A DNA stretch of 64,000 nucleotides, taken from positions 276,312 through 340,311 of the forward strand of contig NZ_CM001437.1 in the NCBI RefSeq assembly GCF_000243275.1, in the 5' to 3' direction. Both the position numbers and the translations under genes were made by a program. Below the pieces are notes generated by a model that saw only the letters and a list, made by a program, of their open reading frames with translations, had not been told where the DNA came from and made no database searches. This stretch comes from Myroides odoratus DSM 2801 (lineage in GTDB: Bacteria > Bacteroidota > Bacteroidia > Flavobacteriales > Flavobacteriaceae). Shown here in pieces: positions 1 to 64,000 of this stretch (the stretch's first letter is position 1; each line of letters opens with the position of its first letter).

Positions 1-1754
1 TGCCCGTTGAACTCTACGGTCAATCCTAAATATTTACGCTGTATTTTCTGAATACTTCCCTGATCTTTAATCAATTGCCCTTTCGTGGCTGTCAAGTACT
101 CATTGGTTTCTATATTCTCTTGATCTTGAATACGATAATCTAATCCTCCTACTAATTTAAAGGATAGGTTCTCCAAAGGATTGTACTTGAATTGTTGTGA
201 AGTTGTAAATCGATTCACTGTAATGTTGTTGTCTTGTAATCGCTCCGCATTATTCACAAACTCTTTCATCACGGCAAATTCCTCATCCGTCAATTCATTT
301 AGGCGATTTTTAAAACCTGGTCCTGTTATTTTAGAAGCTCCATCTTCCGCAAACCACAATCCCGTATACCCCCCTTGGTTTCCGTTTCGGTTTCGTTTAT
401 AGGCATTGTGAACATACATGAATGAACTCTCATAGGTTACATCTTCTGAAAGCTTAGCATGAAATCCCGAGCTTAAATCAAATTTTTGATTTTCATTTTG
501 CTTGTGTATTTGTACTCCTGATGAGTTTTGGTAGCTTGTTGAGAAATTATAACCAAAACCACTATCTGATTCTCCATTGAGGTTTAAGCGATATTTTTGA
601 TAAAATCCATTTTCAAACAACAAGTCTTTTGTGCGATCAAAGTACAAGAAATCTGTCGTTGGTGTTTCCACTCCCATTTCTGTAAATACATTGACATAAG
701 TTCCTGGCATTCCTCTCTTTTTGGTAAAGATTTGGATTACCCCATTGGCTGCATCAGATCCGTATAGCGTTGTGGCTGCTCCTCCATTGATAAACTCAAT
801 CTTTTCGATGTTATCCATGGGAATATCTGCAATCGAACTCATCGAAGCTCCTTGTGCACTTCCACCAAGAGAAGCACGGGTATTGTTATTATCCAAGCGT
901 ACTCCATCCACATAAATAATGGGCGTACTACTTAAAAAAGCCGAATTCACACCACGAGAGCGAATCAACGAAGTAGATCCCGCTTGCCCTCCTGTTAGGT
1001 TGATTTGTGCATTGGGAAGTTTCGTTGCTAATAATTGATCTACTCGTTGTGCTGGGATTTTTTCTAACTCACTCGCTTTGATCACGGTTACATTATTGGC
1101 TAAACGCTTTTTCTGTACATCAGCTCCTTGTCCCGTCACAACAATCTCACTTAACATTTGATTGTCTTCTTCCAACTTCACTAAAATATTCAGGTTGTTT
1201 TTCGAAAAGCTCAAATCTTTGGTTTTATACCCCATAAAGGAGAAAGAAAGCGTAATGGGCGCTTTGGTTACTGTCAGCGTAAACTGTCCATCTAGATCGG
1301 TTACTGCAATGAATTCATTGTCTTTATCGCGTACATTGGCGCCAATAATAGGCAGTCCATCTTGATCAACTACTTTTCCTTTGAATTCAAGAATGCGCTC
1401 TTGTACTTGTGTATTGGGTTTCACAAGAATCTGATTGCCTTGGGCCTGAAAGGATACATTGGCCTTAGCAGCAATATGGTGAAGTAACGTTTCTAACGAA
1501 TCGTATTCTGTTGTAAATTCATAGCTTTTACTGACCGGAATATCGGCAGCAATATAGACAAAGTGTTGCTGGGTTTGCGCTTCTACTTGTTCAAATACTT
1601 GTTTGAGTGTTGCTTGATTTTGGGTTAATTTTAATTTAGACGTTTTCTTTACTTGCCCCTGTAATTGCTCGTTTGGGACGGCAGATAAAGAGGAGGCTTG
1701 TGTTGCTATACTAGCTAAAGTTAAGGTGGCTAGCAAGACGCTTTTTTTCATCAT
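1..1754 (-). CDS. SusC/RagA-type TonB-dependent outer-membrane receptor (3' part outside window)
   Basis: This is an outer-membrane receptor that imports an unknown ligand using TonB energy; only about 584 N-terminal residues are visible, because no stop occurs before the window edge. The start ATG ATG AAA AAA at 1754 begins a signal peptide. An STN domain follows (about residues 40-110, the part that touches FecR). Next comes a carboxypeptidase-like domain (about 125-205, with GKVVDQDGLPIIGANV) ending in EIVVTG, then a plug with SRGVNSA and IIYVDGVRL, typical of SusC proteins. It begins 8 bp after the ECF sigma gene, so the three genes form one signalling operon. The STN domain suggests that the receptor controls its own transcription through FecR and the sigma factor. 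A SusD partner would lie outside the window. Confidence 0.93.
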   Translation of the reverse strand, partial: MMKKSVLLATLTLASIATQASSLSAVPNEQLQGQVKKTSKLKLTQNQATLKQVFEQVEAQTQQHFVYIAADIPVSKSYEFTTEYDSLETLLHHIAAKANVSFQAQGNQILVKPNTQVQERILEFKGKVVDQDGLPIIGANVRDKDNEFIAVTDLDGQFTLTVTKAPITLSFSFMGYKTKDLSFSKNNLNILVKLEEDNQMLSEIVVTGQGADVQKKRLANNVTVIKASELEKIPAQRVDQLLATKLPNAQINLTGGQAGSTSLIRSRGVNSAFLSSTPIIYVDGVRLDNNNTRASLGGSAQGASMSSIADIPMDNIEKIEFINGGAATTLYGSDAANGVIQIFTKKRGMPGTYVNVFTEMGVETPTTDFLYFDRTKDLLFENGFYQKYRLNLNGESDSGFGYNFSTSYQNSSGVQIHKQNENQKFDLSSGFHAKLSEDVTYESSFMYVHNAYKRNRNGNQGGYTGLWFAEDGASKITGPGFKNRLNELTDEEFAVMKEFVNNAERLQDNNITVNRFTTSQQFKYNPLENLSFKLVGGLDYRIQDQENIETNEYLTATKGQLIKDQGSIQKIQRKYLGLTVEFNG

Positions 1755-1762
1755 GGTGTAGG

Positions 1763-2359
1763 TTATTTAGTTTTATTTGTTTGGGTTAGTGCTAGGGCGA
1801 TCGTCTTCAAAGCAATGTGCATGTGACTTTCAATTGTCTTAACAGATAGATCTAAAATGTCTGCAATCTGTTGGTATTTCAATCCGTCAATTCGACTCAT
1901 CTCAAAAATGCGTCTTGATTTCGGCGGAATCTTATCAATAATATGCAAGAGTGCTTGTCGCAAGTCGGCCTCTTGTTCAGACTGTATGATATCGTCTTCA
2001 ATCGTGGAGACATAATGCTTGTGTTCTACGGTTTCAAATTCCAAGTCTAGCATTGTTTTTCTGGTGATTTTCTTCTGTTGAAACAGCATATTCTTGGTCA
2101 TCGTAAAAACATAAACCTTGGGATTTTCAATCTTACTTAACTCTTCTTTCTTCTGCCAGATATAGTAAAAAACATCCGATACTTTTTCTTCAACGAGGTA
2201 CAAGTCCTTTTCATAACTCAAGGCAAAACGACATAAATACTGGTAATACTTGACATAAAACCGTTCAAAAGCGAGTCTATTTCCCTGGGCTATTTCTTGA
2301 AACAACACCAGATCATCTTCTGGCTTAGGGCTGCTTTTTTGATAGAGGATATTGGGCAT
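1763..2359 (-). CDS. ECF-type RNA polymerase sigma factor, FecI-like
   Basis: This 198-residue sigma factor would direct RNA polymerase to the receptor operon when released by the FecR protein. Region 2 is at about residues 22-95 (RFYVKYYQYLCRFAL, then VSDVFYYIWQKKEEL). Region 4 is at about 130-190 (LLHIIDKIPPKSRRIFEMSRIDGL, then a helix-turn-helix with QQIADILDLSVKTIESHM). Its start overlaps the end of the fecR-like gene by 35 bp, and its stop lies 8 bp before the receptor start, so translation is probably coupled. Having the anti-sigma gene first is the reverse of the usual sigma-antisigma order. Confidence 0.93.
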   Translation of the reverse strand: MPNILYQKSSPKPEDDLVLFQEIAQGNRLAFERFYVKYYQYLCRFALSYEKDLYLVEEKVSDVFYYIWQKKEELSKIENPKVYVFTMTKNMLFQQKKITRKTMLDLEFETVEHKHYVSTIEDDIIQSEQEADLRQALLHIIDKIPPKSRRIFEMSRIDGLKYQQIADILDLSVKTIESHMHIALKTIALALTQTNKTK

Positions 2360-3299
2360 AAGGTTCGATTAAATAGTTGGTATTGTTTAAGGTGATGGTA
2401 CAGTTAGCCACAAAAGCGAGTGCTTGTATGAATTCATCTAGAGTTACTTGATCAAATACGCCTGTGATTCGCTTTTGTGCAAAAACAGGATCTTGAATCA
2501 CAAAAGTGACCCCGTAAAATTGATTGATTTGAGTTAAAGCTTGTGCTAAAGGGGTATTGTCAAAGATGAGCTTTTCATTGCGCCAGCTCATTTGTTGTTC
2601 TGCGTTGGTTTTGAATCGCTTGACTTCTCCTAAGCTTGTATTCCACACGAGTTGCTCATTGGGTTTGAGGTATAGTTGTTCGCCGTTGCCTAATTTGGCC
2701 AATACTTTTCCTGAAAGCAAGGCTACTCGTTTTTCTTGCCCGAGGGTATTGACGCTGAATTGAGTCCCCACTACTTCAATTTCTAAATCTTCGTGTTTGA
2801 CGAGGAATTTCTTGTTTACATTTTTGACTACATCAAAAAAGGCTTCCCCTTCTAGCCAAGCTAAACGCATAGAGTCATTTTGCGTGTATTGCAAACGCGC
2901 TTGTCCATTAAGCACAACAACGCTCCCATCTTCTAAGGTGACTTGTTTACGCACCCCTGGTAAATTAGTGTAGATACGGTATTCAGAATGCGCTGGATTC
3001 ACAGTAGGTTGAACCAGCAAATACGTCATCATAAAACTACCAATCAGCACCAAAATCGTACAGGCCACTCGGATATACCAAGTGTTCACCTGTTTTTTTC
3101 TTTTTGATTGCTGTTTGGCTTCTTGCCAAATTTCACCATTGGTCGGATAAGCTTTCCACAACAAACAGTACGTTTCATAGGTGCTCTTTAGCTCTTCATC
3201 AAAAAGCAAATCTATTTCAAAGGTAATTCGTTCTTCTTCAGTATATTCTCTAGTGAGATACTGAATACATCGGCGCTTATTTAATTCTTGTTCACTCAA
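2325..3299 (-). CDS. FecR-family anti-sigma factor
   Basis: This inner-membrane anti-sigma protein of 324 residues would hold the ECF sigma factor through its N-terminal cytoplasmic part and read the receptor's STN domain with its periplasmic part. One membrane helix lies at about residues 76-96 (TILVLIGSFMMTYLLV). The FecR domain follows (about 110-215, with RKQVTLEDGSVVVLNGQARL and GEAFFDV). A C-terminal STN-like domain (DUF4974 type) is at about 240-320 (NTPLAQALTQINQFYGV). The start codon is TTG; an in-frame TGA lies four codons upstream and no earlier ATG is available. It is the first gene of the operon and overlaps the sigma gene by 35 bp. Confidence 0.92.
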   Translation of the reverse strand: MSEQELNKRRCIQYLTREYTEEERITFEIDLLFDEELKSTYETYCLLWKAYPTNGEIWQEAKQQSKRKKQVNTWYIRVACTILVLIGSFMMTYLLVQPTVNPAHSEYRIYTNLPGVRKQVTLEDGSVVVLNGQARLQYTQNDSMRLAWLEGEAFFDVVKNVNKKFLVKHEDLEIEVVGTQFSVNTLGQEKRVALLSGKVLAKLGNGEQLYLKPNEQLVWNTSLGEVKRFKTNAEQQMSWRNEKLIFDNTPLAQALTQINQFYGVTFVIQDPVFAQKRITGVFDQVTLDEFIQALAFVANCTITLNNTNYLIEPYAQYPLSKKQP

Positions 3300-3623
3300 A
3301 ACTAATCAGAAGTTTGGTTTAGTAAAGGAGTGAAATAATTGATTTTACACCTAGAATTTAAGGTTATTGAATTGTTAGGGAATCATTACGATTATTTGGA
3401 TAATGAAAAGGTAGATGAAGGTAGAATGAACATAGGATGAACCCAGTATTAAAAAAAGAATATACAAGGTAAATGGCGCCTTTTTCATCTCTTTAAGTAC
3501 GGAAAGAAGAAGTGTACGTTTAAAAATAAGGCGTCATTTTTTAAAGTTTTAAAAACGAAATTTGGAAGAATTGCCTGTACATATTCCTGCGAAAATGCCC
3601 CTTAACTTTACAGCATATCGAAA
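3300..3623. other. Intergenic region upstream of fecR-like gene
   Basis: No gene is visible. Two inverted arms (3471-3482 and 3528-3539, AAATGGCGCCTT against AAGGCGTCATTT, one G-U pair) enclose a loop of about 45 bases. They could be the tail of the AraC transcript or an operator. The promoter of the fecR operon must lie here, but I see no clear TAnnTTTG box at a sensible distance from the TTG start. Confidence 0.3.
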
Positions 3624-4496
3624 CTAATTTTTGAAATTATGCTTAAACTTGATGGGCGTTATTCCCGTTTGTTTTTTAAAAAATACCGTTAAGTGATTGG
3701 GTTCTTTAAATCCTAAGAAAATGGAGATCTCATTAACTGTTATGTTCTTATAGAGTAGGCATCGCTTGATTTCCATTACAATTCGCTCACAAATCCAATC
3801 ATAAGGCGTTCTGTTTTCTACATGTTTAAAAGCATATTGGATGGTTCTAACATTTAAGTTGAGCTCAGCAGCATAGTCTTTTACGCTCATGCTCTTGTCC
3901 AATTTTTTATTCACTAAGGCTTTAAAAGTAGATACAATGTATCTTTCATTGCAGATTGTCAGTTTTTCTAACTCCGTCTGGTCGATGCATTCTTCAAGAA
4001 GCAACAGAATATTAAAGAGGTAATTATTGAGTACTTGTCGCTTCTTTAAATAATTCTTTTTATCTAACTCACTTCGAATCAAATCAAACAGTATCACTAA
4101 TTCATCGAAATGTTCGCTCACATCCAAAAGTGCCAAGCGCTCCGCTAACGTAAAAAGATTTGTGCTATAAAAAAATTGAAAATGAAGTTCATCAATACAG
4201 AAAAAATCTTCCGTAAATATGAGCACTTTAGCCTCATAGTCTACGGGTTTGACAAATTGCCCCATCTGATTTTTGGCGATTACTAACGCATGTTTTGCCC
4301 GAATTGCTATGGGATTAAAATCAACCGTATAGGTTCCCGCTCCTTGTACATACAATTGAATACAAAAGAAGTTTAATTTATGCGGACTAAAAATAGCAGC
4401 TGTTCGCTCTTCTATTAATTCATGAAGATTCCTACAATTAATATATAAACTAGTATTCGCACTATGGTGAAATTCTTCTACTATTAATTTATCCAT
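3624..4496 (-). CDS. AraC-family transcriptional regulator
   Basis: This is a DNA-binding regulator with a ligand-sensing N-terminal half and a C-terminal double helix-turn-helix. The C-terminal part (last about 90 residues) reads SVKDYAAELNLNVRTIQYAFKHV for the first helix pair and NEISIFLGFKEPNHLTVFFKKQTG for the second, the AraC/XylS pattern. I start at MDKLIVEEFH; an in-frame ATG at 4562 would add 22 residues of unremarkable sequence (MNSASSAACF...) and remains possible. It is transcribed away from the META-domain lipoprotein gene, with about 240-330 bp between them, so it may regulate that gene or itself. The target is unknown. Confidence 0.85.
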   Translation of the reverse strand: MDKLIVEEFHHSANTSLYINCRNLHELIEERTAAIFSPHKLNFFCIQLYVQGAGTYTVDFNPIAIRAKHALVIAKNQMGQFVKPVDYEAKVLIFTEDFFCIDELHFQFFYSTNLFTLAERLALLDVSEHFDELVILFDLIRSELDKKNYLKKRQVLNNYLFNILLLLEECIDQTELEKLTICNERYIVSTFKALVNKKLDKSMSVKDYAAELNLNVRTIQYAFKHVENRTPYDWICERIVMEIKRCLLYKNITVNEISIFLGFKEPNHLTVFFKKQTGITPIKFKHNFKN

Positions 4497-4581
4497 ACTC
4501 AAAACCTCTAATTGTCTCTTACCTAATCTATTAAAACAAGCAGCTGATGAAGCGCTATTCATCCATTCGGATTATAAATTA

Positions 4582-4609
4582 CAAAACTACAACAATCACA
4601 CACAAACAA
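4582..4609 (-). promoter_or_regulatory. Candidate Bacteroidota promoter of the AraC gene
   Basis: On the minus strand TAGTTTTG (4589-4582) fits the -7 consensus TAnnTTTG, with TTG at 4609-4607 17 bases upstream. Transcription would begin near 4576, leaving a 14-base leader to the ATG at 4562 or about 80 bases to 4496. Confidence 0.4.
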
Positions 4610-4732
4610 TAGTAATAATACAAAACAATTAGCATAATAAAAAGAATAGTATAACAAAATTTTAAATATAGACAGAAAAACCCTCCCTACCCTCATTTAT
4701 AATATGTAATAAAAATTCGCATATATACATTG

Positions 4733-4761
4733 TTTGGCTAGGTGTTTTTTTATGAATTTTG
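4733..4761 (+). promoter_or_regulatory. Candidate promoter of the META-domain lipoprotein gene
   Basis: TTTG at 4733-4736 is followed after 17 bases by GAATTTTG (4754-4761), one base off the TAnnTTTG box. Start of transcription would be near 4767, 37-58 bases before the two possible start codons. Confidence 0.35.
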
Positions 4762-4824
4762 CAGTCAAAATAACACATATAATTCTTAAATAATCTCGAT
4801 TATATGTACATTAGTAAAAAAAAT

Positions 4825-5280
4825 ATGAAAAAAATCACTTTAATCGTTGCATTAGCAATCACTACTGTGTCTTGTACCAGTAAAAAAGAAACAGCTACAC
4901 CACAAGATCAAACAGCTACCGAACAAGTTGCTGCTACCCATACTGCACTTGTAGGAACGGTGTGGAAATTAACGGAAATAAACAACCAGGCTATCACGTT
5001 AGATAAAGATTTTCCTAAGGAGCCTCAAATGACGTTTAATCCAGATCACAGTGTAAATGGAAATTTGGGATGTAATGGTTTTGGAGCGAGCTATGAGAGT
5101 AAGGATAACACACTTACTATTAGCCAAATAGCTTCTACACAAATGGCATGTCCAAACCTTGAAATCGAACAAAAGTTTATTGAAGTACTAACCAATAGTA
5201 CCTCTTTTGAAATTAAAGCAACTACTTTACTACTTAAAAATGCAAAGGGTGAAGTACTTGCAACACTAAAGGCAGAATAA
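4825..5280 (+). CDS. META-domain (HslJ-like) lipoprotein
   Basis: This small lipoprotein has one META domain. The start at 4825 gives MKKITLIVALAITTVSC, a lipoprotein signal with the lipid-bearing cysteine at residue 17; an ATG at 4804 would add seven residues. The META domain (about residues 45-150) shows GTVWKLTEINNQAI, then VNGNLGCNGFGASY and IASTQMACP, the hallmark of HslJ-type proteins, which in enterobacteria are linked to heat shock and novobiocin resistance. The substrate is unknown. The gene stands alone between an AraC regulator transcribed the other way and a good terminator. Confidence 0.88.
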   Translation: MKKITLIVALAITTVSCTSKKETATPQDQTATEQVAATHTALVGTVWKLTEINNQAITLDKDFPKEPQMTFNPDHSVNGNLGCNGFGASYESKDNTLTISQIASTQMACPNLEIEQKFIEVLTNSTSFEIKATTLLLKNAKGEVLATLKAE

Positions 5281-5314
5281 TTTTTCTCGCTTTTACTGGA
5301 ATACTAAAGAGACT

Positions 5315-5357
5315 GGGTGATTTTTCTGTGAATACAAAAAATCACCCTTCTTTTTTC
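5315..5357 (+). terminator. Rho-independent terminator of the META-domain gene
   Basis: The 11-base stem GGGTGATTTTT (5315-5325) pairs with AAAAATCACCC (5337-5347), followed by TTCTTTTTT. It lies 35 bp after the stop codon. Confidence 0.8.
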
Positions 5358-5411
5358 ACAATCCACACACAGCGTTTTCTTTCCTATACCTATCCTTAAC
5401 ATCCCTTAGGA

Positions 5412-5490
5412 ATGCAAAAAGCACTCTTTAAAAAAAGAGCGCCTTTTGAGCTACTTGTTTGCTGTTTGATTGTATAGCTAACAGCAGGAA
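5412..5490. repeat. Dispersed non-coding repeat, copy X (hairpin plus CAGCAGG tail)
   Basis: A hairpin (AAGCACTCTTT / AAAGAGCGCCTT, with G-U pairs, around an A-run) is followed by GAGCTA, CTGTTTG and AACAGCAGG. A similar arrangement occurs at 35428-35510. The two copies agree in the order of blocks, not only in the hairpin, so this is more than a chance terminator. Its role is unknown. Confidence 0.4.
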
Positions 5491-5816
5491 TAAAAATAAT
5501 TGTTTGTTGTTTTCTTTTTTGATGCTATAGAGCTCTTTCGTTTCTAAATTTTTTCTACTACTGAAAACGAAATTTCACTAGTAGTAGTCCCCACTATTTA
5601 TCTAGTACCGAATGTGACTTTATTCTTTCTAAAAAGGATTCAAACAAGTAAATGAATAATTTATTTACTTGTTCTCACTAACAAAGATAATTAGGTCTTT
5701 TATTATTTTTCTTATATATCCACGAATAAAAGGTATAAAACAATACTATAAATCGTTGAGTAACGATTTGAATCTCCTCTAATTAACGGATGCACATCAC
5801 TCCATCAAAATTAAAA
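5491..5816. other. Intergenic region with two hairpins
   Basis: CTACTACT ... AGTAGTAG (near 5557-5588) and the longer AACAAGTAAAT ... ATTTACTTGTT (5644-5674) are inverted repeats with short loops. No gene is visible. They lie downstream of the minus-strand gene ending at 5817 and may stabilise or end its transcript, although neither has a clear T-run. Confidence 0.4.
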
Positions 5817-8120
5817 TCAGGGTTGTGTTTCTAACGCTTCCAATCGTCTCGTTAATTCTTTATTTTCTTCCGAGAGTTCTTGAATGGCTTTAATCATGGG
5901 GGCTATTAACTCACTGTATCGCAGGAGTAAGAGTTGCTCAGAGCTTCCTTCAGATTCGATGAGTGCAGCATGGGTATACCCCATTGTGTCTAAAGTTCCT
6001 TGTATCTCTTGTGCGATGACTCCCCATTCTTTTTTTCCCGTTGTAAGGGTGGATCGGGTATATTCTACAGGTTTTAATTGTTCGATGAAATTCAACCCTA
6101 AATCTAAGGGCTTACTTTCGCGCATGGATCGCGCATCAGCAATACTCGCAAAAGGAACTTGACCATAAATACTGGTAATTTCGTTATTTCCCAAGCGAAT
6201 AACATTGGAACGGTATACTTTAGCCTGACTTCCGATTGCTGTTGTATTGTGTATAATTCCAAAGCCATTTTCTACACCTGACAAATACCCAACTGCGGTA
6301 TTAAACTTCCCAGAAATATTTTGATTCAATGCGTGAAACCCCACCGCAGTATTTTGACTTCCTTCGCTATTTCCACTTAAAGCACTTCGACCTACCGCCA
6401 CATTCTCTCCTCCAATGCGGTTGGAAATCATCGCCTGAAAACCAAGAGCTGCATTGTCATTACCCGTCATATTGGATCTCAACACTTCTGAACCAACAGC
6501 GGTATTGTTTTGCCCTTTGTTGTTTATACTTAAACTATTTGCTCCAACGGCAGTATTATCGTGTCCCGTCACTAGTCCCGCATCATTGTTTCCAGATAAA
6601 GCACCATACCCAATAGCGGTATTCCATCGTCCTATATAACTTCCCTTAGGTGTTCCCTTATACGTATTGACTCCAAAAGAGGTGTTATAGGTACTAATTG
6701 AACTCAATAATCCCGCTCTTATATTGCCTCTTTTAAATACGACATCCTGATTGTCAACTGTCCCCATGAAATCCTGTTCTGCATCAGTATCCGAATTTCC
6801 TCTCGTTCCCCATCCTTGTTGTTCTGAACGAAAAGGTACCCAATGAAGTCCGTCGAAATAATAGTATCCTGCCGAAACAGAAAGTGTCCCTTTCTCTACT
6901 TGTGCGGTATTGTAAATCAATAATCCTTGAGCAGGTGTTTTTATTGTCACTTGATCATCCGTTCCTTTTAGCGCAATTCGAGGAGGTAAAAACCCGCGAT
7001 TTGTGCTTTTCAAATCTAAAACAGCAGACACATCCGGTTGAGCTGTATTGACCCCAATCCTTGCCGTATTGCCTCTATTGATATCTACTCCATAAATACT
7101 ATTTCCGATGTTCAGTTGATTATCTCCTGTTGGGTCACTAGCTACCGTTTGAGCACCAAGAAAAATATTTTGATTTCCCGTAGTTAAATTAAGTCCGGCA
7201 TCGTTTCCTACCGCCACATTAGCATCTCCTTGATTGGCTGCTGATGGCTTTAGTTGATACAAAGCACCTTTTCCTAAAACGGCATTGTAGTTTCCGTGTT
7301 GATTGTTGTACATCGCTTCTGCTCCTACTACAGTATTATAGTTTCCATAATAATTATTAAATCCGGCATAACTACCCAACATGGTATTGTGTCCGCCTGC
7401 GAATCCATTATAATAGGCATTATGCCCCATGGTAGTATTCATTCGGCCATTTCTCGAATTTTGAGCCGCACCATTTCCTACAGCTGTATTCGCATCACCT
7501 GAAGAAAGATTCGATAATGCATTATTACCTATAGCCGTATTATAAGACGTTAGGTTTTGGCTTAAGGTTCCATTTCCTACCGCGGTATTGAATGAACCGG
7601 TTGTATTTTTAGTCAAGGTAGAAAATCCAAGGCCAACATTATATCTCCCTGTTGTTAAAACCATAAGTGCCTCACGTCCAAAAGCTATATTTTCAGATGC
7701 CAGAAACCCCATATTGACTTTATTTCGCTTAAAAACAAGATCCGCATCATCTAGCGTACCTATAAATTGATTACTAGCATTAATACCCCAATTACCTTGT
7801 GTACTCCACGTATTTCCCGTATCTCCAATTCTAACCCATGTCGCACCTGAAAAATAGTAATATCCTGGAGTTACAGCTTCTTGCCCATTCGTTGTTGTTG
7901 CTATATTGTAAATGAACAACCCTGATGCAGGTTTTGCAATGGTTGTAATATCCTTTATTCCTTTTAAGGCAATTCTCGGTGGTAAAAAACCTTTATCAGT
8001 AGCCGTAATGTCCAACGCAGCAGATAAATCTGGCATAGGGGTATTAATCCCGATTTGAGCATAGCTACTAATGAGAAATAGATACGCTAAAAATTGAACT
8101 ATGTATTGTATTTTTCTCAT
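5817..8120 (-). CDS. Secreted head-repeat surface protein with C-terminal S74-type chaperone domain
   Basis: This large exported surface protein of 767 residues resembles bacteriophage tail fibres and trimeric adhesins. A signal peptide ends at SYAQ. A module (about residues 22-100, IGINTPMPDLSAALDI ... GFLPPRIALKG ... GYYYFSGATWV) is repeated at about 355-430. After each copy come stacked repeats of the form NTAVGNGAL or NTAIGNNAL, as in YadA-like heads. The last about 100 residues (ADARSMRESKPL, then EWGVIAQEIQ and a coiled-coil tail) match the intramolecular chaperone of endosialidases (peptidase S74). The usual SDxR self-cleavage serine appears as alanine (IADAR), so the domain may stay attached. 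It is last in a minus-strand row of related surface proteins. An adhesin or appendage role is inferred. Confidence 0.85.
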   Translation of the reverse strand: MRKIQYIVQFLAYLFLISSYAQIGINTPMPDLSAALDITATDKGFLPPRIALKGIKDITTIAKPASGLFIYNIATTTNGQEAVTPGYYYFSGATWVRIGDTGNTWSTQGNWGINASNQFIGTLDDADLVFKRNKVNMGFLASENIAFGREALMVLTTGRYNVGLGFSTLTKNTTGSFNTAVGNGTLSQNLTSYNTAIGNNALSNLSSGDANTAVGNGAAQNSRNGRMNTTMGHNAYYNGFAGGHNTMLGSYAGFNNYYGNYNTVVGAEAMYNNQHGNYNAVLGKGALYQLKPSAANQGDANVAVGNDAGLNLTTGNQNIFLGAQTVASDPTGDNQLNIGNSIYGVDINRGNTARIGVNTAQPDVSAVLDLKSTNRGFLPPRIALKGTDDQVTIKTPAQGLLIYNTAQVEKGTLSVSAGYYYFDGLHWVPFRSEQQGWGTRGNSDTDAEQDFMGTVDNQDVVFKRGNIRAGLLSSISTYNTSFGVNTYKGTPKGSYIGRWNTAIGYGALSGNNDAGLVTGHDNTAVGANSLSINNKGQNNTAVGSEVLRSNMTGNDNAALGFQAMISNRIGGENVAVGRSALSGNSEGSQNTAVGFHALNQNISGKFNTAVGYLSGVENGFGIIHNTTAIGSQAKVYRSNVIRLGNNEITSIYGQVPFASIADARSMRESKPLDLGLNFIEQLKPVEYTRSTLTTGKKEWGVIAQEIQGTLDTMGYTHAALIESEGSSEQLLLLRYSELIAPMIKAIQELSEENKELTRRLEALETQP

Positions 8121-8247
8121 AACTTCTTTTCTACTATTTAGTATGCAAAGTTGATTAAGTCTGTGTCTTTTAGCCTAAAAAAAGATAAAAATAGAAGGTC
8201 ATTTCGTAAAAAAAAACATTTATCTTTTGGCTTTTCGTACCATTAGG

Positions 8248-8280
8248 AGAAGCATCAAACCAAACTGATTTGATGCTTCT
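8248..8280 (-). terminator. Hairpin between two surface-protein genes
   Basis: A 12-base perfect stem (AGAAGCATCAAA 8248-8259 with TTTGATGCTTCT 8269-8280) has a 9-base loop and lies 24 bp after the stop at 8305. It lacks a following T-run, so it could attenuate rather than end transcription. Confidence 0.45.
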
Positions 8281-8304
8281 TGAAAAAGGAAAAAAGGGAA
8301 TGAA

Positions 8305-9495
8305 TTAATAATATTGTTCAGCTAAAATAGCATATACGCCTCCTCCATTACCCGCGTGATAAAAGGTTACTTTATACAGTGTTTTATGCGCTACATCACC
8401 AACATAGTAGGTAAATACTCCAGCAACATCTCCAGCTCCCATACTATTACCCATGAATTGAAAGTCATTTCTACTAGATAAAGTAACTTCTCTCGTATAA
8501 AAACCACTAGAACCTCCTTGGCCTTGACGTCTATCAACACCTATTTGATACGTTTCTCCCATGGAAACAGAATTAACTAAGGCAATTTGTGGCCCCCACC
8601 CGCTTGTACTACTGCTACTCGTATTGTATCGAAATTGAAATCGACCAATAGTCAGTACTTGATTAAGATTGGGCTGAGAACCTGTATAAACTAATTTTTC
8701 CGTTTTAAAACCCGAATTTCCAGAAGGCGATTCACCTACTAATGCCACACAATGTTGTTCACCAAAAACCAGACTAAAAACTGCTCTACCTGTTTCTCCT
8801 CCATCATTGTTGGGTGTTCCGACTACTTTATATGTTAGCTTTCCATTCCCCCTAGTCAATTGACCTGATTCTAAAGTAGCCACTAACCCTCCATTTCCGA
8901 AAGAACTCAAAGGGCTACCTTCTTCATATTTAGCTCCATTTCCTCCTGAGTAAGGGATAGTTAAGTAACCTACATAGGGTACACCCGACTTCAATACTGC
9001 AGGTGATAGCACTGCCTCATTACAATGCAAAGTAGTCACTTTAGGTTGTGCTAAAACGTCATTGGCTAGGGTTTTCCACTGTTGTCCATCCCAATACACG
9101 AAACCTTCATATTGTAGTCCAGTGGTTACTTTTTTATTGTATACCATCAACCCTTTTTCTGGATCTTTTACTGTCACAATATCTGTAGCATTTTGCAAAG
9201 TTACTTTGGGAATTAAAATCCCTTTTTTATCCGATTTTAATTCTAAAATAGCAGATGCATGGGGTTCGATCGTTCCTACTCCCACACTTCCAGATTCCAA
9301 TACTATAAAATCATCAGATTGTTGTAAAATTGTTGGTTTGTCGTGTAATGGATTTGTTGTTTCTACGCTAGAGGCTCCATCAATATGAAACACTCCATAA
9401 GGTTTCTTGGTGTTAATCCCCGTTTGTGCAAACAACGCAGTTGATACTCCTAAGAGGAGTACAACTAGCGGTATAGTACAATATTTCGTTTTCAT
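8305..9495 (-). CDS. Secreted surface protein with the GINT/PRIAL-type N-terminal module
   Basis: This exported protein of 396 residues has no assigned function. A signal peptide ends at ALFAQ. Residues about 70-150 repeat the module seen in the two neighbouring genes: VGVGTIEPHASAILELKSDKKG, then ILIPKVTLQNA, GLMVYNKK and GFVYWDGQQW. The rest (about 155-396) is glycine- and serine-rich beta-type sequence with two cysteines (LHCNEAV, EQHCVAL) that I do not recognise. It lies between the head-repeat protein and the PD40-OmpA gene on the same strand. A role in building a cell-surface structure fits the context but is inferred. Confidence 0.8.
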   Translation of the reverse strand: MKTKYCTIPLVVLLLGVSTALFAQTGINTKKPYGVFHIDGASSVETTNPLHDKPTILQQSDDFIVLESGSVGVGTIEPHASAILELKSDKKGILIPKVTLQNATDIVTVKDPEKGLMVYNKKVTTGLQYEGFVYWDGQQWKTLANDVLAQPKVTTLHCNEAVLSPAVLKSGVPYVGYLTIPYSGGNGAKYEEGSPLSSFGNGGLVATLESGQLTRGNGKLTYKVVGTPNNDGGETGRAVFSLVFGEQHCVALVGESPSGNSGFKTEKLVYTGSQPNLNQVLTIGRFQFRYNTSSSSTSGWGPQIALVNSVSMGETYQIGVDRRQGQGGSSGFYTREVTLSSRNDFQFMGNSMGAGDVAGVFTYYVGDVAHKTLYKVTFYHAGNGGGVYAILAEQYY

Positions 9496-9536
9496 TGTGT
9501 TCTTTCTTTTAAATTTATTTTATTCTTCAATCCTAA

Positions 9537-11495
9537 TTATTCCCCAACGATAAACTCACTTCGTCTGTTGAGTTGATGCTGATCTTCGTCGCAAGGCACT
9601 CCATTGCTGCACGCATTTAGCAATTGACTTTCTCCATAACCTTTGGCTTTCAATCGAGTAGCCGATATTCCTTGTTTTATGATCCATTGTCTTGTTGCTT
9701 GAGCGCGACGTTCTGATAACGTCAGATTGTACGTATCATCTCCTCGACTATCTGTATGGGAACGAATCTCAATATTCAGGTTGGGAAATTGTTGTAAGAC
9801 TGCTACAACTTTCATTAATTCTATTTGAGCATCTGGGCGAATAGTGGATTGAGCAAAATCAAAGTAAATAGGTTCTAACTTTAGTTTTTTGAATAAATCA
9901 TCTCCTGCCTCCACTTGTATATCACTGGATTCTAAAGCAATATCTAGTCGTTGTTGTAGATTACGATCAATTGTTAGCGCCAGTTCTTTCGTAAAATACC
10001 CTGCTCTACTTATGCGAATACGATAGTGTTGTCCGCAATGAAGTTGATTCAACTGGTAATAACCTTCTTCATCTGTCTTGATTTGACCCACTTGTTTTTC
10101 CATGGCATTTATCACCTGTACCTCTGCCTTTTCTAAACCTTCTTTTGTATCCAAGTCTGATACAATTCCCATCACAAGTTGAATACACGGTTTCTCTACA
10201 ATGAGATATACATCATCTCCTCCTTGCCCTCCTGCTTTATTGGAAGAGACAAACCCTTTTTTCGATGTGCTGTCGATATAAAATCCAAAATCATCAAACG
10301 AGCTATTGAGATCTGGTCCTAGATTTACAGGTACTCCCAAGAGTCCGTCGCGATTTATTTTTGTCTTGTACACGTCCAATCCGCCAAATCCAGGATGCCC
10401 ATCACTTGAAAAATACAAGTTATACTCCTTCGAAATAAAGGGAAAGGTTTCACGTCCTGCAGTATTAATTGCATCTCCTAAATGCTCAACAGGGCCAAAC
10501 CGATTTGATTCGTATATAGCGACGCGAAATAAATCCGATGCACCTATACTCCCTGGTCGATCTGAAACAAAATACATCCACTTGCCATCGGGTGTCAATG
10601 CAGGATGAGCGGTATTGTATCCTTCTATATTAAAAGGCAATTCTTCTACGTTGCCCCAATCCCCATTAGCCTGTTTCGTTGCTTGGTATATTTTTAATAA
10701 GGAAGAATCCTCTTTGTCATATTTTGCGCGTTTGCTTCCTTTCATGGATCCGTTGTTACTCGTAAAATACATCAACTGCCCTTCTTGCGTAAATACCGCA
10801 CTTCCTCGATTTAACTCTTTGGAAGCGATTTCTCTTGCAAATACTATGGGGGGTGTAAAAGTTCCATCCGCTGTTATGGTTGTTGCATACAATTGAGTAT
10901 ATGGTTCGTCAGTCCAAGCATGTACTTTACTGTGTATGTCTTCATTTAGACGAGAAGAAGTAAATACCAATTGATCATCTAAAAGTGCAGCACCATAATC
11001 TGAATATGGGCTATTGATCGTTAGATTGGCCATCGTAAAACGAGAAGTTGATGCAGTTTGATGTTCTAACTCCGTGTGAGTTAGCAGTAAAACAGCTCTT
11101 GAATCAGCCGTTTCGAATGATGCAAATTCTTGTAAGATTGCATCTGCCTTCTTGTATTCTCCAACCGCTTTGAGCGTTTGAGCATAACGGTAATAATATT
11201 CTTTATCTAAGGCAACTAAATCCTTATCTGGGTAATCCTCCTCAAAGAGTTTAGCATACCATTGATGCGCCTCAACAAACTTGCCATTGAAGTAATAAGA
11301 ATCACCTAGTTTACTTAAAATAGAGGTATTTATAAATCCCTTTTCTGCTATATTCTCATACACTTTGATGGCTTCTATATAGGCATATGTATCAAAATTG
11401 TGATCTGCTTTTCTTTCCTTTCGCGTTTGTGCTAAGCCACTTAGGCTTGTAAAGAACAAACAAAGCAAAACACTTTTATATAAATATCTAACCAT
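9537..11495 (-). CDS. PD40/WD40-like beta-propeller protein with C-terminal OmpA domain
   Basis: This envelope protein of 652 residues is of the kind that accompanies PorP/SprF genes in type IX secretion clusters. The order is a signal peptide (ends GLAQ) and tetratricopeptide-like helices (about 30-130). PD40 propeller repeats follow (about 150-425: LMYFTSNNGS, MYFVSDRPGSIGASDLFR, LYFSSDGHPGFGGLDVYK). Then come a carboxypeptidase-like beta domain (about 435-520) and an OmpA peptidoglycan-binding domain (about 535-652: PIYFDFAQSTIRPDAQ, IRSHTDSRGDDTYN, LSERRAQATRQW, LNRRSEFIV). It starts 12 bp after the PorP/SprF gene and is surely cotranscribed with it. Confidence 0.92.
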   Translation of the reverse strand: MVRYLYKSVLLCLFFTSLSGLAQTRKERKADHNFDTYAYIEAIKVYENIAEKGFINTSILSKLGDSYYFNGKFVEAHQWYAKLFEEDYPDKDLVALDKEYYYRYAQTLKAVGEYKKADAILQEFASFETADSRAVLLLTHTELEHQTASTSRFTMANLTINSPYSDYGAALLDDQLVFTSSRLNEDIHSKVHAWTDEPYTQLYATTITADGTFTPPIVFAREIASKELNRGSAVFTQEGQLMYFTSNNGSMKGSKRAKYDKEDSSLLKIYQATKQANGDWGNVEELPFNIEGYNTAHPALTPDGKWMYFVSDRPGSIGASDLFRVAIYESNRFGPVEHLGDAINTAGRETFPFISKEYNLYFSSDGHPGFGGLDVYKTKINRDGLLGVPVNLGPDLNSSFDDFGFYIDSTSKKGFVSSNKAGGQGGDDVYLIVEKPCIQLVMGIVSDLDTKEGLEKAEVQVINAMEKQVGQIKTDEEGYYQLNQLHCGQHYRIRISRAGYFTKELALTIDRNLQQRLDIALESSDIQVEAGDDLFKKLKLEPIYFDFAQSTIRPDAQIELMKVVAVLQQFPNLNIEIRSHTDSRGDDTYNLTLSERRAQATRQWIIKQGISATRLKAKGYGESQLLNACSNGVPCDEDQHQLNRRSEFIVGE

Positions 11496-11507
11496 AATTG
11501 TTTGTAT

Positions 11508-12440
11508 TTAGAAAAATCGCGGGGCTACTTTTCTTCTATTATTAGTAAATAATTCGAACTTCATGAAGATTTCATGAGAACCCGAGTGATACTTGGATAG
11601 TGAACGGGTATCGGCATCATAGGTATAACCGATGAATAAGCCTTTATTCAGTTGAAATCCAACCAAACCACTGAAAGAAGAATTCCAACGATACGCTGCA
11701 CCAAGTGTTAATTTCTCATGGAACCAAAAGTTAGCTGTCAGATCGACTTGTAGTGGTGAAGATGGATTTACCTTCACCAAAGCGGCAGGCTTAAACTGGA
11801 TGTAATAATTCAAATCAAAAACAGCCCCTCCCATCAAGTAAAAGTGTGCTTTTTCATTGTAGACCCTATATGAATTGTCATCGTATTTCTTACTTGAAAC
11901 AATCATCGGTACAGATAATCCTAAATAAGCAATATCAGAATAGAAATACACCCCTGCTCCTACATTCCCAGAAAACGAATTGGCGATATTGGCAGCTGTC
12001 ATAGGATCTGTTCCATCATATATACTTAGTTTATCGTAATTCACATCCAAAAGAGCTCCACTTCCCTTTAATCCAAAAGCCAATTTATATTCCTGATTTA
12101 CTTGTATGGTATACGCTAAATCAATCGATAATTGATTCTCATCCATCACTCCTAAATGATCATTTTTGAAATGGAATCCCATCCCTAAACCGGAATCATT
12201 TAATGGGGTAGTTGCTGATAAGTACGCTGTCTTAGGAGCTCCCTCCAGTCCTACCCATTGGGTGCGATAAGAACCAAAGAATTGCAAGTGATTCACACTA
12301 GCAGCATACGCAGGGTTTATGATGGCCGGATTATACATGTATTGGGTATACAGAGGATCCTGTTGAGCAGCGGCTTGATATAGGTTGAGTAGACCTAAAA
12401 CGAGAAGTATAGGTCCTATTCGCATTTTTTTTCTTTTCAT
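11508..12440 (-). CDS. PorP/SprF family type IX secretion membrane protein
   Basis: This is an outer-membrane beta-barrel protein of the PorP/SprF family, needed in Flavobacteria for surface localisation of certain type IX cargo. The ATG at 12440 gives the signal peptide MKRKKMRIGPILLVLGLL ending at AAAQ; an in-frame start at 12509 would overlap the upstream gene by 59 bp and adds no plausible signal. The mature protein opens with QQDPLYTQYMYNPAIINPAY, the family signature, followed by alternating beta strands to residue 310. It sits between a protein with a type B sorting domain and the OmpA protein, the standard trio in this phylum. Confidence 0.93.
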   Translation of the reverse strand: MKRKKMRIGPILLVLGLLNLYQAAAQQDPLYTQYMYNPAIINPAYAASVNHLQFFGSYRTQWVGLEGAPKTAYLSATTPLNDSGLGMGFHFKNDHLGVMDENQLSIDLAYTIQVNQEYKLAFGLKGSGALLDVNYDKLSIYDGTDPMTAANIANSFSGNVGAGVYFYSDIAYLGLSVPMIVSSKKYDDNSYRVYNEKAHFYLMGGAVFDLNYYIQFKPAALVKVNPSSPLQVDLTANFWFHEKLTLGAAYRWNSSFSGLVGFQLNKGLFIGYTYDADTRSLSKYHSGSHEIFMKFELFTNNRRKVAPRFF

Positions 12441-12450
12441 TTGTGCAATT

Positions 12451-13707
12451 TTAATTGTTCTCCAAGTGCAGATTGGCTGCTTTTTTAATAAGACGACTAC
12501 CCTTCTCATCTACCTGTTCATAGGTAACGATATAGTAGTACGTACCACTTGGTAATTTACTGCCTCTATCTAGCGTAGCTTTTCCTTCAGAATACCCTCT
12601 AAATACTTGGGTACTACCGTCGCCTTGTGGATCATATCCTTTGGCTTCATAAACACGTGTCCCCCAACGATTGAAAATCTCAACTTTGTTGTTGGGATAT
12701 CGGTGAATATTTTCAATGATAAAATAATCGTTCTTACCATCGCCATTGGGTGTAACCAGATTATAGATAACTACATCTCCTCCTAACATCCAATCTTTTT
12801 TGACCGTCCCTAAAGTAAAGAACCCGAAATCTCGAATAGTAGTTGGTGTCGTCACGCGCTTGTTTGCCATATCAACTACACCGCCTTCATCTACCCAAGC
12901 TTGTTCTTTTACATCCCAACGCAGAATACTTAAATTCGCTTCTGCTGTTTGAAGAATCTCTAGTGGTGTTGTATCTTCATTCCACTCCAAGGAGAGAATG
13001 ATATCACTTTGTGTCCCTTTATTTCCTTGGAGCTCCCAATATTCTTGTGTATTTAGTATTTCTATTGCCTCCGCTTTTTGGGGATGAGCGGTAAAAAAAT
13101 CATCATCAGCTAATACATATCTACTTGCAATCACATCCTTCTTATTTTTGGGCCCTGAAATAGTACTATTTCTATAAAATCCCTTATCTCCAATAGGGAA
13201 AACAAAGGGGGTATTTCCGATTTTATCTACATATCCTTCCACATAACTTTGGTTGCTCATCTTTTGAGCTTCTGCTCCATCTTCAAAGACAAAAGATTGA
13301 TCAAGAGAAGTAAGCTGTACAATTCCTTGATTAAAATAAACTGTTCCCTGTGCAATCAGTCCAGATGAAACTTCAAAGGCAATTCCCTGGTGGGTATTAT
13401 CAAAAACGACATCATAAAATTTAGGTATAACCGCTCCTTTTATCTGTTGCATTTGTGTAGAAGTAAAAACTGTTTTTCCGAATTCTTTCCCCTCATTCAA
13501 ATAGTCATACAATCCGTGATTAATGAAATCCTGATGCAAAACAAAGACACCATTATTGAAAGTCTGAGCCGTATGCAGGTTTTCAAAGCTGAAATACGTG
13601 GACAGTTCTGTATGAGGTAAAATGTATAAACTGCCTTGATTGACTACTTGTCCCAAGACACAAGAGGAAGAAAGAATGCAAACCAAATGTAACCATCTAT
13701 TTAGCAT
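12451..13707 (-). CDS. Secreted protein with gliding-motility (T9SS type B) C-terminal sorting domain
   Basis: This exported protein of 418 residues is the likely cargo partner of the PorP/SprF protein downstream. The ATG at 13707 begins MLNRWLHLVCILSSSCVLGQ, a good signal peptide; an upstream in-frame ATG at 13758 would bury it. The last about 95 residues hold NLVTPNGDGKNDYFIIEN, VEIFNRWGTRVYEA and LPSGTYYYIVTY, the CHU_C-type sorting domain. The middle is beta-rich with an unknown role. The stop lies 10 bp before PorP/SprF. Such proteins are usually much longer; this one is a short version. Confidence 0.9.
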   Translation of the reverse strand: MLNRWLHLVCILSSSCVLGQVVNQGSLYILPHTELSTYFSFENLHTAQTFNNGVFVLHQDFINHGLYDYLNEGKEFGKTVFTSTQMQQIKGAVIPKFYDVVFDNTHQGIAFEVSSGLIAQGTVYFNQGIVQLTSLDQSFVFEDGAEAQKMSNQSYVEGYVDKIGNTPFVFPIGDKGFYRNSTISGPKNKKDVIASRYVLADDDFFTAHPQKAEAIEILNTQEYWELQGNKGTQSDIILSLEWNEDTTPLEILQTAEANLSILRWDVKEQAWVDEGGVVDMANKRVTTPTTIRDFGFFTLGTVKKDWMLGGDVVIYNLVTPNGDGKNDYFIIENIHRYPNNKVEIFNRWGTRVYEAKGYDPQGDGSTQVFRGYSEGKATLDRGSKLPSGTYYYIVTYEQVDEKGSRLIKKAANLHLENN

Positions 13708-13799
13708 ACTTTTATATTTATCCCTAATGCGGTTAAACGAAGTGTATTCTAGTACCACTCCATTGATGCATTAGCGTGTTCGTATTCATTCAATTGTAA

Positions 13800-13834
13800 A
13801 CACTTGCCTGCTCCAATTAGAAACAGACAAGTGT
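13800..13834 (-). terminator. Weak hairpin after the gene ending at 13847
   Basis: ACACTTG (13800-13806) pairs with CAAGTGT (13828-13834), followed on the minus strand by TTTA. The stem is short with a 21-base loop, so read-through into the type IX trio is possible. Confidence 0.3.
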
Positions 13835-13846
13835 AGGGTGTTGTTC

Positions 13847-15598
13847 TTATTGAGCTGTAAATTCAATAACCACTTGATACGTTCCACCAGATAGTGCATG
13901 ATACATACTACCCGTTCCAATGTAAAAATCTACTTGAGCACCACTGATTGTGATATCTGTTACATTACTTGTAATATAGCTTCCATTTTTAGCTAATCTA
14001 ATACTAATAATATCGCTCACTTGCGTCATTCCATCAAGGAAATTTTCAATTGTAACTCCAGAAGTCACAGCCGTATTTGCCTCAATATCAGTTGTTCCTT
14101 TATAAAGGTAGATATCTTTTCCATTTTCTTGATTTCCTGTATTAATTACTGTGTTGTTTACAATTTTATCTCCTAAAATCTTTTTAATAGCAACACTATT
14201 ATCTACAATAACTTGAAATACGGTCCCTGAAATATCAATCGGTGTTTTCACTTCTACTCCACCAACTTCTTTAATTACAAATAAACTGTTTGCAGGAACA
14301 TCAACTCCTTCATTATCTGCCGCTGCAATAGCAGTTTCTGTAAAATAAACGTTTCCTCCTTGACGAATGATATTGTTTATAATCTCGTTGATTTCATTGC
14401 GAATTTCTTCGTTATTGGTAATCGAAGTCAAGATATCTGCTGTTACATTGATATAATCAACCGCTCCACCTTCTGCACTATATTGGTAGTAAATTTCTCC
14501 CTTTTTAATATTATCTTTTATTGGTGCTGTTCTGCTATCTTCATAAACAAGATCATCTCTATCATCTTCAGCAACTGCTCTTTTAATTTGTGTTTTCGTT
14601 TCTAAAGCTTCTAATACATCAGCTAAATCAATAGTCACATATTGCGTACCATCAAAATATTGGAAAACCCAACTTGGATCTGTATCATCTCCAATATTTT
14701 TATAAATTACATTGCCTTCAACCTCTGAAGCAATTAGTTTAATAATTTCTTCAACCGTATAATATTCATTCGTTGTACCTGGTTTTACTATAGTCGTCGT
14801 TCCATCCAATATCGTTTCAATATTTTGGATTACTGACTCAGGTACATCAATAAATACAACACCTGCGCGCAAAGTTGTACCATCCGTTTCAAAAGGTGTA
14901 GTTGGTGTAACTCCTCCATTTGCAATAATTGTTTCTTCCGCTATATAATAGAATTTAGCAGAATTCGCAGGATATTCTAAAATTGTTGTTTTTGATTCAT
15001 TTCCGTTGATTAAGGCTACCAAATCCGAAGTAATATCTTTGGTCATATAGCTGGTTCCATCATAGTACACATATTCAATTTTAGGTGCTACTGCTGGATT
15101 TGAACCATTTGCTTCTTGCCCAGGCGTATAAATCAATCCTCCACCTAATGTATCATCACTTACCGCTGGATCAACTAAATTATTAGAAGGGTAAACTTTG
15201 GTTAGTAACTCAATAACTTTGGTTAAATCACCTTGTATAGTAGTAATATTACCAATAGCTTCATCCAAAGTGGTTTGATCAACAATGCGTTCCCAATGCG
15301 CTACAATAGGAGTAGCACCCGCTTTTTCTCCTACCCAAAAATAAAATCCTGGTTCAACACCATTTTGACCTGTCGTCGTATTGGTATTATATATTAAAAG
15401 ACTCTCTACCTCTGTTCCATTAATAGGACTAAATACTTCAGTAGAGGTTAATGCTATTCTCGGGATTAATAATCCTTTGTCTGTTGCTTTAATGTCTAAT
15501 TGTGATGCATCTGCAGGTCTTGGTGTTCCAATTCCCACTTGTGCGTTAGCTACATAAACAGCGCCCACTAAAGCAAGCATTACCGTTACTTTTTTCAT
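13847..15598 (-). CDS. Secreted surface protein sharing the GIGTPRP N-terminal module
   Basis: This exported protein of 583 residues has no assigned function. A signal peptide ends at VYVANAQ. Residues about 20-105 form the same module as in the genes at 8305 and 5817: VGIGTPRPADASQLDIKATD, then GLLIPRIALTS, LLIYNTNTTTG and PGFYFWVGE. The remainder is acidic and rich in Ile, Asn and Thr, with recurring patterns such as YYDGTSYMTKD / YFDGTQYVTIDL and YYIAEETI / YYTVEEII, which suggests a chain of similar beta units. A TACATTTG box lies about 80 bp upstream. It is the first of the surface-protein genes in transcription order. Confidence 0.82.
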   Translation of the reverse strand: MKKVTVMLALVGAVYVANAQVGIGTPRPADASQLDIKATDKGLLIPRIALTSTEVFSPINGTEVESLLIYNTNTTTGQNGVEPGFYFWVGEKAGATPIVAHWERIVDQTTLDEAIGNITTIQGDLTKVIELLTKVYPSNNLVDPAVSDDTLGGGLIYTPGQEANGSNPAVAPKIEYVYYDGTSYMTKDITSDLVALINGNESKTTILEYPANSAKFYYIAEETIIANGGVTPTTPFETDGTTLRAGVVFIDVPESVIQNIETILDGTTTIVKPGTTNEYYTVEEIIKLIASEVEGNVIYKNIGDDTDPSWVFQYFDGTQYVTIDLADVLEALETKTQIKRAVAEDDRDDLVYEDSRTAPIKDNIKKGEIYYQYSAEGGAVDYINVTADILTSITNNEEIRNEINEIINNIIRQGGNVYFTETAIAAADNEGVDVPANSLFVIKEVGGVEVKTPIDISGTVFQVIVDNSVAIKKILGDKIVNNTVINTGNQENGKDIYLYKGTTDIEANTAVTSGVTIENFLDGMTQVSDIISIRLAKNGSYITSNVTDITISGAQVDFYIGTGSMYHALSGGTYQVVIEFTAQ

Positions 15599-16346
15599 AC
15601 ATTTTATATTTTAATTATTAAAAAAATCACATCCAACCTTATGCCTTATAGCATTTCTCGTATTGGACTAGTGCAAATGTAGGTTGGCTCCTAACGAATT
15701 GATTTACAAAGTGTAAAAACAAACGGACAGATGATACAATAAAAGGTAAAATTATTTTGTCCCCTTTAAATACTGGGAATTCAGCTTATTTTATTAACAA
15801 TAATTTTTATTCCATATGGCAAAAATTAAAGTGAATGCTGTACCAAAATCACTTTTATCGACTTTTTAGAATGAAAAAATGCGAGTTTTTAATCTTCCTT
15901 TTTTTAACCAAACAGAAAAGAGGTGAAAACAAAACCAAGCAACAACGTGATAAGCCAATACACTCAAGTAATGCCCTCTTATATAAGGATTGAAAAACGT
16001 CAAAAAAAAATCACATACGCTAAAGCTAATCGCCATTTAAAATCGCTAAAATTAGTCTTACATCCCCTTGTATTCAAGTCAAATTCAAAAAAAACACAGC
16101 CTTCCATTTTTGCTAGGTACGTTTTAACTTTTATCATTTTAAACAAACAATCCACTGACTACCAGTTAATTATATCAATTGTAAAAATGTAAAATTTACT
16201 TATTTACCTCTATTTGTACCATGCTAAAAACAGCATATACAATAAGAAAATATGTTTTTACGCTTTAAAGAATTTTATTCTCAAATAGCGTGTTTTTTTG
16301 TGGTGTAGAATCAAACACATGGTTATCCTGTGTTTCTAATATATTG
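15599..16346. other. AT-rich intergenic region with a promoter box
   Basis: TACATTTG on the minus strand (15681-15674) matches the TAnnTTTG promoter box and would start the surface-protein transcript near 15668. A plus-strand open frame at 15923-16192 is lysine-rich, lacks family features and I judge it not to be a gene. Nothing else is recognisable. Confidence 0.45.
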
Positions 16347-16985
16347 ATGATTATGAAAAAGATTTTTGAACTGACTACGACAGAAAAGGTACTAGAAAAG
16401 CTCAAATTGCGATTAGGAGTAAAAAGAGGAATGGACTTAGCCGAGGTATTTAATGTAAAGGCCAATACGTTATCCAGTTGGAAAATACGCAATTCCATTC
16501 CCTATGAAAGAATATTAATCTTATGTAAGGAATATCAAATTGATTTAAACGAGTTATTTTATGACAATTACCATACCGTTAAAATAAAAGAGGATTTGAA
16601 AGAAATTCCTCTTCTCTATCTTGCCAATCATTGGGAGTACTATTTTAATCCTACTTTTCAATGGAACAATTTACCTCAAGTATATTTTCCACAGCATGTT
16701 GATTTTGATATTATTATTCAACTTCCTAAGGCCAATATAATTAAACTAGAAAGTAAGTTGAGTTTTTATTTTTGCAAAAAAGTTGAGGTAAGTGATTTAG
16801 TACTCAATCAGCCCTATATTATGATTATCAAGGACAAGGGGTTTGTTCATAGCGAATTAATGCACCTAGATCCTACTACGAATCACCTCTTATTGAAACT
16901 TACCGCAACAAGTAAGTTAAACGTTGCTGCTAAAGACATCATTGAGATATTCCATTGTAAAGGATTATACCATCCCATCCAATAA
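16347..16985 (+). CDS. CI-repressor-like helix-turn-helix protein
   Basis: This is a DNA-binding protein of about 213 residues. The N-terminal domain (about residues 5-70) reads TEKVLEKLKLRLGVKRGMDL, then AEVFNVKANTLSSWKIRNSI and ILILCKEYQIDLNELFY, the fold of phage CI-type repressors (Bac_CI_repr). The C-terminal part is beta-rich (IPLLYLANHWEYYF ... NQPYIMIIKDKGF) and resembles a LexA-like shape, but I see no catalytic Ser-Lys pair with certainty. The ATG at 16347 (or 16353) is preferred; the frame extends upstream only through poor sequence. There are no other phage genes nearby, so it may be a cellular regulator. Confidence 0.75.
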   Translation: MIMKKIFELTTTEKVLEKLKLRLGVKRGMDLAEVFNVKANTLSSWKIRNSIPYERILILCKEYQIDLNELFYDNYHTVKIKEDLKEIPLLYLANHWEYYFNPTFQWNNLPQVYFPQHVDFDIIIQLPKANIIKLESKLSFYFCKKVEVSDLVLNQPYIMIIKDKGFVHSELMHLDPTTNHLLLKLTATSKLNVAAKDIIEIFHCKGLYHPIQ

Positions 16986-17107
16986 AAAAACACCCCTTAT
17001 TTTAATTTTTCACTAACGCAATAGCATCTATTGGTTAGTATCACGCTATTTCTACCCGCTCTCGGTTTGTAGAACAGGTTCCCTCACCTGATATTCAACT
17101 AGAGGAA

Positions 17108-17152
17108 CCTTTGGTTTTCAATCTTATTTCATTGAAAACCAAAGGCATTTTT
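17108..17152 (+). terminator. Strong terminator after the CI-like gene
   Basis: A perfect 15-base stem (CCTTTGGTTTTCAAT 17108-17122 with ATTGAAAACCAAAGG 17131-17145) has an 8-base loop and is followed by CATTTTT. An overlapping alternative stem pairs AGGTTCC near 17078 with GGAACCT at 17104-17110, so two structures may compete. Confidence 0.7.
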
Positions 17153-17213
17153 GACCCAAAAAAGACTATTGTAGAACCTACATAATTACTTGCCTATGCG
17201 GCGATAAATTATT

Positions 17214-17229
17214 AAATTAGAACTAATTT
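17214..17229. promoter_or_regulatory. Palindrome directly before the start of the membrane AraC gene
   Basis: AAATTAG-AA-CTAATTT is a perfect 16-bp palindrome ending two bases before the ATG at 17232. It could be an operator, or a hairpin that hides the ribosome site. This is inference from position only. Confidence 0.35.
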
Positions 17230-17231
17230 AA

Positions 17232-18386
17232 ATGATTAATCATATTAAAACGATGGATCTTCTAAAATACTTGTTGATTTCGATCCCCATGATTTCCGCA
17301 ATGACTTGTGGCATCATTTTTATCATTGTTTTTCACAAGAGTTTATCTGCTACAGAGAATAGGATTCGCTGGACACTTGGCGGATACTATCTCTTGATGA
17401 TTTTTATGTGGTTACTCACCAATATATCTTTAGAACACTATAAAGGTAGGTTATTTCTTGTGCCTGTTTTTTTCTTGTTGATCCACCTCACACAAGTTGT
17501 ATTCTATCATTTTATATGCTACATACTACCAAGTAAAGAAGCCTTTAATCGCTTTCACTATAAACTAACACTAGTCATTTTTATCATGTCTATTGTTTTA
17601 GTCTATGTCTTGCTTTCCACAAAAGGGTATAAGGATTTAGACTTGTACTATTTTTTCTATCGTTATCTCTATATCTATACCTCTTTAACGATGATCTATT
17701 ATACTAGCTTATGTTGGGTGAGATTATATCAATACAACAAGGAACAATTTGGCTTTATGTTTCATGCGAACCGATTGAATTGGATTCATTTATTATTGGT
17801 ATTGAGAACCATTTTTTCCATCCTATTCACCTTCAATAATCATAAAATCTTATTCATTGACGTTGCGATTATCCTATTAATTCCTTTACAACATATTGTC
17901 GTAACTTATAATATGCTACAAAAGAATATCGTTAATAAATTAGTCAGTCAATATCGAACCAATGTTATGTTACCTTCTGGACAAATCGTAACGGTTGACA
18001 ACAAAGGAGCCATCGATAATTTACCTGTTGAATCTGCCTATGACAATACTTATGTAGAATCAACGAGTTTACTAACACAAGAAGATATACTCTCTTATTT
18101 TTCAACAGATAAACCTTATTTAAACAAGAATTTTAAACTCGATGACTTGGTTAAACATTTTAGTATTAATCGAACGTATATTTCCAAATTCATCAATGTC
18201 ACGTTTCATACCAATGTGAGCCAGTTTATCAATCAATGGCGATTAAAAGAAGTAGATGAATTACTTCAAACCAAGCCTGAATTAGGTCTTGAAGAAATAG
18301 TTCTTCTTGCTGGTTTTTCCAACTATAGGCATTACCAAAGATCCAAACAAATCATCAATCAAAATAAAATAGACCTAAATCAATAA
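17232..18386 (+). CDS. Membrane protein with seven helices and a C-terminal AraC-type DNA-binding domain
   Basis: This is a predicted membrane-bound transcription regulator of 384 residues. Seven hydrophobic segments occupy about residues 10-245 (for example LLISIPMISAMTCGIIFIIV, LFLVPVFFLLIHLTQVVFY, VAIILLIPLQHIVVTY). A linker follows, then an AraC-like domain at about 285-375 (FKLDDLVKHFSINRTYISKFIN and LEEIVLLAGFSNYRHYQRS). The usual C-terminal tail of the second helix-turn-helix is missing. The next gene has the same architecture and starts 4 bp after this stop, so the two are a cotranscribed, diverged duplication. The signal sensed is unknown. Confidence 0.82.
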   Translation: MINHIKTMDLLKYLLISIPMISAMTCGIIFIIVFHKSLSATENRIRWTLGGYYLLMIFMWLLTNISLEHYKGRLFLVPVFFLLIHLTQVVFYHFICYILPSKEAFNRFHYKLTLVIFIMSIVLVYVLLSTKGYKDLDLYYFFYRYLYIYTSLTMIYYTSLCWVRLYQYNKEQFGFMFHANRLNWIHLLLVLRTIFSILFTFNNHKILFIDVAIILLIPLQHIVVTYNMLQKNIVNKLVSQYRTNVMLPSGQIVTVDNKGAIDNLPVESAYDNTYVESTSLLTQEDILSYFSTDKPYLNKNFKLDDLVKHFSINRTYISKFINVTFHTNVSQFINQWRLKEVDELLQTKPELGLEEIVLLAGFSNYRHYQRSKQIINQNKIDLNQ

Positions 18387-18390
18387 ACTT

Positions 18391-19518
18391 ATGGATTTCG
18401 AATACTTATTCTTAGTGATTTCTTTTTCAGCGTCGATTTTTTCAGCCTTATTTTGCTTGGTCTTGATTACGCTAAAAGTATATGATCATTCGTTAGATTT
18501 TTTCACCAAAAGGTTATCCATCGCTTTGATGTCCTTTTACATTGTTAGTATCATTTTCTTTGTTACTATCTTTTTTTACGTCTTTAATTTAAAACTATAT
18601 TGGTGGTTTAAAGGCTTGAATTTTCAATCGGTGCTGTTACTGCCCATTATTTTTTATCACATTGTATTTAAATTATCAAGGTTAAAAAAGGATGAGAACT
18701 TTAGTTACTACCATTATGTCATTTGTTTTTTGATTGGCATCTCTTATATCATCTATTCTAGAGTAATGCCTCAAACGCCTATAGCATCAGAGAGTGATAT
18801 CAAAAATGCATTATTTTTCGATGATGGTAGAATCGTCACTCGAATTATATACAATACCGTATATCTTTCTTTAGCACTTTATAGGCTCATTCGATATCGA
18901 AAACACATTAGTAATTATTCTTCGGATACTAGTCAAAATTCGTTGACCTGGATGTATCATATATTATTAATCAGCATTTTGATTTACCCAGGTCCTATTT
19001 TATTTTACCTGATTCCCGATATGAAGAACAGCTTGCTATTTGGTCAGTTGATTCCCAACTTTTTATTTATGTTTTTTAATATTAGTTTATGTTACAATAT
19101 TTTTAGTCAAAATTTCAATCTCGTTTATGAAGATATCATCCTTGATGCGGATGAAGTAGAAACCAAGAAATACAAAGAAGTGGTCATCGATAAAGCCACC
19201 TTTGAACAATATCTTTATAATGAAAAACCCTTTTTAAACCCTCAATTAAAAATTACAGATTTATTGCCCGATTTAATGACGAATAGAACCTATCTATCAT
19301 CCTTTATCAATAATACATATCAAATGAATTTCTCTCAATTTATCAATAAATGTAGGTTTAAAGAATATTTAGATTTAAAAGAAACCTTGGATCATAGTAA
19401 CCTCAATGAGGTAGATCTTATATTGGCTAGTGGTTTTCGCAGCTATGAGAGTTTTAAACGAACAGAATCCTATTACTATAAAACAATGATGTCCAATGAG
19501 ATGTGCAGCAATACGTAG
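18391..19518 (+). CDS. Second membrane-bound AraC-type regulator (tandem paralogue)
   Basis: This protein of 375 residues has the same plan as the preceding gene. Seven hydrophobic stretches fill about residues 3-245 (LFLVISFSASIFSALFCLVL, YHYVICFLIGISYIIYS, LIPNFLFMFFNISLCYNIF). A DNA-binding part follows at about 285-370 (LKITDLLPDLMTNRTYLSSF and NEVDLILASGFRSYESFKR). The segment before the DNA-binding part is similar in both (EDILSYFSTDKPYLN against ATFEQYLYNEKPFLN). Overall identity is low, which suggests old duplication and separate signals. The 4-bp spacing implies one transcript; the two may form a heterodimer, though nothing in the sequence shows it. Confidence 0.82.
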   Translation: MDFEYLFLVISFSASIFSALFCLVLITLKVYDHSLDFFTKRLSIALMSFYIVSIIFFVTIFFYVFNLKLYWWFKGLNFQSVLLLPIIFYHIVFKLSRLKKDENFSYYHYVICFLIGISYIIYSRVMPQTPIASESDIKNALFFDDGRIVTRIIYNTVYLSLALYRLIRYRKHISNYSSDTSQNSLTWMYHILLISILIYPGPILFYLIPDMKNSLLFGQLIPNFLFMFFNISLCYNIFSQNFNLVYEDIILDADEVETKKYKEVVIDKATFEQYLYNEKPFLNPQLKITDLLPDLMTNRTYLSSFINNTYQMNFSQFINKCRFKEYLDLKETLDHSNLNEVDLILASGFRSYESFKRTESYYYKTMMSNEMCSNT

Positions 19519-19523
19519 CTAAA

Positions 19524-19557
19524 CTGTATACTATTTTAATTTAAAGATAGTATACAG
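19524..19557. terminator. Hairpin after the membrane AraC pair
   Basis: CTGTATACTAT (19524-19534) pairs perfectly with ATAGTATACAG (19547-19557), loop 12 bases, six bases past the stop codon. There is no T-run after it; it may protect the 3' end or end transcription weakly. Confidence 0.5.
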
Positions 19558-19646
19558 GAATCTACCTCATCTACTAACTTTTCTCATTCGTAATTAGGCT
19601 TCATCTGCTTTTTCCTCAGTAAGTTTCTTCTACTTTCCAAATCCCC

Positions 19647-20078
19647 TTATTCCCCTTGCTTTCTAAAGCCATTAGGCGACAAACCCGTATGCTGTTTAAA
19701 ATAGCGGCAAAACAAGCTTGGATCCTGAAAATTGAGTTGATTACTCACCTCTTTGACCGATAAATCTGATGTTTTTAGTAAGGATTTTGCTTGTAGCATA
19801 ACAATATGATTGATCCATTTCAAGGCAGATTTCCCTGTCTTTTTGCGCAATAAAGTCGTTAAATAAGGAGGCGTTAAGTTCAACTTTTCCGCATAAAAAT
19901 GGATGTCCCGATGTGCTACTGCATGTTTAGAAACCAAGGCGTAAAACTCCTCTATAATAGTCGTACTGCGATCTGTTCCTACGTCTACTCTACCACTCAG
20001 TCCTTCATGCGCTTCCATAATCATGTGCATCAACCAACGCCAGCAGATGATACCTGATGATTGTATTCTTTTGCGCAC
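19647..20078 (-). pseudogene. AraC-family regulator lacking its N-terminal half
   Basis: This is the DNA-binding half of an AraC-type regulator. It shows DIHFYAEKLNLTPPYLTTLL, KKTGKSALKWINHIVMLQAK and VKEVSNQLNFQDPSLFCRYF, close in pattern to the full-length regulators at 22924 and 51274. Those proteins have about 170-190 residues before this domain; here only about 35 recognisable residues remain (starting near ICWRWLMHMIM), and the frame opens with GTG in unrelated sequence. The plus-strand fragment of another broken gene begins at the same place, so a deletion or recombination joined the two near 20050. Internal ATG codons near residues 17-21 could still allow a short DNA-binding protein. 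Confidence 0.65.
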
Positions 20079-20205
20079 TGGACGTATTGGCCTACCTATT
20101 ACTTATCGATCAAACGAAAGAACCTTACTCAATGAAGAGATTAACGCCATCCAAGAAGCCATTCGAATGGAGCTGTCTGAAACCTTTGCCATCACCCTAA
20201 GATAA
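20023..20205 (+). pseudogene. Remnant of an FDX-ACB-type domain (3' end of a pheT-like gene)
   Basis: This frame ends in LPITYRSNERTLLNEEINAI and then QEAIRMELSETFAITLR. The pattern RTL-x-x-EEI-x-A ... L-x-x-x-F-x-x-x-LR is that of the anticodon-binding C-terminus of phenylalanyl-tRNA synthetase beta chain. Homology starts near 20083 and everything before it is missing. A strong terminator 35 bp downstream fits an original complete gene ending here. The functional pheT would be elsewhere in the genome. The family call rests on about 38 residues, so it is tentative. Confidence 0.45.
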
Positions 20206-20239
20206 CTGACAAAGTCCATATATACGTTAGTAGTTGTCA

Positions 20240-20274
20240 CAACGTATAGTTTGCGGACTATACGTTGTTTTTTT
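20240..20274 (+). terminator. Strong rho-independent terminator
   Basis: CAACGTATAGT (20240-20250), loop TTGCGG, ACTATACGTTG (20257-20267), then seven T. It ends the plus-strand remnant and insulates the ECF42-type promoter that follows. Confidence 0.88.
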
Positions 20275-20345
20275 ACCCTTTTTATCTTGAGGAAAAACAG
20301 CTACATCTTCGATTTTTCATTAAATTAGTGTTTAGAAAAAAATAA

Positions 20346-20372
20346 GTGTCCCCTTTAGGAAAATTCAATCGT
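20346..20372 (+). promoter_or_regulatory. Putative ECF-dependent promoter (GTGTCCCCTTT-N7-TTCAATCGT) of the YCII-sigma operon
   Basis: GTGTCCCCTTT (20346-20356), seven bases, then TTCAATCGT (20364-20372). The same two blocks with the same spacing and orientation occur 45 bp before azoR. Reading TGTCCCC as -35 and CGT as -10 gives a 16-base spacer, normal for ECF promoters. The likely reader is the sigma factor encoded at 20745. Confidence 0.65.
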
Positions 20373-20401
20373 CTTAGGGTAAATAATAAAATAGAAAGAC
20401 C

Positions 20402-20743
20402 ATGAAAGATTTTATGCTTATTTTCAGATTACAAGATGTGGCGGATGCTCAACCTTCTCCAGAACAAGTGCAAGAACGCATGAATTGGCTCGCCAGTATT
20501 GCGGCACAAAATAAATTGGTAGACAAAGGCAATACGCTTTTACCCACGAAAGAAAGTGCAAAACACATCCGTGCAAACCAAATTGTATCCGATGGGCCTT
20601 ATACGGAGATTAAAGAGTTCTTAAGCGGTTATATCGTCATCCGAACGGAAACCATCGAAGAAGCGGTTGAAATTGCCAAACAAAACCCTATTTTCAAAAT
20701 TGGGGGAAGTATTGAAGTACGAGAAATTTTAAAACGCAACTAA
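20402..20743 (+). CDS. YCII-related (DGPF-type) protein
   Basis: This small cytoplasmic protein of 113 residues has one YCII domain (KDFMLIFRLQDVADAQPSPE, then VSDGPYTEIKEFLSGYIVIR, then GGSIEVREIL). The motif DGPYTEIKE corresponds to the DGPF motif of proteins that are encoded next to ECF42-group sigma factors. The sigma gene follows after one base. The family role is unclear; it may sense or bind the signal for the sigma factor. An ECF-like promoter lies 30 bp before the start. Confidence 0.9.
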   Translation: MKDFMLIFRLQDVADAQPSPEQVQERMNWLASIAAQNKLVDKGNTLLPTKESAKHIRANQIVSDGPYTEIKEFLSGYIVIRTETIEEAVEIAKQNPIFKIGGSIEVREILKRN

Positions 20744-20744
20744 T

Positions 20745-21995
20745 TTGGATCATTCAACAAAAGTGCAGGAAGTAATTCCGAATCTGTTTCGAGAACAATA
20801 TGCAAAGATGACGGCTGTACTATGCCGTCATTTTGGCTTAGCGCATATTGAACTAGCTGAAGATATTGTGAGTGATACTTTCTTAAAAGCAACGGAACGA
20901 TGGACTATAGAGGGAATTCCCCAATATCCAGAAGCTTGGTTGTATACCGTTGCCAAAAACAAAACCAAAGATTACTTTAAACATCAGGCGGTGTTTGATC
21001 AAAAAGTGAAAAGCGAAATTAGCCCACACACAGACCAAGAAGATTTGCCGATTGAACTAGATTCGACGGTTAGTACGGATAGTCAACTGGCGATGATTTT
21101 TGCTATTTGTGATCCCATTATCCCAGCGGAAGGGCAACTTTGTTTAGCACTGCAAATTCTATGTGGATTTAGTATAGATGAAATTTCCAATGCACTATTA
21201 ACTAAAAAAGAAACGATTAAGAAACGACTGTTCAGGGCAAAAGAACAATTAAGAGCCAGTAATTTTGAGATTAAAGCACTCTTGCCCACTCAAATTAACC
21301 AGCGATTGCCTCAGGTTCATAAAACCTTATACCTCTTTTTTAATGAGGGTTATTTTTCTACCAATCACAATCAAGTGATTCGAAAAGAGTTGTGTTATGA
21401 AGCCCTCCGATTAACGGTTATGTTAACGGCCAACGACAAGACTAATACGGCAGAAACGAACGCTTTGCTTGCATTACTTTGCTATCAAAGTTCGCGTCTG
21501 GATGCAAGAGTCGACCATCAGGGGGAACTTGTTTTATTTGACCAGCAAAAAACGGCAGATTGGGATACTGCCCTGATAGACAAAGGAAATTATTATCTCG
21601 TACAAGCAACCAATCAGGAGGAAACATCAAAATATCATTTGGAAGCCGCTATTGCCTATTGGCATACAACGCAAAACCCAGCGAAATGGATGTCTATTTT
21701 GGATTTGTACAATCAGTTAATCTTAGTCGAATACTCGCCGATAACAGCCCTAAATCGCACCTTTGCTTTTGCGCAAGTCTATGGAGTTGAAGCAGGAATA
21801 AAAGAGGCTGAAAAGCTGGAGCTCCTCCATAACCGCTTTTATTTTGAGCTGTTGGGTTATCTCTATACCCCAGTACATCCACAAAAAGCAATTCACTTCT
21901 TTCAACAGGCGTTAGCGTTGACTCAATCGCCTGCAGAACAAAATATCCTAAACCAAAAGATAGCTGCACTAACCACACAGCAAAACGAAAAATAA
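20745..21995 (+). CDS. ECF42-type sigma factor with C-terminal helical extension (DUF6596)
   Basis: This sigma factor of 416 residues would control its own operon and azoR. Region 2 is at about residues 12-80 (LFREQYAKMTAVLCRHFGLA, AEDIVSDTFLKATERW) and region 4 at about 110-170 (QLCLALQILCGFSIDEISNA, then KKETIKKRLFRAKEQLR). A long C-terminal helical, TPR-like extension (about 190-410: LYLFFNEGYFS, LALLCYQSSRLDAR, RTFAFAQVYGVEAGI) is typical of ECF42 and replaces a separate anti-sigma factor. The only start that keeps the conserved N-terminus is TTG at 20745, one base after the YCII stop; the next ATG would cut into region 2. Confidence 0.92.
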   Translation: MDHSTKVQEVIPNLFREQYAKMTAVLCRHFGLAHIELAEDIVSDTFLKATERWTIEGIPQYPEAWLYTVAKNKTKDYFKHQAVFDQKVKSEISPHTDQEDLPIELDSTVSTDSQLAMIFAICDPIIPAEGQLCLALQILCGFSIDEISNALLTKKETIKKRLFRAKEQLRASNFEIKALLPTQINQRLPQVHKTLYLFFNEGYFSTNHNQVIRKELCYEALRLTVMLTANDKTNTAETNALLALLCYQSSRLDARVDHQGELVLFDQQKTADWDTALIDKGNYYLVQATNQEETSKYHLEAAIAYWHTTQNPAKWMSILDLYNQLILVEYSPITALNRTFAFAQVYGVEAGIKEAEKLELLHNRFYFELLGYLYTPVHPQKAIHFFQQALALTQSPAEQNILNQKIAALTTQQNEK

Positions 21996-21997
21996 AC

Positions 21998-22032
21998 AAG
22001 AGCTACAGCCGAAAAGGCAATAGCTCTTAGTT
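21998..22032. terminator. Bidirectional terminator between the sigma gene and azoR
   Basis: AAGAGCTA (21998-22005) pairs with TAGCTCTT (22021-22028); AGTTTT follows on the plus strand and TTTATTTTT follows on the minus strand. The two genes converge here. Confidence 0.55.
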
Positions 22033-22047
22033 TTATAATCTCTTATG

Positions 22048-22641
22048 CTATTGAAAATTTTCTACGATTCCTGCATAATCAGGTGAAAAATTAGGAAAGG
22101 CGGTTCCTTCTATTCGATAAGTCACTACGGCTGTAATCCCAACATAGGCCTTCAAAACAGCTTTCAAGTAATCCGCTAAATAATCCTGAACGATTCCCGC
22201 TGGTTGTATTCCACCGGAAGCAATAGCCAAATAGACTTTTTTCTGCGTAATCAGTCCTACTCGACTCCCTTTTTCGTCATACGTATACGTTACACCCACG
22301 CGAACCAGTTGATCCACCCATGCTTTTAAATGAGCCGAAACAGTAAAATTATAAGTCGGTGTACTGATTACGATGATATCTGCTTCCTTCACTTTGTCAA
22401 CAACTCTATTGGCATAGGCTAACGTTGGAATAGAATCATAGTTGGGTTGGTCTGGTGCAACATAGAAGCTCTGAATCATCTCACTGCTGTATAAAGGTGG
22501 TGGGTTCTGCACCAAATCCCACGTTTCTATGGCAATCACTTGTTCTTGTTCTTCTAAACGCTTGATAATAGCTAATCCTAAGTTCGTGCTATGCGACTGT
22601 TCTCCTCTTGCACTTGAGGTAAGGTGTAAAATGGTCTTCAT
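22048..22641 (-). CDS. azoR: FMN-dependent NADH-azoreductase / quinone reductase
   Basis: This flavodoxin-fold enzyme reduces quinones and azo compounds with NADH and bound FMN; about 197 residues against about 200 for the E. coli enzyme. It shows LHLTSSARGEQSHSTNLG (phosphate-binding loop for FMN), ADIIVISTPTYNFTVSAHLK (the family's P-x-YNF motif) and VYLAIASGGI. The start is ATG 22641; a TTG just before it is less likely. Its promoter shares both blocks and spacing with the YCII-sigma operon, so it is probably a target of that sigma factor, consistent with defence against electrophiles or quinones (inference). Confidence 0.93.
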   Translation of the reverse strand: MKTILHLTSSARGEQSHSTNLGLAIIKRLEEQEQVIAIETWDLVQNPPPLYSSEMIQSFYVAPDQPNYDSIPTLAYANRVVDKVKEADIIVISTPTYNFTVSAHLKAWVDQLVRVGVTYTYDEKGSRVGLITQKKVYLAIASGGIQPAGIVQDYLADYLKAVLKAYVGITAVVTYRIEGTAFPNFSPDYAGIVENFQ

Positions 22642-22672
22642 CAATTTTAAAGTATTTTCATTTTACTACTTA

Positions 22673-22699
22673 ACGATTGAAAAACAACAAAGGGGACAC
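22673..22699 (-). promoter_or_regulatory. Putative ECF-dependent promoter of azoR
   Basis: Read on the minus strand: GTGTCCCCTTT (22699-22689), seven bases, TTCAATCGT (22681-22673), then about 32 bases to the ATG. It is identical in both blocks and in spacing to the promoter at 20346-20372, while the intervening bases differ, which argues for selection on the blocks. Confidence 0.65.
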
Positions 22700-22792
22700 A
22701 GCGCTAACTAATTTTATGTATATAGTATGACGATGCTATTTTTTTCCTAGATTAAGAAATCCTTTCCGTATCAAAAGAAACTGGTATTGTTC

Positions 22793-22866
22793 GGGGTTTG
22801 TTCGGATCATCTTCGGGTTTACTTGGGTAAAACCCCTTTTTACCGAAGGTGCACCGAACAAACCCC
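22793..22866. repeat. Long nested inverted repeat (cruciform-like)
   Basis: GGGGTTTGTTCGG (22793-22805) pairs perfectly with CCGAACAAACCCC (22854-22866). Inside it CTTCGG (22811-22816) pairs with CCGAAG (22843-22848), and inside that GGGTTT pairs with AAACCC. The structure lies between an AraC gene ending at 22924 and the azoR promoter. It could be the AraC terminator, although there is no T-run, or a REP-like element; no second copy is in this window. Confidence 0.6.
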
Positions 22867-22923
22867 AAACAAAAGTCAATGAGTTTGTACACGATCATCC
22901 CTTTTTCTCTTCGTTTTTATTCT

Positions 22924-23793
22924 TTATTGATTTCGATAAGCATTAGGTGTTTGCCCGATGTATCTTTTAAAATAGCGACAAAAAAGAGAGGCATCTGCAA
23001 ACTCCATTTTATCACTAATCTCCTTAATGGACAAGGAAGTCATATTCAAATACTCTTTTGCTTTATTAATGACGACAAAACCAATCCAAGACTTGATTGA
23101 TTTTCCGGTTCTTTTTTTAATTAATGAACTCAAGTGCTGGGGAGTTAAATGCAATTGCTCCGCATAAAAAGAAACTTGTCGTTGCAATTCGCCATGTTGC
23201 TGCAATAATTCGAAAAAAGAATCGGTAATTTGGTTGATTCTATTTTTTTGTAAATTCTCTTTTTGGGTTAAAGATTGGTACGACTTCGCTACGCCCGTAA
23301 TGAGTGAAAAAGCGAGATATTGTATCATCTGATTCAACAAAATAGTCTTGGGTTGCCCATAGTACTTCACAATTAATGCCGCAAGTTCTTCCAGTCTTTC
23401 TTTATCTTGTGCCGCAGCATATAACAAAGGGGAATTCAAAACCTCCGTATTGCTGATTAGCTCTGGCAGAATAGTAAATTTCTCTATGAAGTCATAGGAC
23501 ATCAGAAAAACAGTCGCCCTAAAATCTTCACTAAAAGACAAGGGTTCTACCGTCATCTCTGGTAAGATGGTAAGTATAGCCTCTTCTTCTACGCGATATG
23601 CTAGTTTATTAATCTTTATCGACAAGGAACCTTGCGTACAACATAACAAGACAAGCCCTCTAAACTGATAACTCCATTCAAAGAAAGACAACTTTGTCTC
23701 ATCCTGTGCTTCAACAAGGAAAAATTCTTCCATTAAAAAAGGATAAAATACCTGATATCGAGTATTGAGCTCCGAAATTTTTAAAAGATGCAT
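22924..23793 (-). CDS. AraC-family regulator divergent from the MFS transporter
   Basis: This full-length AraC-type regulator has 289 residues. The sensor half (about 1-180) has no enzyme motif. The DNA-binding half is at about 190-289: VSFYAEQLHLTPQHLSSLIK, KRTGKSIKSWIGFVVINKAK, IKEISDKMEFADASLFCRYF, IGQTPNAYRNQ. It is transcribed away from the MFS gene, with 164 bp between starts. Two direct copies of AAAATGGAATAT 21 bp apart lie in that gap and are good candidates for its binding sites. It is a paralogue of the broken regulator at 19647 and of the one at 51274. Confidence 0.92.
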   Translation of the reverse strand: MHLLKISELNTRYQVFYPFLMEEFFLVEAQDETKLSFFEWSYQFRGLVLLCCTQGSLSIKINKLAYRVEEEAILTILPEMTVEPLSFSEDFRATVFLMSYDFIEKFTILPELISNTEVLNSPLLYAAAQDKERLEELAALIVKYYGQPKTILLNQMIQYLAFSLITGVAKSYQSLTQKENLQKNRINQITDSFFELLQQHGELQRQVSFYAEQLHLTPQHLSSLIKKRTGKSIKSWIGFVVINKAKEYLNMTSLSIKEISDKMEFADASLFCRYFKRYIGQTPNAYRNQ

Positions 23794-23869
23794 CGTCGTT
23801 TTTTTTGTAAAAATATAAAACCAAAACGAGTGTGGTTGTTAAATCTTAGTCTTCGTTTATCAAATCTTT

Positions 23870-23902
23870 AAAATGGAATATAAAAGCCTTAAAATGGAAT
23901 AT
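23870..23902. promoter_or_regulatory. Direct-repeat operator candidate for the AraC regulator
   Basis: AAAATGGAATAT occurs at 23870-23881 and 23891-23902. The spacing is 21 bp, two helical turns, which is how AraC proteins bind direct half-sites. The second copy ends 21 bp before a TACTTTCG promoter box, a position suited to activation of the MFS gene. Confidence 0.6.
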
Positions 23903-23923
23903 CCCAAGCCCTCGTGTAAATCC

Positions 23924-23931
23924 TACTTTCG
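23924..23931 (+). promoter_or_regulatory. Candidate -7 box of the MFS gene
   Basis: TACTTTCG differs from TAnnTTTG at one base. Transcription would start near 23938, 20 bp before the ATG. No good -33 element is seen, as expected for an activator-dependent promoter. Confidence 0.35.
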
Positions 23932-23957
23932 TACCGATTCAACTTATTCCATTACGT

Positions 23958-25121
23958 ATGAGGTTTATTTTTTCCCCAAACAGCAACAGCACACGCGTTG
24001 CTATTTCTCTTTTTTTCTTTGCTCATGGTCTTGTTCTATCTTCTTGGGCCAGTAGAATACCGAGTATCAAAACACAGCTTGCTCTGACAGATGCTGAACT
24101 TGGCACGCTACTCTTACTCCTCCCTATTGGGCAGATCAGTACCATGCCTTTATCGGCAAAACTAATCCGTACTTATGGTAGTCAACGAAGTGTTCGCTAT
24201 GGCTTCCTGCTTTATCCCCTGGTGTTGGTTCTCCTCGGATTTGCGACGCATTATGTAACATTAGCATTGGGTTTGTTCTTCTTTGGTGTTTTGGGAAATC
24301 TATGCAATATCGCCATCAATACACAAGGCGTCGAATTAGAAACTAGGCTGAATAAGTCCCTGATGTCCTCTTTTCATGGGGCTTGGAGTATTTCTGGATT
24401 TATCGGTGCTTTATTTGCTTTAGGGATGTTGCATTATCATCTTTCTACCGCCACGCATTTTATACTCGTCTACTTCCTTGTTATTTTACTGTGGGTTTTT
24501 AGTTATAAGGGATTGATAACGGTTGAGCCAACGCCAAATAAAGAACGAGAAAAGGGTTCTATCTTCAAACAGTTAGACAAAACGCTCATTCAATTGGGGA
24601 TTATTGGCTTCTTGAGTATGGCGATTGAAGGGGCAATGTTTGATTGGAGCGGTGTCTACTTTCAGGATATTGTGCAAGCCCCTGAACACTTGATTATTCT
24701 CGGTTATACGTCTTTTGTTCTCCTGATGGCAATCGGTCGATTTTTAGGTGATCGACTCGTAACAATATTGGGGCATAAAAAGGTCATTCAATATTCGGGT
24801 ATCTTGATGAGTTCGGGATTACTCCTTACCGTTTTCTTTCCCCACTTGCTGCTGACTACTTTTGCTTTTATGCTTGTCGGACTTGGGGGTTCTTGTAGTG
24901 TTCCTACGTTATATGGGATAGCGGGTAAACATCCAAAGGTACATCCCGGAACAGCGCTAACCTTAGTGTCCTCTATTGCTTTTTTAGGTTTTCTACTAGG
25001 GCCTCCTGTGATTGGTTTTATCTCCTCGTCTTTTGACCTTCGATACTCGTTTGCCTTATTCTCCCTATTTGGAATTGTCATGGTACTTCTAGGAAACAAG
25101 GCTACATTATTTAAAACATGA
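23958..25121 (+). CDS. MFS transporter (YbjJ/fucose-permease-like)
   Basis: This inner-membrane carrier of the major facilitator superfamily has 387 residues with about 12 hydrophobic segments. The first helix begins RVAISLFFFAHGLVLSSWAS, then RIPSIKTQLALTDAELGTLL, which is common in the YbjJ-like and sugar-permease branches. The basic loop RTYGSQRSVRYGF between helices 2 and 3 is the usual MFS landmark; helix 7 starts at GIIGFLSMAIEGAMFDWSGV. The substrate cannot be read from the sequence. The divergent AraC gene and the direct repeats between them suggest inducible expression. Confidence 0.9.
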   Translation: MRFIFSPNSNSTRVAISLFFFAHGLVLSSWASRIPSIKTQLALTDAELGTLLLLLPIGQISTMPLSAKLIRTYGSQRSVRYGFLLYPLVLVLLGFATHYVTLALGLFFFGVLGNLCNIAINTQGVELETRLNKSLMSSFHGAWSISGFIGALFALGMLHYHLSTATHFILVYFLVILLWVFSYKGLITVEPTPNKEREKGSIFKQLDKTLIQLGIIGFLSMAIEGAMFDWSGVYFQDIVQAPEHLIILGYTSFVLLMAIGRFLGDRLVTILGHKKVIQYSGILMSSGLLLTVFFPHLLLTTFAFMLVGLGGSCSVPTLYGIAGKHPKVHPGTALTLVSSIAFLGFLLGPPVIGFISSSFDLRYSFALFSLFGIVMVLLGNKATLFKT

Positions 25122-25132
25122 GGAATATGCAA

Positions 25133-25280
25133 AGTTGCTTTTTTGTTTTTGTTTTTTTTGCGAAGTTGTGCGTTTTATCTAGTTATTTGGCAAATTGCCA
25201 TTTGCCACTACGGGATTTTACATCATATCAGCTCACCACCTCACCAATCTCATCACCTCACCACTTCCCCTTCTCTTTAC
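25133..25280. repeat. Non-coding direct repeat (copy 1) followed by CTCACC-rich tail
   Basis: About 115 bp (T-rich stretch, GCGAAGTTGTGCGTTTTATC, TAGTTA, a GGCAAATTGCCATTTGCC hairpin, CACTACGGGA, TTTACATCA) recurs in the same orientation at 25937-26049 with few changes. Between the copies lies one lipoprotein gene. A pyrimidine-rich CTCACC tract follows. Short open frames here are not genes. Confidence 0.75.
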
Positions 25281-25414
25281 CAATATTTCTATTTTTTTAA
25301 GACAATAACGCAAGATATATTTAGATTTTATCTATTTTAGCCTGATATCATATCAGGATATGCATTTATCACAACACCTCAAGGATTTAACCAACAATTA
25401 CTATAACAAACCTT

Positions 25415-25888
25415 ATGAAAAATAATATCATAAAAATTATTACGTTGCTTTTTTATTGTCTTCCGTTCTTGGTCATCACCTCTTGCGTATCAGATAAATG
25501 CTCAGACATAGTAGGTTCTCCCCCTCCTTATCAAGGTCTCTATATCCATTTTATAGATAAGGATGATAAGGACATTCAATTGGATTGGTCGTTGATCTCC
25601 ATAATCTCAGCAGATGAAAAAGAAAAAATAGAATATCATGCTAATTCTATTCTTAATTTTCTAATTGGTATTAAAAATCCCATTCTATCCAATACAATAA
25701 CGATTACCTATGATAAGGAGCAAATTCTAGAACTAGAATATGAAAAACGAAAAGCAAGTTCAAAATGCAATAGCGATTCTTATTTCATAGAAAAGCCAAC
25801 CCTTCATAGTTTATCAGATAATTATCAAATACAAAATCCAGATGAGGATACCATTGAGGGTTATTTTTTTGTAAAAGTTATGAAGTAG
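25415..25888 (+). CDS. Small lipoprotein of unknown function
   Basis: This is a lipoprotein of 157 residues. The signal MKNNIIKIITLLFYCLPFLV ends in ITSC with the lipid-bearing cysteine at residue 24. The mature part is acidic with three more cysteines (DKCSDIVGS, ASSKCNSDSY) and an Ig-like or beta-rich look (IVGSPPPYQGLYIHFIDKDD). I do not recognise the family. The gene is enclosed by two copies of a non-coding repeat, about 165 bp upstream and 49 bp downstream, which suggests it arrived or could leave as a unit. Confidence 0.7.
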   Translation: MKNNIIKIITLLFYCLPFLVITSCVSDKCSDIVGSPPPYQGLYIHFIDKDDKDIQLDWSLISIISADEKEKIEYHANSILNFLIGIKNPILSNTITITYDKEQILELEYEKRKASSKCNSDSYFIEKPTLHSLSDNYQIQNPDEDTIEGYFFVKVMK

Positions 25889-25936
25889 AGTCCGATTTTC
25901 ACTGCGTTTCGATTTCACCGGCTCACCGTCTCACCA

Positions 25937-26101
25937 AGTTGCTTTTTTGTTTTTTGCTTTTTTGCGAAGTTGTGCGTTTTATCTAGTTACTTGGCAAATT
26001 GCCATTTGCCACTACGGGACTTTACATCACATCGGCTCATCGCCTCATCGCCTCCAACCCATAACCCATAACCTCCAACCCATAACCTCCAACCCATAAC
26101 C
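25937..26101. repeat. Non-coding direct repeat (copy 2) with CTCATCGCC and AACCCATAACC tandem tail
   Basis: Bases 25937-26049 are the second copy of the element at 25133. They are followed by CTCATCGCC units and a short tandem array of CCTCCAACCCATAACC-type units to 26101. The minus-strand WG-repeat gene ends 13 bp further on. Confidence 0.75.
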
Positions 26102-26113
26102 CGTTCCCACTAC

Positions 26114-27913
26114 TTATTCCTTCTCTTTTTCTCCCTTATAGTCGTACGTACCATCACTTAAGCTCATCGTTCGCTTTCCGAAATTGCTGGATTGTGCATA
26201 ATTTCTATTGACGAACTTCGATACTTTTTCGTTTTTCAAGTTAATCAGACCTAAAGCATCATCTAAATAGACTGGTGCAAGTCCATACGAAAAAGGGCCA
26301 TTAACCTCACTATACATAAAAGGAATAACCGTTTTATTATTTGCATCTACAAACCCCCATTTGCCGTTCTGTTTTACAGCAAATAACACATCTGCAGGTA
26401 ATAAATCAACCATATCAGAAAAAGCATTGGCTTGCTCATACTGAATAGGAACAACGATTTTTCCTTCTGCATTCATAAAACCGTATTTATCCTTTTTCTT
26501 GACGATAAAATAGCCTTTGTTTGCTACAGAAACCTGATCTACATGAGCCATTTTTTGAGGCGTAAGACTCTTGTTGTTTAAAAGATAATAAGAATCTCCC
26601 GATTCGATTAACGCATAATGATATTCCTCGCTTACTTCAACGTGATCTACCTGCATGATTTTAGTATTCGTTGCATCCACCAACACCTGAGGTGATTCGT
26701 CATCCTCTTTTATTATCGCATAATTATTCAATACGCTACTTACACTATAATAGGTCAATGGTTGCATTTCGAATTTATCATTCAAATAAAAGTATTGTCT
26801 TTCTGTAGCAAAGAAATAGTCATTGAGGGACGTATAGGAGTCTGAAAACTCTTTAATTAACTTTAAATCCGCATTGTATATCAAGGTCTTATCTTCTTCG
26901 TATGAAATAAAACGAGATTTTGGTTCGTAATTCAACAGTGTCTTTGTGATCTTTTTCTCGTAGGTTTCGCTATTGAAATACAGCACAAGTTGGTCCATAG
27001 GCGCTCCAAACTCATAATACAAATAACGCGCTTCTTCAGATTGATCAACTTTAGTTAACCATAGCTCTTCTAATTTGCTTAGTTTACCCGCTACAGCCTT
27101 TTTGAATTCAGCATGTTCCAGCTCCATATTATCCTCCGCAAAATCCAAAACCTCCTCGATATCTTTCAAGTATTCCTTTATGAAAAGATCAAATTGATCG
27201 GGGTGCATACCTGATCGTTGTGATCGATAGCTACTTACTCGTTTTTTATTTTTTAATAGTGCTTGAATCTCATCAAATTCTAAATCGCCTGCTGCTGTTT
27301 TGAGTAATACGCTTTTATCCGTTACCTCAACCACTTCAATATCTACCCCACGGTATCTTGTTTTTTGATGTAGTTTGGCAGGAAGTACAAGACTGTCTAA
27401 CTTTTTAACCGTTGAAAAAGTCATTTCAATGTCTATTTTAGCTACCGCTTTAGTCAATGCAAGTCCTGCTGCAAAATAAGTATTGATATTCGTTTGATCC
27501 TCTATCGTTTGCGTGCTACCATCGTGATAATACACTTTCTTCACATAAATAGGCGCTTTGATATCATCTAGTGAACGATAGACTGCTGGGTCCTTAACCA
27601 ATTGTATGGTAACAAAACCATCCGCCATTACATCAGTAAACTGAATATTGGTTTTTGTAATTTCATCAATCTGAGCCTCATACTCCTTTTGATTAAACGC
27701 CAGTTTTAACGGCGCTACTTCTGACGGTGTTCTCGGTTTATCATTATCCGTACCAAATAAACGTACAAAACCCTTTAAAGATTCTAAATCATCCTCAATC
27801 AAATCAATGTATTCTTCATTGGTTGTGGCGTTGCTGTATTTATCGAGATCCACTTGCGCTTGTGCAAATGAGCTAACTAAAAGAAACAACAAGATAGGCA
27901 GATACGTTTTCAT
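26114..27913 (-). CDS. Secreted WG-repeat protein
   Basis: This exported protein has 599 residues with a signal peptide ending at SFAQAQ. The C-terminal third holds WG-type beta repeats (DKYGFMNAEGKIVVPIQYEQ and GKWGFVDANNKTVIPFMYSE, plus weaker copies such as DALGLINLKNEKV). WG repeats are thought to form beta barrels or propellers that bind other molecules. The N-terminal two thirds is charged and not recognised. Its ATG overlaps the stop of the preceding gene by four bases (ATGA), so the two are translationally coupled and likely work together in the periplasm or at the surface. Confidence 0.82.
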   Translation of the reverse strand: MKTYLPILLFLLVSSFAQAQVDLDKYSNATTNEEYIDLIEDDLESLKGFVRLFGTDNDKPRTPSEVAPLKLAFNQKEYEAQIDEITKTNIQFTDVMADGFVTIQLVKDPAVYRSLDDIKAPIYVKKVYYHDGSTQTIEDQTNINTYFAAGLALTKAVAKIDIEMTFSTVKKLDSLVLPAKLHQKTRYRGVDIEVVEVTDKSVLLKTAAGDLEFDEIQALLKNKKRVSSYRSQRSGMHPDQFDLFIKEYLKDIEEVLDFAEDNMELEHAEFKKAVAGKLSKLEELWLTKVDQSEEARYLYYEFGAPMDQLVLYFNSETYEKKITKTLLNYEPKSRFISYEEDKTLIYNADLKLIKEFSDSYTSLNDYFFATERQYFYLNDKFEMQPLTYYSVSSVLNNYAIIKEDDESPQVLVDATNTKIMQVDHVEVSEEYHYALIESGDSYYLLNNKSLTPQKMAHVDQVSVANKGYFIVKKKDKYGFMNAEGKIVVPIQYEQANAFSDMVDLLPADVLFAVKQNGKWGFVDANNKTVIPFMYSEVNGPFSYGLAPVYLDDALGLINLKNEKVSKFVNRNYAQSSNFGKRTMSLSDGTYDYKGEKEKE

Positions 27914-29256
27914 CGGATAATTTTTAATTCGTTTGTATTGTTATCTATATAAAATAGAAAGGATATATTCTTGATGTAATCTAGACCAACTGCTTTTAAA
28001 TAGGCCGTTTTGTCTACTGCTTCTAAGTAAGCCAATTTCCCATTAGCACTTATATGAAGTTTCGTTTGCTCTGCCGTTACTACTTTGAACGTTCTTTCAA
28101 GCATATACTCCAAATTGTCGTATTCATGGTATGATTTTAGTTCCGTATTGTTGTAGTTATACGTGTATTTTTCTAGGAAAGAATCATACAAAAGCTGCGT
28201 CATTGCATTGAGATTTTTATCTAAAATCAAAGTGGCATACGCTCGATAGAACTGTTTGATTTGTTCCTCTAAATTCTTTTCTTTACGCAAGTCTTTCCCC
28301 TTGGTCCATCCCGTTACGTTATAGGCTACAGGAGCTTTTAATTGGTGGTTGAATCGAATGTCTTTCTTAGTATAATCATTGCTTCCTGGGTAAGAATAGT
28401 ATCTTGTATCTCCATTTTCGACAATCGTATCGGTTACATAGGTGCGATTGTTAAACAAATCAATCGTTTGTACCACCTCCCCTTTTCCGTTTATATATTC
28501 AATCGAAAACGATGCATAAGAACTTTTTGGAATTTTAGGCATTATCTTTCCCTCGTCATCAATACCAGGCGTAAGGAGAAAAGCTAAATCAATTGGCGTA
28601 TCGGAATTTAGGATATACTTATTCAACGCAATGGACCCATACGTAGAATATTCATCCTCTTTATTTTTAGGTAAGATGGGAATACCATCCACCAGAATCG
28701 TTGGAACCACATTATAGCATGAAACTTGCAAGAAACAGGTAATTCCGTTTTCATTTGTCTTTAATTCCTCTGAGAGATTGGCTAAGGGATGATTCACTAC
28801 CCTTGAAAATTTCATTATTAATTCAGCTTCTGTATTTTCTTGAATATCAGCATCTTTCCTTACTTCTACCGTAAAAACAAGGTCAAAAGCACGCGTAGCG
28901 ACTGTATACTTGCGTTCATAATACTCCTGTTCTACGCTTAAGTTAGTAGGATACATTTGTTCGAGATACGCAATAAACTGATTCACTGCATTTTTTGTTG
29001 AAACATCAAGCGAACAAGAAAAGTAATCTTCATTAAAATAGACCTCCTTTACGGAGAACCCATTCCAACGTCCTTTATCATTTTTTCTAAAGTATGGATT
29101 ACTGTGATCAAATGAATTCGCATGATATACTTTTTGGTAACTTTCTAAGGTCGTAAGTTGATCTAACACAACAGCAGACTGACCAAATAGAACAGCAGGA
29201 AGTAATGTGCTGAGTAGTAAAAATACTAATTTAATAGCGGTATGGGAGGTCCTCAT
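27910..29256 (-). CDS. Exported protein of unknown function upstream of the WG-repeat gene
   Basis: This protein of 448 residues has a signal peptide (LVFLLLSTLLPAVLFGQ). I do not recognise the family. There is a beta-rich first half with two cysteines (ITCFLQVSCYNVVPTILVDG) and a helical C-terminal part (about 325-448: KNLEEQIKQFYRAYATLILD, NLNAMTQLLYDSFLEKY). It is first in a two-gene operon with the WG-repeat protein. Downstream coupling suggests a shared role. Confidence 0.72.
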   Translation of the reverse strand: MRTSHTAIKLVFLLLSTLLPAVLFGQSAVVLDQLTTLESYQKVYHANSFDHSNPYFRKNDKGRWNGFSVKEVYFNEDYFSCSLDVSTKNAVNQFIAYLEQMYPTNLSVEQEYYERKYTVATRAFDLVFTVEVRKDADIQENTEAELIMKFSRVVNHPLANLSEELKTNENGITCFLQVSCYNVVPTILVDGIPILPKNKEDEYSTYGSIALNKYILNSDTPIDLAFLLTPGIDDEGKIMPKIPKSSYASFSIEYINGKGEVVQTIDLFNNRTYVTDTIVENGDTRYYSYPGSNDYTKKDIRFNHQLKAPVAYNVTGWTKGKDLRKEKNLEEQIKQFYRAYATLILDKNLNAMTQLLYDSFLEKYTYNYNNTELKSYHEYDNLEYMLERTFKVVTAEQTKLHISANGKLAYLEAVDKTAYLKAVGLDYIKNISFLFYIDNNTNELKIIR

Positions 29257-29404
29257 TTTTTAAATTTGTGAATAAAAATACTAATTTACGAACTATATTA
29301 GCATTTAAAAATAATTCAGTACTTCTATCCGTATTCATTATTGTGCCTTGGTTTCATCAACAACGGATGGAGGCTTATTATTTTTTTATTAAATCAACCG
29401 ATTC

Positions 29405-30421
29405 ATGCAAGCATTTCTTCAAAAAAAAGACATTCAAATTTCAAGTAAGCGATACTTTATTGATGCTATGGGAGCCATGGCCTATGGGTTATTTGCAACG
29501 TTGCTTGTAGGGACAATCCTAAAAACCATAGGAGAAGAATTTAGTATTCCCTTTTTAAAAGAAGTGGTTTGGCCTTTTGCAAATCAGGCAACAGGTCCAG
29601 CAATCGCACTTGCGATTGCCTATAGCTTAAGAGCACCCCAATTGGTGTTGTTTTCTTCTGCTGTTGTGGGCATAGCAGCTTATCAATTAGGAGGTCCGTT
29701 GGGTGTGTTTCTAGCAACCATTCTTGCTGTAGAAATTGGAAAAGCTGTTGCAGGAGAAACCAGGATCGATATTGTCGTTACGCCCATCGTCACCGTTTTA
29801 GTTGGTGTGGCTTTAGCTCAATTGATTGGCCCTAGTGTCAATCAATTAATGCAATGGATCGGGCAAGTAATCATCCTTGCTACGGACACGAATCCCCTGA
29901 TTATGGGAATGGTCATAGCCGTTGTAGTCGGAATGGTTTTAACCCTACCCATCTCCTCCGCAGCCCTGTGTTTGATGTTGCAATTGGATGGTTTAGCAGC
30001 AGGAGCCGCTACGATTGGTTGTTGTGCACAAATGATTGGATTTGCTACCATTAGCTATAAAGACAATGGCATAAAGGGATTATTAGCCCAAGGCCTTGGT
30101 ACGAGTATGTTGCAGATGCCCAACATTTACAAGAATTGGAAGATCTGGATTCCACCAACCGCAACAGCTGCTATACTAGGTCCCATAGCCATTTTGTTTT
30201 TTGATATGCAAAATACAGCCTTAGAATCCGGTATGGGAAGCTGTGGATTAGTAGGTCAAATCGGAACCTTTAATGCGATGAAAGACGCGTATTCCACCAC
30301 CTATATTCTCTTGGCGATTGTAAGTTTACAAATTATATTGCCGATGCTTTTATCTTACTTGATTTATGCTGTCATGAAAAAGAAAAACTGGATTCAAGAT
30401 GGGGATATGAAATTGTTTTAA
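29405..30421 (+). CDS. PTS EIIC-like permease (PTS_EIIC_2 / PfoR-type)
   Basis: This integral membrane protein of 338 residues has about nine hydrophobic segments (LFATLLVGTILKTIGEEF, PAIALAIAYSL, GMVLTLPISSAALCLMLQLD, IILPMLLSYLIYAVM). The glycine-rich ATIGCCAQMIGFATISYKDN and the conserved QGLGTSMLQMPNI fit the PTS_EIIC_2 (PfoR-like) family, usually annotated as a PTS sugar transporter IIC subunit. No EIIA, EIIB, HPr or EI gene is nearby, and Bacteroidota mostly lack a full sugar PTS, so it may act as a stand-alone transporter. The substrate is unknown. Confidence 0.85.
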   Translation: MQAFLQKKDIQISSKRYFIDAMGAMAYGLFATLLVGTILKTIGEEFSIPFLKEVVWPFANQATGPAIALAIAYSLRAPQLVLFSSAVVGIAAYQLGGPLGVFLATILAVEIGKAVAGETRIDIVVTPIVTVLVGVALAQLIGPSVNQLMQWIGQVIILATDTNPLIMGMVIAVVVGMVLTLPISSAALCLMLQLDGLAAGAATIGCCAQMIGFATISYKDNGIKGLLAQGLGTSMLQMPNIYKNWKIWIPPTATAAILGPIAILFFDMQNTALESGMGSCGLVGQIGTFNAMKDAYSTTYILLAIVSLQIILPMLLSYLIYAVMKKKNWIQDGDMKLF

Positions 30422-30548
30422 TGGTTAGTTGCTGGGTAATCGCGTATTGTTCGGCAAGTTTGTTTTTCGTATTTTTAGATAAAATTAAATCAAGTCCTTC
30501 GTTGAAATACGTTAGGGTAATCTGAATCAAATTGACTGCATTTTGTTT

Positions 30549-31397
30549 ATGAAAAAATCAGTGTCTCTTTTTGTGTTGACTAGTCTGCCATTTCTTTTTT
30601 TATCGTGTACGAAAAGCTATGAGTTAGAACCCCGAGACGCGGGGCAGTATGGTTACGAGATCTGGCAAGGCCATTTTATTGTACAAAATGGAGTAAAAAT
30701 TCCGTTGTTGTTTGGCGTTGAAGGAAAGACAGGCATGCGTCAAGTGCGCCTATTTAGCGGTTCTGAACTCGCGCATTGGAGCTATTGGCATGAAGGCGAA
30801 GATTGGCATACTGCTGTAGACTCAGTCAGTTTTGAGACTGGATTACACAGTGAATTTAGAGGGACAAGAAAAGGCGATACTGTATCAGGAATATACTTTG
30901 ATGGGGTTAGTACCAAGGTTGAACGTGCGAAATTTAAAGCACAAAAGGTCGATCAATATAAATCGCCCTTTACGGAAGTCACTCACCCTACCCCTATTGT
31001 CCCTACAGGGACTTGGCATCTTGATTTTGGAACCTTGAAGGATTTGAGTGACCCGAAAGAATTACTTCGTTATACCATGGATCGGGTACAAACATTTGAT
31101 CTATTCCGAAAAGATCAAATGATTATTGGCAAAGCCTATGGAGCTGGCGGCGTTCAAGGATTTGATGGTGTGATGACTGCCGACGGTTTTATCTGTTCCT
31201 CCTTTCATCATTCAGAGCCTTTTTTAATCGTAGGTACATTTATAGATGAAAATACCTTCGATGCAACAATCACCTCAACGACTGATGTCTTTCAGGTAAG
31301 AGGAACCCGCAAATCTCAGGCAAAAGAAAATACGGAGCACACAGGCTCCGTACTAAAAGGATTGTATTTAACTGTAAAAGCATTCTTTAAGTGGTAA
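30549..31397 (+). CDS. Lipoprotein of unknown function
   Basis: This is a lipoprotein of about 282 residues. The start MKKSVSLFVLTSLPFLFLSC is a lipoprotein signal; an upstream TTG in frame is less likely. The mature part is rich in Trp, Gly and His (GYEIWQGHFIVQNGVKIPLL, ELAHWSYWHEGEDWHTAV), probably beta-sandwich; its middle part (GTWHLDFGTLKD) looks like a lipocalin-like or TlpA N-domain strand pattern, but I cannot assign it. The last codons contain a 7-bp inverted repeat (TACGGAG / CTCCGTA). It stands alone after the permease. Confidence 0.72.
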   Translation: MKKSVSLFVLTSLPFLFLSCTKSYELEPRDAGQYGYEIWQGHFIVQNGVKIPLLFGVEGKTGMRQVRLFSGSELAHWSYWHEGEDWHTAVDSVSFETGLHSEFRGTRKGDTVSGIYFDGVSTKVERAKFKAQKVDQYKSPFTEVTHPTPIVPTGTWHLDFGTLKDLSDPKELLRYTMDRVQTFDLFRKDQMIIGKAYGAGGVQGFDGVMTADGFICSSFHHSEPFLIVGTFIDENTFDATITSTTDVFQVRGTRKSQAKENTEHTGSVLKGLYLTVKAFFKW

Positions 31398-31542
31398 TGG
31401 TCAGACCTACGTTATATTTTTGACCTACTAATTAAAACAATAACTGTACTGCTTTTTATTTGCTTTGCTTAAAAAACCAATGCTTTATTTATCTTTCTTT
31501 ATTCCGAATCCCCTCCTTTTCGATTCACAACAATTTATTGTT

Positions 31543-32796
31543 CTATTTACTCGGTAAATACTTCTTTACAAAGGCAATTAATTGATCCGTACTTTGTACA
31601 ATGGCTTGGGTATGTGAAGCGCCCTTTACCAACAAGAGTTCTACCTGAGGGGAACCTAATTCTTTTAGGTGATCGACTAACTCCTGTGTAATGGTATAAG
31701 GAACATTCGTATCAGCCGTTCCTTGAATCACCAAAATGGGTTTATCTAGTCTTTTTGTTCCCGGTTGATTAGCGGCAATGGATGTTTTGATTATGTTATT
31801 CGACTGAAATGCTTCTTCATTGATCCCTGGATAGTCCATGACCTTATGAGACTCATCTTCTCTCATAAATTGAATAATATCTGCTTTATACGCATTTCTA
31901 ATTCCATCCAAACACAAACCATCATCTCCATTACTACCTTCTGCTAAAGAGGCAAAAGCTTTACTCCTTCCCTTAAACATGATTGTATAATCAAACGATG
32001 GATGTTCTGCTTTCAATCCCACACCCGATAAAGCGCCATAGGCCAATAAAGTTGCATAAGTAACTACTGAATTGCGCTCTTCTAACGGAATGGGAGGATT
32101 GGCTTTATTTTCTTGCGCTTCTAGGGCTCTTAGTGCATTTGGCGCTACTTCTAGGATAATCTTTCCTAGATTTGAACCAGGTGCCCCAGCAATAGCTCCT
32201 TTATAGGAAGCATCACCACTTGCGTATTCTGCCACCCCTAGAGAAGCTTGCCCGCCTTGCGATTGACCAGACGAAATCCAATCGCCTTGAAAATCATCCG
32301 AATACTTTTGTTTCAGTGCATGAACCGCATAAATACAAGATAACGCTTCGCTCTTCAAATTTAAATACGGGTGAATACCAGGCGTACCCAACCCTTCATA
32401 ATCTGGGGCAATCACGACGTAGCCTTCCTGTAAAATTCTTTTCAACGAAACTTTAAAATTGGCACTAATTGGTTTATTACTTGGTGCACAATCATCGGAT
32501 ACCCCTACCGTACCATGGGCCCACATCACGATTCGCCAGCCATCTGCAGGTTTAGGTGAATTGGGATAAAAAACCAAAGCGGTTGCTTGTACCTCCTGCC
32601 CTCTAATACCCGGCATTTGATACGTCATGATCTTAATACTCGATGCTTCTTCTAGTTGATCCAAGGTGTAATTCGCCTCCGAAACATAGGCACTCGGATT
32701 AGGTGATGGTGTTGTATCATCATTTGAACAAGCGATAAACCATCCGCTCATGGAGAGGAATAGCAACAATAATAGGGTTTTTGGTATTCTTTTCAT
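31543..32796 (-). CDS. Lipoprotein alpha/beta hydrolase (secretory-lipase-like)
   Basis: This is a predicted esterase or lipase of 417 residues anchored to the envelope. The signal ends at WFIAC, the lipobox. The hydrolase fold shows the oxyanion region MWAHGTVGVSDDCAPS, YVVIAPDYEGLG, the nucleophile elbow SSGQSQGG (serine in GQSQG), the acid in IQGTADTNVPY and the histidine in GASHTQAI. The DYEGLG and GQSQGG motifs fit the secretory lipase/LIP group. The substrate is unknown. A second lipoprotein hydrolase follows upstream on the same strand, 165 bp away. Confidence 0.88.
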   Translation of the reverse strand: MKRIPKTLLLLLFLSMSGWFIACSNDDTTPSPNPSAYVSEANYTLDQLEEASSIKIMTYQMPGIRGQEVQATALVFYPNSPKPADGWRIVMWAHGTVGVSDDCAPSNKPISANFKVSLKRILQEGYVVIAPDYEGLGTPGIHPYLNLKSEALSCIYAVHALKQKYSDDFQGDWISSGQSQGGQASLGVAEYASGDASYKGAIAGAPGSNLGKIILEVAPNALRALEAQENKANPPIPLEERNSVVTYATLLAYGALSGVGLKAEHPSFDYTIMFKGRSKAFASLAEGSNGDDGLCLDGIRNAYKADIIQFMREDESHKVMDYPGINEEAFQSNNIIKTSIAANQPGTKRLDKPILVIQGTADTNVPYTITQELVDHLKELGSPQVELLLVKGASHTQAIVQSTDQLIAFVKKYLPSK

Positions 32797-32961
32797 CTCT
32801 ATTTTTTTTAATGTTTATTTCTCAATAGTTATTCATAAATAAATCTAAAGTTAACAAAAAATAAAACAAATAGATAAAAAATAAAACACATACAACCAGA
32901 TTAATTTACAAATTACACTGTTTATATGTGTTTTACACATATTCAATTAAACCGATACGCT

Positions 32962-33780
32962 TTATGGATTCAAAGCCCAAATCAAGGCTTTTTCTTTCGT
33001 CGCTCTAAATATAGATGTATGTACTTCATTTGGTTCATCCGCATACCTCCATTTCAAGGCTTCGTCTTTGTTCTCCGTTAAAATAGCAGCTAATTCTTTG
33101 GTATAAGGAGCGATATCCGTCGCATTAGACCCTGCAAACCACAGCTTTTTTTCTACGGGTTTCTTTTTTTCTAGAGTGGCTTTCGCTGTTCGAACTAAAT
33201 AATGGTCATTCCACCACAAAGAAGGATCAAATGCGATGTAGTTAGTAAATAGTTCGGGTTCTAAAAAGAAGGTTTCCAACACAAATAAACCTGCAGCAGA
33301 TTCTCCTAGTATTGTTTTTTCTGCTTTGGTTCGATAACGTTGATCAATTTCCTTGAACAATTCACCTTTGATAAATGCTCTAAACGCAGCAGATCCACCT
33401 ACTTCTGGGGCAATTTCTTTATCTTTTGCAACCGTTGTAAATCCGGTTAAATCTCTTCGTCTTTGTGTATTTTCAATACCAACTAAAATAACCGCTGGAA
33501 TTTTTTGTTCTCGGATGAGTTCTTCTACTGTATTAGCGATATGCGGAAAGTCCTCTCCTATTCCACCATCTGCCATATAAATCACAGGCAATGAATCCTG
33601 ACGACTGCCATAGTCTTTGGGTGTCCATACATTGATTACTCTTTCTTCGTTTAGTTCTTTCGCGTGTAGTTTAAACGTATCATGCGCTGGTACTACATCT
33701 TTAATCGCAGGTTTATTGGTACAACTCGCAATCAAGACTACACCTAGTAAATACCATACTCTTGTAATTTTTGCTTTCAT
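32962..33780 (-). CDS. Lipoprotein esterase (enterochelin-esterase/esterase-D fold)
   Basis: This is a predicted envelope-anchored esterase of 272 residues. The lipobox is IASC at about residue 20. The fold shows ERVINVWTPKDYG, LPVIYMADGG, AVILVGIEN, RDLTGFTTV, the nucleophile elbow ILGESAAGLFVLE (serine in GESAAG) and IAFDPSLWW. The C-terminal HTSIFRATKEKALIW provides the expected histidine. These features are typical of the putative esterase family (PF00756), which includes siderophore esterases. A link to the iron operon 7 kb away is not supported by position. Confidence 0.87.
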   Translation of the reverse strand: MKAKITRVWYLLGVVLIASCTNKPAIKDVVPAHDTFKLHAKELNEERVINVWTPKDYGSRQDSLPVIYMADGGIGEDFPHIANTVEELIREQKIPAVILVGIENTQRRRDLTGFTTVAKDKEIAPEVGGSAAFRAFIKGELFKEIDQRYRTKAEKTILGESAAGLFVLETFFLEPELFTNYIAFDPSLWWNDHYLVRTAKATLEKKKPVEKKLWFAGSNATDIAPYTKELAAILTENKDEALKWRYADEPNEVHTSIFRATKEKALIWALNP

Positions 33781-34095
33781 TTTCGTATCTTTTAGTTTTA
33801 AATGGGTTCATTGAGGTAAATCCATAAAAAGATACTCCTACATGCCTAACAGTACTTTTTACTCTTTTAAAAATAATACATTTCATGCTTTATTTTTACT
33901 TCTGCTCTTCTGAATGGTATATTTTTTTTAGAAAATAAGTTTATTAAAGAACTGAAGGTCAATTGTCTATTTTAAAATATTTATGCTTCTGGAGATAAAG
34001 GGTGATGAGACAGAAGGAAAATACTACAATAACACAGAGAGCAGAGAATTAACAGCCTATGTTAGTCATTGCTTCATCGCTACTCAATTAAAGAT
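33781..34095. other. Intergenic region, no gene seen
   Basis: AT-rich sequence between two minus-strand genes. I see no clear hairpin or promoter box, except that the esterase gene's promoter must lie in its first 100 bp. Confidence 0.3.
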
Positions 34096-34650
34096 CTAGT
34101 TATCATTCTGATCTATCCATGCATTTCTTCTACGCTTCCACTCTTTCCACATCATTTCATACCCTATTCGGTCATATGAGTCATCAGGCGTTTGCTTTGG
34201 TTTACTATTTAGATAAAACTCTTCAACCTTATCAACAAATTGTAAGACTTCTTGTATATATTCGTTCCTTGGAATCAAGATCACGGTATTTGATGTTGTC
34301 GTTAACTGAATATATTGGTCCAGATGTTTTACCCAATAATTAATTCCAATAAAGCAACCTTGAATATGAACTGCTGTACTATCCTTCAAATGATCAATAT
34401 GGTGTCCACAACATGGAATCAAATGTTCACCAACTAAATCCTCAGGGATATGATTAACTTCCATCGTTCTTAATAAATGAATAGCCATAGCTGTTAAAGT
34501 CCAATGGTTATTCTTTTCTCTTTGATCAACAATAATTTCATCTCCAATGCTAACTTTTACTTGACCATGAGCACATAAATCCACTTCTTCAGGAGTATCA
34601 TCTAACCAATGAATGGTTAACAATTTTATTTCAAACCTTTTTTCTTGCAT
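34096..34650 (-). CDS. Hypothetical protein, no export signal
   Basis: This is a cytoplasmic protein of 184 residues from ATG 34650 (MQEKRFEIKLLTIHWL); a TTG three codons before it is less likely. It contains HWTLTAMAIHLLRTMEVNHI, then EHLIPCCGHHIDHL with two cysteines and two histidines close together, and GCFIGINYWVKHLDQYI. The Cys-Cys-x-His-His cluster could bind metal. The size and charge resemble immunity proteins of toxin systems, but I cannot name a family. It is followed downstream only by repeats and intergenic DNA. Confidence 0.65.
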   Translation of the reverse strand: MQEKRFEIKLLTIHWLDDTPEEVDLCAHGQVKVSIGDEIIVDQREKNNHWTLTAMAIHLLRTMEVNHIPEDLVGEHLIPCCGHHIDHLKDSTAVHIQGCFIGINYWVKHLDQYIQLTTTSNTVILIPRNEYIQEVLQFVDKVEEFYLNSKPKQTPDDSYDRIGYEMMWKEWKRRRNAWIDQNDN

Positions 34651-34707
34651 CGTACTCAATCATTCTAGTATTTTCAATAATTGTCTTTCCTTACCTGTAT
34701 ACTGTAC

Positions 34708-35253
34708 TTAATTATCTTCTTCATTGTAGTACCTCATTTCTTTTCTATAGTCAATGATATCCTTAACCAATATTTCATTGAGTTTCATTCTTGCGTTTCC
34801 ATTCTTTAACTCTACTAAATGATAGGTTGAGATAGTATGAAATTTATATTCAAGTGCATATTCGCCATCCAAAGTTAACTCATAAACTCCTCCTTCATTT
34901 ACTTTCCACGCCCCTTTTTCCATTGATAAAACACCATTACCACAATCATATAATTCAGTTAAATCATTAAAAATAATTTCACCTGTATTTTTGAATTCTA
35001 CTGTAAAAAGAAAAAGTCTGTTTTCTGGCTTTTCAGTTAATAATTCGAACCCTTTAGCTAAGAAGTTATTTAAAAAAACCACATAATATTTTCCAACTAT
35101 TCTATCTGAGCGCTCATTTTTAACAGGCTCCAACGATTCTGTTTGTATTTCAATCTTCTCTTTTTCTATTATTTTGACTTTGGAATCATTTTTAGTGCAA
35201 CTGTATAAAAAAATTATAAACGGGAGTGCTAATATTTTTAGGTTGATTTTCAT
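34708..35253 (-). CDS. Lipoprotein of unknown function
   Basis: This is a lipoprotein of 181 residues. The ATG at 35253 gives MKINLKILALPFIIFLYSC with the cysteine at residue 19. The mature part contains SDRIVGKYYVVFLNN, ILFNDLTELYD-like strands (GEIIFNDLTELYDCGNGVLS) and YALEYKFHTIST, a lipocalin-like strand pattern. The family is not recognised. It ends 57 bp before the next minus-strand gene and may share its transcript. Confidence 0.68.
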   Translation of the reverse strand: MKINLKILALPFIIFLYSCTKNDSKVKIIEKEKIEIQTESLEPVKNERSDRIVGKYYVVFLNNFLAKGFELLTEKPENRLFLFTVEFKNTGEIIFNDLTELYDCGNGVLSMEKGAWKVNEGGVYELTLDGEYALEYKFHTISTYHLVELKNGNARMKLNEILVKDIIDYRKEMRYYNEEDN

Positions 35254-35427
35254 ATTTAAACTAAAAGACAATATTATGAACTGATTACTACTCCTGCTGA
35301 TTGAAACGCATTAAAAAAGGAGTTATAACTACTAATTTAATAAATTATATTGGCTTTTATAGCTTCAATTTTTACTAAACGAGTCATTTGCAAAATATAG
35401 GTTAGCAACTTGTTGTATCAAAATAAA

Positions 35428-35510
35428 GAAGCACTCTAAAAAAAAGAGTGCTCCTGGGCTAATAATTATCTGTTGGGTTTAAAATCCTACAGCAGGATTA
35501 TCGAAAAAAA
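35428..35510. repeat. Dispersed non-coding repeat, copy Y (hairpin plus CAGCAGG tail)
   Basis: AAGCACTCT / AGAGTGCT hairpin around an A-run, then GGGCTA, CTGTTGGG and AATCCTACAGCAGGATT. Same order of blocks as the element at 5412-5490. In this copy the tail forms its own hairpin (AATCCT / AGGATT). Confidence 0.4.
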
Positions 35511-36133
35511 TTTTATTCTTGTCATACGATCAAAAAGCGATTGAAATGCATGCCTCATACATTCGCTTTTTTCTCTGGCTATAAATTTAGATTTAGTCTC
35601 GGATGAACTATACTGTGTGTTACTATTCTTACAAACAAAAATAAAAACATCTCTATCGAATCAATGTGTATAATCACGAATAAAACAGTTATAAAAACCC
35701 ATGCATTCAATACTTTAAAAAAAGGAATACTTATTCTGGATGTTTATTGAATAGATGATTTCATTGGATTTTTTGATTCTATTATTCTTTGCTTTTAAAG
35801 ATTGGCATAATTCATTAATTATCACTAAAAACTTATGGGACTACTATCTTCCTCAATGAGGATCATCTCAAAAGAATGGTTGGAAACTTAAAACGTGGGA
35901 TGGCTTATCACAAGATTGAAAGAGAATCATAAACAACGACGAAGTACGTCAGTCGACATAACGCTAAAATGCGCGTTGTGACTGACGTACTTCTTGATCG
36001 ATTTAATTTGTCTGTATTGGAATTTTTAGATAATCATCCTTATCCTCCTTGTTTTTTAAGAGGTTGGTTGCCCGCATCTTTGCTTATTTCATCTGCTATA
36101 CCATACGCTCTAAAACTCCTTTCCTCTGTGTTT
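35511..36133. other. Long intergenic region with a strong hairpin (35941-35993)
   Basis: GAAGTACGTCAGTC (35941-35954) pairs perfectly with GACTGACGTACTTC (35980-35993), and inside it AACGC pairs with GCGTT. No T-run follows on either strand. It lies about 140 bp beyond the stop of the ECF gene at 36134. The open frame at 36049-36240 looks like a shadow of that gene. Nothing else is recognised. Confidence 0.5.
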
Positions 36134-36697
36134 TTACTTGTTTAAAACGACTTCATTGTAAATGTCTTTCAGCCGTTTGCGAAGATGTTTTACTGCATAG
36201 TGTTTTCTGGAAAGTAAAGTGTTTTCGGGTACACCGGTAGTTCGCGAAACTTCTTTTATCGAAATACCTTCAAACTCCGTCCATTCAAAAATGTTTCTTT
36301 GTTCGATGGGAAGCTCCAAAAGGGCCTCACTTAATTCCTCCCAAACCATAGCCCATATATAGCTTTGTTCGGGATCGTCAAAATCATTTTCTTTGGGAAA
36401 CAAAGCATACTTTTCAATCAAAAAACCATCTTGATCATACCAATAGAACGGAATAAGTTTTTTCTTTTTATTCTTGTTGATGATGGTGTTTTTTGCCACC
36501 CGATACAACCAACTCGATACCAACTCTATTGGGTTGTGTGTACCCTCCATAGCTTTGAGAAATTGATAAAAAACATCTTGCAGTATGTCTTCAGCATCTT
36601 CATCATTGGCTACTCGGCCTTTAATGAAATTGCGGATTCGAGGCAGGTTTTCTTTTACCTGTTGCTCTATCTGTTGATGATGTTTATCTTTACTCAT
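36134..36697 (-). CDS. ECF-type sigma factor
   Basis: This sigma factor of 187 residues starts from ATG 36697 (MSKDKHHQQIEQQ); an upstream in-frame ATG at 36763 would lie deep inside the preceding gene. Region 2 is at about residues 15-85 (LPRIRNFIKGRVANDEDAED, ILQDVFYQFLKAMEG, SWLYRVAKNTIINKNKKKK). Region 4 is at about 125-180 (LLELPIEQRNIFEWTEFEGI, IKEVSRTTGVPENTLLSRKH). It overlaps the end of the membrane-protein gene by 8 bp. That gene may be its anti-sigma partner. Confidence 0.92.
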   Translation of the reverse strand: MSKDKHHQQIEQQVKENLPRIRNFIKGRVANDEDAEDILQDVFYQFLKAMEGTHNPIELVSSWLYRVAKNTIINKNKKKKLIPFYWYDQDGFLIEKYALFPKENDFDDPEQSYIWAMVWEELSEALLELPIEQRNIFEWTEFEGISIKEVSRTTGVPENTLLSRKHYAVKHLRKRLKDIYNEVVLNK

Positions 36698-37106
36698 TTC
36701 CAGCTGTATCGTTTTCATCTTTAGTAAAAGCAGAATCAAACGCATGTGGAGTATGAAAACCAAAACCGCGATTAAACCCTCTTTTCTTAAACCATTCTCG
36801 TCTTTCTTGAAAAGACATCTTCATCCATTTTTCGCGTTTTAGATCTGCGTGTCTTCCAAAACCACGATGTTCAGAAGAACCTCCTCCTCCTCTTCGAAAT
36901 TCCTTTCCCGAAAAAAGTAACCTTGCTAATACAAAAAGCCCAATCGCTTGCCAAAAATCAATCGTTGTTAATCCGAAAATACTCGGCATAAGCCAGTTCC
37001 AAAGGAGCATCAAAGCGGTTCCAAATAATGCTAATGCAACTACCATAAAGGCGAAAAACTTAATGAATCGGTATTTCGCTTTCGACTTACAAAATGTCTT
37101 TCTCAT
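36690..37106 (-). CDS. Two-helix membrane protein, possible partner of the ECF factor
   Basis: This protein has 138 residues with two membrane helices (about 15-38, FFAFMVVALALFGTALMLLW, and about 47-65, FWQAIGLFVLARLLFSG). A basic, glycine-rich cytoplasmic or periplasmic tail follows (FRRGGGGSSEHRGFGRHADL, then LKREKWMKMSFQERREWFKK). The tail's KREKWMKMSFQERREWFKKR resembles the helical metal-sensor repeats of CpxP/Spy-like proteins, but it is short. It is the first gene of a two-gene operon, overlapping the ECF gene by 8 bp, so an anti-sigma role is a fair guess. Confidence 0.75.
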   Translation of the reverse strand: MRKTFCKSKAKYRFIKFFAFMVVALALFGTALMLLWNWLMPSIFGLTTIDFWQAIGLFVLARLLFSGKEFRRGGGGSSEHRGFGRHADLKREKWMKMSFQERREWFKKRGFNRGFGFHTPHAFDSAFTKDENDTAGNE

Positions 37107-37566
37107 TTTTTAATTTCTTTAATTAAACAATTAGTGTCCTATATAGGAAGACAATTGAGCATCAAAAATATTGTATGGAAATTGTTTTTTGTGAGATTGG
37201 TGAAGTTTGTAAGGCGATGAGGAGGTGAGGAGGTGAGATTTGTAAGGTTTTTGAGGTTTGTTTTTTATCAAGTCGTGAAGTTGTATGATTTATCAATTAG
37301 AGAAAAATAATCTTTAAACGTTATGTCCGCATCGCATCGGTCACTCCTGTATGTGGAGGTTTGTGAGGTTTTACAGTTCACTGTAAACCGTTAACCATAT
37401 AGGATGCGACCCTTCGTGCCCTCAGGGAGACATACGAATCGGACAAACGCAGTGGAGAATCTCACCCCCCTCATCGTCTCACCCCCCTCATCGTCTCACC
37501 CCCTCATCGTCTCACCCCCTCATCGTCTCACCCCCTCACCTTCTCACAAATCTCCCCCATCCACTA
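37107..37566. repeat. Repeat-rich gap: GAGGTGAG tract, diverged repeat copy, inverted repeats and CTCACCCCCTCATCGT tandem
   Basis: 37197-37262 is a GAGGTGAG / GGTTTG tract, the reverse complement type of the CTCACC tract. 37270-37300 (GTGAAGTTGT ... TTTATC ... TTAG) resembles part of the repeat at 25133. GCATCGCATCG (37330) faces GGATGCGAC (37402), and GTTAACCATA / CAGTTCACTG motifs lie between. 37465-37545 is a tandem of CTCATCGTCTCACCCC-type units. No gene. The atpB stop is at 37567. Confidence 0.6.
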
Positions 37567-38613
37567 CTAGTGTTCTTCTACAGCTTGACCAATAAATAAA
37601 GCGGATAAAATCGTAAAAATATACGCCTGCAGAAAAGCGGCGAGTATCTTAATGATATAAATAAACAAGGTTAACAACAAGGAAATACTAATGCTACCAC
37701 CTACGGTAAATTCCTCATTCAAAAGAAAGATAATCGCGATCAATCCCATGATAACGGTATGACCTGCTACATTATTTGCATACAATCGAATCATGAGGGA
37801 AAGTCCTTTGGTAAAAATTCCCAATACCTCAATTGGCAATAAGATTAACCGAACAGGATACGGAACACCTGGCATCCAAAATATATGTTGCCAATAGGAT
37901 TTGTTTCCATTTATATTGACAAGAATTAAGGTCAGAAGTGCCAAACAGAACGTTACACTAATATTCCCTGTAATATTGAACCCAAAAGGAGTTAATCCCA
38001 GTATATTGACTATCCAAATTAAAAAAAACACAGATAATAGAAAAGGCATAAATTGTTTGTATTTAGTGCCTATATTAGGTTTGGCGATTTCATCTCTTAC
38101 ATATAGAATCAACGGTTCCAATAATCGACCAATTCCACTGGGTACTTTAGTAGGATTCTTTTTATAACTCTTTGCTAATTGGGTAAAAACAACAAACATC
38201 AACAGTGCAATAAAGAGCAATCCTACCACACTTTTAGTGATGGAAAAATCGAAAGGTTGTACAAGATTTCCATCAACTATTATTTTCTGTCCTGCTGCGT
38301 CGGTTCTATAAATTTTGTTGTGGTCTAATCGATAGTAATGCTCCCCATGTTGTGCTAGTTGATCTCCCTCAATAAAAGCGGAAGAAGAGAATATTCTCAC
38401 CCCCTGATCAACCAATATAACAGGCAAAGGAAACCCATAGGTTTTATTCTTTTCTTCATCTTTAAACAACGTAAAATAGTAATCATCAAGTAAATGATGT
38501 TCTATCTTTTCTTTTATTTTTAAGCTTTTACTACTAGCTTGTTCTGCTTGTGCATAGGTTTGAAATGAAAAAGACAAGAGTAAAACAAATAGTAATTGTG
38601 AAAGATATTTCAT
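37567..38613 (-). CDS. atpB: F0F1 ATP synthase subunit a
   Basis: This is the membrane channel subunit of ATP synthase, which passes ions to the c-ring. It has 348 residues, long as in other Bacteroidota because of an N-terminal signal peptide (ends TYAQA) and a periplasmic segment (about 25-125). Membrane segments start at VVGLLFIALLMFVVF. The conserved stretch LSLMIRLYANNVAGH carries the essential arginine, and AAFLQAYIFTILSALFIG is the last helix. Normally atpE, atpF and the other F-ATPase genes follow; here the next 460 bp are repeats and then an unrelated operon, so this copy stands alone. Confidence 0.95.
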   Translation of the reverse strand: MKYLSQLLFVLLLSFSFQTYAQAEQASSKSLKIKEKIEHHLLDDYYFTLFKDEEKNKTYGFPLPVILVDQGVRIFSSSAFIEGDQLAQHGEHYYRLDHNKIYRTDAAGQKIIVDGNLVQPFDFSITKSVVGLLFIALLMFVVFTQLAKSYKKNPTKVPSGIGRLLEPLILYVRDEIAKPNIGTKYKQFMPFLLSVFFLIWIVNILGLTPFGFNITGNISVTFCLALLTLILVNINGNKSYWQHIFWMPGVPYPVRLILLPIEVLGIFTKGLSLMIRLYANNVAGHTVIMGLIAIIFLLNEEFTVGGSISISLLLTLFIYIIKILAAFLQAYIFTILSALFIGQAVEEH

Positions 38614-38733
38614 TCGATAAATAAATTAAGTTAGAGGAATATAAACTCAAAAGAGGCCTTAAGAAAGTCGTTTTCTATACATGTATCATCCATACTAAAG
38701 GCTTTAAGTATTGGTGCTATTTTTAAGTGGAGC

Positions 38734-39060
38734 TTAACTAGACACGACCTTCAGACCGATGATAGAAGCAATTAACGTAACTATAAAAAACAACCTCCAA
38801 AATGAGGTAGGATCTTTAAACACGACAATACCTAATACTACCGTTCCAACAGCACCAATGCCTGTCCAAATGGCATAAGCCGTTCCCAGTGGTAACGTTT
38901 GAGTAGCTTTAATCAAAAGTAGCATACTAATGATCATCGCTATAGTAAAACCCGTATACCACGAAACAGCAACACTACCTGTTGCAATTTTTGCCTTTCC
39001 CAAACAAAAGGTATATCCTACTTCAAATAAGCCCGCGATAATTAGAATAATCCAGTTCAT
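38734..39060 (-). CDS. Small multidrug resistance (SMR) transporter, Gdx/SugE-like
   Basis: This four-helix inner-membrane exporter of 108 residues has the standard SMR length. Helix 1 is MNWIILIIAGLFEVGYTFCL with the essential glutamate in GLFEV. Helix 3 is LPLGTAYAIWTGIGAVGTVV, a family signature. The Gdx/SugE branch exports guanidinium, the others export quaternary ammonium compounds; I cannot separate these by eye. No guanidine riboswitch motif is seen upstream, and a TACCTTTA promoter-like box lies about 25 bp before the start. Confidence 0.9.
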   Translation of the reverse strand: MNWIILIIAGLFEVGYTFCLGKAKIATGSVAVSWYTGFTIAMIISMLLLIKATQTLPLGTAYAIWTGIGAVGTVVLGIVVFKDPTSFWRLFFIVTLIASIIGLKVVSS

Positions 39061-39142
39061 TTTTTATTAGATTTTTATTTTTTGTAAAGGTAGAGGGCTT
39101 TATTTACTTAAAATTTATCACAGGATAAGTAATTATTTTAGT

Positions 39143-39304
39143 GGACAATGGACGGTTTATGGTGGACGGTTAACAGTGGACAGTGAATAGCTCTCACCTC
39201 CTCAACCCCTCACCAATCTCACCAATCTCACCAATCTCACCCCCCTCACCTCCTCAACCCCTCAACCCCTCAACCCCTCAACCCCTCACCAATCTCACCG
39301 CCTC
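39143..39304. repeat. Pyrimidine-rich CTCACC/CTCAACC tandem tract with GGACGGTTAACAGTGGACAGTG leader
   Basis: GTGGACGGTTAAC and GTGGACAGTGAA motifs are followed by many CTCACCAAT, CTCACC and CTCAACCC units. The same family occurs at 25231-25280, 25915-26101 and 37438-37555. It lies in a gap between divergent genes. Confidence 0.7.
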
Positions 39305-39385
39305 CATTGTTATTGTTCGGTAATACGACAGCCTTTCCTAGCGTTCATCCCCACTTTTTTGTACTTTCGCGCAAATAACCCCATC

Positions 39386-40015
39386 ATGAGAAATAAAATC
39401 ATCCTCGACCAATTACGCGCCAAAGAAAAACAAATGGAACAACTGGTTTGTAACAGCATCGAACGAACAGGAAATAGCGTACAAAAGGAATTTTACCAAC
39501 AATGGAAAAACCACAATCGAGAGGAAGCGGTAGAAACCATGTTTTATGAGTTAAGACAGAATGTGGCGGACTATTGGTTAAACGAAAAGTACACCAAAGA
39601 TTCAACCGCAGCGTTCAATCTATTGTATTTAGAACAGGATGGACTCTATGGGGGTGAGTTTACTTCTTTTGCGATCGACTTTCGCTATCCGTCAAAGAAA
39701 TTACCTCAATTTGAGGTAATGGATGATCGATTTCATTATATAGAAAACAGGAATAATCTACCTGCTTGTGTGATTCCTCTATTGGATGTTTTAACGCAAG
39801 AGATTCAAGGAAAAGAGTATGATTTTGAAGAGTGGGATGATGTCATGGATCTGTATAATCTCTTTGAAACTACTGCGTATATCGACACCCATCAAACGTT
39901 TTTACTCGCCCATCAGGAGGACCTTTTCCAATCCTTACCCATCCAAAAACCTTTTTATGTTGCGGTGGGTGAACACGATGCAGGCGCTCCTCAATTGATC
40001 TACGTCATGGAATAA
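39386..40015 (+). CDS. Hypothetical cytoplasmic protein
   Basis: This protein has 209 residues from ATG 39386 (MRNKIILDQLRAKEKQMEQL). A TACTTTCG box at 39361-39368 places the transcript start near 39375, which rules out the upstream TTG at 39359. It is charged and helical at the N-terminus, with DGLYGGEFTSFAIDFRYPSK, EWDDVMDLYNLFETTAYI and PIQKPFYVAVGEHDAGAP. I do not recognise the family; the pattern resembles uncharacterised immunity-like or DUF proteins. It stands alone after a CTCACC tract. Confidence 0.68.
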   Translation: MRNKIILDQLRAKEKQMEQLVCNSIERTGNSVQKEFYQQWKNHNREEAVETMFYELRQNVADYWLNEKYTKDSTAAFNLLYLEQDGLYGGEFTSFAIDFRYPSKKLPQFEVMDDRFHYIENRNNLPACVIPLLDVLTQEIQGKEYDFEEWDDVMDLYNLFETTAYIDTHQTFLLAHQEDLFQSLPIQKPFYVAVGEHDAGAPQLIYVME

Positions 40016-40171
40016 AATACACAGTTGCGAGGCTCTATTAGCACAGATTATTTTCCGTTGCTCTGGGTAATAAGGAAGTTAGGAAAATATCCTTCAATAC
40101 ATCATTTACTAAAAAAGAATACTACAAAATATTTATCTTAGCTATAACCAATGCATTAACCCAATCAAATC

Positions 40172-40528
40172 ATGCCCAAAAAGGAGATATTTATTTTATC
40201 TGGATTTGTACTGCTCAAATTTATCTTGTAGTATTTTCTTATCCATCCAGACTATGATTTGCAGCGGGATGAGTACCTACACTTAGATCAAGCGAATCAT
40301 TTAGCCCTAGGGTATATGTCAATTCCACCCGTAACTTCTTGGTTTTCTTTGCTAATTAAACTACTTGGAAATACGGTCTTTTGGGTTAAGTTTTTTCCAG
40401 CACTTTTTGGTGCTTTGACCATTGTTGTGGTATGGCAAACCATTCACGTATTGAAAGGAAATTTGTATGCTAAGATTTTAGGAGCCTATTACCTTGTACA
40501 TACTCGAAATTACAAGGCTAAATTTTAA
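40172..40528 (+). pseudogene. Truncated glycosyltransferase family 39 (ArnT/PMT-like) gene with an early nonsense codon
   Basis: From ATG 40172 the frame reads MPKKEIFILSGFVLLKFIL, then TAG at 40229-40231, then YFLIHPDYDLQRDEYLHLDQ, ANHLALGYMSIPPVTSW and FWVKFFPALFGALTIVVVW, ending soon after. The QRDEYLHLDQANHLA-x-GY motif is the acidic loop of dolichyl-phosphate-mannose-type glycosyltransferases, which have about 500 residues; only about 118 codons remain. TAG probably replaced CAG. The 3' end runs into unrelated sequence (VHTRNYKAKF). The gene is dead, with both a nonsense mutation and a large deletion. Confidence 0.8.
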
Positions 40529-40551
40529 TAAAAAAAACACAATTCCTTAAA

Positions 40552-40605
40552 TAGAATTATTCTAAAATATAATTACATTTGCGGTGATTAAATAGAACTA
40601 TTCTA
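40552..40605 (+). promoter_or_regulatory. Iron-type operator palindromes flanking a TACATTTG promoter box
   Basis: TAGAATTATTCTA (40552-40564) and TAGAACTATTCTA (40593-40605) are near-identical palindromes. TACATTTG (40574-40581) between them is a perfect TAnnTTTG box, so one palindrome lies in the -33 to -7 region and the other at about +5 to +17. A repressor on both would silence the TonB-receptor operon. Fur is the likely candidate because the operon looks like iron uptake. Confidence 0.65.
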
Positions 40606-40622
40606 AATAAATACCGTGTTTT

Positions 40623-42962
40623 ATGCTACTATCCCTAAAGAATGCCAAATTAAGTATTTTATTTTTTGGGCTTATTCTGTATTTTTTCCCAACTACCCTA
40701 GTTGCACAAGAGGTGACTGTTAAAGTTACCAATGCAGAATTAAAAGCAGTGAATCAAGCCATCATTTCAATTAATGGAGAAAATAAAGGCGTAACAAATA
40801 CAAGTGGAGAGTTAGTTTTAGATTGGACTCCCTATCAGGATGCTACTCTATTAATTACAGCAAATGGTTATCAGGAACAAATTCTAACGGTTTTAAAATC
40901 AGAATTAAAAGCCATTTTACCCATACAATTACAAGCTGCTGAACAGGCTTTAAATGAAATTATCATCACTGCAGGTCGACGTGCAGAAAATATAGCCACC
41001 ATCCCTTCTTCTGTTACGATCATCAACCAAAAAGAAATGGAAAAACAGATGAGCGTAACGACTGATATCGCTATGATTTTAAGTAATCTAGTTCCAGGAT
41101 TAGGAAGTGCTACGAATAAGGGGACTTCTTCTGGACAAACATTAAGAGGGAGACCACTACTTGTTTTAATAGATGGTATTCCACAATCAACCCCATTAAT
41201 GAATGGTGCCAGAGATATTCGTTCAATTGCTCCCTTTGCGATTGAAAGAGTGGAAGTCATCAAAGGAGCTACAGCTATTTACGGTAATGGCTCTACAGGT
41301 GGAATCATCAACTACATCACCAAGAAAAAGCAAGGTGATCGCTCATTTGGAGGAACAACTGTTTTGGGAACTTCATTTAATCCAGCCAATAGCAGCGGTA
41401 CTTTAGGGTACAAAGTATCCCAATCTTTTGGAGGGAAGTATCAAAAATGGAATTATATCGCTGGGGCATCTTTAGATTATACAGGTGTTCAGCGTGATGG
41501 TGAAGGATTAATTGTTGGGCAAACAGATGGATTATCCAATACTTATCAAAAGAATTTATTTGCACAGATTACCTATGAAATCAATGAAAATTCTGCTATT
41601 CGCGCTTTTTACAATGGATATTCTAGTACGCAACATGCAAGATACATCAGTAAAACCGGAAAATATGGAAGCGAACCTACAATAGGTATTGCAGGAACTG
41701 ATCCAGGAGAACATGCGGGAACACCCTATAATCACAATATTATGTTGGGTTATACCCATAGTAATTTGTTTCTTGATACTCAAGTTGATTTGTCTTTCTA
41801 CCTGAATGCTTTCCGATCGATGAATCGCTATGTTGAACAAGGTACTGCTTGGTATGGTCCTGGACAAACGAGAATTAACTCCAATAAAAAGGGGATTCGC
41901 CTGAATTTTAATACTCCTTTTATTCTATTTGATAGACCTAGTGAAATAACCTATGGTATTGATTTACTAAACGATAAAACAGATCAAGACTTAACGGATG
42001 GAAGGGTTTATATTCCTACGATGAATATGGTGAATATAGCACCTTATGCCCAGTTAAAAATAGATGTATTGGATCATCTTATTTTTAAAGGCGGAATTCG
42101 ATATGAAAATGCAAATGTAGAAGTGAAAGATTTTAATACCATCGCTTCTGGACCTGATAATGAAGGTAGTATTTTTGTCCAAGGAGGTAAAATTCCTTAT
42201 AAAACAACGCTATTTAACGTTGGATTGCGCTATAATAAATACGAAGCGTTCAATCCTTTTGTCAGTTTTTCACAAGGGTTTGCAATTAATGAATTGGGGC
42301 GTATTTTAAGAAGAGCGACCGAAAGTACCTTAGGTCAATTAGAAACCGAACCTATTATTACCAATAATTACGAAATAGGGTTTTCAAGTAGATTTTCCAT
42401 TTTCAATTTTACAGGTGCTTATTACCTCAGTACCTCTAAATTAGGAGCCAATTTGGTGGATGTTAATGGATACTTAGTTGCTCAAAGAGAACCTGAACGT
42501 GTACACGGTTTTGAAGTTACTGGAGAAGCTACCTTATCTCCACAATGGACCGTTGGTGGTTCTTATGCCTATGTAGAAGGAAAAGCTAAATTTGATGACG
42601 GAAGTAAAGTTTATCTAAACGGTGGGCGTATTTCTCCGCCAAAAGCAACGGGGTTTGTCTACTATACGCCAACGGATAAATGGAGTATTCAACTTTATTG
42701 GTTGTTTTCAGGAAGCAGAAATCGCTTTGATGTCAATGAAAAAGGAAAATACAAAAACAGCGAAGGGGCAGTCAAAGATATCAGTTTATTTAACTTAGCA
42801 ACAACCTATACCCTCAACAAAGCTTGGAAAGCGAGTATGGGTGTAGAAAACATATTCAATAAAACCTACTATCCTGTTGTAAGTCAATATCGCGCTTTAG
42901 ATGCAGATTACATTCGTGGTAATGGAATGCAAGCTACTATAAGTTTACAATATAATTTTTAA
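40623..42962 (+). CDS. TonB-dependent siderophore receptor
   Basis: This outer-membrane receptor of 779 residues probably takes up ferric siderophores. A signal peptide ends at TTLVAQ. A carboxypeptidase-like domain follows (about 30-115), then the plug (about 125-240: EIIITAGRRAENIATIPSSV, GQTLRGRPLLVLIDGIPQST, FAIERVEVIKGATAIYGNGS, GGIINYITKK) and the barrel to the last residue F. The C-terminal part GVENIFNKTYYPVVSQYR is typical of the siderophore receptor group. It lies three bases before a PepSY gene, behind two iron-type palindromes. Confidence 0.94.
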   Translation: MLLSLKNAKLSILFFGLILYFFPTTLVAQEVTVKVTNAELKAVNQAIISINGENKGVTNTSGELVLDWTPYQDATLLITANGYQEQILTVLKSELKAILPIQLQAAEQALNEIIITAGRRAENIATIPSSVTIINQKEMEKQMSVTTDIAMILSNLVPGLGSATNKGTSSGQTLRGRPLLVLIDGIPQSTPLMNGARDIRSIAPFAIERVEVIKGATAIYGNGSTGGIINYITKKKQGDRSFGGTTVLGTSFNPANSSGTLGYKVSQSFGGKYQKWNYIAGASLDYTGVQRDGEGLIVGQTDGLSNTYQKNLFAQITYEINENSAIRAFYNGYSSTQHARYISKTGKYGSEPTIGIAGTDPGEHAGTPYNHNIMLGYTHSNLFLDTQVDLSFYLNAFRSMNRYVEQGTAWYGPGQTRINSNKKGIRLNFNTPFILFDRPSEITYGIDLLNDKTDQDLTDGRVYIPTMNMVNIAPYAQLKIDVLDHLIFKGGIRYENANVEVKDFNTIASGPDNEGSIFVQGGKIPYKTTLFNVGLRYNKYEAFNPFVSFSQGFAINELGRILRRATESTLGQLETEPIITNNYEIGFSSRFSIFNFTGAYYLSTSKLGANLVDVNGYLVAQREPERVHGFEVTGEATLSPQWTVGGSYAYVEGKAKFDDGSKVYLNGGRISPPKATGFVYYTPTDKWSIQLYWLFSGSRNRFDVNEKGKYKNSEGAVKDISLFNLATTYTLNKAWKASMGVENIFNKTYYPVVSQYRALDADYIRGNGMQATISLQYNF

Positions 42963-42965
42963 TCC

Positions 42966-44129
42966 ATGAAGAAATTTCTTTTATGGTTACATAAATGGTT
43001 GGGATTATTTACAGGTATTATCGTGGTCCTAGTCAGCCTTACGGGTTGTATCTATGTTTTTCATGATGATTTAAAAAAAGTAGTTTATCCCGATCATTTT
43101 TATCTTGTAAATGACAAAAAGGAAACGAATACAGCAACGTTACCTTATTCAGCAATTGAACATTTGGCTCAAGAAGCTGTGGGAAAAGACTACCCCATCA
43201 ATCGAGTAGATATCTATCCCGCTAAAAACAGAACTTGGGTATTTCGAGCCTTAAAAACAGATAAAGAAGCTTTCGGTATCGGCAATGAAATAGTGTATTA
43301 CAAGCGCGTGTTTATCAATCCCTATACGGGGCAAGTACAACAAGTAGAAGATAGCAAACGCGAATTTTTTTACCAGGTTTTACAACTGCATCGCAACCTT
43401 TGGCTAGGCAGTAAATATGGTGGATGGGTTGTTGGAGGTAGCACCATTTTATTTCTTGTTATCAGCGTTACAGGAATCATATTGTGGTGGCCCAAAAAAT
43501 GGAAAGGAAAAACATTGAAAAGAAGTTTTGCCTTTGACTTTTCGGTCAATTGGAAACGACTAAATTATGATTTTCACAACCTACTGGGCATGTATAGTTT
43601 TCTGCTCGCTATTCTTATTGGTTTTACAGGAATTCTATTTGCCTTTCCTACATTCAGTAAGTCCGTTGAAACTACGCTAAATAAAGTAGACGAGGCTAAG
43701 TTTCAGGTTATGGAGCCTACTGCATTTGATTTTGTGGATCAAGTATATGCCAATACGCTCGATAATGCCGTACAATATGTTCTACAAACGTTTCCAACCG
43801 CTGATATGGTGTCACTCCGATTGGGAGATAAAACCAGTACAGAACACAATTTACAGGTGCGACTAGAACAAGATAAAACAAGTAAATTCGAATGGATTTA
43901 TTTTGATAAAAGTACAGGACAAATCACTTCCTTACAAGATCATACCTATCAAAGCATTGCTTTAGGAAGTAAGGTTAACTCGCTAAAATATGATTTACAT
44001 GTCGGAACCATCTGGGGTTACCCTACTAAAATTATGGCTTTTATAGGATCCTTAATTTGTGCTTCTTTACCTATTACTGGATTTGTTATTTGGTATAATA
44101 AATCAAAGAAGAAAAAGAAGAAAAAATAA
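42966..44129 (+). CDS. PepSY-domain membrane protein (siderophore-iron reductase type)
   Basis: This inner-membrane protein of 387 residues has four membrane helices (about 12-34 LFTGIIVVLVSLTGCIYVFH, about 150-172 GSTILFLVISVTGIILWW, about 200-225, and near the C-terminus ASLPITGFVIWY). PepSY-like segments lie between them. This is the PepSY_TM family, found next to siderophore receptors and thought to reduce ferric iron or help its release. Histidines in LHKWLG, LQLHRNLW and YDFHNLLGM would fit heme or metal binding. It begins three bases after the receptor stop and ends in a lysine tail. Confidence 0.92.
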   Translation: MKKFLLWLHKWLGLFTGIIVVLVSLTGCIYVFHDDLKKVVYPDHFYLVNDKKETNTATLPYSAIEHLAQEAVGKDYPINRVDIYPAKNRTWVFRALKTDKEAFGIGNEIVYYKRVFINPYTGQVQQVEDSKREFFYQVLQLHRNLWLGSKYGGWVVGGSTILFLVISVTGIILWWPKKWKGKTLKRSFAFDFSVNWKRLNYDFHNLLGMYSFLLAILIGFTGILFAFPTFSKSVETTLNKVDEAKFQVMEPTAFDFVDQVYANTLDNAVQYVLQTFPTADMVSLRLGDKTSTEHNLQVRLEQDKTSKFEWIYFDKSTGQITSLQDHTYQSIALGSKVNSLKYDLHVGTIWGYPTKIMAFIGSLICASLPITGFVIWYNKSKKKKKKK

Positions 44130-44181
44130 GTAACATCTATAGTTGAAAAGAAGGGGAATTCATCTTATTATAGACAAAAAA

Positions 44182-44219
44182 CAGGCAATAGAATGAGCTC
44201 ATTCTATTGCCTGTTTTTT
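44182..44219. terminator. Strong bidirectional terminator after the iron operon
   Basis: CAGGCAATAGAATGAG pairs with CTCATTCTATTGCCTG in a near-continuous palindrome, flanked by A-rich sequence on the left and six T on the right. It lies about 50 bp after the PepSY stop. Confidence 0.88.
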
Positions 44220-44448
44220 GTATCTCCTACTCCTTCGAACGCTAGAATAAATTCTTCTGGCGGACATAATAAATGCTTTATTTTTTTAGTATCTTCCTTT
44301 TTTATACTAAACGTTTTGCTTTATACGCGTTACCTTCTCAACCGTATGCCTCGTTTACCTTGATGTCTTGATTCAAAGGAACGACTGAACATTAGTAATT
44401 AATTACTTAACTTGAATACATTATTTTCCTCAAGGAAATACAACTACG
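44220..44448. other. Short intergenic region
   Basis: AT-rich sequence between the iron operon and the arginase-family gene. No gene or clear promoter box is recognised. Confidence 0.3.
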
Positions 44449-45366
44449 ATGAAAAAGATTATTTTATTAGAATGCCCTACGAATTTAGGACTTATAAAAT
44501 CCCCTACTATTGATGAACCCGGAGTAAAAAGACTACCGGATTGGATGCGTTTTCATCACTTTCATACCCTTTTAGCTCCTAAAGAAACGCATCGATTAGA
44601 AGCTTTTCCGTTTGCTATGCATTTGGATCCAATTACACAAGTGCGCAATGCTGAACACATCATACAATATGCAGAACAACAATCCAATAGTATGGTACAA
44701 CACTTACATAAAGACTCCTTTGTACTTGTACTGGGTGGTGATTGTAGTGTTTTAATAGGAAGTGCTCTAGCGTTGAAGAAAAAAGGGACTTTTGGACTTT
44801 TTTTCCTAGATGGGCATACAGATTATACCATTCCTGAATTGTCACAAACACATGGTGCTGCTGGCATGGATTTAGCTATTGCCTGTGGTTATGGCCATGA
44901 AAAACTTACAAATATTCAACAATTAAGCCCTTATTTAAAAGAAGAACATGTCTATTGCGTCGGAAATAGAGAATACGATGATGATTATGAAAAACCGATT
45001 CTAGAATCAAATGTTCATTATTATCCATTGTATAAACTTCGCAAGGAAACAGTTCCAACTGTAGTACATCATTTTTTATCTATAGTTGATCAAGAAGAAT
45101 TAGATGGTTTCTTTATTCATTTGGATGTAGATGTTTTACATGATACAATCATGCCTGCTGTTGATTGTAGACAAGAAGATGGCTTAACCTACGATGAATT
45201 ACACGAAATCGTAACAACGTTAGTACAACATAAGAGATGTTTTGGTCTAGAAATCACTATTCTTGACCCTGATCTTGATCCTGATGGAGTATATACCAAA
45301 GCTTTTATAAACAATATAATGAGTTGTCTTCAATACATAAACGAATCAGAAAAATCAAGTTACTAA
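44449..45366 (+). CDS. Arginase/agmatinase-family protein
   Basis: This is a predicted ureohydrolase of 305 residues, cytoplasmic. The metal-site motifs are VLVLGGDCSVLIGSALAL, LFFLDGHTDY and FIHLDVDVLHD. In most arginases the first motif reads GGDHS, with histidine as a metal ligand; here it is GGDCS, a cysteine, as in a subset of arginase-family proteins. The C-terminal GLEITILDPDLDPDG also fits. The substrate may be arginine, agmatine, formiminoglutamate or another guanidino compound. It stands alone. Confidence 0.88.
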   Translation: MKKIILLECPTNLGLIKSPTIDEPGVKRLPDWMRFHHFHTLLAPKETHRLEAFPFAMHLDPITQVRNAEHIIQYAEQQSNSMVQHLHKDSFVLVLGGDCSVLIGSALALKKKGTFGLFFLDGHTDYTIPELSQTHGAAGMDLAIACGYGHEKLTNIQQLSPYLKEEHVYCVGNREYDDDYEKPILESNVHYYPLYKLRKETVPTVVHHFLSIVDQEELDGFFIHLDVDVLHDTIMPAVDCRQEDGLTYDELHEIVTTLVQHKRCFGLEITILDPDLDPDGVYTKAFINNIMSCLQYINESEKSSY

Positions 45367-45406
45367 ACAAAGTATTCCGTGCTATTGTTAACTATTCAAT
45401 TTGTTA

Positions 45407-46069
45407 CTAATCATTTGCATCATTCCAAATTAAGAGCTCGCCTATTTCATCAATATTTAGGTGGTTGTCTCTATTTATTTTTTCCAGCCTTAATTCAAAT
45501 GTTTTGAGTTCTTGTTTGGTTTGAACAATCGCTTTCTTTAAAGCGAGGATATCCAAGAAAACCATGCTGTCTTTTGGAGTCGGAATAAAGTCTTCCTCCA
45601 ATGCTTCTACTGAAAAGTCAAGCATAATAGTATTCGCCTCTATTTTTACCTGTGGTTGTGGATGTCCTCCATAAAAGCCATTTTCTCCATTTGCAAGCTT
45701 TTCCCAATAATGAATGTCAGAAAGATCCCCGCAACATTGTGGAAAATAGGTATCTTCTCCATCAATGCGAAGTACATAACCACCAAATAAAGGGCTTGCT
45801 TGTTCGCGTTGATATTTTCCATCTAACATTTCTTGTGTATGGTCTATCACTAGCTTAGTCAAATTATCATCTGTTATTTCAGCAAGTATATAAAATGACG
45901 AACCAGCTAAATAAGGTTTTAATTCGTCTTTAAAACCTGCTTTTTTATAACTATCAAAATTGTATTTATCCCATAGTTCTGGAAAATCCCAATACGGATA
46001 TTGGTCAGGGACTGGAATCCCTTGATTATTATATCCAATTTCTATAACGGGAATTAATTCTATTACCAT
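45407..46069 (-). CDS. Hypothetical protein of the small-gene island
   Basis: This acidic cytoplasmic protein has 220 residues and no known family. It contains GIPVPDQYPYWDFPELWDKY, YLAGSSFYILAEITDDNLTK, a cysteine pair in TYFPQCCGDLSDIHYWEKL, and a helical end (LALKKAIVQTKQELKTFELR). It is downstream-most in a row of six minus-strand genes of 150-230 residues with low GC and separate spacers. Size, acidity and setting suggest an immunity protein, but this is inference. Confidence 0.65.
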   Translation of the reverse strand: MVIELIPVIEIGYNNQGIPVPDQYPYWDFPELWDKYNFDSYKKAGFKDELKPYLAGSSFYILAEITDDNLTKLVIDHTQEMLDGKYQREQASPLFGGYVLRIDGEDTYFPQCCGDLSDIHYWEKLANGENGFYGGHPQPQVKIEANTIMLDFSVEALEEDFIPTPKDSMVFLDILALKKAIVQTKQELKTFELRLEKINRDNHLNIDEIGELLIWNDAND

Positions 46070-46220
46070 TGTTTTTAAATTAGAATGAGCACTTTATTAA
46101 GAAAGTTCTCGGCTAGGATTGAAATTGTTTGACTCTAAAACAAACACTCTATTAAACAGTTGATTTTGAAGGAGAAGAGGATTTTCCGTTTTATCAATAG
46201 GCTGTCAATGTATAGGCCAC

Positions 46221-46694
46221 TTATTCACTCTCTAGTTCTTTGTCAATTGTCCAATTGATTTTGGCTTCAAATTCAATTTGGACTAGATTCTCTTTTGTAT
46301 CAAAAAAAGTCAAAGCACTGTAATAATGAAAACCAATACTAAACTTGTCATTTATTGGTGTTAAATCAAAGGTGAAACTATTATAACCGGTCGGAACACG
46401 GCAATCTTTACCTTTAAATTGACCTTTAAAATGAAACCAGCCCCCATAATGATGAAGCCCATCATCTTGTCGACAATAATGACAAATTTCACTTTCTTTT
46501 TTATAATCAACTCCAAGCTCGGTTAGGAATTTTTTAATTTCTTCAGGATAAATTGTTTCTCTGCTGTTGACAAAATTTTTACAGTCATTACAATCACAGC
46601 CTTCAGAACTACCACCAGGGACTTTGTCGTACGTCATTTTTGTCAATTCCTTGTCCACAATGAATTCCCAATCTCTGAATTTTACTATTATCAT
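46221..46694 (-). CDS. Hypothetical protein with cysteine clusters, small-gene island
   Basis: This cytoplasmic protein of 157 residues starts MIIVKFRDWEFIVDKELTKM. It has SSEGCDCNDCKNFV and SEICHYCRQDDGLHHYGGW, i.e. two cysteine clusters that may bind zinc, then HFKGQFKGKDC and a beta-rich end (FSIGFHYYSALTFFD, LVQIEFEAKINWTI). I have seen this sequence type in other Bacteroidota as an uncharacterised family near small hypothetical genes; the function is unknown. It lies 152 bp upstream of the previous island gene, with its own promoter-like gap. Confidence 0.68.
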   Translation of the reverse strand: MIIVKFRDWEFIVDKELTKMTYDKVPGGSSEGCDCNDCKNFVNSRETIYPEEIKKFLTELGVDYKKESEICHYCRQDDGLHHYGGWFHFKGQFKGKDCRVPTGYNSFTFDLTPINDKFSIGFHYYSALTFFDTKENLVQIEFEAKINWTIDKELESE

Positions 46695-46722
46695 TTCTTT
46701 GTGTGTTTTGTTGTGATCGCTT

Positions 46723-46790
46723 TGCGGAGCAGTGGGATTAAAGGCGAAACATCAAATTTTAGCCTTACCCCATCATTGCGCCAAATCCTT
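46723..46790. repeat. Bulged inverted repeat, attC-like in shape
   Basis: Arms AGTGGGATTAAAGGC (46731-46745) and GCCTTACCCCATCA (near 46762-46775) pair with bulges, and the outer bases GCG / CGC extend the stem. It lies between two island genes. Imperfect palindromes of this kind separate integron cassettes, but I see no integrase gene. Confidence 0.3.
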
Positions 46791-46818
46791 GTATGCGAAC
46801 TTTTTTTCTATTGTGTTC

Positions 46819-47301
46819 TTAATCTCCGGTTACAGAGTTAATATTTTCGCCAAATTCTATTTTGTCTTTATTAACCTTAAAAAGAATTGTTTCGTGTTCA
46901 TTTTCTGGTGTCAATATTACTTCTTTGTCAAGTATTTTAGAGAGGTCTGTCATATACTTAACTAATTTATTATGGTCGTCTATAGATATGAATTCTCTTG
47001 GGTCAATATCGTTTTCCATTTCTATGTCATCAAAGAAATAGGCATTAATTTGGATTGTGTCAATGAAGATATTTGCGGCTGAACACAGATCATGACTACC
47101 ATTCCAAAAGTCCTCGATTACATTAAAAGTTATTTGATTTTCGTTTTTACTAGCTTTACCGTTATACCAATCTATACGATACCTCTCATTTACATAGTTA
47201 GTCCATTTTCTCCAGTCGGCAATAGTTGTCTGCGCAACATAAATATCACGCAAAGAGCCGTCCAAATAGTAAATTTTATTTTTTAAGTCCGTCCAATCCA
47301 T
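46819..47301 (-). CDS. Hypothetical protein, small-gene island
   Basis: This acidic cytoplasmic protein of 160 residues starts MDWTDLKNKIYYLDGSLRDI. It shows YVAQTTIADWRKWTNYVNER, FNVIEDFWNGSHDLCSAANI and DIDPREFISIDDHNKLVKYM. It has a mixed alpha-beta pattern similar to small immunity proteins; the family is not known to me. Confidence 0.62.
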   Translation of the reverse strand: MDWTDLKNKIYYLDGSLRDIYVAQTTIADWRKWTNYVNERYRIDWYNGKASKNENQITFNVIEDFWNGSHDLCSAANIFIDTIQINAYFFDDIEMENDIDPREFISIDDHNKLVKYMTDLSKILDKEVILTPENEHETILFKVNKDKIEFGENINSVTGD

Positions 47302-47356
47302 TGTCGTTTGTGTGTCTTTTTAAAATATTGCCTAACTTTTTAAAGCTTGGTATCAG

Positions 47357-47881
47357 TTATGTGACGTTTTTTATATTTATAGTTTCAGTTTGGTCATGAT
47401 ATTCCATCAAATAATGTTTATCCCATTGGATAAACTTATCACAAGTAAATTCTAATGTATTATTTGACCAATTTTTAAATTCAATAAAATCCATTTCGAT
47501 TGGACTTTCAATTAGCCTTTTATTTTTTATGCTCGAAGTGATTTTTTCGATATTCGTATAATCGGCAATTAAAAAATCATCACTTGGAGTAAGAGATAAA
47601 CTTTTATATTGTGGTTGATCTTCAAAATCAATGATATCAGCGGTATTAAAGTCTAATTGAAAAAGATAATCACTTGTCAAAATCAATACAATTTTATTTT
47701 TCAATGAAACATGAGCATTTTTAGGAACCCCTCTAAATTGTCCACACCATTCCGTATAATCATCTTCTGTGAACTTTATAAATGTCCAACTTTGGGAATT
47801 CCAAGGACTTTCAATATCATAAATTCGTTCTTTATATTCTCCTGAATATGGTTGGCTAATAATTTCTACTTTGATTATCAT
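47357..47881 (-). CDS. Hypothetical protein, small-gene island
   Basis: This protein of 174 residues starts MIIKVEIISQPYSGEYKERI. It contains WTFIKFTEDDYTEWCGQFRG, KIVLILTSDYLFQLDFNTAD and LEFTCDKFIQWDKHYLMEYH. It is beta-rich and acidic, with no export signal. The family is not recognised. Its own short spacers on both sides suggest an independent unit. Confidence 0.62.
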   Translation of the reverse strand: MIIKVEIISQPYSGEYKERIYDIESPWNSQSWTFIKFTEDDYTEWCGQFRGVPKNAHVSLKNKIVLILTSDYLFQLDFNTADIIDFEDQPQYKSLSLTPSDDFLIADYTNIEKITSSIKNKRLIESPIEMDFIEFKNWSNNTLEFTCDKFIQWDKHYLMEYHDQTETINIKNVT

Positions 47882-47929
47882 AGGTTTGTTTGGAAAAATG
47901 TCACATAACGGGTCGTGTATTGACGATAG

Positions 47930-48583
47930 TTATTTTACTTTAACTTCTAATATATTATCTGGTTTTTTAGTCGGATCTTCAAGATAAACTTTGTTTAAAT
48001 CAACCTTTTCTAACCATCTAGAAATATAAGTTTTTTCTTTTTGTTGAGCATCTTTAGCTATTTCAAAGTTTAAACTTCTTATTGTATTTCCAGTTCCTAC
48101 TGATTGACCCCAAAACCTATTATTGTCATAGCTTAATAATAAATAGCTCAAGTCATTACCGTCAGTATCGTAAACTTTTGGTTTCGTATAAGTCTTTTCA
48201 AATGTCCATTTAGTAATATATCCGATACCATTTTCGTCAATATTCAATTCATTGTGATCTAAATTAGATAATGTTAAGTTTACTTCACCCGAATAATTTT
48301 TAGGAACAATAATTTTTAATGTAGGTGAGTATAATTCGTTTATAGTAATAGATAAGATAATTATTGCAACAGATGAAAGCCTAATTACAAAGTCTTGTTT
48401 TTTAAAGATGAACTTAGATATAGAAGTAAATAACGCTATACAAAAAGTTATAAATATTGAAATAATTATTGCATAAAACAGACTAGAAAAGAAGAATCCC
48501 CCAGGTAAGTGAGTAAGCTGATAAAGATAAATTAACAATAATACTATTGATAAAGTAACTAATATTTTTTTCACGTTTCTCAT
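47930..48583 (-). CDS. Membrane protein of unknown function, small-gene island
   Basis: This protein of 217 residues starts from ATG 48583 (MRNVKKILVTLSIVLLLI). Upstream GTG at 48613 would give MKHDVTCNYS and is less likely. Three hydrophobic segments (about 5-22, 33-55 FFSSLFYAIIISIFITFCIA, 70-88 IRLSSVAIIILSITINE) precede an extracytoplasmic domain (about 90-217, SPTLKIIVPKNYSGEVNLTL). The domain looks beta-rich. The family is unknown. Membrane proteins with such a domain accompany toxin-immunity arrays at times, but nothing here proves it. Confidence 0.65.
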   Translation of the reverse strand: MRNVKKILVTLSIVLLLIYLYQLTHLPGGFFFSSLFYAIIISIFITFCIALFTSISKFIFKKQDFVIRLSSVAIIILSITINELYSPTLKIIVPKNYSGEVNLTLSNLDHNELNIDENGIGYITKWTFEKTYTKPKVYDTDGNDLSYLLLSYDNNRFWGQSVGTGNTIRSLNFEIAKDAQQKEKTYISRWLEKVDLNKVYLEDPTKKPDNILEVKVK

Positions 48584-48781
48584 TGAATAATTGCAAGTTA
48601 CATCGTGTTTCACGAAATAAAAGATATTTTGTTTCGTACAAAAACACTTATATCCGTATTCCGTAAAATCTATAGGCTAAAATAATGTAATTATTGTAAA
48701 TTAGATACTTAGTGACTCTCTACCTCAAAAGAAATTAACCATTTAGCAAAATGCATGCTATAAATTCGTTTTTATTTCGTT

Positions 48782-49306
48782 TCATCCTTTCATCTGTTCT
48801 TCAATTCGCAACTTATCAGTCGCTAATCTTTGTTTAAATTTTTCAATCATTTTTAAATAATCATCTTTAGAAAAATTTAATTCTGATAGTTGATCAAACC
48901 ACTCCACGTTTGAACCAACTTTTTCAGCTTCCCACGCTTCTGTTTTATCTAAACCTATTTGTTTCCATTGAATTATGTTTCCACAATTTCGAATTTCTGC
49001 GACAAGTACAGTACATGAAAAATCATTATCGTCTGGACACATTAGAATCGGACAGATACTTGTTTCATTCTCATTGGGTAAAATTCTGTTCCAAACAACT
49101 TCTTTTTCATCCTCTCTTTCCATCCAATAAACAAGAGTTGGAATAAGTCCTTTGTACATATTACCTGGATAAAGCTCATCCAGTTTTTCATCTAACCAAT
49201 AACCATCAATGTGATAATTGATAAAGTCCCAATAATCTTCATAATCACTTTGATCTTCTAAACCAACTATCTTGTTCATATCCTTCTTTTTAAAGCGAAA
49301 GTTCAT
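48782..49306 (-). CDS. Hypothetical immunity-like protein overlapping a small upstream gene
   Basis: This cytoplasmic acidic protein has 174 residues. The motif LEDQSDYEDYWDFINYHIDG and ICPILMCPDDNDFSCTVLVA, with EIRNCGNIIQWKQIGLDKTE, resembles immunity-type proteins common in Bacteroidota. The ATG at 49306 overlaps the 47-codon gene 49290-49433 by 17 bp. An internal methionine (MNKIVGLEDQ) could also be the start. This is the best toxin-immunity-like overlap of the island. Confidence 0.66.
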   Translation of the reverse strand: MNFRFKKKDMNKIVGLEDQSDYEDYWDFINYHIDGYWLDEKLDELYPGNMYKGLIPTLVYWMEREDEKEVVWNRILPNENETSICPILMCPDDNDFSCTVLVAEIRNCGNIIQWKQIGLDKTEAWEAEKVGSNVEWFDQLSELNFSKDDYLKMIEKFKQRLATDKLRIEEQMKG

Positions 49307-49433
49307 AAAGTTCTCCTATATTGTTTAGCTTTCTTCCTAAAAGTTGTTCTGCCTCTTGGGGTACCTTTTTGATTTGCGTTTTTGTTAGACTTTGTGCATC
49401 TGTTTTTTTTATGTATTGATGATATACCTTCAT
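49290..49433 (-). CDS. 47-residue ORF between the repeat protein and the immunity-like gene
   Basis: The ATG at 49433 follows the stop of the repeat-protein gene by two bases. The product reads MKVYHQYIKKTDAQSLTKTQ, then IKKVPQEAEQLLGRKLNNIG and ELYELSL. It overlaps the start of the next gene by 17 bp. It is basic and helical, and could be a small toxin, the remnant of a longer toxin tail, or a peptide partner. The tight packing argues for a real gene, but there is no homology I can name. Confidence 0.45.
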   Translation of the reverse strand: MKVYHQYIKKTDAQSLTKTQIKKVPQEAEQLLGRKLNNIGELYELSL

Positions 49434-49435
49434 AA

Positions 49436-49996
49436 TTATTTTACATAATTAGTTGTCCATTCCCCACTTTCATCAAATAAATTATAGCCATTTTCAGCAT
49501 CTGAGCACAAATATTGTCCTGTCCATTCTCCATCAAGATTAAATAAGTTGAAATTTGACTTTGCCCTAATGAAGTACCCCACCCATTCTCCGTCAGTATT
49601 AAAACTTAAATAAACATTGGAGTTTGCTTCAACTAAAATCCCAATCAAATTTCCTTCTTCATTAAACAGATATTTTCTTGTTCCATTTCCATAAAACGGA
49701 TGTAGATTAAATGAGTATTTGGGATTGATACTTGAATTGTATTTGGGATTTAAGTCAGAAGTATATTTTGGATTAATACTTGAGTTATATTTTGGGTTTA
49801 GACTTGATGAATATTTAGGATTAATAGAAGAACTATACTTTGGATTGATACTTGAGTTGTACTTCGGATTAATGCTTGAATTATACTTCGGATTAATACT
49901 TGTGCTATACTTCGGGTTTTGATTTGTAGGTATATTTTGCCCCATGGCAGTGACCGAAATTAATAGCGATATTAGGAGTGCAATAAATATTTTCAT
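49436..49996 (-). CDS. Secreted tandem-repeat protein (NPKYSSSI repeats)
   Basis: This exported protein of 186 residues has a signal peptide ending at AMGQ. Nine copies of an eight-residue unit follow, NPKYNSSI or NPKYSSSL (about residues 27-98), then HPFYGNGTRKYLF. The second half has three beta units (LFNEEGNLIGILVEANSN, SFNTDGEWVGYFIRAKSN, LFNLDGEWTGQYLCSDAENG), like a short WG-type repeat. Repeat number may vary between strains by slippage. It is first in a tight row with the 47-residue gene and the immunity-like gene, so the three may form one functional unit at the cell surface. Confidence 0.75.
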   Translation of the reverse strand: MKIFIALLISLLISVTAMGQNIPTNQNPKYSTSINPKYNSSINPKYNSSINPKYSSSINPKYSSSLNPKYNSSINPKYTSDLNPKYNSSINPKYSFNLHPFYGNGTRKYLFNEEGNLIGILVEANSNVYLSFNTDGEWVGYFIRAKSNFNLFNLDGEWTGQYLCSDAENGYNLFDESGEWTTNYVK

Positions 49997-50439
49997 TTCG
50001 TTGTAGCTTGTGTTGTACTATGACTTAAAAAGACCAAAGCTCCTTGATAACAAGCATCCTGAAGCTGAATTTCTACTAAAGTACAAATTTATATCGAAGC
50101 ACAAAATGTAAATTATAAGTCATTGATTCCCTTATAGCCAAACAATTAAATTTTTAGCTACATAAACGTAAAATATCATGCGTATACTCCTGTAAAACCA
50201 GACTCCTATTCCCTAAAGAAAGTGATTCACAGCCTATCTACAAATACTTCATATCGTTATCGACGTTAATTCTTGCAGTTCTTCTGTTGAAGCAGTACTC
50301 AAGTGAATTCCATCAAAAAAAGCATGTGAGATTGGATTTAAGGGAATGTGGTTGGTTCTTTTGGACATAGTTCGTGCATTCCAATGGAGTACGAAGGTAT
50401 AACTTTTGCATAATGAACGTTATGTTTTTAGAACTAAAA
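49997..50439. other. Intergenic region with an AraC gene remnant
   Basis: Apart from the 39-codon remnant at 50249-50368 (listed separately), the sequence is AT-rich with no recognised feature. Confidence 0.4.
50249..50368 (-). pseudogene. N-terminal remnant of an AraC-family regulator
   Basis: Reading from ATG 50368: MSKRTNHIPLNPISHAFFDG, then IHLSTASTEELQELTSITI, then TGA. The layout (short N-terminus, NHIPL-x-x-x ... GI-x-L ... TEEL) is the usual beginning of Bacteroidota AraC proteins just before an H-R-D-D strand, which is missing. The rest of the gene is absent. The assignment rests on a short pattern. Confidence 0.4.
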
Positions 50440-50964
50440 CTATGCTGTAAATGAGCGCATAAGAATTGTGAAAATTACAAATAATACCAAACCGATTACC
50501 TGCCAAAGTAAAGAAGGAGATTTATAATTTTCTATTTCATACTCGCTAGGATAAAGGCCAATAAGTACTTTAATTTTATGCCAATCCCAAATTAATAATA
50601 GAATCCCAGCACACAACATAAGCATAGTGACAACCCATGTAAACTTAAAATTCATACTTAATGTGATAATGAAAATATTACAAATAATTCCAAAAAAAAG
50701 CACAGCACTTAAAGTAGCAAATCGTTGAGTAAACAGTAAAAAAGCAGTAAAGACTTGGCAAAATCCAAGAAAATTCCAATATAACGTTGCTTGATATAAT
50801 CCTTCAAAAAAAAATCCTACTGGATCATCCGTACTTATAGCAGTAAAACGACGATTCAGTAACTTGGTTAATCCCGAAGGAATAAAAGCAAATCCAACTA
50901 AAAAACGAATCCCAATAATAATTGCTTCTGCAATCTTACTCTCCCTTAATTTCCTGTATACCAT
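50440..50964 (-). CDS. DoxX-like membrane protein
   Basis: This four-helix membrane protein has 174 residues from ATG 50964. AEAIIIGIRFLVGFAFIPSG followed by LTKLLNRRF, then a helix in LYWNFLGFCQVFTAFLLFTQ, RFATLSAVLFFGIICNIFII and WVVTMLMLCAGILLLIWDW. This is the DoxX/DoxD-like pattern (four helices, short loops, arginine in the first helix). Function is unclear; some DoxX proteins deal with thiol or redox stress. It lies 300 bp downstream of an AraC gene on the same strand. Confidence 0.82.
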   Translation of the reverse strand: MVYRKLRESKIAEAIIIGIRFLVGFAFIPSGLTKLLNRRFTAISTDDPVGFFFEGLYQATLYWNFLGFCQVFTAFLLFTQRFATLSAVLFFGIICNIFIITLSMNFKFTWVVTMLMLCAGILLLIWDWHKIKVLIGLYPSEYEIENYKSPSLLWQVIGLVLFVIFTILMRSFTA

Positions 50965-51273
50965 CAAATTTCTACGCTCTTTTACTTTATCATTTATAAT
51001 CTTAATTAGTCGAATAACATTTTATTTGTTACATCTACTCTGGAAAGAATTATTACCAAGTCAAATTTTGAAGCGCTTTTGATGAAATTTGGTCTTTTCT
51101 ATAAACAAGTAAAGTAGTCATTGTTCCTAATTGTTTACTAAGGAAATCAATGCATATGTTTCTATTTTGATAGTACTGAGATACAATCTATTCCTGTAGG
51201 AAACTAATACCTAAACCTGTCTCTACCAAATTACTTCCTTTTAACTAAATCTTTTTTAACTCTACTCCTTACC
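50965..51273. other. Intergenic region, nothing recognised
   Basis: AT-rich sequence between two minus-strand genes. No hairpin or promoter box is convincing. Confidence 0.3.
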
Positions 51274-52131
51274 CTACTCCTTTCGATACTCATTAGGTGT
51301 CATTCCTGTATTCTTCTTAAAAAAACGACTAAATAAAGTAGGTTCTGCAAAGTTTAATTCAGCCGCAATTTCTTTACTTGTTAAGCTTGTCGTTTTTAAC
51401 AGCGATTTACTATACAAGATGACCATCTCGCTTATCCAATAAGAGAGGGTGTGCTTCGTTACCGTCCTAATCACCGTAGATAGATGCTGAGGAGTTACAC
51501 ATAATTGATCTGCATAGAATTGAAGCGCGCGCTCTGCTTTAAAATGCTTGTACAACAAGGCAAAGAAAAGCTTGGTTAGGTGCTCATAACGCGACTCAGC
51601 CTTGGTATTCTTATTCGCATGTACATAAACACCTTGGATTTCCAAAAGCAAGGCACTAAATAAATGCGTCTGTACCTCAGCAATTGGATACGCTGAATAA
51701 TGATACTTACTTGTCGCTTGATAAAGGTCACCTAACAATTCCAGTTGTGTGTCATCCAAATCAATAACATATTGTTGCCTTAGTGTTTCTAATAACGTTG
51801 TCTTAAAAAGAGAAACAGATGTCGTGATAAAATCAAAAGAAAACATTAAAGAATGGATTTCAATATCCTCCGAAACTGTTATAGGATAAACAATCGCATT
51901 AGGTACCAAACTTATCAAGCTACCTCTTTGAATCGTGTGCTCTACCAAATCCACTTTTATCTTAGCATGACCACCAATACAAAGCCCAATCACGAAAGCA
52001 TTGATCACATGAGGATGCTTCGCGAAGTAATTCTCAATTTCTTTCGTATGCTTAGAAATATAGATGGTTTGCTGTAAATCCAATCCCCTATCCTGAACGA
52101 TTGAATCAATCGTATGCTGTTTTACTTCCAT
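51274..52131 (-). CDS. AraC-family regulator divergent from the MBL/FAH operon
   Basis: This full-length AraC-type regulator has 285 residues from ATG 52131 (MEVKQHTIDSIVQDRGLDLQ). A TTG at 52149 falls inside the promoter box TATCTTTG (52154-52147), so it cannot be the start. The sensor half lacks motifs. The DNA-binding half is at about 190-285: LQFYADQLCVTPQHLSTVIR, LSYWISEMVILYSKSLLKTT, SKEIAAELNFAEPTLFSRFF, TGMTPNEYRKE. It is a paralogue of the gene at 22924 and of the broken one at 19647. It probably controls the divergent hydrolase operon. Confidence 0.92.
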   Translation of the reverse strand: MEVKQHTIDSIVQDRGLDLQQTIYISKHTKEIENYFAKHPHVINAFVIGLCIGGHAKIKVDLVEHTIQRGSLISLVPNAIVYPITVSEDIEIHSLMFSFDFITTSVSLFKTTLLETLRQQYVIDLDDTQLELLGDLYQATSKYHYSAYPIAEVQTHLFSALLLEIQGVYVHANKNTKAESRYEHLTKLFFALLYKHFKAERALQFYADQLCVTPQHLSTVIRTVTKHTLSYWISEMVILYSKSLLKTTSLTSKEIAAELNFAEPTLFSRFFKKNTGMTPNEYRKE

Positions 52132-52146
52132 AAGCGGTCTTTCGCT

Positions 52147-52154
52147 CAAAGATA
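52147..52154 (-). promoter_or_regulatory. Promoter box of the AraC gene
   Basis: TATCTTTG on the minus strand is a perfect TAnnTTTG box. Start of transcription would be near 52141, ten bases before the ATG. Confidence 0.45.
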
Positions 52155-52218
52155 CAAAATCTTACTATTTGCACATCTATTCTACTTATTTGTTCACCGC
52201 TTAAAAACGCATATCACC

Positions 52219-52226
52219 TAATTTTG
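52219..52226 (+). promoter_or_regulatory. Promoter box of the MBL-hydrolase operon
   Basis: TAATTTTG is a perfect TAnnTTTG box, 27 bp before the ATG at 52253. The best -33 motif (TTTG at 52189) is 26 bases away, too far, which fits a promoter that needs an activator. Confidence 0.45.
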
Positions 52227-52252
52227 TATTAGTAATCAATACATTAAAATCC

Positions 52253-53296
52253 ATGAACAAGCAAAGAATAATCACTTCCAATCGTTTAAAAGTAATAGAG
52301 ATTGATCATAATATATTTGCTGCTATTTCTCCATATAGAGGAATTAGCTGGGCTAATGCAGCATTTATTAATCGAGGAAAAGGATTAGTATATGATACTT
52401 TTTTTGATCTATTTCACGCGCAAGAACTCAAAGATATTTATACCCAGGTAAGCAATCAGGAACTCCCTCAATATGTGGTAAATTCACACTACAACAGTGA
52501 TCATACATGGGGAAATAAGGTATTTAAGGATTCATGTATTATCATGCACAAGAATGCAGCTCAAGAACGCCTTACTGAAAATATACAATGGTTTGACACC
52601 ATCATTAAAAGAGGAAAAGACTCCTTAGCATCATCAATAGGAGAACGCTTCTTTGCAAAAGAGTTTGAAGGTTTTGATTTAACAGGCGTTGAGTGGATTA
52701 CCCCTGATATAGAAATAACGAGCAACACAACTCTACACTTGGATACTACCGAAGTACAGCTGATAGATGTAGCTCCCTCCCACTCGAATAGTGATGTATT
52801 GCTGTGGTTGGAGAAAGAAAGAATCTTATTTGCAGGAGATGTTGTATTCAATGGCTGCACGGCTTATAGTGAACAAGGTATCCATAATTGGGTAAAAGTA
52901 TTGGACTACATTATACAGGATCTAAAACCTAAAATTGTTGTTCCGGGTCATGGTAGTCTTTGCGGTGTTGACTTTGTGGAGGAGCAAAAACAATATTTAA
53001 CTTTCGTATTAGAGCAAGTAGACAAACAGTATACAAAAGGAATTACAGCAGAGGAAATCACAAAGAAAATAGACATTTCGAAATACTTACATTGGATCCA
53101 ACCCGAGCGCATTTACATGAGCATCTTAGCCGTTGTAAAAAGCAAAGAAGAAGGTCAGTTTATTCCACCATGGAATGACATACCTGCTTCATTAACTGAA
53201 GTTAGAGCTTTTTACGACCAAAAATACAATCATACGATTCCAACCTGGGATCCTTATAGTTCTTGGAATGAATCGCTACAATTTTTAAACCTGTAA
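52253..53296 (+). CDS. MBL-fold metallo-hydrolase
   Basis: This metallo-beta-lactamase-fold hydrolase has 347 residues and no signal peptide. The metal-binding motif is YVVNSHYNSDHTWGNKVF, where the usual H-x-H-x-D-H reads H-x-N-x-D-H. Further ligands are in APSHSNSDVLLWL, LFAGDVVF and VVPGHGSLCG. The asparagine could weaken or change one metal site. It is first in an operon with a FAH-family gene three bases downstream, which suggests a pathway for small organic acids or lactones. The substrate is unknown. Confidence 0.88.
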   Translation: MNKQRIITSNRLKVIEIDHNIFAAISPYRGISWANAAFINRGKGLVYDTFFDLFHAQELKDIYTQVSNQELPQYVVNSHYNSDHTWGNKVFKDSCIIMHKNAAQERLTENIQWFDTIIKRGKDSLASSIGERFFAKEFEGFDLTGVEWITPDIEITSNTTLHLDTTEVQLIDVAPSHSNSDVLLWLEKERILFAGDVVFNGCTAYSEQGIHNWVKVLDYIIQDLKPKIVVPGHGSLCGVDFVEEQKQYLTFVLEQVDKQYTKGITAEEITKKIDISKYLHWIQPERIYMSILAVVKSKEEGQFIPPWNDIPASLTEVRAFYDQKYNHTIPTWDPYSSWNESLQFLNL

Positions 53297-53299
53297 ACC

Positions 53300-54268
53300 A
53301 TGAAATTTGTAACCTATCAACTGAATAAAGAAGTTCGTTTGGGCGTAATCACTTCTTCCAATGACGCTATTTTAGACTTAAGATCTATCGCTCCACAAGA
53401 AGTGATATTTAGCTCTATGCAGTCTTTAATAGAATCTGGTCAGGATGGATTAGAGAAAGCAAAAGCGATACTGTCTAATGAAGATGCTTATCAAAGTATT
53501 CCGATATCGTCTATTCAATTATTGGCGCCTATACAGCCCAAAAGAATATTGGGTACTATGTTTATGAATCCTGATAATCATCTTACTACTGCTTCAGAAA
53601 ATATTATAGCGTTAATCGGTCAGCAAACCACTCAAGATGTCAGCATCTTAAGTGAGCAGTTACACAAGATGATTGACCGAATCAAGAACAGCAAAGAAGC
53701 ATTATATGAACTAAGAGATCACACGTATATTTCACATACAGGTGAAACGATTCATGCTCCTCAAGGCACTAAAGGCTTAGATTATGAGTTAGAACTGGGA
53801 TGTGTCATCGGCAAAACTGGAAAAGACATTGCTATAGCAGATGCTGCTGATTACATTTTCGGATATACCATCTTTAACGATTGGACCCTACGCGATCTTC
53901 AAATCAAGAATGTGCTAAGTGGAAAAGGTTGGGCTGACAACGCTAAAGACTTTGACCAGTCCGTTACCTTAGGACCATGCATCGTAACAAAAGATGAAAT
54001 CGACATCAATGCTTGTGCAATGAAGGCGTATGTCAATAAACAACTGTGGTCTGAAGGAAATACCAATGAGCATGTTCAATCCTTTGAAGAGATTCTCGTT
54101 AGTATCAGTAAAGGTAGAACCATTCACGCGGGCGAAGTATGGAGCTCCGGCACAGTAGGCACTGGATGTGGTATCGAATTAGGTAAACAATTACAGCACG
54201 GTGATCTAGTAGAATTGGAAATACAAGGCATTGGTACGATTGCCAATACAGTTCATATAAGCGAGTAA
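53300..54268 (+). CDS. Fumarylacetoacetate-hydrolase-family protein
   Basis: This is a predicted hydrolase or isomerase of 322 residues from the FAH superfamily, which acts on dicarboxylic or aromatic-degradation intermediates. The metal-binding signature is APQGTKGLDYELELGCVIGK with E-x-E, then DAADYIFGYTIFNDWTLRD, KDFDQSVTLGPCIVTKDEI and HAGEVWSSGTVGTGCGIELG. The N-terminal about 75 residues form a typical small domain. It is cotranscribed with the MBL hydrolase. A strong bidirectional terminator lies about 85 bp downstream. Confidence 0.9.
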   Translation: MKFVTYQLNKEVRLGVITSSNDAILDLRSIAPQEVIFSSMQSLIESGQDGLEKAKAILSNEDAYQSIPISSIQLLAPIQPKRILGTMFMNPDNHLTTASENIIALIGQQTTQDVSILSEQLHKMIDRIKNSKEALYELRDHTYISHTGETIHAPQGTKGLDYELELGCVIGKTGKDIAIADAADYIFGYTIFNDWTLRDLQIKNVLSGKGWADNAKDFDQSVTLGPCIVTKDEIDINACAMKAYVNKQLWSEGNTNEHVQSFEEILVSISKGRTIHAGEVWSSGTVGTGCGIELGKQLQHGDLVELEIQGIGTIANTVHISE

Positions 54269-54350
54269 AAAGACCATATATCTTTTACCCCAAGCAATTC
54301 TGCTCTGTATTTGGTATTGTGTATGTGTTCTATATTTATCCCCCAAAAAA

Positions 54351-54384
54351 AACCTCGCTAAAAAGGCTTAAGCGAGGTTTTTTT
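54351..54384. terminator. Bidirectional rho-independent terminator
   Basis: AACCTCGCT (54351-54359), loop AAAAAGGCTTA, AGCGAGGTT (54371-54379), then TTTTT; an A-run on the other side serves the minus-strand lipoprotein gene that ends at 54436. Confidence 0.88.
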
Positions 54385-54435
54385 ATATTTCACTTAGAGT
54401 TGTATAATAGCTATCAGTTTTAGTACATGTATGTT

Positions 54436-55080
54436 TTAAAGCTTCCCATAAAAAAATTTTATATCAAAGTAATACGTGCTAATGGAACCATCTGACTTCT
54501 CCACTTTTATTACATCATACATATTGCCTTTGTATTGAGATAAAGATTGATCTCTAAATTGACAACCACTGCAGTTTGATTCTATATATTCGTATTCTTC
54601 CTTTACACTATTCACTTTCAAGGCAGTATCAAAAGATAAACCGTCTCTTAATTTGGCATCTTTTCTAGTATCTATAAAGGTATAATTCTCATTTTCCATC
54701 GCTACATCTATATTTTCAGCAGAAAACTTTATTTGATCTTTGTCAAGAACCTTATATCGATATGAATCAGTTTTTCCGGAATACTCATGAAACTCATAAA
54801 ATTTACCATTTTCAACCCACCAATTACCATGTTCAATTGAATTTTGAATTTCCCCATCTCGTTTGAATCTAAAATCTAACACAAAGGTACCATCCTCATT
54901 TCTTTGCATCTCCCAATTTTTTTCTAACCCCTCCAATTGTTCCTCTTTTTCAGATCCAACCCATGTGCCCACTAACCTTTTGTCAATTTTTTTGTCATTA
55001 TTTACACTTACTAAATGCGATCCACAAGAGGTTAAAAAAAGTAAGCTAACAGATACCGTCAATAAATTAAAATATTTCAT
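54436..55080 (-). CDS. Lipoprotein with a lipocalin-like domain
   Basis: This is a lipoprotein of 214 residues from ATG 55080: MKYFNLLTVSVSLLFLTSC, cysteine at residue 19. The mature start RLVGTWVGSEKEEQLEGLEK followed by DGTFVLDFRFKRDGEIQNSI and EHGNWWVENGKFYEF is the strand pattern of lipocalin-like domains (as in DUF families with GTW-x-G). A C-terminal part has C-x-x-C (SNCSGCQF) and KSDGSISTYYFDIKFFYGKL. The function is unknown. It is the first of several small minus-strand genes set among repeats. Confidence 0.7.
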   Translation of the reverse strand: MKYFNLLTVSVSLLFLTSCGSHLVSVNNDKKIDKRLVGTWVGSEKEEQLEGLEKNWEMQRNEDGTFVLDFRFKRDGEIQNSIEHGNWWVENGKFYEFHEYSGKTDSYRYKVLDKDQIKFSAENIDVAMENENYTFIDTRKDAKLRDGLSFDTALKVNSVKEEYEYIESNCSGCQFRDQSLSQYKGNMYDVIKVEKSDGSISTYYFDIKFFYGKL

Positions 55081-55233
55081 ACTGAATTTGTTTGTTTTAA
55101 GATGTTTCACAACTGTTTTTGCGCTTTTCGAAGTGACAGAAAATTAAGATGATCGATTCTAGTCAAATTTTATAAAAGGCTTGTTGCGTTAGCAAATTTA
55201 ACATAAAACTTAATATGATTGGCTATTTAAGAA

Positions 55234-55275
55234 TTAGAAAGCTGAAACTTTAAATGTTGCCCCTCACCTGCTGTT
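55234..55275. repeat. Cassette-boundary-like repeat, copy 1
   Basis: TTAGAAAGCTGAAACTTTAA, then ATGTTGCCCCTCACCTG. It matches the block at 55994-56040 and lies just downstream of the gene 55298-55921. Confidence 0.4.
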
Positions 55276-55297
55276 GTACCAAACGTTTATTGGCTGC

Positions 55298-55921
55298 TTA
55301 GATATCCCAATTTCTTTCAATATTCTTTACTTCCCATTTTCCATTTACTTTTTCTAAATATAGGGATATACCAGAACTACTTTCATTGCCAGCGTAATAG
55401 TCAAATTCTAAGTATGCTTTCGTATTATCTTTTGAAAATATGGGAATAGAGAATTGAACATATTTTTCAGTTATTTTTAAACTTTGAGTAAATTCAACAG
55501 TTTTAAAGTTTTGGATTATACTTTTTGGAATTTTGAATGCTTTAATGATATCGTTTTGCTTAACAATATTCAACGAGTCGTTTTTCATGAAAAATGAGTT
55601 ATCAATCGGTCTTGATCTATATATTTTTTCGATGCAAACGCCCCCTTGGCTTACAAATGTTTTTTCAGGTAATGGCTTTTCTGCTAATTCATCGATAGTT
55701 TTTGTTCTTTCAAAGCATTTCGTGTTGACAATATTTTTTTTTAAGTTCAGACAGATTGGGATTTTCTGTTGACTATAAAAATCCATTGGCATTTCTAATC
55801 CTTTTTCTTCAAGTAAGGTTTGAATGATAGTTATTGTTTCTTCCTCGCGAATTAATTCTTCCCCATTTTTTGAATTGCAACTTAACAAGGTTAAAATAAA
55901 AAGTACTAGAATATTTTTCAT
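55298..55921 (-). CDS. Small lipoprotein of unknown function
   Basis: This is a lipoprotein of 207 residues: MKNILVLFILTLLSC, cysteine at residue 15. The mature part has ETITIIQTLLEEKGLEMPMD, TFVSQGGVCIEKIYRSRPID and AYLEFDYYAGNESSSGISLY, then WEVKNIERNWDI. It is a type common in Bacteroidota without a known role. Similar repeats flank it (55234-55275 and 55994-56040), which makes it look like one cassette. Confidence 0.68.
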   Translation of the reverse strand: MKNILVLFILTLLSCNSKNGEELIREEETITIIQTLLEEKGLEMPMDFYSQQKIPICLNLKKNIVNTKCFERTKTIDELAEKPLPEKTFVSQGGVCIEKIYRSRPIDNSFFMKNDSLNIVKQNDIIKAFKIPKSIIQNFKTVEFTQSLKITEKYVQFSIPIFSKDNTKAYLEFDYYAGNESSSGISLYLEKVNGKWEVKNIERNWDI

Positions 55922-55993
55922 TTTTCTAAATCATTATTGTTTTTCATTGAACTCTACTAAGATAACAAACTATAGCTTTGCAATCGTGGCGGG

Positions 55994-56040
55994 TTAGAAA
56001 GTCGAAACTTTCAATTTTGTACTAACCTGTGCAACAGCTC
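55994..56040. repeat. Cassette-boundary-like repeat, copy 2
   Basis: TTAGAAAGTCGAAACTTTCA, then ATTTTGTACTAACCTGTGCA. It shares about 16 of 18 leading bases and the ACCTG end with the copy at 55234. It lies between a lipoprotein gene and a hydrolase fragment. Confidence 0.4.
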
Positions 56041-56041
56041 T

Positions 56042-56245
56042 TTACTTCTTTTGTTTAAAAAGCCAACGGAGTATTGCTTCACTTAAGAGCAAGGGAATTG
56101 TAATAGTATGATGATCTAAATTGGAATAGGTTCTGAACCATACTTTTTTATTTCCACTTAGTTTAGCATATAATACTTCACTCCCATCGTAAGGACTGTC
56201 TATATCCTTTTTTCCGTGGATTAATAGATTGAAGTTACCCACCAA
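56042..56245 (-). pseudogene. C-terminal fragment of an alpha/beta hydrolase
   Basis: The frame reads LLIHGKKDIDSPYDGSEVLY, then AKLSGNKKVWFRTYSNLDHH, then TITIPLLLSEAILRWLFKQKK. IHGKKD-x-x-x-PY carries the acid and LDHHT the histidine of an alpha/beta hydrolase (dienelactone-hydrolase or peptidase-S9-like end). The part with the nucleophile is missing. The fragment begins with TTG exactly where the 107-bp repeat copy A ends, so the repeat or a recombination at it cut the gene. Confidence 0.65.
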
Positions 56246-56337
56246 TCTTATATTTCTAGGTATAAAATTAGATATTAGTACTTTAGTTTATTGGGTGTAA
56301 AAGGGATTATAGTTCTCAAATGGGATCAATAAATACA
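56228..56337. repeat. Dispersed repeat, copy A (next to the hydrolase fragment)
   Basis: ATTGAAGTTA, then ATCTTATATTTCT, TTTATTGGGTGTA, AAGGGATTATAGTTCTC and ATGGGATCAATAAATA. About 75 percent of bases agree with copy B at 57174-57280, in the same orientation. It does not encode a plausible protein. Confidence 0.6.
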
Positions 56338-56353
56338 ATATTACACGATAGCT

Positions 56354-56803
56354 TTATTTAAAATAAATAAAGTTTTTTTCAAAATCAGTTAAGCTTTGAT
56401 TGTTTTCTGGATTTTTTTCAAATCCCAAATTTAATAGAAGAGGAATTTCATTTACTCGACCAAAACCAATAATTCTAAAGGTTCCATTTGTCATCGCATA
56501 TTTAGCTCCAATAAATTTTTGACCTTGAGAAAAAAATTGAATCTTTTCCTTCTTTTTATAATCTAATTGTTCTTCAATTTGTGATTGAAATTGTTCATTT
56601 ACTTTTTGTTTTACCATTTCTTCATTGAAAAACAACCATTGGGCAGAAAAGCCATTACAATCAATTATTTCGAATTCTGATTTAGTAGTGCAATTTTCAG
56701 GAACAGAAATTTCAATTTTCGCGTAATTTAGTTTATTAATATCATCTTGAGCAAATAAGTTTAAATTGGCAAATAAAGATAAAAGTATAATCGTTTTTTT
56801 CAT
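56354..56803 (-). CDS. Exported protein of unknown function between two repeat copies
   Basis: This secreted protein of 149 residues has a signal peptide MKKTIILLSLFANLNLFAQ. The mature part contains LNYAKIEISVPENCTTKSEF, EIIDCNGFSAQWLFFNEEMV, KKEKIQFFSQGQKFIGAKYA and GRVNEIPLLLNLGFE. Two cysteines could form a disulfide. The family is known to me only as an uncharacterised one in Flavobacteria. The gene lies between repeat copies A and B, so it could be lost or duplicated by recombination between them. Confidence 0.7.
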   Translation of the reverse strand: MKKTIILLSLFANLNLFAQDDINKLNYAKIEISVPENCTTKSEFEIIDCNGFSAQWLFFNEEMVKQKVNEQFQSQIEEQLDYKKKEKIQFFSQGQKFIGAKYAMTNGTFRIIGFGRVNEIPLLLNLGFEKNPENNQSLTDFEKNFIYFK

Positions 56804-57173
56804 TTTACATATCGTTTGGTAAAGCTGTCGTGCAATGGTGTTTGGGTTTGGGCTTCATGGCGGAAATTAAAAAAAGTTTAATTCAGTGTAACTTAAAGTA
56901 AAAGCCACATTGAATAAATTTAAGAAAAAAAGCCGATGTAATTAGTGTAAAAATTCTTGTTTTATAATGTTGCATCGAGTTGATCTATAATTTCTGTTCT
57001 TATTGTTTTTACACAACAAGACACCTCTACCCGCCATTTGTTACGTTTGCTACTAATATAATTCGTTTTTTTATAGATTAAATACTTGGTACGTTGTTTT
57101 TGTGGCTCGTGAATCAATTCTAAAAGTCTTACTCCATCTCATTATCCTATGCTTATTCACTTGCTGTTGCTGA
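56804..57173. other. Intergenic region with an imperfect inverted repeat
   Basis: ATGGCGG (56857-56863) faces CCGCCAT (57031-57037), with GTTTGGGTTTGGGCTT and GTTACGTTTGC near the ends, a layout that recalls cassette junctions. No gene is recognised. I looked here for a tracrRNA anti-repeat and found none. Confidence 0.35.
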
Positions 57174-57280
57174 AATTGAAGTTAGCCCGATCTTATATTT
57201 CTGAGTGTAAAATTGGGGCTTGTATTTTAGCTTATTGGGTGTACAAGGGATTATGGTTCTCACATGGGATCAATAAATAA
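57174..57280. repeat. Dispersed repeat, copy B (abuts the first CRISPR repeat)
   Basis: This is the second copy of the element at 56228-56337. It runs directly into CRISPR repeat 1, whose first six bases (GTTGTG) are replaced by repeat sequence. It is therefore either the leader-side flank or, more likely, DNA that truncated the array. Confidence 0.6.
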
Positions 57281-59932
57281 AATTCCTTTCAAATTTTGTA
57301 GATTTAGTCCTACGAATTACAACGAGGTGTTCAATGATAAGACGGGTCTGCCCGTTGTGAATTCCTTTCAAATTTTGTAGATTTAGTCCTACGAATTACA
57401 ACCAAGTTTTCTTTTTACAAGAGAGTCCCCTAGTTGTGAATTCCTTTCAAATTTTGTAGATTTAGTCCTACGAATTACAACGCTAGAAAAGCGAAGGAGT
57501 TAGGAGATTTAGTTGTGAATTCCTTTCAAATTTTGTAGATTTAGTCCTACGAATTACAACTCCCCGCTATCCCTATACATTCAAAATCATGTTGTGAATT
57601 CCTTTCAAATTTTGTAGATTTAGTCCTACGAATTACAACTTCAACAACTTTCATAACTTCATATCCATTGTTGTGAATTCCTTTCAAATTTTGTAGATTT
57701 AGTCCTACGAATTACAACTATGTGGGAAGTTATTTGGGAACCAATATGGTTGTGAATTCCTTTCAAATTTTGTAGATTTAGTCCTACGAATTACAACTTG
57801 TTATTATATCAATCGCTTCAGGTGTTTGTTGTGAATTCCTTTCAAATTTTGTAGATTTAGTCCTACGAATTACAACTCTAGACACATTACAAGATATTGG
57901 AAGATTGTTGTGAATTCCTTTCAAATTTTGTAGATTTAGTCCTACGAATTACAACCTCTATGAATGCAATTAATAAACTGGCAACGTTGTGAATTCCTTT
58001 CAAATTTTGTAGATTTAGTCCTACGAATTACAACCTGAACAATAACATTACGTTGTGTATCAACGTTGTGAATTCCTTTCAAATTTTGTAGATTTAGTCC
58101 TACGAATTACAACTTAGCTCATGGACTAAAAACTAGCTATAATGTTGTGAATTCCTTTCAAATTTTGTAGATTTAGTCCTACGAATTACAACTTCCCTCT
58201 TAAAGCATTAAATACAAGATCAGTTGTGAATTCCTTTCAAATTTTGTAGATTTAGTCCTACGAATTACAACCGTTTTTATTTTTAACTCTAAAAGATTCA
58301 AGTTGTGAATTCCTTTCAAATTTTGTAGATTTAGTCCTACGAATTACAACTGTTACAGAATTGGTAATAGAAGAACCTCTGTTGTGAATTCCTTTCAAAT
58401 TTTGTAGATTTAGTCCTACGAATTACAACCTTTAGCTTTTTCAAACATATCTAAATCGTGTTGTGAATTCCTTTCAAATTTTGTAGATTTAGTCCTACGA
58501 ATTACAACGTGCTTTTATGTCCGTTAAAGTAAAAGCTGTGTTGTGAATTCCTTTCAAATTTTGTAGATTTAGTCCTACGAATTACAACTAGGCGTGTTAG
58601 TAAGGTCTATCATGTATGGTTGTGAATTCCTTTCAAATTTTGTAGATTTAGTCCTACGAATTACAACTAGCTGGCCATGGAACAGTAGCGAGCATACGTT
58701 GTGAATTCCTTTCAAATTTTGTAGATTTAGTCCTACGAATTACAACGGATGGAATTTTTCTGCTGAAAGAATTTCAGTTGTGAATTCCTTTCAAATTTTG
58801 TAGATTTAGTCCTACGAATTACAACCTCCTCTGATTGTTTAACTATAATCTTTTCGTTGTGAATTCCTTTCAAATTTTGTAGATTTAGTCCTACGAATTA
58901 CAACCATCTACACGTAATGGTTTCATAAAATCATGTTGTGAATTCCTTTCAAATTTTGTAGATTTAGTCCTACGAATTACAACAGAAATGAGTATAGTAG
59001 TAAAAGACTTTCCGTTGTGAATTCCTTTCAAATTTTGTAGATTTAGTCCTACGAATTACAACACAAGGTAAGTCTACGTATCAAGCTATTATGTTGTGAA
59101 TTCCTTTCAAATTTTGTAGATTTAGTCCTACGAATTACAACTCGGGGTTATTGCGTTATTTACGTGCACCTGTTGTGAATTCCTTTCAAATTTTGTAGAT
59201 TTAGTCCTACGAATTACAACCAGATGCTTTTTTAAGAAAAGAATCAGCTAGTTGTGAATTCCTTTCAAATTTTGTAGATTTAGTCCTACGAATTACAACG
59301 GGGTATCAGTATAAAAGTTATAGTTATTCGTTGTGAATTCCTTTCAAATTTTGTAGATTTAGTCCTACGAATTACAACTCCAAGAACTGCAGTTACTTCT
59401 GTTCCTGTGTTGTGAATTCCTTTCAAATTTTGTAGATTTAGTCCTACGAATTACAACATATGTTTTGCGATATGTATTTTAATTATTGTTGTGAATTCCT
59501 TTCAAATTTTGTAGATTTAGTCCTACGAATTACAACGAGAGGCGTCGTCTGTTGTTTTAACATCAAGGTTGTGAATTCCTTTCAAATTTTGTAGATTTAG
59601 TCCTACGAATTACAACTCAATATAAATAATATTATAAATAGTCAGGGTTGTGAATTCCTTTCAAATTTTGTAGATTTAGTCCTACGAATTACAACTAAGT
59701 CAGCTTTTACTACTTTAGCGAATCCGTTGTGAATTCCTTTCAAATTTTGTAGATTTAGTCCTACGAATTACAACTGAAATGGATATTGTTAAACGCATTG
59801 TAATGTTGTGAATTCCTTTCAAATTTTGTAGATTTAGTCCTACGAATTACAACTTTTTTAAATACAGCTTATAGGCATATTTAGTTGTGAATTCCTTTCA
59901 AATTTTGTAGATTTAGTCCTACGAATTACAAC
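57275..59932 (+). CRISPR. Type II-C CRISPR array, 34 repeats and 33 spacers
   Basis: The 49-base repeat is GTTGTGAATTCCTTTCAAAT, then TTTGTAGATTTAGTCCTACG, then AATTACAAC. I count 34 copies (57275-57323 first, 59884-59932 last) and 33 spacers of 30 bases, except two of 31 (58509-58539 and 59537-59567). All repeats look identical except the first, which has lost GTTGTG. Long repeats of this kind belong to type II-C systems of Bacteroidota, in which the crRNA keeps the 5' GTTGTG-side, so the plus strand is the likely sense strand. A TTG-N20-TAGATTTAG promoter-like pair lies inside each intact repeat. The array converges on cas2 with a bidirectional terminator between them. Confidence 0.97.
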
Positions 59933-59996
59933 CTCAACTTAAAGCGTTGATTTTATTAGGTTCAGTGGATTTTTAAATCTTAAAAAAAGTAAAAAA

Positions 59997-60032
59997 AGAA
60001 GGGATTTTCTTTAGAGAATCCCTTCTTTTTTT
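59997..60032. terminator. Bidirectional terminator between the array and cas2
   Basis: AGAAGGGATT (59997-60006) pairs with AATCCCTTCT (60017-60026), with A-runs on the left and seven T on the right. It can end both the minus-strand cas operon (stop at 60040) and a plus-strand array transcript. Confidence 0.88.
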
Positions 60033-60039
60033 AATCCTA

Positions 60040-61262
<1,223 letters not shown>

Positions 61263-61266
61263 AATT

Positions 61267-64000
61267 TTAAGTTTTAGAAATATTTCCTAATCGATCTACT
61301 TTTAGTTTGATGCAAACTTCTTTAATCATAAAACCGTCAAATGATTTTTGATTCTTTGATTGTGGACTTCCAACACCTAGTTCATTTTGAATAGGATAAT
61401 TTATACCTCTCTTTTCTTGTTCTTTACTATTTATATTAAAAATAATAGCAGATATATTTGACGGAATAAAATTACAGGTAGTATCACTGCTATCAGTAAA
61501 CTTATAAACTCTATTTGAATCTAACTGCTCATTATCATCGATAGTAGGAACATAAACCAAATCATTTGGTGATAAATGAAACAACAATTGATGTCCTTTT
61601 TCATTAGTTTCGGGAACGGGAGAAAGTCCTTGTTTTAATCTTTCTATTACTAAATTCAAAGGAATAGTATCATAACTTCTCTTTCCTGTTTTATCTTGAT
61701 AAATTCCGAAAAATAGATTCGTTCCTTTTGCTGCTTCTACAAACTTTGCTATTTTATTGCCGGTTTCTCCCACGGGGAATTTAGATCCTTGTTCAAAAAT
61801 TCTAACTTTAATAATAGGTTGATGATTTTTCCCCTCATTATAAACTGAGATGCTTTTATTTAATTCTTCAATTCCTTCAGGAGAAAATGCGACATCTGGT
61901 TTGTTATCTTTTGCTTTCAAATAATTTCTTAGAATCTTTTGTATGCCTGTATCTGTAATTGATTCAATTGATTTTTCATTGAATGAACTATCCAAAGATT
62001 TTCGAGTTGCAGTCACAATTTTTCCTTTTGTTACTTTCACTCTATCCAAATGAATTTGACCAGAAACTGTTTCTTTATGTAACGATTTTCTAATCGCCCA
62101 ATTTGTTCCCTTTTGAGAAATCAACTCTTTCTTCGGATTTCCATACTTATCTAAACGTAAGTTTCCATTTTCGTCAGTATAACTCTCGTAATAATTAGTT
62201 GCTTTATTAATCACACGAAGATTTTGTTTAAAACTAACTACCATATTTTCTAATGCATCACGAGTATCTTGTGTAAGCGTATTCCAAGGCTTTTTGAAAG
62301 TTGTAAATTTTTCTTTTTCACGGCCTTCTTTTACATTAAAGTACTTTTCTTTATTTCTTAGATTGACTTGAAGATCAAATCTAAATGACTTTTGTTCCTC
62401 TTTTGTTCTATCTTTTTTAGGTAAAGCTGATTCGTTATTTAGCAAATTCACATGATCTCGCGTTGCTAAAGCAATCACTAAAGCATCTAAAGCATGATGG
62501 CGATGATCAATACGTTTTTTTGAAAACCCTTTTGAATATTCTAACGGAACGGTAGGAATAATTTTACCATTGGTATTTGTTGATGTAAAATCTGTAGAAT
62601 TAGTCAAATTATTCATACGCTCAAAACGAGGTAGAATCAATTCATTCCAAACATCATTCAGCCCCCAATCTTGTTTCAATTGTGAGGTAATTTTACCATT
62701 TCCAGGAATGATATTTTTTGAATTTATTCCATCATCTTTTGAATTTACTTCGTCTTTACGGACAATATTAGATAATAAATGCGTAACAAATTTACTGATA
62801 TAACGAGTATCATTCAATTGGCGTTCAATCATCTTTTCAGGCACATCTTCCAACAAAAGTTTGTTTCGTTTTCCTCTATTTTTATCGTAATTCTTCTTCA
62901 CAAAACTTTCATAAGCTTCCACTTCTAAAACCTGAGCTGTTCTACCATTACCCAATTCAATCTTTTCGCTATGATGATTCTTAATAAACTCTAATCCCAA
63001 CTGATTATCTTTTCGCTTATTTACAGCAGCTTCGCATATTACTTTATTGCTCAGGCTATCATCAAAATAACGGCTTTGAGGAATAACGTGTTCTATTTCA
63101 TAATCTGATGTAAACAAACGACTCAACGGAATCATTTCTCCAGTATAAGGCGATTGATATTTTTGCTCTAACCAAAGTTTATAACGAATCAATTCTGATT
63201 TTGACGGTTGCGCCGTTTTACTGATTTTCAAAATATCTTCATCGATATTTTCAACTGCATTTAAAACACCTTCTTCATAAATTTTTAAAATTTCTTGTTG
63301 CATTGGTGAATGTGGGCGAACATTTTCAATATTCGTATCTTCTTTTAATTCTACTAATAAAGCCTTGATACGTAAATTGGTATTTTCGTTTTCAGTAACA
63401 GAATTGGTAATTCGTTTACGTTCATCAGCAGTATTTTTCATTTCTCGACCTAATTCAATATGAATTTCATCGAAAAAATTTTGAACACCATTTCCGTATT
63501 GTTGCCAAATATCTTTCACCACTCGTAAAGTTTCTGTAATTATTTGCTCTACAATTGGATTACGTAATGAATGTTGCTTAAATTCTTTTAAATAATTTTC
63601 TAAATCTTTAACCGAATTCCATTTTCCGGCAATCTCAGCTTCGGAATGACGGTCATAAACTACATATTGCGCTAACCAAAGTGGAAGATTTTGAAAATCT
63701 TCTATTTGGTTTAACTGAAATTGTTCTGCTTTTTCACGAACTCTAATTTTAATCTTCTCATCGTATTCACCTGTTAAAATTTTATCTATTCGATCTAAGA
63801 CAGACGGAACAATATTATTTTTATTCCAAACTGAGCCAAAACGCATCAATGGCAAAAGTTTTTTTATAGCTTTTTCAGAAAAACTTCCATAATCGCTTTT
63901 AAATGGTGGAAATTTTTTAAATGATTCGACAAAAGATATTTCATCTAAATTGTGTTTAGAAGCGAATTTAGCTAATGCTTTTTCATATTCAATTTTATCA
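61267..64000 (-). CDS. cas9: Type II-C Cas9 endonuclease (5' part outside window)
   Basis: About 910 C-terminal residues of the RNA-guided nuclease are visible; the open frame continues past the window edge, so the TTG at 63855 is not the start. RuvC-II is in FFDEIHIELGREMKNTADER. The HNH domain follows (TSDYEIEHVIPQSRYFDDSL, NKVICEAAVNKRKDNQLG; histidine in IEHVIP), then RuvC-III in KKRIDHRHHALDALVIALAT. The PAM-interacting end is KFPVGETGNKIAKFVEAAKG and TNLFFGIYQDKTG. Active-site residues look intact. Typical Bacteroidota II-C Cas9 proteins have about 1,350-1,450 residues. It leads a cas9-cas1-cas2 operon. Confidence 0.97.
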   Translation of the reverse strand, partial: DKIEYEKALAKFASKHNLDEISFVESFKKFPPFKSDYGSFSEKAIKKLLPLMRFGSVWNKNNIVPSVLDRIDKILTGEYDEKIKIRVREKAEQFQLNQIEDFQNLPLWLAQYVVYDRHSEAEIAGKWNSVKDLENYLKEFKQHSLRNPIVEQIITETLRVVKDIWQQYGNGVQNFFDEIHIELGREMKNTADERKRITNSVTENENTNLRIKALLVELKEDTNIENVRPHSPMQQEILKIYEEGVLNAVENIDEDILKISKTAQPSKSELIRYKLWLEQKYQSPYTGEMIPLSRLFTSDYEIEHVIPQSRYFDDSLSNKVICEAAVNKRKDNQLGLEFIKNHHSEKIELGNGRTAQVLEVEAYESFVKKNYDKNRGKRNKLLLEDVPEKMIERQLNDTRYISKFVTHLLSNIVRKDEVNSKDDGINSKNIIPGNGKITSQLKQDWGLNDVWNELILPRFERMNNLTNSTDFTSTNTNGKIIPTVPLEYSKGFSKKRIDHRHHALDALVIALATRDHVNLLNNESALPKKDRTKEEQKSFRFDLQVNLRNKEKYFNVKEGREKEKFTTFKKPWNTLTQDTRDALENMVVSFKQNLRVINKATNYYESYTDENGNLRLDKYGNPKKELISQKGTNWAIRKSLHKETVSGQIHLDRVKVTKGKIVTATRKSLDSSFNEKSIESITDTGIQKILRNYLKAKDNKPDVAFSPEGIEELNKSISVYNEGKNHQPIIKVRIFEQGSKFPVGETGNKIAKFVEAAKGTNLFFGIYQDKTGKRSYDTIPLNLVIERLKQGLSPVPETNEKGHQLLFHLSPNDLVYVPTIDDNEQLDSNRVYKFTDSSDTTCNFIPSNISAIIFNINSKEQEKRGINYPIQNELGVGSPQSKNQKSFDGFMIKEVCIKLKVDRLGNISKT

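Follow-up and report, generated by a model that had tools for sequence, protein, structure and literature searches.

We analysed a window of 64,000 nucleotides from Myroides odoratus DSM 2801. The features that we assigned at the locus under study are the following.

20346..20372, + strand: putative ECF42-type promoter of the YCII-sigma operon, with -35 TGTCCCC and -10 CGTC; kept before orthologous operons
20402..20743, + strand: YCII/DGPF-type partner protein with DGPY, 113 aa (PF03795, 39.3 bits, cut-off 24)
20745..21995, + strand: ECF42-type sigma factor, 416 aa, TTG start (Sigma70_r2 and DUF6596 above cut-off)
21207..21257, + strand: predicted sigma4 recognition helix, residues 155–171, from its position in the model; residue 159 is codon 21219–21221
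21282..21992, + strand: all-helical, TPR-like C-terminal extension (DUF6596; helices in the model)
22048..22641, - strand: azoR, 197 aa, probable member of the FMN-dependent NADH-azoreductase/quinone reductase family (PF02525, Flavodoxin_2, 120.8 bits)
22673..22699, - strand: putative ECF42-type promoter of azoR, with the same two blocks as the operon site
22924..23793: AraC-type protein, beside azoR

The sigma gene matched PF04542 (Sigma70_r2) with 30.7 bits at a cut-off of 24, and Sigma70_r4_2 stayed below cut-off (21.5 vs 25.7 bits). Profile matches to SigL, sigmaE and SigW in the PDB cover both regions 2 and 4. The DUF6596 match reached 111 bits, and this genome encodes one sigma factor of this kind. 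Among NCBIfam models, the generic sigma70-ECF superfamily model passed its cut-off (44.2 vs 42.9), and no other NCBIfam name was obtained for the sigma factor or azoR at model cut-off; the best model for azoR, FMN-dependent NADH-azoreductase, was below it (73.2 vs 188 bits).

In an AlphaFold2 model of the sigma factor (40 sequences, pLDDT 84.7), helix 155–171 is the recognition helix by position, and the extension is helical through residues 181–415. Foldseek placed TPR proteins best and ECF sigma factors lower in the PDB (best E 2.6e-3, none at or below 0.001), and the sigma profile matched a consensus TPR (CTPR) chain with E 2e-4. These matches weakly suggest a TPR nature of the extension.

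In a review passage, ECF42 factors are given a TPR extension and a neighbouring YCII gene, and the YCII protein is suggested to have a part in the switch (PMC8999054). DUF6596 is listed for a Streptomyces venezuelae sigma factor (PMC11256431). The gene studied here combines ECF regions 2 and 4, a long helical extension in keeping with the roughly 200 residues typical of ECF42, an adjacent YCII gene and TGTC...CGTC starts spaced 23 nt. Judged from sequence, it hence has the ECF42 architecture, i.e., Sigma70_r2, DUF6596, a helical TPR-like extension and a YCII partner, as the first-pass annotation had supposed.

The bipartite element and its conservation

The element GTGTCCCCTTT-N7-TTCAATCGT occurs in exact copies at 20346–20372 (+) and 22699–22673 (-). 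Blocks and spacer length are identical, and the bases between the blocks differ between the YCII-sigma and azoR copies, just as first described. No third copy was found in the window at up to three mismatches, and none appeared in 100 shuffles. Both sites lie within 2.4 kb of each other, and the azoR promoter has CGTT, not CGTC. The end of CGT is 29 nt from the YCII ATG (20402) and 31 nt from the azoR ATG (22641); the distance initially proposed was 30–32 bp.

The core TGTCCCC-N16-CGT had two matches across the 4,301,842-base genome, both in the window, and its reversed pattern had one; the strict motif is hence not scattered. For TGTCCCC-N14..18-CGT, 0.10 matches were expected in the window, and two were reached by 1 of 100 shuffles. 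The lax form TGTCNNC-N16-CGT gave 26 genomic matches vs 66 for the reversed control and therefore carries no signal by itself. Two other lax sites fetched from this genome were rejected as promoters, both being antisense inside genes.

We compared the element with the sites linked to RpoE10, the ECF42 factor of Sinorhizobium meliloti, which are given as TGTCGG...CGTC (PMC6180224). Counted by eye, TGTC and CGT starts are 23 nt apart there as well, which fits the proposed ECF-type promoter. The -35 elements differ, with TGTCCCC (tail CCC) here and TGTCGG in S. meliloti. ECF42 factors such as S. meliloti RpoE10, S. venezuelae Sven_0747 and Pseudomonas putida ECF-10 share with the system here the sigma2-sigma4 arrangement, a long TPR-type extension, a nearby YCII gene and a TGTC...CGTC promoter (PMC6180224, PMC8999054).

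From a contig scan we used the best 80 of 482 confirmed relatives as 80 named loci; the closest among these is that of Myroides marinus, with a 70% identical sigma factor. In 64 of these best 80 loci TGTCC[CT]C-N16-CGT was present in the 160 nt that precede the first operon gene identified, and a relaxed TGTCC-N17..19-[CT]GT was present in 74; the reversed pattern occurred in 0/80, and shuffles gave 0.02 per 80. The distance between CGT and the match start was 26–35 nt in 57 of the 64 strict-site loci. The strict motif was absent from these 160 nt in 16 loci, six of which also had no relaxed form. In 87 loci (the 80, six relatives and the window; 905,007 bases), the strong motif form matched 79 times vs 6 times for the reversed control, and TGTC-N19-CGT lay within 400 nt in 71 of them.

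As the 80 loci are nearest relatives, we also drew 296 genomes from the phylum. DUF6596 was found in 55 of them, with 64 genes, and loci were fetched for 60 of the 63 genes outside the window genome. Some TGTC-type candidate stood before an ORF upstream of the sigma gene in 47/60, and a TGTCC-type site was hand-picked in 45/60; L365 (two unconvincing TGTCC candidates) and L415 (TGTCA) were dropped, and for L407, L408 and L413 a choice was made between two TGTCC candidates each. A search for TGTCC-N13-TCAATCGT over 397 family genomes was discarded as largely background, with 27 matches in 21/397 vs 12 for the reversed control by our own count.

Autoregulation had been assumed as a known property of ECF42 factors. 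The site before the own operon in 64/80 loci argues for it here. According to the S. meliloti report, the YCII partner was not raised upon RpoE10 overexpression (PMC6180224), and autoregulation is therefore no safe assumption for ECF42 factors as a class. Most loci examined here (best 80 of 482) have the site in front of the partner operon, in this respect unlike the S. meliloti case.

azoR and other genes preceded by the motif

A convergent azoR with its own site lies downstream of the operon also in M. marinus and at two Sphingobacterium loci, with TGTCCTC in one of these three sites. In 14 of the 80 loci an azoR-family gene is the first gene of an azoR-YCII-sigma operon, and a strict or relaxed site precedes all 14; Pfam assigned Flavodoxin_2 to six out of six such genes analysed. 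A first azoR search found the gene in just 7/60 genomes including the window's own, with the others at most 39% identical, a result that taken alone would look like evidence against conservation.

With a profile of 11 azoR proteins we collected 74 azoR-like genes in 37 of 49 ECF42 genomes. This profile was partly built from site-bearing genes, so that it does not rank the genes independently. The promoter matrix does; it was made from 55 YCII-operon promoters with the window and all azoR-first operons left out. By this matrix, 22 of the 74 genes scored 10.3–40.0, with sites 45–97 nt before the match start, and the azoR gene of the window scored 23.9. The other 52 paralogues scored -0.8 or less, and the gap from -0.8 to 10.3 was empty. 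The best shuffle (20 per region) reached 7.9, so that the weakest accepted site, at 10.3, is not far above it. An azoR gene under the motif was thus found in 22/49 ECF42 genomes, and none in 27/49. Eight azoR genes in six DUF6596-negative genomes all scored -3.9 or less, and four in the DUF6596-positive genomes G008, G024 and G599 had no site and were negative by the TGTCCCC matrix. Site-bearing azoR genes also occur at places unlinked to the operon, in other genera.

Chance, or the recent duplication of one promoter segment, could be considered for two sites that both lie within 2.4 kb. Given the differing inter-block bases, the recurrence of the pairing, with different spacers, in M. marinus and Sphingobacterium, the sites before azoR genes that other genera have away from the operon and the matrix split of the 74 azoR genes, we regard this origin as practically negligible. 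As far as sequence comparison goes, azoR is a recurrent target of the motif in relatives. The orthologous YCII-sigma and azoR promoters carry the motif, and the proposal of a small regulon including azoR is confirmed at this level in a stronger form than originally claimed.

Genome-wide counts alone showed no enrichment: TGTCCCC-N15-TCGT had 87 sites in the 49 ECF42 genomes, with at least one in 48 of them, and the reversed pattern had 74. The signal is in the positions. From these genomes we took 40 sites other than the operon promoter, and 18 of them lay 43–95 nt before a same-strand target-type gene, i.e., eight azoR, four old yellow enzymes, two DoxX and four YCII genes; ten of these genes were typed by Pfam and the rest named by evident similarity. 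Fifteen of the 18 target sites were outside every ORF of at least 100 aa, and three overlapped one. Among the remaining sites, L224 was ambiguous and 21 were inside ORFs of at least 100 aa and counted as background, although an ORF begins within 300 nt of six of these. Next to the operons in L125 and L149, a DoxX gene and an SDR gene are likewise preceded by sites.

Residue 159 and the -35 element

Bases 6–7 of TGTCCNN differ between subfamilies. For 126 sigma factors with an assigned site we calculated mutual-information z-scores with clustered weights and no tree. Residue 159 ranked top for base 6, at 12.9, whereas for base 7 residue 265 (12.9) came just ahead of it (12.8); other residues were also high, as is expected for related sequences. 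Promoter bases 6–7 and residue 159 were distributed as follows.

CC, CT, TC or CG: n = 92; K or R in all
AA: n = 21; N 12, Y 7, A 1, gap 1
TA: n = 4; N 3, H 1
AG: n = 3; T 3
TG: n = 1; Q
GG: n = 5; E 5

Three loci added by eye (L370, L412 and L422) all agreed and brought the set to 129. Promoter class and residue class agreed in 128/129 sigma factors, the exception being an alignment gap; the residue classes were chosen after seeing the data, so that the covariation is descriptive. On a tree built from just the C-terminal extension, the promoter class of the 129 sigma factors changed seven times (shuffles: at least 26). The residue class changed on the same branch in all seven cases, and an eighth residue change was the gap, in L390.

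Several candidates that were not counted would break this pattern, namely TGTCCAG in L393 (Y159), TGTCCCG in L363 (A159), 134 nt from an ORF, and TGTCCCA and TGTCCAT in L365 (A159). No clear site was seen in L386 and L415 (both E159), in L374 and L396 (both S159) and in most A159 loci. In L372, L402, L404, L399, L407 and L414 the counted site lies 1.7–2.4 kb before the sigma gene, which weakens its link to the sigma factor. The covariation as such is a result beyond the first-pass annotation.

In the Bacillus subtilis SigW complex with its -35 element, K170 makes a bond to O6 of the guanine at -31 on the template strand (opposite C-31), with weak density (PMC6713349). Our own motif alignment equates K170 with residue 159 (SigW T168-x-K170-T171-R172 vs T157-I-K159-K160-R161) and puts base 6 of TGTCCCC at -31. 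A profile alignment to Escherichia coli sigmaE is consistent with the K170 equivalence. The recognition-helix geometry is the same in the sigma4/-35 complexes of SigW and sigmaE as here, although the -35 of SigW is of GAAAC type instead of TGTCCCC. The covariation may represent a testable natural specificity code that the solved complex would explain structurally. Work by Todor in 2020 is said to have rewired ECF specificity on the basis of covariation.

The element might instead be the operator of a DNA-binding regulator, e.g., the AraC-type protein at 22924–23793, whose gene adjoins azoR, and the block is indeed kept like a binding site. Yet the element is non-palindromic, is found in most loci some 30 nt ahead of the start, shares its spacing with ECF42-associated promoters and changes in step with the recognition helix of sigma4; moreover, tblastn with the AraC protein matched just 7 of the 80 named loci. 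We therefore consider an operator very improbable and retain the sigma-dependent promoter.

A putative ECF42 regulon and its signal

Taken as one whole, the locus is in our judgement very likely best explained by two ECF42-type sigma promoters, one of the sigma factor's own operon and one of azoR, with control by YCII and the extension and with reading by residue 159. We infer that the sigma factor encoded at 20745–21995 reads both sites as -35/-10 promoters, with its sigma4 residue 159 reading base pairs 6–7 of TGTCCNN. It would drive its own YCII-sigma operon, giving positive feedback, and also the convergent azoR; the two together may form the whole strict-motif regulon in this genome. Probably, then, this sigma factor activates its own expression and that of a putatively quinone-detoxifying azoreductase, in a regulon common to many Bacteroidota. 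A cytoplasmic signal probably acts through the DUF6596/TPR-like extension and the YCII protein, which would hold the sigma factor or let it go. In a discussion summary, ECF42 factors are described as active only if the proximal part of the extension contacts sigma4, and a ligand bound by the TPR domain is proposed to suppress activity (PMC9023288).

The signal would most plausibly be quinone or other electrophile stress, because FMN-dependent azoreductases and old yellow enzymes are among the extra targets that recur in relatives. One FMN-dependent superfamily is described as comprising both azoreductases and NAD(P)H quinone oxidoreductases (PMC4051601). The regulon could also be real and respond to another signal (general redox, antibiotic, biofilm), with azoR as a general flavin reductase. 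A review passage on the ECF42 member ECF-10 of P. putida speaks for this, as do the RpoE10 targets in S. meliloti, named as glyoxalase-like and other conserved hypothetical proteins (PMC6180224) and differing from the azoR, old yellow enzyme and DoxX targets found here. It fits less well with the superfamily relationship of azoR and with the old yellow enzymes that share the promoter (4/40 fetched sites), one of which was best matched by the N-ethylmaleimide reductase model (296 bits, below the cut-off of 403). We regard another signal as a serious possibility, somewhat short of an even chance, and prefer electrophile stress.

Azoreductase and N-ethylmaleimide-reductase-type targets are found in the MhqR, YodB and NemR regulons of Firmicutes and Enterobacteria, and YodB and NemR are quinone/electrophile repressors. 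The likeness lies in the quinone/electrophile response, whereas those regulons are run by repressors and the system here by an ECF sigma factor. MhqR is described as a quinone-sensing repressor of MarR type (PMC6798810, PMC12893000). If our reading is true, Bacteroidota would use a sigma factor where regulons like that of MhqR answer quinones through a repressor. Among the open-licence PMC matches listed for papers naming ECF42 with sigma factor, a set outside which the main ECF42 papers lie, we found no mention of azoreductase and no ECF42-azoreductase link. In the published passages considered here, signal and regulon of ECF42 appear poorly known so far. Since the targets include enzymes of known chemistry and recur in several Bacteroidota genera, the signal is directly testable with quinones or N-ethylmaleimide.

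Tentatively, and with some doubt on our side, a code at residue 159, in which K/R reads CC, N/Y AA, T AG and E GG, might keep subfamilies promoter-distinct, and Bacteroidota ECF42 might constitute a widespread electrophile response that works without a separate anti-sigma factor and has azoR, old yellow enzymes and DoxX as alternative targets. A hint of such alternative targets is that the 22 genomes with an azoR site share none with the seven genomes with an old yellow enzyme or DoxX site (chance 0.010, post hoc).

Flanks of the YCII-sigma operon and azoR

Just 5' of the YCII-sigma operon promoter lies what is probably gene debris, i.e., a short AraC-type ORF overlapping a remnant similar to the C-terminal FDX-ACB domain of the type present in the phenylalanyl-tRNA synthetase beta chain. 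With 28.4 bits, the remnant's PF03147 match does not reach the cut-off of 31.1. Two tandem proteins are encoded further upstream. At the C-terminus of the first, Pfam gives an AraC-type HTH match that falls short of its cut-off, and the second gave no Pfam match. Judged by eye, both have an apparently membrane-spanning N-terminus.

17232-19518, +, two tandem proteins (384 and 375 aa)
19647-20078, -, short AraC-type ORF (143 aa, GTG start)
20041-20205, +, FDX-ACB-like remnant (54 aa)
22924-25121, divergent pair of AraC-type regulator and MFS transporter, adjoining azoR

Among the 80 named loci (the best 80 of 482 confirmed relatives), tblastn found matches to this AraC-type protein in seven and to the MFS transporter in none.

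Operon composition and paired sites in relatives

In four loci of the TGTCCAA subfamily (L033, L034, L035 and L171), a carboxymuconolactone decarboxylase-like gene is the first operon gene. Pfam, run on the L034 representative of these four, assigned it to PF02627.

L034:3167-3622, -, carboxymuconolactone decarboxylase-like gene

In S. meliloti, such a partner gene adjoins the ECF41 factor (PMC6180224). Two Chitinophaga genomes (L210 and L213) each carry two ECF42-type sites about 410 nt apart, one 5' of DoxX and the next 5' of the YCII gene.
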